Notes under the pieces: model-generated
The model's input: the letters and a program-made list of their open reading frames with translations, nothing else
What the model was told of the DNA's origin: nothing
The model's database searches: none
IMG/VR virus record: IMGVR_UViG_3300003691_000045
Location: 1-25,701 of that record
Origin: a virus
Direction: 5' to 3' (one strand)
DNA length: 25,701 bases
Translations under genes and position numbers: made by a program
Shown: positions 1 to 25,701 of the stretch, piece after piece
Numbering within the stretch: position 1 is the stretch's first letter
Layout: every line of letters starts with the position of its first letter

Positions 1-512
1 CAGAAGCATATTTTTATTCCATCGTTATTGGAGAAGTATTTGATTTACTCATTGATGCAATTGGTGGTGATGTAGCATTAATACTTGCAGCAATAGCTTT
101 TGCTTTTGCAGTAGCTAATGGAACTGATGGTACTAAGTACTTTGATTTAATCTCATCAGAAGCATTAATGCTGTTCGCAACTCGAATGACTGATGCTGTC
201 AACAGGGATGTAGTGGACGACCTGCTAGAATTGCAAGCAGAGATAGAATCCTTTGAGACAGAGCTAGAAGATGCACAGGATGAGCTGGATGAAGCTGAGA
301 AGGCGTTCCTAAATAAGACTACAAAAATAGAGCTTTATGCGCTATCATCACCTTTAGAATATACTGACTTTACTGAAAGTCCCAGTGCTTTTTACAATAG
401 GAGCATTCACATGACCAATGCGGTAGATTTAGGAAGAGAATCCATATCAGGATATGTAGATAGACTACTCACATTACCTGAACCAATTAGAGATACAATG
501 AGGACAGTATAA
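1..512 (+). CDS. Internal virion protein, C-terminal part (5' truncated)
   Basis: The reading frame is open from the first bases of the window (codons in phase with position 3), so the gene begins upstream; about 169 residues are visible. The first ATG in the window (168) is therefore probably internal. Near the window edge there is a strongly hydrophobic Ala/Ile/Phe-rich segment (around nt 75-125) able to span or insert into a membrane. It is followed by an acidic heptad-like coiled-coil stretch (nt 210-310) rich in Glu, Leu and Asp. The stop overlaps the next start by one base (TAATG). Position upstream of the vRNAP in the late operon suggests a virion protein that is packaged or ejected with it, like the N4 gp51-gp54 group. 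That assignment is by context; I recognise no catalytic motif. Confidence 0.8.
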   Translation, partial: EAYFYSIVIGEVFDLLIDAIGGDVALILAAIAFAFAVANGTDGTKYFDLISSEALMLFATRMTDAVNRDVVDDLLELQAEIESFETELEDAQDELDEAEKAFLNKTTKIELYALSSPLEYTDFTESPSAFYNRSIHMTNAVDLGRESISGYVDRLLTLPEPIRDTMRTV

Positions 513-1150
513 TGCCAAACAAGTTATTTAGTGCATCAGAATTAGCAGACATATCCGAATTCATGAGCCCAGCTGATTTTGAGGCTGCTAGTAGCTTTAA
601 TTTTAATAATACCAGCAATGGTGATGGATTCAGTCTTGGTGACTATGGCGATATGTTTTCTGGTGTTGCTGGGTTATATGGTGCCTATAATGGGCAACAA
701 CAAGTCAATCTTGGGCGTGACCAATTCAATTTCAGTAGGCAACTTGGTACAAGTAATTTTAATAACAATGTTACTTCGTATAATCAACAGGTAGGTGACC
801 AAGATTTATATGCTTATAATTCATTTGTTAATGCAGGCGGTAATCCAAATGATTATGTTAGTAATGTGAGTTACTTGGATAATTTAGATGGTACCAGTAA
901 TAATTTAGGTAGTACCGGTGCAGTAGGACAATTACAGAATCAAGCTAACCAAGGTAATCCAAGTGACCCCTTTGCTTTTGGCCCTAACACTGGTGCGAAT
1001 AATCCTCCAGTAAATGGTGCCCCAGGGGGCTCTTTAGTAAGTAATACTCCCGCACCTAACCAAGATGCTGGACAGCTTAGTTTCGGTAGTGGTGGAGCTA
1101 GACCAAACGGAAACAAGCAGTCGGAAATAAGTCAATTTAGGAGAGTATAA
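512..1150 (+). CDS. Asn/Gly-rich virion-associated protein, 212 aa
   Basis: A 212-residue protein unusually rich in Asn, Gly, Ser and Gln with few charged residues. An internal GDYGDMFSGVAGLYGAYNG segment (about residues 43-61) is small-residue rich and mildly hydrophobic; the rest looks low-complexity and probably disordered. The start overlaps the preceding stop (TAATG at 510-514) with a purine-rich GAGGACAG upstream as ribosome site, so it is translationally coupled. The stop overlaps the next gene in the same way. The composition, and the place two genes before the vRNAP, resemble small virion proteins of N4-like phages. No enzymatic motif is visible and the function is unknown. Confidence 0.85.
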   Translation: MPNKLFSASELADISEFMSPADFEAASSFNFNNTSNGDGFSLGDYGDMFSGVAGLYGAYNGQQQVNLGRDQFNFSRQLGTSNFNNNVTSYNQQVGDQDLYAYNSFVNAGGNPNDYVSNVSYLDNLDGTSNNLGSTGAVGQLQNQANQGNPSDPFAFGPNTGANNPPVNGAPGGSLVSNTPAPNQDAGQLSFGSGGARPNGNKQSEISQFRRV

Positions 1151-2616
1151 TGCCTATCACTTTCAGGAACGTAAACACTCCCAATTTCTCTGCTGGGAAT
1201 GAATTAATTCAGTCCGGTGGAAATAGAATACAACAGAGCATCAATCAACTTGGTGGACTTCTTCATAAGCGTGATAGGAAAGAAGTAGCTGATGATACTA
1301 AATCATTCAAAGATAGATTGGCTGGTACTGGGTTGGATGACTTAGATGGTATTGATACATCGAATTTAGGTAGAGTATCACAAGCTGATGCTGAAAATTT
1401 GATTAACACTCGAAGAACTAATTTGCGTAATCAAAATACTGCTGAGTTTAATTTTGGGGAAACCCAACGTAAACAAAGAGAACAACCTTTGATAGCTAAG
1501 GCTAATGAACTTAGTGCTGCAGGCAATGTTAAGGGTTTAACTGACTACTTAACTAATGGCGCTGGTGCAGGAATACAAGACACTGCTGAGTTAAGACAGG
1601 GGGCTGTCAATCAACAAAGAGCTAACACTAAACACGGCAGAGAAGAAGACTTATACTCTGATGGACAAGAATTGAATACTGCTGTACGTAGATTACAAGG
1701 TGAGCGAGAGAGTGCTGTTATTAAACGTAAAGAAGCATTTGCTAATTACATTGGTTCAGAGACTCCTTTTGATACTCCAGATGGTGTAGCCCCTTATAGT
1801 ATTTCTGAAAATGGTTCATCTATTATATATAACCCAGATGCTAATATTTCTGAAGAACAAAAAGTTGAAATACAAGCAGGATTTGACCAATACAAAAGTA
1901 ATTTAGGATTGTTAGATTCTGACACTGACCAATCAAAAGAGTTAACTGCGTTAGCTCGTAGCATTGAAGCTACGCCTCAACAAGAACAAAATATGCTAAA
2001 ATTGCTTGAAAGTAATCAGGTTAAACAACGTAAACTTACTAATGATTCTAAACTTATTTATGCAGAAGGTGAACGTAATGCTGATGTTGTACAGAAATCA
2101 TTAACTGATACAGAAACTAATGCGTACACTCAATTCCTAGATGAGACTCCAGTAAATACTGCCAGAACACCTGAACAAGAGCAAATTAAATTGGGGGATG
2201 TACTGGGTAAAATAGAGCAAGACTCCAAGGCATTTTCTGACGATATAGATGAGGATAATGCAGAAGTAAATAAAATTAGAAAAGCTATCAGTACACTTGA
2301 TAAAGAGGGTTACGGTAAAGACGGTATACCTTACCCTGGTTGGGTTATGGATGAAGCATATGCTAAGTATGGGTTTAGTAGACTATTTCAAGGAGGGTAT
2401 TTGTGGGATACAGTAAACACAAAAGACTTCAAAATAGAACTTGACCGTGTAATGACTAAGCATCTAAAATCAGAAGATAATTTAAACAAAAGAACCGTAC
2501 GTAAGGATTTACACCAAAAGCGATTAGCTGGCTATGGTATCCAAAATCTCAAGGATAAGTCACAAGCACTTAATAAAGCCAGAAACGCTCAGGGGCAAAT
2601 CCAAATAAGGAATTAA
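1150..2616 (+). CDS. Probable internal virion protein, 488 aa
   Basis: A 488-residue, hydrophilic, mostly helical-looking protein with many Gln, Asn, Asp and Lys residues and no clear transmembrane segment. It starts by TAATG overlap with the preceding gene; AGGAGAG just upstream (1139-1145) is a good ribosome site. It ends one base before the vRNAP ATG. Size, composition and position between a small virion protein and the vRNAP suggest a packaged protein that accompanies the polymerase during ejection, analogous in place to N4 gp51 and in style to T7 internal core proteins. I cannot name a domain, so the role is inferred from context. Confidence 0.8.
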   Translation: MPITFRNVNTPNFSAGNELIQSGGNRIQQSINQLGGLLHKRDRKEVADDTKSFKDRLAGTGLDDLDGIDTSNLGRVSQADAENLINTRRTNLRNQNTAEFNFGETQRKQREQPLIAKANELSAAGNVKGLTDYLTNGAGAGIQDTAELRQGAVNQQRANTKHGREEDLYSDGQELNTAVRRLQGERESAVIKRKEAFANYIGSETPFDTPDGVAPYSISENGSSIIYNPDANISEEQKVEIQAGFDQYKSNLGLLDSDTDQSKELTALARSIEATPQQEQNMLKLLESNQVKQRKLTNDSKLIYAEGERNADVVQKSLTDTETNAYTQFLDETPVNTARTPEQEQIKLGDVLGKIEQDSKAFSDDIDEDNAEVNKIRKAISTLDKEGYGKDGIPYPGWVMDEAYAKYGFSRLFQGGYLWDTVNTKDFKIELDRVMTKHLKSEDNLNKRTVRKDLHQKRLAGYGIQNLKDKSQALNKARNAQGQIQIRN

Positions 2617-2617
2617 T

Positions 2618-5600
2618 ATGTCAACATTCGATAAAGCTGTTGCTTTAGCCTCAACTGCTGATTCAAAAGCAGAAGATTTAGTAACAGCTTTGGTCGATGA
2701 TTCGACTGGTACAACTGCTGTTCAACGTGTTACTAAGGCATCTGCGGAAAAGGAGCGTATCCTTGCTCCAGATAGATTGCCTAGTTCTACTGAAAATTTC
2801 TTAGCACTAAATCCATTAGCTTCCCAAGAACAACTTGGGGAGTATACTTTATTAAAAGTACATCAAGACCTACGTGATGAAAATGAAGCGCGTATAGAGA
2901 AAGAGAATAATACCGCAGCCCAATCAAGAAACATTGGTCAAATCGTAGGTGACACTGCTGTCGATATAGTGGGTAAAGGTATTGCAGTTACGGCACCTGA
3001 AATGATATTCGGTGCATCAGAGTTACTAAAGAAAGCTCCATTAATTAAGCAAACTAATACAGCACGTAGAATGTTGACTGGTTTATTTAGTGGAGAAAGT
3101 GGTGCTGAAGTAGCTGAACGTGAAGAAGAACAAATTTCACAAATAGCCCCTGTATTTAATGAAGCTAGGGAAATACTCACAGCTATACAATCTGATGAAC
3201 TACAAGCCACTAAAAAAGTAATGGACAGAAAGTCAGCTGAACGTGCTGCTATCCGTGAAGAAGAGTTAGGTGAGAACCCCGAGTTATTTGATATAATTAA
3301 AAGTGAGGCAGGAGCAGCAGTTGATACTGCGGTGGCCTATGCACAAAACCCATCAGCACTAGCATCCACAGTGTCGGAGTCATTACCTCAAATGCTGGTT
3401 CCTGGTGGGATAACTAAGGGAATTACTAAAGGTGTCCTGACTAAAGCTGGTAAAGCATCCGTAGCGCCCAATTTTAATAAAACTAAAAAAGGTAGAGATA
3501 TTTTTAATGCTCTATTGCCTAAAGATAAAGTTGGTAAAAATTTCAGAAGAACTCCTCAGGGTAAACAATTATTAGATAATATTCGTTCACATGCTGAGAG
3601 AAAAGGTGCAGCTGAGTTTGCGGCAAGTAAGGCAGGCAAAGCACAACTAAATAGAATAGCAGAAACTGCTGGTGTCACTTATACAGCATTATCTGAGGGC
3701 TTATCAAACGCTGTTGGAATCAAGGGTGAGATAATGTCTGCCAGTGAGTCACAGCTACGTAAATCATCTGACCCATACAATGAATTACGTGAAGCAGGTA
3801 AGACGCATGAGCAAGCTCGTAGAGCCTTAGCTGATGAAGCTTTTACTGAGACTTTCGTAATTGCAGGAGCACTTGGTGGAGCATCATCCTATTTATCTGG
3901 AGCAGGTAAATTAGAAGGTAAACTGTTTAAATCAGATTCTGCTTTTGGTAGTAACATATTAACTAAAATTGTTGGTAGTGGTACTAAAGAAGCTATTGAG
4001 GAAACAGCCCAAGGTGCCAGTGGCCAGTTTGCAGGTAATGTTGCTAAATCAAACACGAGCAACACTGACCAAAATTTGTTAGAAGGAACTGGAGATGCAG
4101 CAGGTGCAGGTTTTGTTACTGGATTAGCTTCCGGTGGTGGCTTAGCAGGTATTGCGAATGCACCAAAGGCACTTGCTACTGGAGCTAGAACTGCTGGCAA
4201 TCAGGTAGTGAAATTATCAGATAAGAAAACTGGGATGACTGAGGAAGTCCGTACAGCAGTCAAAACGGGTAATACTGCGGATATTACTGATACAAAAAAT
4301 GAAGACTACGATGCAGAGAATGCAATCAATACTGAGTTCCTTACAGTTCCCGAGGACGATGCAGGGGCTGCTAAGCAATTTGATAAGATAAAGACTCATC
4401 TTCTTAAAATGAATGATGAGATAAACTCCATGGAGCCAGGGAAAGCTCAGGATGATAAACAGAAACGATTCGAAGCTCATATATCCAAATTACGTGGTTT
4501 AAATCAAGAGCGTCAGAAGAAAGCGCAAGCCACTACTAAAGAGTTCGTTGAGAACTTGCCCGACAAAGCAGATGCCGAGGTATCAGAGAAAATAGATACT
4601 TCTCTGAATACCTTTGGCTCATCTCCTAGAAGTAGTCAGGAAGCAGTTGACAATACTATTCAACAAGCAGAGGCAATTATTAACTCTGGTTTAGCTAATC
4701 CTGAGCAAACTAAAAAATTAGAGGAACAAGTCACAACACTGAAAACTTATGATGTGGTTACTCAAGAAGTTTTTAATGGTAGAGAACAATTCAGTGGTAT
4801 CAATTTTTACCAAGAAAATATTCAAGGAGCAATTGACAGTAATGACACTGAGACTGCTCAAACTGGCTTAGATGCTTTAACAAAATTTACGAAAACTCAT
4901 GCGAATAAACTAGCTCAACTTGAGATAGCATTTCCTGCATGGGATAAAAAAGATAGAGGGCAGGACATAACTGTTGAAGAACAAGCTGCTATAGATTTTA
5001 TTGAATCTAAGCCATTACTCAAAGGTAATGGTAATTTCAAAATATCATCAAATACTAAGTTAGGTATTCTGCCTGCATTGAGGAAAGAAGTAGCAGCACT
5101 AGAAGCAGCAACTATCGAATCACAAAGCATAATACAAGCTGGCCCAAGTGCTGTTGAGGCTTCTACCGCCTCGCAGGTGGTAGAGTCAGCGAATGAGCGT
5201 AGCGAGGTCGGTGAACCGAAAACAAGCAATGCCAGCGTTGAAACAAAAGAAGTAAGTAGAGGACAATCATTATTAAATGAAGCTACTGAATTAGGACTAA
5301 AAATTCCTGCGGCTATCAGAAATAATCCTGAGCACAAAAAATCGATTAAATCTTTGACAGCTAAAGTTAAAGCAGCAAAGAAAGCTACCCCAAGTGTTGC
5401 GCCAAATCCTGGGGGTAGTGAGTCTACGAACGGTCCCCAGGATGACAGTGCAAACAATGGTAGCGTTAATAAGAAAAACTCTCCACAGATAAAAGATGAA
5501 TCTAAAACTAAGGAAAGTAAAGCTAGTAAAAAAATGAGACAAGATAGTGCAACTCAGTTGTTGTCTCCATTACGTAATGACAAAAATGTTAACCAAGTTA

Positions 5601-8600
5601 ATGATGCAATATTTAACCTAGCAGAAAAGCTAAAAGAATTTGTAGGCAATAAAGGTTTAGGTCCTGCACTGAAATCTATACGTAAAGGTATCAAAAATTC
5701 TATAGATGGTAAAATTGATTTAACCAATAAGGATAAAAATTATTTACTAGGTTTACAGTTAGCTAAGGATACTGAACTTAAAGATGAATTTTCATTGAAA
5801 GATAATATACTTGAAAATAGTGCGTCACCTACTGACCGGATAAATAAAGATGGTAAAATTGTGAATAAAGGCGCAGATAATATTTTATCTACTTTATTTA
5901 AAGCAGTTAAAACTAATGTAAATAATCGTCTACAAACCATTAGTAATTTATTTACTAAGATGGAAACAGACATAAATGTTATTGGTGAGTTAACTGATAA
6001 GCAACGTGAAGCTATGCCAGTTATCCAGAAATTTAATAAAATATTTACTGATACCTTTTTCAATAAAGTATTGAGGGTTAAAGACCCACAGTTTGCTTTC
6101 CAAGATACATTCCAATATTTTATTAGTGCAGGGGCAACTCAAGAAAATTTGCGTGAGCATTTGAATGAGAATCTAGTTAGTACAATGGGGATGGTAGCTC
6201 TTAATTGGGTTGCTACTCGCTCAGGTGATACTGTTGTCAATAACAAAGATGCCGTTAATAGATTATTAGGAAGAGACACTAAACAAGCTGTCACTCCTAC
6301 AGAAAGAATATTCTTATCCCAAGCTGGTACATTACAAAAGAATGTAGTTAGTAGTATTGGTAAAGATGTTATTAAAGCTCTGGGTATAAAGGTTAATTCT
6401 GATGCCCCAGGGCAAACAGTATCCAATCTTGAGAATGCAATAGGTAATATGGTGCTCGCTACTCTGTTAAGTTCAGATATGGTTACACAAACAACAATAC
6501 CATCTATTGTTTTTAATTCCTTTAAAGATAAAGATTTTGCATCACCATCAATGGATATGCTTAATAATATAAAAACATATAAAATAACTGCAAAAGACAA
6601 AACAGACTCTGCTATAAATAGTGCATTGAGTAATACCACAAAAGGCAAGCAAATAAATAGAATGGATATTGCTGAAGTCAAATTTACTAACCAGAAAGGA
6701 AAAGCATTTTATTCGTGGACAGGTAAAGAATGGAAAAAGCATGAGGATACCACCACCAATTTCATCAGAGTGGTCACTGAAGTAAACGAAGACAATATAG
6801 CAATTCCTGCTAGTAACATACAGGATTATATGGAGGCAATACAAGACTCTGACAAAGTACTTGAGGTTTTGTTTGGTGTTGACTCCTACGCTACTGAACC
6901 AAGCTTAGAAGCTCCTACTGAGGCCCCTAAGCTATTAAAGAATTCTTTTCTGAAAGTACCAGATAAGATGCGTAAAGTTCTGGAAAAAATACAGAAGCGT
7001 TCTCATAAATTACATCAGAATATGTTTGACGTAATGGACTGGTTAGATTTGCACGATGAGAAGAATAGTTTAATTATTCAGGGTGTTGATTATGATTACG
7101 AAACGACTGCACATTCGGAAGATAGGAAAAGTATTGAAGCAAAAAACGCAGACATACTTCGTAATCACAACCACATCCAAGCGTTCAGAAAAAGAGTCGG
7201 AAACTCCGCCTTCTATTTTAAATCAGTAGTATGGAAAAATATGAGAATGGGATTAGATTCAAATACAGTCAACCCACAAACTGATAAGCATCACAGATTT
7301 ATGCTTGGTATGGAATCTCATACAGTTACTCTTGACCCTAATAATCGTAAACATATGCAGCAATTTTTCTCTGCTGTAGGTCAAGGACTAAAAATAGATG
7401 TAGATAAAAATACTATTACTGGTAGCTTGAATGCTTTACATGAAAAATTTGAGAAAAATGATATATTAAAGGATGGAATTGATGCTCTAATAAATAGAAA
7501 CAATCCTGACGCAGTAATTGCAGCTGTTAAGATGGGGGGAGAGAATACTCACTCACTTGCTGCACTTGTCGCATATGCTGAATATATCAAGGCTGATGGT
7601 AAACCATTTACAACTAATCTAACTCGTGAAGTAGATGGAATAACTAATGGTGTTGCTATTGGTTTATTACAACTAATGCGTAACCAACTAGAGAATAAAC
7701 TAAAGCGTACTTTGAAGCGTACTGGTATATTCACAGACAGTACAACAGGATTTGGTGGGTGGATAAATAAAACAACGAATAACGATAGTTATCAAAATAT
7801 GTCATTACTTTGGGTGAACAGCCTAAGAGCGTTTAGTAAAGCACCGCCTTCTGACTTTGTTAATATGACTAATAATACAAATGCAGCAATGACAGGACTG
7901 GCTAGTTTAGTTGGTAAAATGATTGATGAAACTGGTATCACATCCGTAGGGCGTAAATTAGTTAAAAACCCTCTAATGATTACCAATTATGGTGCAGGCA
8001 TAAAGAAAGTTATTGGTGCATTTACTGAGAATCGTATAGCTAATATTTACACTGAAATAGCAGAAGCTAATCAGAAAGAAAATCCTAATGCTGAGATAAC
8101 TATTATCATTAACAATATTAATGCTACGTTGGGTAATGGGATAAAACCTATCGATATTGGTACAGTATTATCTGACCCACTTGAATGGACTATGCCTTTC
8201 AATATTAAGCTGCATTTGGAGAGCTTAATACAGATTTCCTATGGTAGTACGTTAGAAGCCGCTATAGATAATGAGTTTGGTGAGTTCATTGAAGAACGTA
8301 AACAATTGGTCAAAGCTACTTCGTTAATGTTTGAAGGATTTAAGCTAAGGTACGAAACTGGATATAATAGACTTGTTGCTAAAAATAATGGAGATATGCC
8401 ATCTAGGGAAGCCGTTGATGCACTGAATGAATCACTATTAGATTCCATGCCAATGTTCAAAGGTTTTTTCTCTGGCACCAACGATGATGGTATTTTGGTA
8501 ATGAACTCTGTGAATGCTCCTGCTGATGTAAATAATACTAAGTTTCTTACTGATACTAGAGTAACTAGCCCAATGGACACCACTCATATAGGTGTCAATG

Positions 8601-11600
8601 GTGTGGCCACTCCAGGTGCTCCAGTTAAGTCACTAAAAGCACATGCCACTAAACCAACATGGGAAGATGGTGGAGTGTCCGGTCCAATCAGTGCTATTCA
8701 CAATTTGGATTCAGCTACCATGTTGAATATGCTTGAGAACAATGAAGCAATTAATGTACATGATGCTGCTATATTTTCTTTATTAGATGTCGAAGAAAGT
8801 AGTCAAGATTTCAACAAGCAATTCATTGAGACTATGCAAAATTATTCTATGGCCGCTGAAATTAATACAGCGTTAGAACGGACGATGAGATTGTTATCTA
8901 CTATTGATAAGAAAACAAATAACACCGGTCAACGTACTAACTATATTTCTAAATTGAACAAGAGCCAAGGCAGAAAACTTAGTAGTGATGATAAGCCAAT
9001 TACTGTTGGTCAGTTTATGCGTCAGTTTAAACAGCAAGCAGATATCAATGACCAGAAGCGTGATGAATTTTTCCCACAGATAACTGGCGTTGACCAATAT
9101 ACTGCTGGAGAGTTAAGTACTTTCTTATTGGATAAGGATTTACCTAATGACCAGAGAAAAGTAATTGAGGATGTTATAACTGAATTACAGGGTGAATTGA
9201 AACAGCAATTAAAAGACAAAGAGAATGATGATAAAGCACCTGACCAACAAAGTATTGAATTGACAGGAACAAATACTCGCTTAGTGTTGCAACATTTAAA
9301 AGCACTTGATGTGAATGAATCATTTGATGAAGTTGATATTGCTAAGGTGGAACTACGTAGGTTAATTAAGTTAATTGAGCAGGGCGACAGTTTAGATTCA
9401 GCAATAAAAAAAGTGACTGATATACTGGCAGCAAGGCAGACAAGTGCGCTCAAGAAAAAACTCAATAGAGAAATTACAGAAGACGACTTAACTGTTGATA
9501 GCTTCCCTATTGAATTGAGAGAAGCGTTAGTAAAATCATTGAAAGAAGATTCCACATCCTTTCAAAAAGATTTACTGTTCTCTGATTCATTTGGCTCAGA
9601 TTTAAATGATATTGACCCTAATACTTTTATTGCAGATAATGTTCAGGAAATAACCAATAAAGATACAGAAGCTGTATATGATTCATTGGGTAAAGATGAC
9701 CCAGTGGGGGACTCTCAGGAGCATGACAGCCATTTACGATTGGTTCTATCAAGTATTATCAATAAAGTATTGAAGCCTACTAACCTATTCACCAGAGAGC
9801 TAGGTGATACTAATGAAGGTTTATTCAGTAATGGTGATATTTATATGTCTAATTCCCAGCCGAGTAAGATGTCGGCACTGGGAGCTAGAATGTCACAGAG
9901 AGAAGTATTTGTGCATGAACTTATTCACAATGTTTCGCATTCTGCTGTTAACGGTAGTACTGCTATAGCAAGACAATTACGTAAATTATATACAGAGGTT
10001 AGGGACTCTGGGCAAATAGATGCTACTAGTTTTATGGAAGGTAATTATCAGATAGGTGACCCAGGTTATGCTGCTGAATTAAAGGTAGCCCAGTTAAGAT
10101 ATGATTATATTTTTGGTGACAAAATTGGCACTCACGTTATCGAACGTAAAGACCCATTAACAGGTCAAACTATTAGAGAAGTATTAGATAACAGTCATCA
10201 TGAATTTTTGGCTATCGGTGTAACTAATGCTGCATTCCGTAAAGCACTTAAGAATGTTAAAACTAAACGTAAAACTTTTAAAGATGGTGATACATTAATA
10301 GAAAGCTTCACTAACTTACTTGAGAATATGTTAAATTATTTTGCTGAAACTTTTGCAGGCACTCGTGGTAAATCTATTGATAGACAATTAATGTTATTAG
10401 CTGGTCAGTTAGCTGGAGTAGATACCCGCGCCAAGAATAAATTATGGCAGAGTGCAGAAAAAGCAGGAGACATTGTAGGCAAGTCATTTGATACATTGGC
10501 TTTCTTAGTCACTAAACCATTTAATATACTAATTGGCTCCAGTATAGTGAAAAAAAGTAGATTCCGTGCAGTCAAAGGATTGGGTACTATCGCTGAGTCA
10601 ATTCCATATTTAGACGAGTATCCTGCCGCAATCAGATACATCAGAAATTCAATGGGAATCACTGGAGAATCTCTATCGTCTTCATTCCTAACTGAATTAC
10701 AAGGATTAACAAAAGACAACGGTTATTTACATGCACTGGGTAGATTGTCCAATAAAATTATTGACCAATTACGTAAACGTATAACAGTCCACGTTAGTAA
10801 AATGGTTAGAGATAGTTTCAAGACTGAGTTAAGCAAAGAAGAAATGGATGCAATGAGTAAGGTATTCCTTAAAGCTGACATCGATGGATTATTCTTAGCT
10901 GATGCAGAGGGTAATGTAAATTACGATGGTACTGAGTTACACAAATTATTAACCAGTAAAACTGCATTACACAAAGAGATAGATTCTATCGTTAAGACCC
11001 TTAAAACCACTTTTACAAAAAATGGTTTATATTACTCATCCATGGGATTAAGCCTTGGTCACGAGATGGCAACTGGCCGTCCTATCGAGAAGTGGTCACT
11101 TAAGAATGCTAATGTAATTGCTGAGTTGGATGCTACTAATTTGAAAGCTGAAGGTGACTTGAAATTAGCTGAGGAGTTAATCGATAGATTGGCTACATTA
11201 AGTGCTATCAACCACACTGACAGTAAACACGTAGAGAATGCAGCTGCTGTTGTCCAGAGAGAGTTTGCTGAGAACAAGGATGAGAATGGTATATTGTTTA
11301 CTATGGCTCTCCACAGAGAGTCTAAACGTAAAGCATTAGAGCTGTCATTCAAGGGACAGAAAAAGCTATTTGTTAAGGGTTATACTAAAGAAATATTTAA
11401 TCCAAATAAATCATTCACAATTGCTCCTGCATCGCACGAGGTTGAACTTAACCGTCAAGGCTTTACGATGGGAGAAAAAGTGAAGAAAGATGGCGTAGAC
11501 CCTCAGACTGGAGCTGAGTTGTATATGTATATTAACAATGATGGGGCTCCGTCTACTTTCATGGCTGGTATCTTATCATTCACTAACCAAAGAGCTAAAG

Positions 11601-13162
11601 GTGCCAATGTTGTAGATGTCTACAGTCAACAAGGTGAACTTGACCCAGTTGCATCTGCTTACTTGGATAGACCAATCATTGATGCTGCTAAAAGACGACA
11701 AATTGCTGCGATAGCAAATGGCATAAGTCAACCACTACCAGATGACGAGGGAGTTCTCATACCTATTCTGGATGGTAAGGGCAATGTCTCTGACTATCGA
11801 TACCAGATGGATGAACATAAAAAAGATACTATTCTTGATAAGAACAATCAATTAGATGCAATCCTCGGGGGAATGGAAGCCAACATTGAAGATAAGAAAA
11901 ATACTGAAATTATTAATAATGAAGTTATTTCTGCTACTAAAAGTTTCTACGATAAGAACAAGAAAAAGAACAACATAGGCTTCACTGAGATAGGTCCTAA
12001 GGCTCCATTGGAGAAATACAGACAAATCTATCATATGCTTCCAAAGTCTACTAGGGACGAAATGAGAAGGGTCTGGGGCAATGATACTATGTTCATTAGA
12101 AGTGAAGAAGCTGTGCTGGTGTTTGGTCAACGTAAATTTAGTATTGCTCAATTAGAAAAGAGAGATGCCTATAGTTTAAAAGGCAGAGAATATATTGATG
12201 CTCAAGTAAATAATGTAATGTCATTTTTACTTAATCATAAAGTTGGCCGATTCTCAGAATCTGTTTGGCAAGAAAGTATTAAATTGGTAAAGGATGCTAT
12301 TGTTATAAAAAGTGGGGGAGTATTAATTGGTAATGTGATTAGTAATACTATTTTACTAAAAACTTTAGGTGTTCCAGTTAAGAACATTGCAATTGACCAA
12401 GCAAGAGCTTTGGTTTTTGCTAAGGAATTTTTGAGAGATACCGAATTATTGGCTACTCTAAGAGATGAGGAAAAATTGGTACCCACTAAAAAGGGTAAAA
12501 ATTTAAAGAGAATTAGGGAATTGGAAACTGCTATCAATCGTAACCCTGTTAAGGAATTGTTTGATGCTGGTATACATCAATCTATAATTGAGGATGTAGA
12601 AGATAATGATAATCCACATTCATACCAAGGTAAATTAGAAAGCTTTTTAAAGAAAAATAAAGTAACAGGTACTCTGATTAATCATACACCTGAGTTACTT
12701 AAAACAGGACTTAAAAATGTATTTATGACGCATGATACTGCTATTTATAAATTTATGCGAGATGCTACTCAACTCTCAGATTTTGCTTCGAGGTTTGCAT
12801 TACATGAACATAATAAAAAACAGGGAATGGACCCAAAGAAATCTATTGATGCAATTGTAGAAGCATTCATAAATTATGATTTGCCCACACATCAATATCT
12901 TCAATATGGAAATGATATGGGTTTAACTATGTTTACTAAATTCTTTATCAGAATCCAGAAGGTAATATTTATGTTAGCCAAAGAGCGTCCAGGTAGTTTA
13001 CTAGCTACTATGGTTGCTCAGGGACTAACAATTGATATGCCTGAAATTTCCGACTCTACTTTTACACTCAATAGAATATTAAATAAAGTAGGAAATCCAA
13101 TAGATTTACCAGAAGAGATAATTGATGCGCCTTACACAATTGGTTCAACGCTAATCGATTAG
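2618..13162 (+). CDS. Virion-encapsidated RNA polymerase (N4 gp50-like vRNAP), 3,514 aa
   Basis: A giant single-subunit RNA polymerase, packaged in the virion and injected to transcribe early genes. All T7-family motifs are present. The R1543 region (KNMR, followed by DSNTVNPQTDKHHRF) stands for the T/DxxGR motif. Motif A is EVDGITNG with D1673. Motif B is R1779-LV-K1783 with NPLMITNYG ending in Y1791-G. Motif C is INVHDAAIF with D2049. The gaps 130/106/270 closely match N4 mini-vRNAP (R424, D559, R666, D951). The catalytic domain therefore lies at about residues 1110-2150. The first ~1,100 residues carry small-residue hydrophobic stretches (about 100-130, 405-425 and 490-515) and then a low-complexity linker (about 840-980). 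The ~1,400-residue C-terminal part, the encapsidation domain in N4, contains a zincin-like HELIH (H2433, E2434, H2437). The length matches N4 gp50 (3,500). AAGGA precedes the ATG. Confidence 0.96.
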   Translation: MSTFDKAVALASTADSKAEDLVTALVDDSTGTTAVQRVTKASAEKERILAPDRLPSSTENFLALNPLASQEQLGEYTLLKVHQDLRDENEARIEKENNTAAQSRNIGQIVGDTAVDIVGKGIAVTAPEMIFGASELLKKAPLIKQTNTARRMLTGLFSGESGAEVAEREEEQISQIAPVFNEAREILTAIQSDELQATKKVMDRKSAERAAIREEELGENPELFDIIKSEAGAAVDTAVAYAQNPSALASTVSESLPQMLVPGGITKGITKGVLTKAGKASVAPNFNKTKKGRDIFNALLPKDKVGKNFRRTPQGKQLLDNIRSHAERKGAAEFAASKAGKAQLNRIAETAGVTYTALSEGLSNAVGIKGEIMSASESQLRKSSDPYNELREAGKTHEQARRALADEAFTETFVIAGALGGASSYLSGAGKLEGKLFKSDSAFGSNILTKIVGSGTKEAIEETAQGASGQFAGNVAKSNTSNTDQNLLEGTGDAAGAGFVTGLASGGGLAGIANAPKALATGARTAGNQVVKLSDKKTGMTEEVRTAVKTGNTADITDTKNEDYDAENAINTEFLTVPEDDAGAAKQFDKIKTHLLKMNDEINSMEPGKAQDDKQKRFEAHISKLRGLNQERQKKAQATTKEFVENLPDKADAEVSEKIDTSLNTFGSSPRSSQEAVDNTIQQAEAIINSGLANPEQTKKLEEQVTTLKTYDVVTQEVFNGREQFSGINFYQENIQGAIDSNDTETAQTGLDALTKFTKTHANKLAQLEIAFPAWDKKDRGQDITVEEQAAIDFIESKPLLKGNGNFKISSNTKLGILPALRKEVAALEAATIESQSIIQAGPSAVEASTASQVVESANERSEVGEPKTSNASVETKEVSRGQSLLNEATELGLKIPAAIRNNPEHKKSIKSLTAKVKAAKKATPSVAPNPGGSESTNGPQDDSANNGSVNKKNSPQIKDESKTKESKASKKMRQDSATQLLSPLRNDKNVNQVNDAIFNLAEKLKEFVGNKGLGPALKSIRKGIKNSIDGKIDLTNKDKNYLLGLQLAKDTELKDEFSLKDNILENSASPTDRINKDGKIVNKGADNILSTLFKAVKTNVNNRLQTISNLFTKMETDINVIGELTDKQREAMPVIQKFNKIFTDTFFNKVLRVKDPQFAFQDTFQYFISAGATQENLREHLNENLVSTMGMVALNWVATRSGDTVVNNKDAVNRLLGRDTKQAVTPTERIFLSQAGTLQKNVVSSIGKDVIKALGIKVNSDAPGQTVSNLENAIGNMVLATLLSSDMVTQTTIPSIVFNSFKDKDFASPSMDMLNNIKTYKITAKDKTDSAINSALSNTTKGKQINRMDIAEVKFTNQKGKAFYSWTGKEWKKHEDTTTNFIRVVTEVNEDNIAIPASNIQDYMEAIQDSDKVLEVLFGVDSYATEPSLEAPTEAPKLLKNSFLKVPDKMRKVLEKIQKRSHKLHQNMFDVMDWLDLHDEKNSLIIQGVDYDYETTAHSEDRKSIEAKNADILRNHNHIQAFRKRVGNSAFYFKSVVWKNMRMGLDSNTVNPQTDKHHRFMLGMESHTVTLDPNNRKHMQQFFSAVGQGLKIDVDKNTITGSLNALHEKFEKNDILKDGIDALINRNNPDAVIAAVKMGGENTHSLAALVAYAEYIKADGKPFTTNLTREVDGITNGVAIGLLQLMRNQLENKLKRTLKRTGIFTDSTTGFGGWINKTTNNDSYQNMSLLWVNSLRAFSKAPPSDFVNMTNNTNAAMTGLASLVGKMIDETGITSVGRKLVKNPLMITNYGAGIKKVIGAFTENRIANIYTEIAEANQKENPNAEITIIINNINATLGNGIKPIDIGTVLSDPLEWTMPFNIKLHLESLIQISYGSTLEAAIDNEFGEFIEERKQLVKATSLMFEGFKLRYETGYNRLVAKNNGDMPSREAVDALNESLLDSMPMFKGFFSGTNDDGILVMNSVNAPADVNNTKFLTDTRVTSPMDTTHIGVNGVATPGAPVKSLKAHATKPTWEDGGVSGPISAIHNLDSATMLNMLENNEAINVHDAAIFSLLDVEESSQDFNKQFIETMQNYSMAAEINTALERTMRLLSTIDKKTNNTGQRTNYISKLNKSQGRKLSSDDKPITVGQFMRQFKQQADINDQKRDEFFPQITGVDQYTAGELSTFLLDKDLPNDQRKVIEDVITELQGELKQQLKDKENDDKAPDQQSIELTGTNTRLVLQHLKALDVNESFDEVDIAKVELRRLIKLIEQGDSLDSAIKKVTDILAARQTSALKKKLNREITEDDLTVDSFPIELREALVKSLKEDSTSFQKDLLFSDSFGSDLNDIDPNTFIADNVQEITNKDTEAVYDSLGKDDPVGDSQEHDSHLRLVLSSIINKVLKPTNLFTRELGDTNEGLFSNGDIYMSNSQPSKMSALGARMSQREVFVHELIHNVSHSAVNGSTAIARQLRKLYTEVRDSGQIDATSFMEGNYQIGDPGYAAELKVAQLRYDYIFGDKIGTHVIERKDPLTGQTIREVLDNSHHEFLAIGVTNAAFRKALKNVKTKRKTFKDGDTLIESFTNLLENMLNYFAETFAGTRGKSIDRQLMLLAGQLAGVDTRAKNKLWQSAEKAGDIVGKSFDTLAFLVTKPFNILIGSSIVKKSRFRAVKGLGTIAESIPYLDEYPAAIRYIRNSMGITGESLSSSFLTELQGLTKDNGYLHALGRLSNKIIDQLRKRITVHVSKMVRDSFKTELSKEEMDAMSKVFLKADIDGLFLADAEGNVNYDGTELHKLLTSKTALHKEIDSIVKTLKTTFTKNGLYYSSMGLSLGHEMATGRPIEKWSLKNANVIAELDATNLKAEGDLKLAEELIDRLATLSAINHTDSKHVENAAAVVQREFAENKDENGILFTMALHRESKRKALELSFKGQKKLFVKGYTKEIFNPNKSFTIAPASHEVELNRQGFTMGEKVKKDGVDPQTGAELYMYINNDGAPSTFMAGILSFTNQRAKGANVVDVYSQQGELDPVASAYLDRPIIDAAKRRQIAAIANGISQPLPDDEGVLIPILDGKGNVSDYRYQMDEHKKDTILDKNNQLDAILGGMEANIEDKKNTEIINNEVISATKSFYDKNKKKNNIGFTEIGPKAPLEKYRQIYHMLPKSTRDEMRRVWGNDTMFIRSEEAVLVFGQRKFSIAQLEKRDAYSLKGREYIDAQVNNVMSFLLNHKVGRFSESVWQESIKLVKDAIVIKSGGVLIGNVISNTILLKTLGVPVKNIAIDQARALVFAKEFLRDTELLATLRDEEKLVPTKKGKNLKRIRELETAINRNPVKELFDAGIHQSIIEDVEDNDNPHSYQGKLESFLKKNKVTGTLINHTPELLKTGLKNVFMTHDTAIYKFMRDATQLSDFASRFALHEHNKKQGMDPKKSIDAIVEAFINYDLPTHQYLQYGNDMGLTMFTKFFIRIQKVIFMLAKERPGSLLATMVAQGLTIDMPEISDSTFTLNRILNKVGNPIDLPEEIIDAPYTIGSTLID
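5165..5218. repeat. GC-rich palindromic patch inside the vRNAP linker
   Basis: ACCGCCTCGC (5165-5174) pairs with GCGAGG-T-CGGT (5202-5212) with one bulged base. CGGTGAACCG (5209-5218) forms a second small stem, and TCTACCGCC/GGTGGTAGA (5163-5185) is an alternative hairpin. The patch is clearly more GC-rich than the AT-rich gene around it and lies in a Ser/Glu/Thr-rich, probably disordered linker, staying in frame. It looks like an in-frame REP/RPE-like insertion, but its family is unknown. Confidence 0.5.
5385..5441. repeat. Second GC-rich inverted-repeat patch in the vRNAP linker
   Basis: CCTGGGG (5408-5414) and CCCCAGG (5435-5441) form a perfect 7-bp inverted repeat. The overlapping CTACCCC (5385-5391) and GGGGTAG (5412-5418) form a competing 7-bp pair. 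The stretch encodes a Pro/Gly/Ser/Asn-rich linker before the RNA polymerase domain. Two mutually exclusive stems suggest repeat-derived DNA rather than a terminator. Confidence 0.4.
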
Positions 13163-13353
13163 TCTTCTGTTTCTATTTTGTCTGCGAGTATTGCCTTAAT
13201 TATCATAAATACAACTATGACTATTAGGGCAATAACAATGATGCCTATTGCAGCTACCACCAGACCAACTATCACTGGTACGATGAAAGCTGCAGCTACC
13301 ACTATTATTGTTAACAATACTGCATAACAGAATTGCCCTAATTTCTTAAGCAC
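13159..13353 (-). CDS. Small two-helix membrane protein, 64 aa
   Basis: A 64-residue protein made almost wholly of Val/Ile/Ala: two membrane-spanning stretches (about residues 9-30 and 33-54) flanked by a basic N-terminus (LKK) and an acidic tail (ETED), suggesting both ends face the cytoplasm. The start is GTG, 3 nt after the upstream stop and with no clear Shine-Dalgarno, so translation may depend on coupling. Its stop (13159-13161) overlaps the stop of the vRNAP on the other strand. Unknown function; a holin-like or inner-membrane accessory role is possible, but there is no lysis cassette in the window to support it. Confidence 0.65.
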   Translation of the reverse strand: MLKKLGQFCYAVLLTIIVVAAAFIVPVIVGLVVAAIGIIVIALIVIVVFMIIKAILADKIETED

Positions 13354-13356
13354 AAT

Positions 13357-13764
13357 TTAAGCAGTAGCAAATAGGCTGCTACTTCCTGGCTGGGATACAG
13401 GTTCTTCTGTTACTTCAGGAGACTTTTCTTTCTCCAAGTCAGCAATGTTACCTGTCTCTGGCTCAGCTTCCGGCTCTGGTGTGCCTTTATCTTCCGCTGT
13501 AGTTGCAACAGCCGCTTCTGCTAATGCTTTCTCATTGTCAGCTTTGACTTGTGCACTAGAACGTCTGGTACGCTTCTTAGGCTCAGGTTTTTCTTCCTTT
13601 GCCGTAGGAGCACCCATATCAACTTCAAGAGAAGCAGTTATTCCATTTGCTGCATCCGTAAACACAATTGCAGCTGGGTCTTCAATGTCATATCCATTAT
13701 TTCTGATGTAATCTGCCACTGCTGTTTGTATATCTTCTTCAGATAAATTTAATGTTATATTCAT
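13357..13764 (-). CDS. Conserved phage protein with acidic Ala/Glu/Lys tail, 135 aa
   Basis: I start the gene at the ATG at 13764 because AAGG sits 6 nt before it; the longer frame runs back into ruvC. The first ~55 residues form a compact domain (NITLNLSEEDIQTAVADYI..., predicted beta-helix-beta). A charged, low-complexity region follows, rich in Glu, Pro, Ala and Lys with a basic KKRTRRSS patch, ending SSSLFATA. This organisation, folded N-terminus plus disordered tail next to SSB and RuvC, would suit a DNA-replication accessory or DNA-binding protein, but no family role is known to me. Confidence 0.75.
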   Translation of the reverse strand: MNITLNLSEEDIQTAVADYIRNNGYDIEDPAAIVFTDAANGITASLEVDMGAPTAKEEKPEPKKRTRRSSAQVKADNEKALAEAAVATTAEDKGTPEPEAEPETGNIADLEKEKSPEVTEEPVSQPGSSSLFATA

Positions 13765-13771
13765 AGTTACC

Positions 13772-14252
13772 TTAATATGTTTTAAATGTTTGAGAGGCGT
13801 AATGGGCAATCAATAATGCATCACTTCTTCCATCCAGTAATCCACCCTTCGGGCCATAGATTCCTGCTTTTGGATAAAGTCTATCGCAGATACCTGCAAC
13901 ATCCTTTTTGATGAGTTTACCTTTTGCTTTTACGCCTACATGTTTTTGCCATTTTTTTGGCGTGACCTTTTCAACAGAAACACCCGCAGCCATAGCTACA
14001 GTATTTACAACACCAGTATTATATCCAAAGTTGAAATTAGATTTAGCAGATGTACCAAATATTGCATGGACATCTTCCACCATAATTACAGCTAGTTCGA
14101 GTTCACTTTTGATTTGCTCAAACCATTTGATTAATTCTACTGGGTTTAATGTAGTTGGTTGGAATGCTATCTGTTTACTTTTTGGAACTAAGAGACAAAA
14201 TGCTCCCTTAGCTCCGGGAGTCTATCCCGACAAAGGCTATTGGTTTAGTCAT
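13772..14252 (-). CDS. ruvC-like: RuvC-like Holliday-junction resolvase, interrupted by a +1 frameshift
   Basis: Resolves branched DNA formed in phage replication and recombination; a phage-type RuvC of the RNase H fold. It starts at ATG 14252 behind a strong AAAGGAGG (14265-14272). The first frame reads MTKPIAFVGID and then SRS-stop. Dropping one base (the T after GAC, around 14219) restores PGAKGAFCLLV and the frame stays open to 13772. All acidic sites are then present: D11 in GIDPG, E in MVEDV and D in GRSDALLIAH. Total length is 160 codons plus one base, i.e. a 159-residue protein, normal for the family. So a single extra base separates the first catalytic Asp from the rest. It may be a mutation, a sequencing error or programmed +1 frameshifting. 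The gene lies directly downstream of an HNH endonuclease insertion. Confidence 0.85.
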
Positions 14253-14260
14253 GAGGGGCT

Positions 14261-14875
14261 TTAACCTCCTTTACCACTCTGCGTAATCACAAAACCTTTA
14301 TAAGGTTTTATGTTACTGTTTTTAATTCTGCGCTCCAACGCTGCAGCTATACATTTTGGTTTTGTGGTAGTAAATTTACTTATGTATTCTGCTGCCTTTC
14401 TTATAGAGGGAAAAATAAGTTCCCCATTTAATAGTACGCGCATAGCATTAGAGTGCCCATCTAAATATTGGCGTAAAGTATTTTCTGCCCTAGTGACCCA
14501 CTCGCAATTATCTGGAGAATAATTTCCATTAATTTGTTTACGGTCAATAGTTAAATTTTCTGTATACCCATTACATAAAGCCCATCGCTCGAATACCACA
14601 AATTCATCCCATTCACTGCATATACTGATACCTCTATCTTTATATGATTTACATGCCTTGTGATTACCTAAACAACGGTCCCGCATACCAGACCATATAT
14701 TATATATACGGGTATGTGACTTACCGTGCTTTCTTAGTTTTGTGATTGTACAGCCTTCCTCTTGACAGGCAGTAGCAGGGGTGTCACCCCTAAGTATAGT
14801 AGTGTTTCCACATCCACATAGGAAAGTGTAATAACCTTTACGCTTTTTTGAGTATTGAAATTTTAATTTTTGCAT
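14261..14875 (-). CDS. HNH homing-type endonuclease, 204 aa
   Basis: A free-standing HNH endonuclease of the phage mobile kind. The N-terminus has a zinc ribbon (C20, C22, C37, C42). The middle carries the typical run HTRIYNIWSGMRDRC, RGISICSEW and LTIDRKQINGNYSPDNCEW (D111, N119, N123), i.e. the HNH core. The C-terminus has a helix-turn-helix-like DNA-binding segment (SIRKAAEYIS, about residues 157-166). It sits between ssb and ruvC. A remnant of the original ruvC start lies just upstream and a new ruvC start just downstream, so this gene and its flanks form the inserted cassette. The ATG follows a 12-bp hairpin that would hide its ribosome site. Confidence 0.93.
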   Translation of the reverse strand: MQKLKFQYSKKRKGYYTFLCGCGNTTILRGDTPATACQEEGCTITKLRKHGKSHTRIYNIWSGMRDRCLGNHKACKSYKDRGISICSEWDEFVVFERWALCNGYTENLTIDRKQINGNYSPDNCEWVTRAENTLRQYLDGHSNAMRVLLNGELIFPSIRKAAEYISKFTTTKPKCIAAALERRIKNSNIKPYKGFVITQSGKGG

Positions 14876-14876
14876 T

Positions 14877-14910
14877 TACTGTACCTATTTAAATAAACAT
14901 AGGTACAGTA
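14877..14910 (-). promoter_or_regulatory. Hairpin sequestering the HNH gene ribosome-binding site
   Basis: ATAGGTACAGTA (14899-14910 on +) and TACTGTACCTAT (14877-14888) are perfect 12-bp complements around a 10-nt loop. On the transcribed strand the 3' arm holds the only Shine-Dalgarno-like AGG, 8 nt before the ATG at 14875. A folded mRNA would block initiation. No U-tract follows, so it is not an ordinary terminator. The layout recalls the RBS-hiding hairpins upstream of T4 homing endonuclease genes; function here is inferred. Confidence 0.7.
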
Positions 14911-14923
14911 TAACACCTTACGG

Positions 14924-14962
14924 TTACTTTACAATGCCAACAAATGCCGTTGGCTTAGTCAT
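14924..14962 (-). pseudogene. Remnant of the original ruvC 5' end
   Basis: Directly after the ssb stop (TAGATG) there is a 12-codon frame MTKPTAFVGIVK. Its first ten residues match the start of the downstream ruvC (MTKPIAFVGID) at nine positions, and at DNA level 23 of 30 bases are shared, with six of the seven differences at third codon positions. It ends by running into unrelated sequence and a TAA. This is best read as the original ruvC start cut off by insertion of the HNH cassette. GCCAAC/GTTGGC (14936-14941/14949-14954) also form a 6-bp stem here. Confidence 0.85.
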
Positions 14963-15703
14963 CTATGAGAATAACTTAGCGTTACCTGCACCACTAGCAG
15001 CAGGTGCGCCCGCTGCAGCTCCAGCTGGAACGCCACTAACTTTGGCTTTCTTAGTTTTCACTTTGCCTTTGTTAGCTTCTTTCCATTTAAGTGCAAATGC
15101 TGGTTCAGTTTCACCCGCAGCTTTCTCAACATTAGTTAAGCCAGATGCTCCATCGAAGAATTTATCGAAACGGTTAGTATCACGGAATTCACCAGTACCG
15201 ACATAACCTTTATCGGATTTAACAGTTTTCTCTTCAGAAATTTTCTGCACACCGATTGCGACAGCTTGACCAGTACAAGCAGTAAATACTTTTACTTTCT
15301 TTGGTACTTCAGCTTTTTGCTTACTGTCCCAAATTTTGACCATTTTATCTTCTGTTGGTTGGTCAGTAATTGACTTACCGGTAACCGCTTGGAAGAATGA
15401 AACCATTTCAGTATAACCTGGCAATGGGGTAGCTTTACCATTATCACGCTTATCTGCATAAGTAAATTCACCAGCTTTATTTGAAATATAAACCTGCTGT
15501 TTAAATACTTGGTTATTAGTTTTGAAATGGATATTAACATTCATAGCACCACTTTCGCTGTAGTCCAAGAAGACAACATCAAGCTTGCCTGAGTAAATAT
15601 CAGAATCTAATATACGTCCACCAAGAGAATCTCTCTCAGCTTCAACCTTCACATTTGAAGGTAAATTTAAGTTTAAGTCCAATGCCTTATTCCTTATTTT
15701 CAT
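14963..15703 (-). CDS. Single-stranded DNA-binding protein, N4 gp45-like, 246 aa
   Basis: Start chosen at ATG 15703 (MKIRNKALDLNLNLP), which overlaps the MazG-like gene by 17 nt; an 18-residue longer frame exists but overlaps more. The body is a beta-rich domain with regularly spaced aromatic and Val/Ile residues. It is followed by a Lys/Ala/Gly/Pro-rich flexible tail ending NAKLFS rather than the acidic DDIPF-type end of bacterial SSBs. Length and position next to the vRNAP fit N4SSB, which coats single-stranded DNA in replication and recombination. In N4 the C-terminal end of the protein also activates the host sigma70 polymerase at late promoters. Assignment rests on size, composition and synteny. 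Confidence 0.75.
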   Translation of the reverse strand: MKIRNKALDLNLNLPSNVKVEAERDSLGGRILDSDIYSGKLDVVFLDYSESGAMNVNIHFKTNNQVFKQQVYISNKAGEFTYADKRDNGKATPLPGYTEMVSFFQAVTGKSITDQPTEDKMVKIWDSKQKAEVPKKVKVFTACTGQAVAIGVQKISEEKTVKSDKGYVGTGEFRDTNRFDKFFDGASGLTNVEKAAGETEPAFALKWKEANKGKVKTKKAKVSGVPAGAAAGAPAASGAGNAKLFS

Positions 15704-16055
15704 CGGCTCGATTAATAGCCTGTTCGTTTGAATATGACCCACTAGAATAGCGAGCATCTAATTTTGTGATATTGTTATTCAATATACTATCTTTTGTAAT
15801 TCCTAAGGAATCACGCAGACCGCGCATATAGAATTCAACATCACCCATTTCTTCTCTGAACTTGTCAGTGTCGATAACTTTATCATAGAAAACCATTTTC
15901 TTAACTAAGTCAACTACTTCACCAACTTCGCCAGCAATTCCCATAGCCATGTGCAATAAATGACATTTTTGTGGGGTCATCGTCTTCATGATTTCTTCAC
16001 CTGGTTTCGCTAGTCTTGCAACTAACTCGCCATGCACCTTATCTAAATTGGGCAA
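15687..16055 (-). CDS. mazG-like: MazG-like nucleotide pyrophosphohydrolase, 122 aa
   Basis: A small all-alpha NTP pyrophosphohydrolase. The metal-binding ExxE (E43-VG-E46 in GIAGEVGEVVDLVKK) and ExxD (E69-MG-D72 in REEMGDVEFYM) are both present with normal spacing. The start is TTG at 16055, decided by a strong AAGGAGG ending 6 nt upstream; no ATG lies near. MazG-type enzymes hydrolyse (d)NTPs to monophosphates, and some degrade (p)ppGpp. In this nucleotide module beside ThyX it probably adjusts the dNTP pool or host stress signalling. The last 17 nt overlap ssb, indicating coupled translation. Confidence 0.88.
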   Translation of the reverse strand: MPNLDKVHGELVARLAKPGEEIMKTMTPQKCHLLHMAMGIAGEVGEVVDLVKKMVFYDKVIDTDKFREEMGDVEFYMRGLRDSLGITKDSILNNNITKLDARYSSGSYSNEQAINRADENKE

Positions 16056-16411
16056 TTTAAGCCTCCTTGTCGAAATGATGTGTTGTTCCTGTTTTTGTTA
16101 ATTCTACATAACTTTTCATAAACAACACGGGATAGGCCCTCTTTCCTGTAATACAGATAAAGCTTGCCTTCATATTTTTCCTGCAATTCATCAAATAAAT
16201 CGATGAGCTTATCGGACATTGCATTTCTAAAGTGTGCAGTAATCTCAACTAAATTAAATCTAGTTGCCATTTCTGTATTAGAGGTACAATGATAAGTCGC
16301 ATTTTTATCATTAAAATATACATGATTTTTTGGACTATAAAATACACGTAGCAATACCGCAGTAGATGACCGCAGTACTCCCAATTTAGTGCTTATTACA
16401 ATCTTATCCAA
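16043..16411 (-). CDS. Unknown phage protein, 122 aa, TTG start
   Basis: A 122-residue basic protein between thyX and the MazG-like gene, overlapping the latter by 13 nt; its 3' end contains the MazG ribosome site. The only start that uses the full frame is TTG at 16411, one base after the thyX stop and without a clear Shine-Dalgarno, so coupling to thyX is likely. An internal ATG (around 16269) would give a much shorter protein. Sequence features: mixed beta/alpha character, a central LIDLFDELQEKYEGKLYLYY helix-strand segment and a basic C-terminus. No family recognised. Confidence 0.6.
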   Translation of the reverse strand: MDKIVISTKLGVLRSSTAVLLRVFYSPKNHVYFNDKNATYHCTSNTEMATRFNLVEITAHFRNAMSDKLIDLFDELQEKYEGKLYLYYRKEGLSRVVYEKLCRINKNRNNTSFRQGGLNCPI

Positions 16412-16412
16412 T

Positions 16413-17153
16413 TTAGTAACCAGAATCAGCTAAACGCTTTTTGAATGCGGTAACTGCCACTGGTACGATTGGTTCAATTAATTGCAGCATTGCTTCTGCG
16501 TAAACACGAATTTCATATTGAGCATGTGTATGTAAACGCTCCACTAAAAATTTAAATAAATTATTTAAATCCATTGATGCAAACATATGACTATAAGTGC
16601 CAAAAGGTAAAACACTTCTCGCTAATTCACGAGGCATACCTCTAGCCATAAGAGAGCGGTACATATGAAATGAACTTTCGTTTTGCTCACGCATTTCTTC
16701 AGTCATTTCAATTACTTCGTGTCTTTCCTTTTTAGGTAAGCGCATAAACCCATCTTTTGTTAACGGGTCACGCATTTGCTTATTATCAGAATTTTGTTTA
16801 CCAACTAAGTGGTACTCAGGAATATAGAATATTTCAGGAAGCTCGCGGTAACGTGCACTTAATTCATTATAAGATTGCGTTCTATGGCGGTGCCATTGAC
16901 GAAATACAAAAATAGGTGCTCTGATATCAAAAGTAAATTTAACTGCTTCAAATGGCGTATTGTGGCCATTGTTGTACAGATAATTTATTAATCTTGAGTC
17001 ACTGCCTTTATCAGTGCCAGCTCGCCATTCAGCATCGTAAGATACTCTAGCATTTCTAGCTATAGATAAATCACTACCCATACTGTCTACAAGGCGTATT
17101 GAGCCATGGTCTAGCAGTTTTATGCTGCCATCATTTAGAGTAGTGCTATCCAT
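16413..17153 (-). CDS. thyX: FAD-dependent thymidylate synthase ThyX
   Basis: Methylates dUMP to dTMP using methylene-tetrahydrofolate, with FAD/NADPH as reductant. The diagnostic ThyX motif RHRxxSxxxxSxRY is complete (R89-H-R-TQ-S94-YNEL-S99-A-R101-Y102, counted from ATG 17153). The family's N-terminal VDSMGSDLSIARNARVSY also fits, as does a late YEIRVYAEAMLQLI helix with the conserved Arg. Start codons at 17162 (ATG) and 17174 (TTG) are alternatives; 17153 has GGAT about 8 nt upstream and matches usual family starts. It overlaps the upstream ATPase gene slightly. The role is dTTP supply for an AT-rich genome. Confidence 0.95.
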   Translation of the reverse strand: MDSTTLNDGSIKLLDHGSIRLVDSMGSDLSIARNARVSYDAEWRAGTDKGSDSRLINYLYNNGHNTPFEAVKFTFDIRAPIFVFRQWHRHRTQSYNELSARYRELPEIFYIPEYHLVGKQNSDNKQMRDPLTKDGFMRLPKKERHEVIEMTEEMREQNESSFHMYRSLMARGMPRELARSVLPFGTYSHMFASMDLNNLFKFLVERLHTHAQYEIRVYAEAMLQLIEPIVPVAVTAFKKRLADSGY

Positions 17154-17874
17154 AATATTCATCCAATCTGTCAATTACTAATTGCACATCGTTATCGATA
17201 AATGTCTCAGCCGTTGACCACATTCCCATAGGAGCACGGATACGCTCATTAACAGTATCTTTGGTTATTTTGGTTTGGAATACATATTTGAATCCAAGAA
17301 TTTCTTCTTCTTCTGTAATATTCAATAGAGGTGATTTATACTTTTCCAATTCAATCAGTGACACTTTTTTGGTACTGATAACCATAGAGAAATAACTTTC
17401 TACTCCATTGTTTTTCAGTGAGCCTTTGATTGGTACGGATGTCTCATAATCACCTCCACCTTCACCATCTTTAAACACAGTTAAAGTGTGTCCAGTCATA
17501 ATGACATTTTTGGTAGATTCTGCACAATTTTTCTGCAATAAACCTTTAAAGAATTGAGCAAAATTACTCCATCCTTTCATAGTATCTGCGGCAGGAAGAA
17601 CATACAAACTTTCATACATGTCCATCAAGTAAGTAATAGAATCCACAACAATAGTTTCTACCTTATCACCCATGGTTTCTGCCGATACAAATGCATCAGG
17701 TACTTGTAATGGGTCAATAACTTTTGCTGACATAAAATTATTCTTGAATGGTAAATCTTTGCCGCTCTCTGTATTTAAATACATAACTTTTTCAGGATTT
17801 TTCAGATTGCGTAATGCAGCTGATTTACCTGTAGTGGTTTTTCCACTAATTAATACTAGCCTGTTCTGACTCAT
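17146..17874 (-). CDS. RecA-fold ATPase, Sak4/AAA_24-like, 242 aa
   Basis: A P-loop ATPase: Walker A GKTTTGKS (residues 11-18), Walker B TIVVDS (D78), and a late VIMTGHT strand typical of RecA-fold proteins (sensor-like His). Length and simple one-domain build match phage Sak4-type single-strand annealing/recombination ATPases, which work with the phage SSB on single-stranded DNA. Gene order (primase, ATPase, ssb, resolvase) supports this. Its 5' end overlaps the preceding 73-residue gene by 29 nt, and the ATG at 17874 is preceded by AAGCGGAGACAAA as ribosome site. A role as a replication accessory ATPase rather than an annealase cannot be excluded. Confidence 0.85.
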   Translation of the reverse strand: MSQNRLVLISGKTTTGKSAALRNLKNPEKVMYLNTESGKDLPFKNNFMSAKVIDPLQVPDAFVSAETMGDKVETIVVDSITYLMDMYESLYVLPAADTMKGWSNFAQFFKGLLQKNCAESTKNVIMTGHTLTVFKDGEGGGDYETSVPIKGSLKNNGVESYFSMVISTKKVSLIELEKYKSPLLNITEEEEILGFKYVFQTKITKDTVNERIRAPMGMWSTAETFIDNDVQLVIDRLDEYYG

Positions 17875-18067
17875 TTTGTCTCCGCTTAACTTTATGTAAA
17901 TTTACTTTAAATTCGTCAGCCAATGCATCAATGGTACTGTCATCAAGCATGCCTATTGAAAAACTCAAACCATTCTCTTTTTTTATACCTTTACCTGTTT
18001 CAGCACGTATAAAATTGGGAGGCTTAATTGCTTGCAACTTAACGCCATGTATAATTGTAATTGACAC
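17846..18067 (-). CDS. Small unknown protein, 73 aa, GTG start
   Basis: A 73-residue protein starting at GTG 18067, supported by AAGGA 8 nt upstream (18076-18080). It has a short beta-like N-terminus (SITIIHGVKLQAIKPPNFI) and a C-terminal helical region of the type DDSTIDALADEFKVNLHKV, which resembles a small DNA-binding or protein-binding helix pair. It lies between the primase and the ATPase and overlaps the ATPase gene by 29 nt, so both are probably co-translated. No family recognised. Confidence 0.75.
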   Translation of the reverse strand: MSITIIHGVKLQAIKPPNFIRAETGKGIKKENGLSFSIGMLDDSTIDALADEFKVNLHKVKRRQNESEQASIN

Positions 18068-18097
18068 TATAGCTTCCTTTTAAATTTTTGATAGAAA

Positions 18098-18112
18098 ACC
18101 TCCGGAGGAGGT
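18098..18112 (-). terminator. GC-rich triloop hairpin after the primase gene
   Basis: On the transcribed strand: ACCTCC-TCC-GGAGGT followed by TTTCTAT, immediately downstream of the primase stop (18113). A 6-bp GC-rich stem and a short T-run make a weak intrinsic terminator or an attenuator before the next genes. On the + strand the same hairpin has a GGA triloop (18104-18106), the geometry of N4 vRNAP promoters, so a promoter role should be kept in mind. Confidence 0.5.
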
Positions 18113-20263
18113 CTACGCTCCATCTCTCTTTGCAATAGCCTTGAGAGCTGTCTTAAGAATAGTCGTCATTAATTCTGTCTCAGGCAACTTATCTTGTAGC
18201 TTGTCGTTGAATGCTTTGACTGCATTACTGACTCCATCAAACGGCATACCTGCATCAACTAAAAGTAATGCATATTTTACCAATTGATTGCTACGATTAC
18301 CTGTACCAGTATTATTGACAAACCAACGTTCCATATTAGTTAAAGAACGATGGTCAGTAACAAATTTACCATATGCCTCTGACTTAGTAGTCTTCGGAAT
18401 AAATAGTAATGCGTCAACTAATTCACCAGTGTTCTGGAAGTACTTACCATCATGAGTGGCCCACTTTCGTGACCTATCTATGGTAGAAGTATCCACCTCA
18501 AACGGTAACCAAGCATATAGATTAGTCATAAACTCAGTATAATCTTCTTTGTTTAACTTCAATCTATGGCTCAATGGTAAAACAATCCTAAACCGATGTT
18601 GAGCATCAGTATGACGCTTGGTAGTATGCATTAGATAGCTGTAATTCTTTAAGAGCAATTTAGCTGTTTCCAGTGGCACTACCGAGTCTACATCCAATAC
18701 AAGTAAATTAAATCCTTGCATGACTGTATCTTCTGAACGCTTCCCATCTAACACATGGTGGTTAGTCCAATTGTAATCAGGTAACTGTGTCATTCCGCTC
18801 AATTGGGAGAATGGAGCAAGTTCATTGCTGTATCCATCTGCATAACCAGGACCATGGGAAACGATTAATTTATTTATGTCAGTTATCTCTAAAGATTCCC
18901 CTTCCATAAATTCAATACTATTTTCAAATATTCTTTTAATAATAATATTATGCTTATACCCCCAAGCTGTTGCTAAGGTCATCATCTCACGTTTGGCTGC
19001 CTCACCGCCTTTATAAAAAGGTAAGTCTTCAACTAAATCCACATGAGTTACTCTACGCTGAATACTGGCGATGTACTTAGCCAATTTAACATAGTTTCTA
19101 TCTCTGGTTAACATTTTACTAAATGCTTTGCCTGACTCTTCTGCAAGCTTAAACGCATTATATAGATGGGCATCTGTGACATAATCACTACCATCAATAA
19201 ACGCGTATGTGCCTGCTAATTTCAATGATTTAAAATACCGATGACCCATCTCCGCTTTGCGAATGTCGTCATGCTCTGGCATTTTGTTGGCTCGTTTCTC
19301 ACACCAAATTTTGTATTCGATTAGTAATAAACTAGTTGCCTCAGTCATTTTTAATGAGACATCAAAATTGGATGCATCAGCGAGCTGTCCTAAATCATTT
19401 GATATTTTATGCAGGTAAGCCTCTGTGGACTTATCAGTTAACATATCGTAAATTTGCTTAGGAGTTAAATCAGTGTTTTTATCTAAAGCAGCATCAATAC
19501 CGAAGAAGCATCTTCTAGCAAATCCTGTTTCAAACATGGCTAGTATTTCTTCTTCAACTTTACCGCCATTAAATAGTTTAGAAGGCGTACCAAATAACAA
19601 CATGTTAGTTGGAGTCCTTCCATAAATTTCTTCGCTACGGGTATTCTCACTCGTATTTTTGGTTAGCTTTTGCTTAACCTTACCCATATCAAATAATTCA
19701 AGAAATGTATTTAACACTTCTACGTTACCCAATAGGTTTGAGCCAATCTCGTCAATCTCCATGTTCATGGAACCTGCATCAGCCATGAGCAATTTATGTC
19801 TCATTTGTTTTACTGCTGCTGTGGTACCTGAATCAAAGGAAAAAGCTAATTCACCCATATTATCAAATTCTTTGTGCGTTGCTTTTAACTCATCATCTGG
19901 GTCAGAATCTTTCTTAATTGACCTTTTGACTGCTAACTTAGCTATGTTTTTATTTGCACTAGCTAAGAAAGTTTTTTCTAAAAATTCTTCTCGGAATACA
20001 TGAATAACTTCATCTTCAATTATCCCAGAGGAGTGCCCTTTACCTATGCCAGATGAACCAAGATTAATAGCATATAGGTTTATTGGTACTCTGCCCCTAT
20101 CATGCGTTTGTACATAGGCTCGCATCATTGATGCTACTTTAGCAAAGTAATACGCCACCAACACCCGAAAGAAAATCTTATTAGTATTCTGTGTTCGTTT
20201 ACATAGAATATCTACTAACTTTTCTGCGGTAGGGTGGTACGGGACAGTATCGATATCTTTCAT
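18113..20263 (-). CDS. ATPase-primase fusion (DUF3987-like ATPase plus AEP primase), 716 aa
   Basis: Likely the replicative helicase/ATPase-primase. The N-terminal half is a P-loop ATPase: Walker A GSSGIGKG (69-76) and Walker B MEIDEIG (D171, E172), like the DUF3987 helicase-type domain of phage and plasmid primase proteins. The C-terminal half carries an archaeo-eukaryotic primase (AEP) signature. This consists of LDVDS (D524, D526), HTTKRH (H546-H551), HRFRIVLPL (556-564) and VDTSTIDRSR (D591-R599), which are the metal-binding DxD, the sxH-type nucleotide site and the third acidic/Arg site. The order is the reverse of the common primase-then-helicase layout. The start has GGAAG 5 nt upstream. 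It lies directly after the nuclease gene (8 nt gap) in the replication operon. Helicase activity itself is inferred. Confidence 0.82.
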   Translation of the reverse strand: MKDIDTVPYHPTAEKLVDILCKRTQNTNKIFFRVLVAYYFAKVASMMRAYVQTHDRGRVPINLYAINLGSSGIGKGHSSGIIEDEVIHVFREEFLEKTFLASANKNIAKLAVKRSIKKDSDPDDELKATHKEFDNMGELAFSFDSGTTAAVKQMRHKLLMADAGSMNMEIDEIGSNLLGNVEVLNTFLELFDMGKVKQKLTKNTSENTRSEEIYGRTPTNMLLFGTPSKLFNGGKVEEEILAMFETGFARRCFFGIDAALDKNTDLTPKQIYDMLTDKSTEAYLHKISNDLGQLADASNFDVSLKMTEATSLLLIEYKIWCEKRANKMPEHDDIRKAEMGHRYFKSLKLAGTYAFIDGSDYVTDAHLYNAFKLAEESGKAFSKMLTRDRNYVKLAKYIASIQRRVTHVDLVEDLPFYKGGEAAKREMMTLATAWGYKHNIIIKRIFENSIEFMEGESLEITDINKLIVSHGPGYADGYSNELAPFSQLSGMTQLPDYNWTNHHVLDGKRSEDTVMQGFNLLVLDVDSVVPLETAKLLLKNYSYLMHTTKRHTDAQHRFRIVLPLSHRLKLNKEDYTEFMTNLYAWLPFEVDTSTIDRSRKWATHDGKYFQNTGELVDALLFIPKTTKSEAYGKFVTDHRSLTNMERWFVNNTGTGNRSNQLVKYALLLVDAGMPFDGVSNAVKAFNDKLQDKLPETELMTTILKTALKAIAKRDGA

Positions 20264-20271
20264 ATTTCTTC

Positions 20272-21261
20272 CTATAATTTCAGTGAGCCATCAGCTAGAT
20301 AATTATCTTTCTGAGTGCAAAGGGAAAAAGCGTCACAATATTTACAGGCTGTTACGCCACCAGCATCAGTAACCACTATTCCTACGTAACCATCATCAGA
20401 TAATCGAGTGTTGGCTTCTACTAGTGTGTCATAATTCTTGGTGCTGCGACTACCTTTTTTGGCTGCATTAGCTTTATTCTTGAAGTACTTAAACTTCGGA
20501 GCTTTACGCCATAATTCTTCACTAGTACACGCAGGCATTGAGCCCTCTGGTTTATCCCATAAATTCTTTATCTGTAATACTTTATCTCTAATAAAGTTTT
20601 CAGTTTCAGGGATACTAGCTAAATGGATTGGATAAGTGAGTACCTTAGATTTAGGATACTTAGAGTTGTAAGCTTGTCCACCTTTCCAATCAGTGAAGAT
20701 ATAATCTATCTCCATAATATCGCTTGTAATAATATCTTGGTTTAGCCAACGATAAATACTACCTTGCATTTTTTGCTTCCACTCATTTGTCTTATTCACA
20801 TAAGTAAATGTACTTGTGGACTTAAAATCTTTTACTTTGCCTTCAGCTACGAAATCAAATTTACCGGAGATAGTCATCCCCTCAATTTCTTTATCGCTAC
20901 GAATTTCCATATAGATTGGGATACAATCTTCTGGTAGATTCTTTGGGTCAGGATTGATAGCAATCATATCGATTACACGCTTGGGATATCCTAGTGATGC
21001 CATACATTCTTCATAGTGGTTAACCCATGAATTTTCTATAGCATTATGGATAGCTGTACCCATTCTGGATGCAACTAATCCACCGACATCTGGTGGCAAT
21101 GTTCCTGGCGGGACACGGCTAGATAATACAATCTGTTTGGTCGATTTAAGCAGCGTGGTGACACTTATAACATTCTTATCGTTGTTATGGTCATATTCAT
21201 CTCTAGCGAGCCACACAGCTAATGCTAGGCTCACTCCAGTGTTGTTAGTGTACTTTTGCAT
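20272..21261 (-). CDS. PD-(D/E)XK nuclease, Cas4/RecB-like, with four-Cys cluster, 329 aa
   Basis: A DNA exonuclease of the RecB/Cas4/AddB superfamily. Visible sites: H72 in MGTAIHNAIE, D136 in GKFDFV, D145-x-K147 in VKDFKST and Q166 in KMQGSIYRW, i.e. the full H-D-DxK-Q set. Four cysteines (C245, C306, C309, C315; CKYCDAFSLC at the end) are arranged as in Fe-S cluster nucleases. The gene overlaps the preceding coiled-coil gene by 17 nt, and its ATG follows TTGGAAG. Together with the SSB and Sak4-like ATPase it probably makes or processes single-stranded ends during phage recombination-dependent replication. Confidence 0.9.
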   Translation of the reverse strand: MQKYTNNTGVSLALAVWLARDEYDHNNDKNVISVTTLLKSTKQIVLSSRVPPGTLPPDVGGLVASRMGTAIHNAIENSWVNHYEECMASLGYPKRVIDMIAINPDPKNLPEDCIPIYMEIRSDKEIEGMTISGKFDFVAEGKVKDFKSTSTFTYVNKTNEWKQKMQGSIYRWLNQDIITSDIMEIDYIFTDWKGGQAYNSKYPKSKVLTYPIHLASIPETENFIRDKVLQIKNLWDKPEGSMPACTSEELWRKAPKFKYFKNKANAAKKGSRSTKNYDTLVEANTRLSDDGYVGIVVTDAGGVTACKYCDAFSLCTQKDNYLADGSLKL

Positions 21262-21481
21262 CTTCCAATTTCCTTTCCAGTGCTGAGTTTTCTTTAGTTA
21301 ATTTACCATTTTCAATAACAACTGCTGAATATTTTTTATATAGGCTTTTGTTAGTGTCTTTCATTTCAGATAGAAGTGTGACCATTTTATCCATGTCAAT
21401 TACCATTTCTAAATTTCTTGCAGTCAAACTATCAATGATACTGTTCATTCCTTTTTTGCCATTGATGCTTAATTTTTTCAT
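21245..21481 (-). CDS. Small coiled-coil protein, 78 aa
   Basis: A 78-residue protein with a basic N-terminus (MKKLSINGKKG) and a heptad-like Leu/Met/Val pattern from about residue 25 to 76, consistent with a dimeric coiled coil. ATG 21481 is preceded by AAGGA (8 nt). The 5' untranslated region contains the pseudoknot-like RNA at 21505-21598. It overlaps the nuclease gene downstream by 17 nt, so it is translated with it. It may be an accessory or regulatory subunit, but there is no direct evidence. Confidence 0.78.
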   Translation of the reverse strand: MKKLSINGKKGMNSIIDSLTARNLEMVIDMDKMVTLLSEMKDTNKSLYKKYSAVVIENGKLTKENSALERKLEDAKVH

Positions 21482-21504
21482 ATAATTCCTTGTAGGATAA
21501 TAAA

Positions 21505-21598
21505 TATATTTAAGCTCTCACACACCACGAGATGTTGAAGCGTTACCATCTCGCCTGCTAACGCTAAGCTTTTAGTAATGTGTGTGAGCTTAAATATA
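21505..21598 (-). ncRNA. Pseudoknotted structured RNA upstream of the nuclease-primase operon
   Basis: A 19-bp closing stem (21505-21517 with 21586-21598, plus 21520-21525 with 21580-21585, 2-nt bulge) encloses an H-type pseudoknot. CGAGATG (21528-21534) pairs with CATCTCG (21547-21553), and its loop AGCGTTA (21539-21545) pairs with TAACGCT (21559-21565). Both inner stems are perfect 7-bp matches. The element ends about 24 nt before the coiled-coil gene start on the - strand, so it may be a cis-acting leader (riboswitch-like, attenuator or processing/stability element) or a separate small RNA. No known family recognised. Confidence 0.7.
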
Positions 21599-21612
21599 CT
21601 TTAAAGAGGAAG

Positions 21613-21640
21613 GTGGAACGGACAGATAGCCTTCTGCCAC
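21613..21640 (-). other. Hairpin between tRNA-Ile and the pseudoknot RNA
   Basis: GTGG/CCAC (21613-21616/21637-21640) and CAGA/TCTG (21623-21626/21633-21636) form a two-part hairpin with a 6-nt apical loop and a one-sided 6-nt internal loop. It may be a tRNA-processing signal or part of the neighbouring structured RNA; no T-run follows, so it is not an obvious terminator. Confidence 0.4.
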
Positions 21641-21647
21641 GCTCCGA

Positions 21648-21720
21648 TTTCAAATACAGGAATCGAACCTGTTACCGATTGATTATAATTCAATTGCTCT
21701 ACCAAATGAGCTAATTTGAT
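21648..21720 (-). tRNA. tRNA-Ile (UAU anticodon)
   Basis: A full cloverleaf on the - strand. The acceptor is ATCAAAT/ATTTGAA (first pair A-A mismatched). The D arm is GCTC-ATTTGGTA-GAGC. The anticodon arm is ATTGA-ATTATAA-TCAAT with anticodon TAT. The variable loop is CGGTA and the T arm is ACAGG-TTCGATT-CCTGT. The discriminator is A and CCA is not encoded. It reads AUA, a codon common in the AT-rich phage genes but often rare in hosts. The mismatch at the first pair may matter for RNase P or for stability. Confidence 0.92.
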
Positions 21721-21763
21721 ACAATTGTATTTTTCGTTTAAGTCTTCGTTTTATAATAATCAC

Positions 21764-21864
21764 GTTCTGCGGAATACCACTTTCCCAACCGGCCCCACAA
21801 TATTCTCATTAGAAAATACTCTGGCGGCCGGTACCCGATTTGAACGGGTGTCTCAGAAACAAAA
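21764..21864 (-). tRNA. Candidate circularly permuted tRNA gene (3' half precedes 5' half)
   Basis: Read along the - strand, a tRNA 3' half comes first (21864-21822). It has TTCTG (positions 39-43), AGAC, T arm ACCCG-TTCAAAT-CGGGT, acceptor ACCGGCC, discriminator G and an encoded CCA. After a 27-nt linker (21795-21821) that folds into a 9-bp hairpin (two G-U pairs), a 5' half follows (21794-21764). It has acceptor GGCCGGT, T8 G9, D arm GGAA-AGTGGTA-TTCC, G26 and stem CAGAA, then C32. GGCCGGT pairs perfectly with ACCGGCC, and CAGAA with TTCTG. Joined between 32 and 33 the anticodon loop would be CTTTTGT (anticodon UUU), but G73 and G37 are atypical for Lys, so the identity is open. Neither half has a normal contiguous partner. 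Confidence 0.75.
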
Positions 21865-21905
21865 TACCAGACAAACTACTTAATCCAATTGATGGTTTAA
21901 AGCTG

Positions 21906-21963
21906 TTTCAGCAATACGATTATTTTAATAATAATGATAACAATAAAGCTAAAGCTGCTGAAA
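21906..21963 (-). other. Stem-loop at the 3' end of the 258-aa gene
   Basis: TTTCAGCA (21906-21913) and TGCTGAAA (21956-21963) are perfect 8-bp complements around an AT-rich 42-nt apical part that contains an inner ATTATT/AATAAT stem. It starts 3 nt after the stop of the gene at 21967 and precedes the permuted tRNA. It may protect the mRNA 3' end or form part of the precursor of the permuted tRNA. Confidence 0.5.
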
Positions 21964-21966
21964 GTT

Positions 21967-22743
21967 TTACGAATGGATGAACTTAAATAATTCCTCACCC
22001 ACTACAGTTATTGTGTCCACTTCAACGCTGTTTGCTCGTTGACGGGCTTGCTTCACTGCTGACATAAGAATATCAATGTTAGTTAATAACTTTGATTTAT
22101 CACCGGCAGGAATCATTCCAGAAGTGTAACGTGTTTTAAATTGACCGACAACCACTTCTTCACTCGTGATATCTACCTGAGCTTTATGCTCTTTAGTAGC
22201 TTCAGAGATTGTGTGATATTTTCGCATTTTTTGTGTCTTAGCTTTTACTTCAGTATCCGCAGATATAAAAATATTATCTAATGTATTCGCTGCATTATCA
22301 TCAGAAATCCAACGAACGCCGGGCTGAAGTGTTGGGATAGCTTCGTAATATTTACGGATATCTTTCAACTTTGTTTCCAAGCCTAATAAGAATGTAGCAG
22401 GTAAGTTAGGTAAAATTACTTTATCACCTATAACAATATCTGCTACAGCATTTTGGTTAGCACGTTCTTTTGTACAAACAACATTTAACCAATCAGATAC
22501 ACTTGAGTTTGTGTAGTCAATTCGGTCAAGAACTGTGGTAGTTATTTCTTGGTTAACTGAGGATGCTTTTTCTAAAGACTCATGGCCTTCAGTATCCATA
22601 GTAAGTGATTTTGTCATACCAACAAACAGGTTATGTTTGCTGCCTAAGACATTCACAGATTCTTCCATGATGCGTCTTGCTGTTCCAGTTTTATCTGCTT
22701 CGACAGCTAGAATTTCATGTAGTGCAGGTTTGCGTGTATTCAT
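21967..22743 (-). CDS. Conserved phage protein of unknown function, 258 aa
   Basis: Start set at ATG 22743 (MNTRKPALHEIL...) because GGAG lies 7 nt before it; a longer frame to 22815 would have a hydrophobic leader unlike the family and no ribosome site. It is a soluble alpha/beta protein. The N-terminus, Lys-Pro-Ala-Leu-His-Glu-Ile-Leu-Ala-Val-Glu, is a pattern I associate with a widespread family of phage hypothetical proteins found near DNA polymerase genes. No catalytic motif is evident. Being flanked on both sides by structured RNA, it is the only gene in the 1.8-kb stretch from 21482 to 23301. Its place between polymerase and primase suggests a replication role, but this is inference. 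Confidence 0.85.
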   Translation of the reverse strand: MNTRKPALHEILAVEADKTGTARRIMEESVNVLGSKHNLFVGMTKSLTMDTEGHESLEKASSVNQEITTTVLDRIDYTNSSVSDWLNVVCTKERANQNAVADIVIGDKVILPNLPATFLLGLETKLKDIRKYYEAIPTLQPGVRWISDDNAANTLDNIFISADTEVKAKTQKMRKYHTISEATKEHKAQVDITSEEVVVGQFKTRYTSGMIPAGDKSKLLTNIDILMSAVKQARQRANSVEVDTITVVGEELFKFIHS

Positions 22744-22835
22744 TGATTTCTCCATTGAATAGGTTAAGTTAATTAAAATGAGTTCCCTTACAAAAGGTAT
22801 GAAGGGTAATACCACGACACTTACATGACCGATTT

Positions 22836-23269
22836 TACAAAGCCGGTAAATCTCCGGATATTCTTACTAGAATAGGGATGACTCCTTACGGGAGTCAGTC
22901 GGGTTGCATACCCCATGAGGGCCTACCGCACTCGGTTTCCTCAGTGCTGCTACTGCTCATGGCTGGAATTCCACCACTAGGGTCTTATGGAAATTCATCC
23001 CCGTTATATTTGACTATCACAACAGATAGCTCCAATATGCCTTAGAGGGAGAGTTTTATAAAAGGAATTCGCGGGGAGCATTCCACTCCCTCGTATTGTC
23101 TTATTTAACTAGGTCTTACTTTTCACAACGTGTACTTCTCTACGTTAACGCTACTTGGCTAGGACTTATTAGATACCAAACAATATATAGGTGCTCTTTA
23201 CGTGAGTTAGCCGACCAGTTTCATTCATGCCACTGGCAGGACACTAAAGAAGGAGTTATGAATCTCCTT
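22836..23269 (-). ncRNA. Long structured non-coding region between polymerase and primase genes
   Basis: No convincing gene in 22744-23301. Instead there are successive stems: CCGG (22843-22857), TATTCT/AGAATA (22859-22874), GACTCC/GGAGTC (22880-22896), CCATGAG/CTCATGG (22913-22962) with inner GCACT/AGTGC (22928-22947), and ATATT..CTATC/GATAG..AATAT (23006-23038). Then come GAGGGAG/CTCCCTC (23045-23092) with inner GGAAT/ATTCC (23064-23084), AACGT/ACGTT (23127-23146), CTTTA-GTG/CAC-TAAAG (23196-23249) with inner CCAGT/ACTGG (23215-23236), and AAGGAG/CTCCTT (23250-23269). The hairpin loop CGGGG (23072-23076) can pair with CCCCG (22999-23003), a pseudoknot. The region is more GC-rich than its neighbours. 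Strand assumed from gene direction; an origin of replication is an alternative. Confidence 0.6.
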
Positions 23270-23286
23270 TGAATTTTCCACAATAA

Positions 23287-23301
23287 CTGCACGGAGTGCA
23301 G
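23287..23301 (-). promoter_or_regulatory. Triloop hairpin at the end of the 63-aa gene
   Basis: On the + strand: CTGCAC-GGA-GTGCAG, a 6-bp stem with a GGA triloop, touching the stop of the gene at 23302. On the - strand the loop is TCC and TTATTGT follows, a poor U-tract for a terminator. N4 vRNAP early promoters are template-strand hairpins of 5-7 bp with a purine-centred triloop (GGA in promoter P2), so this is either a weak terminator or a promoter-like hairpin firing into the structured region. Confidence 0.45.
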
Positions 23302-23493
23302 CTATAAACCATCTTTTACTTCATCAGTAAAATCATGTGCAGTTTCTTCGATGAGAAACCTAATGTAATTAGGGTCTTCTTCGACTACATCAGATACTAA
23401 CATTTCTTGATATTTCCCAAATGAGAAATAATCATCCATGTCTAATTGATGGTTAATATTTTCTTCACCAAATCTTGCCATTTTGTTTTCCAT
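23302..23493 (-). CDS. Small protein with ExoX-C-terminal-like motif, 63 aa
   Basis: A 63-residue acidic protein. The segment FSFGKY (23-28) followed by VSDVVEEDPNYIRFLIEE (33-50) matches the short motif seen at the C-terminus of exonuclease X-type proteins and as stand-alone phage proteins (xFGKY..G..v.dVa..DP.Yl.WL). That motif is known or suspected as a DNA- or nuclease-associated accessory domain; here it stands alone. ATG 23493 has no clear ribosome site; the second ATG (23481) has GGAAAA upstream and could be the real start. A 6-bp hairpin, GTAGAA/TTCTAC, lies in the 30-nt gap upstream. Confidence 0.7.
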   Translation of the reverse strand: MENKMARFGEENINHQLDMDDYFSFGKYQEMLVSDVVEEDPNYIRFLIEETAHDFTDEVKDGL

Positions 23494-23523
23494 ATTAATT
23501 AGAGTAGAAAGTAAATTCTACTA

Positions 23524-24033
23524 TTAAAATGTCATAGATTCAATTCTGGTAATAGCAGCAAGTGCTTCTTCATTACCAGCTAACATAACCTGCTTAGTTA
23601 CGTTTGCAAGCTCAGCTTTTATTTTCTCAGCACGGTCAAAATTAACTTGGTAGCGAAAGTAGCAATGTACGCTATCATTATTATTTAAGGTATTATCTAC
23701 CCTCACAATCTTAGCATTTCTATAATTATCTATACTAATAGTTGGTGCAAGTTTAACAGCCATTTTTTCATAAGGTTTATTGGCCTTATCCATATCAAAA
23801 AAATGTGATATTTTTAAGTTATCTGGTTGCACTTCATTCAATTGACCGTCTAACTTTTTTAAGACAGGTAATGAACGTGACAAGATTCGCTTTTTTATTT
23901 CTTCCACGGGCATAGATTTTGCCGCAAAGTAAGCATCTAATTGCGCTGCATCTTCTTTTTCTATTACTTTCATTTTTTCTGACAGTGACGTATATATTAC
24001 TGCTACTGCAAATTTTCTTTGTGTTGCATTCAT
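23524..24033 (-). CDS. Unknown phage protein, 169 aa, coupled to DNA polymerase
   Basis: Start ATG 24033 overlaps the polymerase stop (ATGA, 24030-24033) and is preceded by GAGGAAAAG, so it is translated with the polymerase. The N-terminal ~65 residues are helical (Ala/Lys/Glu-rich, including YTSLSEKMKVIEKEDAAQLD). A beta-rich middle follows, with repeated hydrophobic strands (KMAVKLAPTISI, NAKIVRVD, SVHCYFRYQV), and then a C-terminal helix pair. No catalytic motif is recognised. Its constant position behind the polymerase suggests an accessory role only. Confidence 0.78.
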   Translation of the reverse strand: MNATQRKFAVAVIYTSLSEKMKVIEKEDAAQLDAYFAAKSMPVEEIKKRILSRSLPVLKKLDGQLNEVQPDNLKISHFFDMDKANKPYEKMAVKLAPTISIDNYRNAKIVRVDNTLNNNDSVHCYFRYQVNFDRAEKIKAELANVTKQVMLAGNEEALAAITRIESMTF

Positions 24034-24740
24034 TTTGCTTTTCCTCTACAAATATCAAGTATTTGTTGTTCGGTTGAGTTGTTAGGAAGAAATGTTGCTT
24101 CGCTCCAATTAGGATAGAAGAGGTCAACTCCTCCTGAGAGTTTTACCGCGTTATGTTGTAGTTCTGGTAGCTTCTGCCATGCCATACAATCTGGCAAATT
24201 ATCGTTGAACCATTTGACTGTTTTTATCTCATCACGTACTACGAAATACATAGCATCGTGGATATGGGCAATTGGTTTAATGGCGTGAGCAAACTCAGAG
24301 GCTAATACACGCTTCTGGAACTCGATAGCTGCACGATTGTTTAATAGGCCATACGATTGTGATAATGCATTACCGGCTGTGCGTGATTCTGCTTGGGCCT
24401 CATATGGCGTAGATGCTTTATTAATTATAGTCTGCAAAAGAATTGGAGTTCTTATGCGTATGCCAAATGCACCGACCACATATCCTGTTTTACTTGCTTC
24501 AGTTAATTTATCTTGTGCCCACTGAGCAGATACTGTGTATGCAGTATGGTAATTATTTACTATAGTATTTGCCTCTGCCTTAGAAAAACCAGAATTCGCT
24601 ACTAAAGTATGTGCCGTCCCTTGATACTGAAGTGCGAAAGTACAGGCTTTCGAATCTTGGCGAAATATAGGATATAATTCAGGAATTTTATTTATAAAAT
24701 GTGCTTTATATTCCAAGTAAGTAACTTCTTCTATTTTCAT
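24030..24740 (-). CDS. DNA polymerase A, C-terminal fragment (motifs B and C)
   Basis: Second half of a split family A DNA polymerase. It holds motif B (R27-QDS-K31-ACTFALQY) of the fingers O-helix and motif C AHIHDAMYFVV with D162, the second metal-binding Asp of the palm. The usual VHDE is HDA here. It starts at ATG 24740, overlapping the HNH-AP2 stop by 4 nt (ATGA), with AGGA about 14 nt and GGA 6 nt upstream. It cannot polymerise without the motif A half encoded at 25228 and beyond. So the two must assemble as a two-subunit enzyme if the phage is viable. Frame differs from the first half, so a simple read-through fusion is not possible. Confidence 0.93.
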   Translation of the reverse strand: MKIEEVTYLEYKAHFINKIPELYPIFRQDSKACTFALQYQGTAHTLVANSGFSKAEANTIVNNYHTAYTVSAQWAQDKLTEASKTGYVVGAFGIRIRTPILLQTIINKASTPYEAQAESRTAGNALSQSYGLLNNRAAIEFQKRVLASEFAHAIKPIAHIHDAMYFVVRDEIKTVKWFNDNLPDCMAWQKLPELQHNAVKLSGGVDLFYPNWSEATFLPNNSTEQQILDICRGKAK

Positions 24741-25231
24741 TTTCCATGGTTCCTATGAAAGTCATATTTATTTTCTGCAAATTTTCTGGCATTAATTGCA
24801 TCTTGTTCACAAGTAAATGTACCTAAATCAATATGCTTACCTTTTACATAAATACGTGCCCGATATTTACCGCTGTCCCTGCGCCGTATACCGGCAATAC
24901 CAGAAGAGTTATTTTTATACTTTCTTTGGTTTTTACCATTCACACCATGAGTAACATCTCGTAAATTATTCCATTTGTTATTTTGGGTGTTGTGGTCTAT
25001 GTGGTCTACTTCCCCTTTAGGCATATGTCCTAGCATATATAAAAAAGCTAAACACTGTGCATCACGGTACTTACCTTTGCCTATGGATATTCGCACATAT
25101 CCCCCACGCGATTTGTCGGAACATCCGGCAATATCCCCTTTATGTACAGTCCTGTGGGTCAATAGGTGTGTGAATATACCTGTATTTGGGTTGTAATGTA
25201 ATTTTGCTTTTAATTCTGTTTGTGTAATCAT
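24737..25231 (-). CDS. HNH-AP2 homing-type endonuclease inserted in DNA polymerase, 164 aa
   Basis: A mobile endonuclease. The HNH core lies at about residues 74-92 (EVDHIDHNTQNNKWNNLR; H77, D79, H80, N81, N89). It is followed by an AP2-type DNA-binding domain (about 108-162: SGIAGIRRRDSGKYRARIYV, then the HIDLGTF strand and an AINARKFAE helix). The N-terminal ~70 residues are basic and beta-rich. It overlaps the polymerase first half by ATGA (25228-25231) and the second half by ATGA (24737-24740). AAAGG lies 8 nt before its ATG. The three genes therefore form one coupled set, and no non-coding flank remains that could hold a self-splicing intron. Confidence 0.95.
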   Translation of the reverse strand: MITQTELKAKLHYNPNTGIFTHLLTHRTVHKGDIAGCSDKSRGGYVRISIGKGKYRDAQCLAFLYMLGHMPKGEVDHIDHNTQNNKWNNLRDVTHGVNGKNQRKYKNNSSGIAGIRRRDSGKYRARIYVKGKHIDLGTFTCEQDAINARKFAENKYDFHRNHGK

Positions 25232-25701
25232 AGTAAACCTTTTTGTTTAAGTTCATCTTCTGTATGGTAGGAAATTTTCCCCAAATCAGAAGTTACTTTA
25301 TACAGTTTACTGCAATTTATTCCTAGGTCAATGGAATACTGAATATCTGGCATTTTATCTGGCCAATACGTATAAGTATTAAATGAATGACTGTCCATTC
25401 CTGCTATATACACACCCAATTTATTAGGGTCTTTTGTAGTCAGTGCATCTACTTTTGCCTCAAGTGCGTCAAAATCTGCACCTGCCATAAGCCATCCAGT
25501 AGGCGCTATAAAACACTCTTTAATGATTTTAGCGTAAGTACTACCGGACGGTATGTTTTGTAAATTGGGACCGGAACTAGATAGTCGTCCACTGACAGTC
25601 CCACCTAGATTAAAGCTACCATGTAGATACCAAATACCATCAGCTTTCAACACACTGTTGTTAATGAATGCTTCAATGAAGGTACTTAATATCTTGGATG
25701 C
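25228..25701 (-). CDS. DNA polymerase A, part containing motif A (5' end outside window)
   Basis: The frame is open to the window edge (157 residues visible), so the gene starts beyond 25701; the GTG at 25653 is internal. Present are TVSGRLSSSGPNLQNIP, the family A signature before the palm, and motif A ADFDALEAKV, with the first metal-binding Asp at nt 25474-25476. The frame then continues through HSFNTYTYWPDKMPDI to a TGA at 25228, where the HNH-AP2 gene starts. This is the N4 gp39-type replicative polymerase by context; the exonuclease domain, if any, lies outside the window. The break falls between motifs A and B. Confidence 0.93.
   Translation of the reverse strand, partial: ASKILSTFIEAFINNSVLKADGIWYLHGSFNLGGTVSGRLSSSGPNLQNIPSGSTYAKIIKECFIAPTGWLMAGADFDALEAKVDALTTKDPNKLGVYIAGMDSHSFNTYTYWPDKMPDIQYSIDLGINCSKLYKVTSDLGKISYHTEDELKQKGLL

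What the first reader, a model, noticed from the sequence alone, without database searches (positions are those of the whole stretch)
21764..21864. Apparent circularly permuted tRNA gene in a phage
On the transcribed strand a tRNA 3' half with encoded CCA precedes a canonical 5' half. The two acceptor arms (GGCCGGT and ACCGGCC) are perfect 7-bp complements, and the anticodon arms (CAGAA and TTCTG) perfect 5-bp complements. The 5' half keeps T8, A14, G18-G19 and A21; the 3' half keeps the TTCAAAT loop. Chance pairing of both arms is very unlikely. Permuted tRNAs are known in some algae and archaea, where they need eukaryotic or archaeal splicing. In a phage of bacteria, some other joining route would be required. 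The linker forms a hairpin. The outer flanks have partly complementary stretches (AGAC-TT-AAAC near 21735-21744 against GTTTGTCT near 21869-21876; CAATTG near 21721-21726 against CAATTG near 21886-21891) that could draw the halves together.
Basis: partly seen in the sequence, partly recalled or inferred. Interest (0 to 1): 0.88.

Follow-up and report, generated by a model that had tools for sequence, protein, structure and literature searches.

The report
Phage tRNA-mimic Y-type RNA with DUF7873
The "back-to-front tRNA gene" in this phage is real, but it is most likely a small structural RNA that imitates a tRNA (a bacterial Y RNA), and it sits beside an uncharacterised protein gene in hundreds of phages and bacteria that mostly lack the usual Y-RNA partner Ro60.

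Summary
On the minus strand at 21858-21765 a complete tRNA 3' half (T-arm, 7-nt acceptor strand, G73, CCA) precedes a complete 5' half, with perfect 7-bp and 5-bp arms. It is not a one-off. The gene just upstream (21967-22743, Pfam DUF7873) is followed, on the same strand, by one or two such elements in 79 of 80 viral and 77 of 80 bacterial DUF7873 loci fetched. Every arm covaries, and so does the tertiary pair 15-48 (173 of 185). The flanks pair into a basal stem. No anticodon or U33 is conserved, and several complete relatives carry no RNA ligase. This is the architecture of YrlA-type bacterial Y RNAs (Rfam RF02553). A model built from these elements also finds the Y RNAs beside Ro60 genes in a Rhizobium phage and in Nannocystis. 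Unlike classical Y RNAs, most of these genomes lack Ro60, and DUF7873, whose predicted fold matches nothing searched, takes its place. So: not a tRNA awaiting splicing, but a Ro60-independent branch of tRNA-mimicking Y-like RNAs linked to DUF7873. What remains open is that phage versions usually encode CCA (81 of 106), hinting that the acceptor loop is cut to free a tRNA-like 3' end. Nothing here was tested by experiment.

The parts
21967..22743 (-). DUF7873 gene (258 aa from the ATG at 22743; an in-frame GTG lies further upstream), immediately 5' of the RNA; probable protein partner
   Evidence: Pfam PF25283 E=2.2e-64; followed by a permuted element in nearly all relatives
21728..21888 (-). 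whole Y-like RNA element: upstream basal strand, permuted tRNA-like module, downstream basal strand (exact transcript ends unknown)
   Evidence: covariance model R1 90.2 bits (this sequence is one of the 45 in the model, so the match is by construction)
21859..21888 (-). upstream strand of the basal stem (includes GTTTGTC)
   Evidence: pairing with the downstream strand, family-wide control; fold of this element
21822..21858 (-). tRNA 3' half: anticodon-stem 3' strand TTCTG, variable AGAC, T-arm, acceptor 3' strand, G73, CCA
   Evidence: covariation
21795..21821 (-). linker closing the acceptor stem; forms a hairpin that extends the acceptor and pairs CCA with UGG
   Evidence: in the closest relative L165 the pair is CCU:AGG
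21765..21794 (-). tRNA 5' half: acceptor 5' strand GGCCGGT, T8, D-arm with A14, G18, G19, A21, and anticodon-stem 5' strand CAGAA
21730..21764 (-). internal loop and downstream strand of the basal stem (GAC-TT-AAAC)
21646..21721 (-). ordinary tRNA-Ile (anticodon UAU) directly downstream; neighbour, not part of the element
   Evidence: ARAGORN, Rfam tRNA 61.3 bits

Best explanation
The element is a tRNA-mimicking noncoding RNA with the architecture of YrlA-type bacterial Y RNAs: a basal stem formed by its two ends, an asymmetric internal loop, and a tRNA-like module whose T-arm, acceptor stem and D-arm come in permuted order because the RNA runs through the cloverleaf from the anticodon side. 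It is not spliced into a tRNA. It belongs to a large branch that travels with DUF7873 rather than with Ro60. Most likely DUF7873 binds the basal stem or internal loop (inferred from linkage only), while the tRNA-like module docks on a tRNA-binding partner, by analogy with the PNPase tethering described for Ro60-Y RNA. Shown by computation: the fold, its covariation, the linkage to DUF7873, the shared architecture with Ro60-linked Y RNAs, and the usual absence of Ro60. Inferred: transcription as one RNA, binding by DUF7873, the target and the biological role.
For: Linkage: R1 matches in 79 of 80 viral loci (the miss is a truncated contig) and 78 of 80 bacterial loci (77 downstream of the gene), all on the gene's strand; the independent script finds a hit in 159 of 176 loci, against 12 hits in 3.4 Mb shuffled. 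Covariation: all 21 pairs have changes on both sides, score 0.838 against 0.217 shuffled and at most 0.21 when slid. Tertiary pair 15-48 kept in 173 of 185, 96 expected if independent. Basal stem: upstream/downstream duplex mean -19.8 kcal/mol against -12.1 with swapped partners. Known class: RF02553 YrlA, same topology, 30-43 bits at these elements. R1 finds Ro60-adjacent Y RNAs in Rhizobium phage L245, Nannocystis L246 and Actinomadura L247. Not a tRNA precursor: no conserved U33 or anticodon. Ro60 absent from most records, including 6 of 7 named phage records tested. YrlA architecture as described in PMC8394870.
Against: The window's own copy is not called YrlA by Rfam even at E up to 10, and relatives stay below the gathering score of 69. 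The basal stem of this copy is weak on its own. The strong retention of CCA in phage copies is not needed by an uncut Y RNA. Nothing shows that DUF7873 binds RNA, and its predicted fold matched nothing.
Confidence: 0.78

Rival explanations
1. Two-piece tRNA-like RNA: in phage copies the linker is removed by tRNA-processing enzymes (RNase P at G1, 3' trimming to CCA), leaving a nicked tRNA-like module with a free CCA end held together by the basal stem, somewhat like two-piece tmRNA.
For: CCA follows position 73 in 81 of 106 viral elements, and in 22 of 22 with linkers of 6-12 nt. Linkers vary from 3 to about 90 nt while the acceptor stays exactly 7 bp. Many linkers are A/U-rich with no partner for CCA.
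Against: Chromosomal copies mostly lack CCA (29 of 106). In hairpin linkers CCA is replaced by CCU or CCG with a matching partner (L165 CCU:AGG; L126 CCG), so there pairing rather than CCA is kept. U73 is common (42 of 106 viral), so no amino-acid identity is evident.
Confidence: 0.25
2. Genuine circularly permuted tRNA gene: circularised or joined at the anticodon loop and cut at the acceptor to give a decoding tRNA (for this copy a junction C32-U33 would give anticodon UUU).
For: Complete cloverleaf; ARAGORN accepts the joined halves; CCA encoded; some relative genomes carry RNA ligases or RtcB.
Against: Positions 32, 33, 37 and 38 unconstrained across 185 elements. The closest relative L165 changes the whole anticodon stem and conserves no loop. 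No RNA ligase family found in Vibrio phages D497 and K479 or Gordonia phages Ronaldo and Phendrix (a host RtcB cannot be excluded).
Confidence: 0.05
3. Natural permuted group I intron (PIE): flanking intron halves splice the permuted tRNA into a circle.
For: The order exon 2 - exon 1 is the PIE order; the flanks pair with each other.
Against: Only about 110 nt lie between the DUF7873 stop and the 3' half, and about 43 nt between the 5' half and tRNA-Ile; no intron family reported by Rfam.
Confidence: 0.01
4. Chance, assembly artefact, or remnants of two duplicated tRNAs that each lost one half.
For: Single metagenomic contig; tandem tRNA arrays can mimic the pattern (seen in G007, G008).
Against: Conserved permuted order with compensatory changes in hundreds of independent genomes, including isolate phages.
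Confidence: 0.01

Closest known systems
YrlA-type bacterial Y RNA (Rfam RF02553; Salmonella YrlA, PDB 6CU1)
   Same: Basal stem from both ends, internal loop, short stem in the anticodon position, then T-arm, acceptor hairpin, D-arm in that order; tRNA tertiary core.
   Different: Linked to DUF7873 instead of Ro60/Rsr; Ro60 usually absent; CCA encoded in most phage copies and linker often long; the TTGCG motif repeated near Y RNAs of a Ro60-carrying phage (L245) is essentially missing here (also absent from the Nannocystis Ro60 cluster L246, so not a universal marker); below the RF02553 gathering score.
Circularly permuted tRNA genes of red/green algae and archaea
   Same: Gene order 3' half - linker - 5' half with full cloverleaf.
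   Different: No conserved anticodon; halves stay joined through a basal stem; present in bacteria and phages; partner gene DUF7873.
Two-piece (permuted) tmRNA
   Same: tRNA-like domain encoded 3' part first, with an encoded CCA and a linker that may be removed.
   Different: No tag reading frame; canonical D-arm with G18-G19; basal stem instead of a tmRNA body.
Ro60/Rsr-Y RNA-PNPase RNP (RYPER)
   Same: Y-type RNA encoded beside a protein gene.
   Different: DUF7873 (about 250 aa) gave no structural match to any solved structure, TROVE proteins included.

Membership tests
YrlA / bacterial Y RNA | tRNA-like module with T-arm, acceptor and D-arm in permuted order | tested here: met
YrlA / bacterial Y RNA | basal stem formed by 5' and 3' ends, enclosing the module | tested here: met
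   family-wide -19.8 against -12.1 kcal/mol with swapped partners; weak for the window copy alone
YrlA / bacterial Y RNA | match to RF02553 at its gathering score (69 bits) | tested here: not met
   window: no match at E<=10; relatives 30-43 bits; even Ro60-linked Nannocystis Y RNAs reach only 47-64, so the cut-off is insensitive
YrlA / bacterial Y RNA | encoded beside a Ro60/Rsr (TROVE) gene | tested here: not met
   no TROVE in 6 of 7 named phage records and 8 of 13 host genomes, nor in 19 of 22 large viral contigs (contigs may be incomplete); neighbour is DUF7873
YrlA / bacterial Y RNA | binds Ro60 and tethers PNPase; modified by TruB and DusA | not testable with these tools
   needs biochemistry
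Circularly permuted tRNA gene | 3' half upstream of 5' half with full cloverleaf | tested here: met
Circularly permuted tRNA gene | anticodon loop restored on joining (conserved U33, anticodon) | tested here: not met
   positions 32, 33, 37, 38 unconstrained in 185 elements
Circularly permuted tRNA gene | bulge-helix-bulge or other splice motif at the junction | tested here: inconclusive
   asymmetric internal loop seen in folds; no dedicated motif search was run
Circularly permuted tRNA gene | circular or joined RNA in cells | not testable with these tools
   needs RNA sequencing
Permuted group I intron | catalytic core in the flanks | tested here: not met
   no intron family reported by Rfam; flanks too short

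The most novel reading that the evidence does not exclude
DUF7873 and its RNA form a second, Ro60-independent Y-RNA-type particle, spread by phages, in which phage-borne copies are cut at the acceptor loop into a nicked tRNA with a free CCA end that could be charged or presented to EF-Tu or other CCA-binding partners.
Probability: 0.22. Interest if true: 0.88.

Novelty: new variant of a known kind. Interest (0 to 1): 0.7.

Why it matters
Bacterial Y RNAs have been understood as partners of Ro60. Here a tRNA-mimicking RNA of that architecture appears in at least 139 viral loci and 268 bacterial loci encoding its neighbour, mostly without Ro60 where checked, next to a conserved protein of unknown fold. 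That gives the orphan family DUF7873 a concrete, testable job (RNA partner) and makes the question of what Y-RNA tRNA mimics are for testable in phages that can be grown (Gordonia, Arthrobacter, Rhodococcus, Rhizobium, Klebsiella). It also warns that 'permuted tRNA' calls in bacterial and phage genomes need this class excluded first.

Tried and rejected
Exact-acceptor pattern scan of viral contigs: 51 stretches, none passing the permuted-tRNA scans. D-arm pattern scan: 3 coding-like stretches without a tRNA. Blastn of the element against phages: nothing relevant. Relatives found through the exonuclease gene (L001-L015) lack the element, because DUF7873 is absent there too. Group I/II intron: no Rfam support. 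tmRNA: only weak partial scores. Ro60 as the missing partner: absent from most records. Phage RNA ligase as a general joining route: absent from four of eight complete phages. DUF7873 against solved structures by sequence and by fold, and against viral structure models: no match. R1 hits in Uabimicrobium (G007) and Myxococcus (G008) away from DUF7873 proved to be ordinary tandem tRNAs, a known false positive of this search. The 2014 paper that defined bacterial Y RNAs and later reviews are not held, so I could not check whether any DUF7873-linked copies were already listed there.

Full report
Observation. The minus strand of the window carries, between the DUF7873 gene and a tRNA-Ile, a full set of tRNA parts in permuted order. 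All four arms pair (7/7, 5/5, 4/4, 5/5), and T8, A14, G18, G19, A21 and the TTCAAAT loop are present. ARAGORN misses it in natural order but calls a tRNA when the halves are joined with an arbitrary 7-nt loop. A strict scan gave only this hit in the window and the loci then held, and none in 5.7 Mb of shuffled sequence. The linker is a hairpin that extends the acceptor stem and pairs CCA with UGG.

The window is an entire 25.7-kb virus record. The very large ORF at 2618-13162 and the primase, exonuclease and single-strand-binding genes place it among N4-like phages; that placement is partly from general knowledge. No close DNA relative is in the phage collection.

Following the neighbours. The gene immediately upstream is Pfam DUF7873. 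Its homologues in Vibrio phage D497 and Rhizobium phage RHph_TM21B are each followed by a permuted tRNA-like element of different sequence. The same holds in Rhodococcus, Arthrobacter, Gordonia and Klebsiella phages, often with two elements in tandem. DUF7873 was then used to fetch 80 viral and 80 bacterial loci (at least 139 and 268 relatives exist). A script scan found elements in 159 of 176 loci (12 hits in 3.4 Mb shuffled), and most of the rest showed one on reading. Covariance model R1, built from 45 elements, matched 79 of 80 viral loci, the exception being a truncated contig, and 78 of 80 bacterial loci, 77 of them downstream of the gene, always on the gene's strand. The viral count is partly circular because many of these loci are in the model; the bacterial set is independent except for L165.

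What is conserved. All 21 base pairs of the four arms show compensatory changes (score 0.838, shuffled 0.217, slid versions at most 0.21; 299 cells changed on both sides). The Levitt pair 15-48 covaries (G-C or A-U in 173 of 185; 96 expected if independent), so a tRNA-like three-dimensional core is under selection. The flanks pair with each other far better than swapped flanks do, giving a basal stem separated from the anticodon-position stem by an asymmetric internal loop. In contrast, the would-be anticodon loop positions are unconstrained. In the nearest relative (L165; DUF7873 54% identical) the anticodon stem CAGAA:TTCTG has become CGATT:AATTG and the linker stem CCA:UGG has become CCU:AGG: structure is kept, anticodon and CCA are not.

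What it is. This is the plan of YrlA-type bacterial Y RNAs, described as a large stem from both ends plus a tRNA-like domain resembling D, T and acceptor arms (PMC8394870; a tRNA-like domain in YrlA is also noted in PMC7790460). Rfam's YrlA model aligns to relatives in this topology with 30-43 bits, below its cut-off of 69; the window copy is too diverged to be listed. The link is not only by resemblance: R1, trained on DUF7873-linked elements, independently finds the RNAs beside Ro60 (TROVE) genes in the Rhizobium phage (L245), Nannocystis (L246) and Actinomadura (L247), where Rfam also reports YrlA, at up to 64 bits. One Rhizobium phage thus carries both a Ro60 with its Y RNAs and, about 5 kb away, a DUF7873 with its own.

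What differs. Ro60 is absent from 6 of 7 named phage records tested and from 8 of 13 host genomes, and from 19 of 22 large viral contigs. The TTGCG motif repeated near Y RNAs of the Ro60-carrying Rhizobium phage is essentially absent from DUF7873-linked flanks, although it is also absent from the Nannocystis Ro60 cluster, so it is not a universal Ro60 marker. DUF7873 is predicted with good local confidence (mean pLDDT 88, pTM 0.67) as a mixed helix/strand protein without significant match among solved structures or viral models. So by strict membership the RNA works like a YrlA but fails two usual criteria (Ro60 linkage, Rfam cut-off), and I file it as a new variant.

Mechanism. Most likely the basal part is the protein-binding handle and DUF7873 its partner, while the tRNA-like head binds something that normally handles tRNA. 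The linkage, fold and covariation are shown; transcription, binding, target and role are inferred. A point that this picture does not explain is CCA: 81 of 106 viral elements encode it, all 22 with linkers of 6-12 nt do, and many of those linkers are A/U-rich and cannot pair with it. Chromosomal copies have short acceptor loops and usually no CCA. Phage copies may therefore be cut in the linker into a two-piece tRNA-like RNA. I rate that at about one in four.

Why not a spliced tRNA. There is no anticodon conservation, no RNA ligase in several complete relatives (a host RtcB cannot be excluded), and flanks of roughly 110 and 43 nt, too short for a group I intron, with no intron family reported by Rfam.

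Limits. The literature library holds only open-licence papers; the founding Y-RNA papers could not be read, so prior listing of some copies cannot be excluded. No paper held mentions DUF7873. Loci were chosen as the best tblastn matches, so the linkage figures apply to those. Tandem tRNA arrays can give false R1 hits. No expression or binding data were available.

Noticed in passing
window 21602-21645 (-): A stable hairpin (GGAGCG-U-GGCAGA..UCUGUC-CGUUCC, z -3.6) ending in ACC directly 3' of tRNA-Ile; found in only one of the fetched loci, the closest relative L165 (4065-4093), and in no viral contig.
   Followed up: partly
window 22744-23302 (-): About 560 nt without a gene upstream of DUF7873, with several hairpin-like stretches; unexplained, possibly a structured leader.
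   Followed up: no
window 21513-21590: Strong inverted repeat between tRNA-Ile and the 78-aa ORF, terminator- or leader-like.
   Followed up: no
L245 (Rhizobium phage RHph_TM21B 111900-115200): TROVE/Ro60 gene with a cluster of unannotated YrlA-type RNAs upstream, one with a Leu-type D-arm and a C-CCA end.
   Followed up: partly
L070 1870-2890 (Vibrio phage D497): Series of hairpin-rich, partly tRNA-like stretches between tRNA-Pro and DUF7873, annotated as tiny hypothetical proteins; unexplained.
   Followed up: no
L081 4009-4088 (Klebsiella phage FBKp24): Annotated 'tRNA-Sup-TTA' overlaps the second permuted element and is probably a misannotation of its 3' half.
   Followed up: partly
L246 (Nannocystis exedens, G003:C1:5605500-5610500): Six tandem YrlA-type RNAs beside a divergent TROVE gene, five of them scored by Rfam at 47-64 bits, all below the YrlA cut-off; the Rfam model misses much of the class.
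   Followed up: partly

Follow-up and report, generated by a model that had tools for sequence, protein, structure and literature searches.

Does a phage DNA polymerase gene that is cut in two by an endonuclease gene still yield a working enzyme, and if so, as one chain or as two? The question is raised by the last 1.7 kb of a stretch of 25,701 nucleotides (hereafter, the window) that we analysed, positions 1 to 25,701 of IMG/VR record IMGVR_UViG_3300003691_000045. The phage is N4-like (Schitoviridae), as its 3514-aa virion RNA polymerase ORF matches phrog_2206 and the window carries the N4-type replication genes for a primase (phrog_2135), an exonuclease (phrog_2139) and an SSB (phrog_743). 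Among the proteins that make up the conserved core of the Schitoviridae is the DNA polymerase (PMC7650795). The window encodes a family A enzyme of the N4 gp39 type, with motifs A, B and C all present and divided over two chains.

ORF calling, Pfam and alignment bear out the preliminary description, which placed motif A and motifs B/C in separate genes with an HNH gene between them; all three genes lie on the minus strand. The upstream gene, pol-N (25228-25701), runs off the end of the window and is truncated at its 5' end. Its polymerase-homologous part (25342..25701) ends at MPDI, as judged by alignment with intact N4-like polymerases, matches positions 86-189 of the Pfam DNA_pol_A profile (E 5e-18) and contains motif A (GADFDALE, 25459..25482, located by alignment). 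It is followed by a C-terminal tail of 37 codons (QYSIDLGINCSKLYKVTSDLGKISYHTEDELKQKGLL, 25231..25341), which has no homology to intact polymerase, and by the stop codon TGA (25228-25230). The middle gene (24737..25231, phrog_99) had been described as HNH-AP2; the HNH part of this putative homing endonuclease stands (HNH_3, E 2e-10), while the AP2-like C-terminus gave only a sub-threshold match (E 0.02). The downstream gene, pol-C (24030-24740), opens with a head of nine codons (MKIEEVTYL, 24714..24740) resembling the head METIEEITQA of contig L045. Its polymerase-homologous part, stop codon included (24030..24713), matches positions 202-360 of DNA_pol_A (E 7e-14), is 41-53% identical to relatives, and contains motif B in the O helix (RQDSKACTFALQYQG, 24618..24662, located by alignment) and motif C, which reads IHDAMY and whose core IHDA (24252..24263) is invariant in the alignment. 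The two products fall end to end along the DNA polymerase A domain. ATGA overlaps join the HNH gene to pol-N (25228-25231) and to pol-C (24737-24740), at both junctions where they had been reported. Two open polymerase halves with conserved motifs and an endonuclease gene between them form the pattern of a gene split by a free-standing homing endonuclease.

A comparison with unbroken relatives, proposed in the preliminary description, revealed a length-preserving insertion of 628 nt. The sequence of intact relatives here is MPDI-EDTVESINSIx-ELYPxFRQDSK. In the window, MPDI is followed by the foreign 37-residue tail, and pol-C consists of the foreign MKIEEVTYL followed by EYKAHFINKIP-ELYPIFRQDSK. 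When MPDI is joined to EYK, the residue number of the intact relatives is kept exactly, with no net codon loss; the net insert calculated from tblastn pieces is also 628 nt. The break, previously said to fall between MPDI and the RQDSK O helix, thus lies exactly after MPDI, in a loop of the fingers, and the whole cassette of tail, HNH gene and head occupies 24714..25341. The further statement that the insert has no untranslated flank is correct, but a flank as such does exist, for the insert also holds the 37-codon tail and the 9-codon head. A reading of the tail as an exon repeat (INCSKLYK vs INSIAKLYK) was set aside, as the exact-length MPDI|EYK join explains the site and the L045 tail there is unrelated. 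We found no close unsplit relative of the window, the best polymerase matches being ~60% identical.

Two other places in the window deserve mention. A second HNH gene (14261-14875) lies inside a RuvC-like resolvase gene (13772-14960, minus strand), the start of which is duplicated: MTKPTAFVGI and a stop come before the HNH gene, and MTKPIAFVGID comes after it. Right where the catalytic Asp motif lies, the frame of this second copy is off by one base from that of the remainder (PGAKGAFCLLV...), and the resolvase gene is either broken or in need of a +1 shift. In addition, a stretch of ~540 bases (22763-23301), flanked by a DUF7873 gene and an ExoX-C-like ORF, has no coding-strand ORF of at least 60 aa and matches nothing in Rfam.

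Splits recur among N4-like polymerases. Our survey, by tblastn over IMG/VR and phage loci, yielded 160 distinct full-length N4-like polymerases, 127 of them unbroken. Numbered by phage SP076, the breaks cluster at a few sites, namely 485, 550, 586, 604 and 631, the last being that of the window. Site 631 is cut in 2 of the ~160 polymerases, those of the window and of L045; because this independent contig is split at the identical residue, the split in the window is not a chance event. The endonucleases at site 631 differ in HNH architecture (HNH_3-AP2 in the window, NUMOD4-HNH_3 in L045). The two heads are alike (IEEVT vs IEEIT; p 0.001 when the whole head, some exon residues included, is shuffled), and the similarity of the tails is not significant (shuffle p 0.16). 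The L045 polymerase has an in-frame stop inside motif B and may be a decaying gene. Site 604, in the loop preceding that of the window, carries HNH inserts of ~670-695 nt without a group I core in nine contigs, whereas the HNH inserts at sites 550 and 586 have group I core motifs.

The survey also brought up other irregularities in this gene. In a separate group of eight loci (L009, L022, L026, L029, L035, L039, L040 and L085) the break falls at residue ~485-497, in a loop that precedes the polymerase core. Varied genes, 272-1529 nt in all, separate the halves, and the tails (..NITEEEL stop) and heads (M..EAI..AK.LKALI) are similar within the group. Vibrio phages BUCT194 and PhiImVa-1 and an IMG/VR contig (L003, L014, L047) have an in-frame insert of ~66 residues just before motif A that is absent from other relatives and may be a healed scar left by a mobile element. 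The stop in the O helix of L045 belongs to an in-frame insertion (L045:5100-5125, TFLL-[AGG TAA CTT]-TYGG), and an insertion at the same point of L009 likewise includes a stop (L009:6090-6115, TFLL-[TAG CTA]-TYGG); only these two of the ~160 loci have such insertions. In both, the conserved TFLLTYGG would be regained if the ribosome hopped across the stop, from the Leu codon before it to the following one. No suppressor tRNA gene was recognised in the two contigs, although one tRNA in the L009 contig has no assigned anticodon.

The split at sister site 604 is found in cultured phages. Its tail is present in 19 records of isolated phages, including N4-species Escherichia phages (AlfredRasser, VEc25, Jura, PMBT57 and others), Pollock, SP5M, PD205 and Klebsiella phage Pylas. 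These phages, with AlfredRasser, VEc25, Jura and PMBT57 as Enquatrovirus members, have the same polymerase family and the same cassette plan (tail, HNH, head) as the window, and the site-604 members tested also lack a group I core. Unlike the window, they are cut one fingers loop further upstream, by ~27 residues (VY|GYDGH), and have a NUMOD4-HNH endonuclease and a different tail sequence; searches of cultured phages with the window's own tail gave no match. Because they are cultured and form plaques, phages with the sister-site split are viable. N4 has an intact gene, and AlfredRasser, of the same species, is 97.6% identical to it outside a net insert of 695 nt, so that the pair represents the empty and the filled site 604. 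AlfredRasser and Pollock share 83.7% identity over 1.19 kb spanning the cassette, and no other part of the gene was found in a near search. The match suggests that the cassette has moved horizontally, and together with the N4/AlfredRasser pair it gives indirect evidence of homing at the sister site.

Selection was measured on the tails and heads of site 604. The closest pairs of tails have pN/pS of 0.04/0.32, 0.10/0.65 and 0.13/0.76, and over the first 32 codons, a stretch that leaves out most of the HNH overlap, mean pN and pS are 0.31 and 0.64. Corresponding values for the heads are 0.04/0.34, 0.19/0.50 and 0.20/0.66. Judged by these substitution patterns, the site-604 tails are under protein-level selection, and both tails and heads of that site have been subject to selection since the split. 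Pfam has no family for tails or heads. An AF2 model of the N chain of Pylas predicts the tail (residues 609-643) as four strands and a helix with pLDDT of 66-81, and the palm/fingers part beside it has pLDDT < 50, as would be expected if this part needed the other chain. In L018, an unbroken relative modelled by AF2 (pLDDT 88, Klenow fold), both split sites fall in loops between fingers helices, site 604 between helices 617-624 and 629-641 and the site of the window between 629-641 and 649-653. From the site positions in this model, therefore, intron-type elements lie in conserved core motifs and non-intron ones in loops.

An insert of this kind could be a self-splicing intron, of group I or of an unknown type, in which case the mRNA would be rejoined and a normal single-chain polymerase made. 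The idea has precedent in the family. At sites 550 and 586, N4-like polymerase genes are interrupted by HNH-bearing group I introns, the authors of the JA-1 genome noted HNH genes splitting the DNA polymerase gene and guessed that they were introns (PMC3670811), the AlfredRasser gene was deposited as a joined, spliced-style CDS, and the HNH gene of PMBT57 is annotated as 'Phage intron'. Moreover, the borders in the window can be chosen such that a U precedes the insert and a G ends it, but L045 has A and T at the corresponding borders. Rfam scans of the window and the inserts returned no intron, though these scans are insensitive and missed evident group I introns (phi 1 and others). Since Rfam missed true introns, we built a covariance model (R1) on the 3' core of the group I introns of N4-like polymerases. 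R1, which is confined to the 3' core of the intron type seen in N4-like phages, scores the true introns at 58-128 bits, including one outside the training set (L085:276-411). It found nothing above noise at the split loci of sites 604 and 631, and a run over every position of the window's insert with filters off reached at most 6.5 bits. The motif GATAT[AG]GTC is present in 10/10 listed inserts at 550/586 and in 0/11 at 604/631, and the group I R/S core motifs (P7/P3 core) are absent from all 11 inserts at 604/631, window included. A P3/P4-like string in the tail (AATTGCAGTAAACTG) was rejected, having no 3' partner. The JA-1 guess thus agrees with R1 at sites 550 and 586 and disagrees with it at 604 and 631. 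The HNH ORF takes up all but ~135-150 nt of the insert, and the site-604 tails evolve as protein sequence. Taken together, an intron is unlikely. The preliminary description had reached the same opinion from the missing untranslated flank; its conclusion is borne out by the core tests, while the flank argument is weak, as the flanks hold non-exon sequence.

Alternatively, the polymerase gene may have been inactivated, with the phage relying on another polymerase, either from a second gene of its own or from the host. The window is a 25.7-kb fragment with a truncated pol-N, which deviates before the break from otherwise conserved residues (GMDSHSFNT vs GYDGHSLRA), and L045 and L009 have in-frame stops in motif B. 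Against this, both frames in the window are open and every polymerase motif is kept, the protein belongs to the conserved core of the Schitoviridae as cited above, and cultured phages with the sister split form plaques. A second polymerase A gene was sought in the L045 and Pylas genomes, and only the two halves of one gene were found. We regard inactivation as improbable. Even more doubtful is protein trans-splicing, by which tail and head would act as a very small split intein and rejoin the halves of a 'fractured gene'. The gene order of N half, endonuclease and C half does match fractured genes, and the C chain at site 604 resumes with S or T in most cases; at the window's site, however, the C-exon begins with Glu, and the first tail position lacks Cys or Ser in most members. 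The tails measure 37-50 and the heads 9-29 residues, and known split-intein halves are far longer. Even with the cut-off relaxed to E 10, Pfam searches of tails and heads matched neither an intein nor a Hint family, and an in-frame intein is excluded because 628 nt is not a multiple of three. Trans-splicing is accordingly very improbable.

The best-supported reading of the locus is gene fission by an endonuclease followed by two-chain assembly, and a two-chain polymerase produced by an intron-less homing cassette, with halves that join non-covalently, appears likely to us. A free-standing HNH homing endonuclease cassette would have entered a surface loop in the fingers of the N4-like family A polymerase and split the gene. 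Along with the endonuclease, the cassette has an in-frame tail whose stop codon ends the N-terminal chain and a head whose start codon begins the C-terminal chain. One unspliced message would carry the three genes, and their overlapping stop and start codons would couple their translation. The two polymerase chains would then fold together non-covalently into one active enzyme, an assembly that tail and head probably aid.

The phenomenon is already known in principle, from NrdA of Aeromonas phage Aeh1 and from T4-like gp43. The Aeh1 chains NrdA-a and NrdA-b reportedly carry element-derived extensions that mediate their assembly. The HNH gene mobE was inserted into nrdA without an intron, in a functionally critical region, and the split product is fully functional (PMC2988022). 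Like the window, this is an intron-less HNH insertion giving two chains, but it concerns ribonucleotide reductase in a T4-like phage, whereas in the window the split gene belongs to an N4-like phage, encodes a family A DNA polymerase and has ATGA overlaps. Closer in function are gp43A and gp43B of Aeromonas phages 25 and 44RR, a replicative polymerase in two chains; in phage 25 the pair copurifies and shows activity in this two-chain form (PMC2988022). This polymerase is of family B, its halves are separated by a seg-type GIY-YIG endonuclease gene or an untranslated spacer, and the endonuclease may not be what caused the split. The group I introns at sites 550 and 586 of Schitoviridae polymerase genes (phi 1, JA-1 and others) share with the window the gene and an HNH-encoding mobile element, but differ in their clear ribozyme core, in their non-coding flanks and in lying inside conserved core motifs rather than loops.

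Tentatively, we propose that these inserts may form a class of cassettes, neither intron nor intein, that carry their own protein repair kit (a small folding tail for the upstream half and a head for the downstream one), by which a single homing event would make a replicative polymerase two-chained while the phage survives. Neighbouring fingers loops of N4-like polymerases may have received such cassettes on more than one occasion, the endonucleases being interchangeable. They would represent a third way, beside introns and inteins, for a selfish gene to reside inside an essential gene, in which the host protein tolerates the cut. N4 and AlfredRasser offer an empty and a filled site within one species growing on E. 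coli K-12, where splicing, assembly and the role of the tail are directly testable. The natural cut between motifs A and B would also make such a polymerase a ready-made split enzyme.
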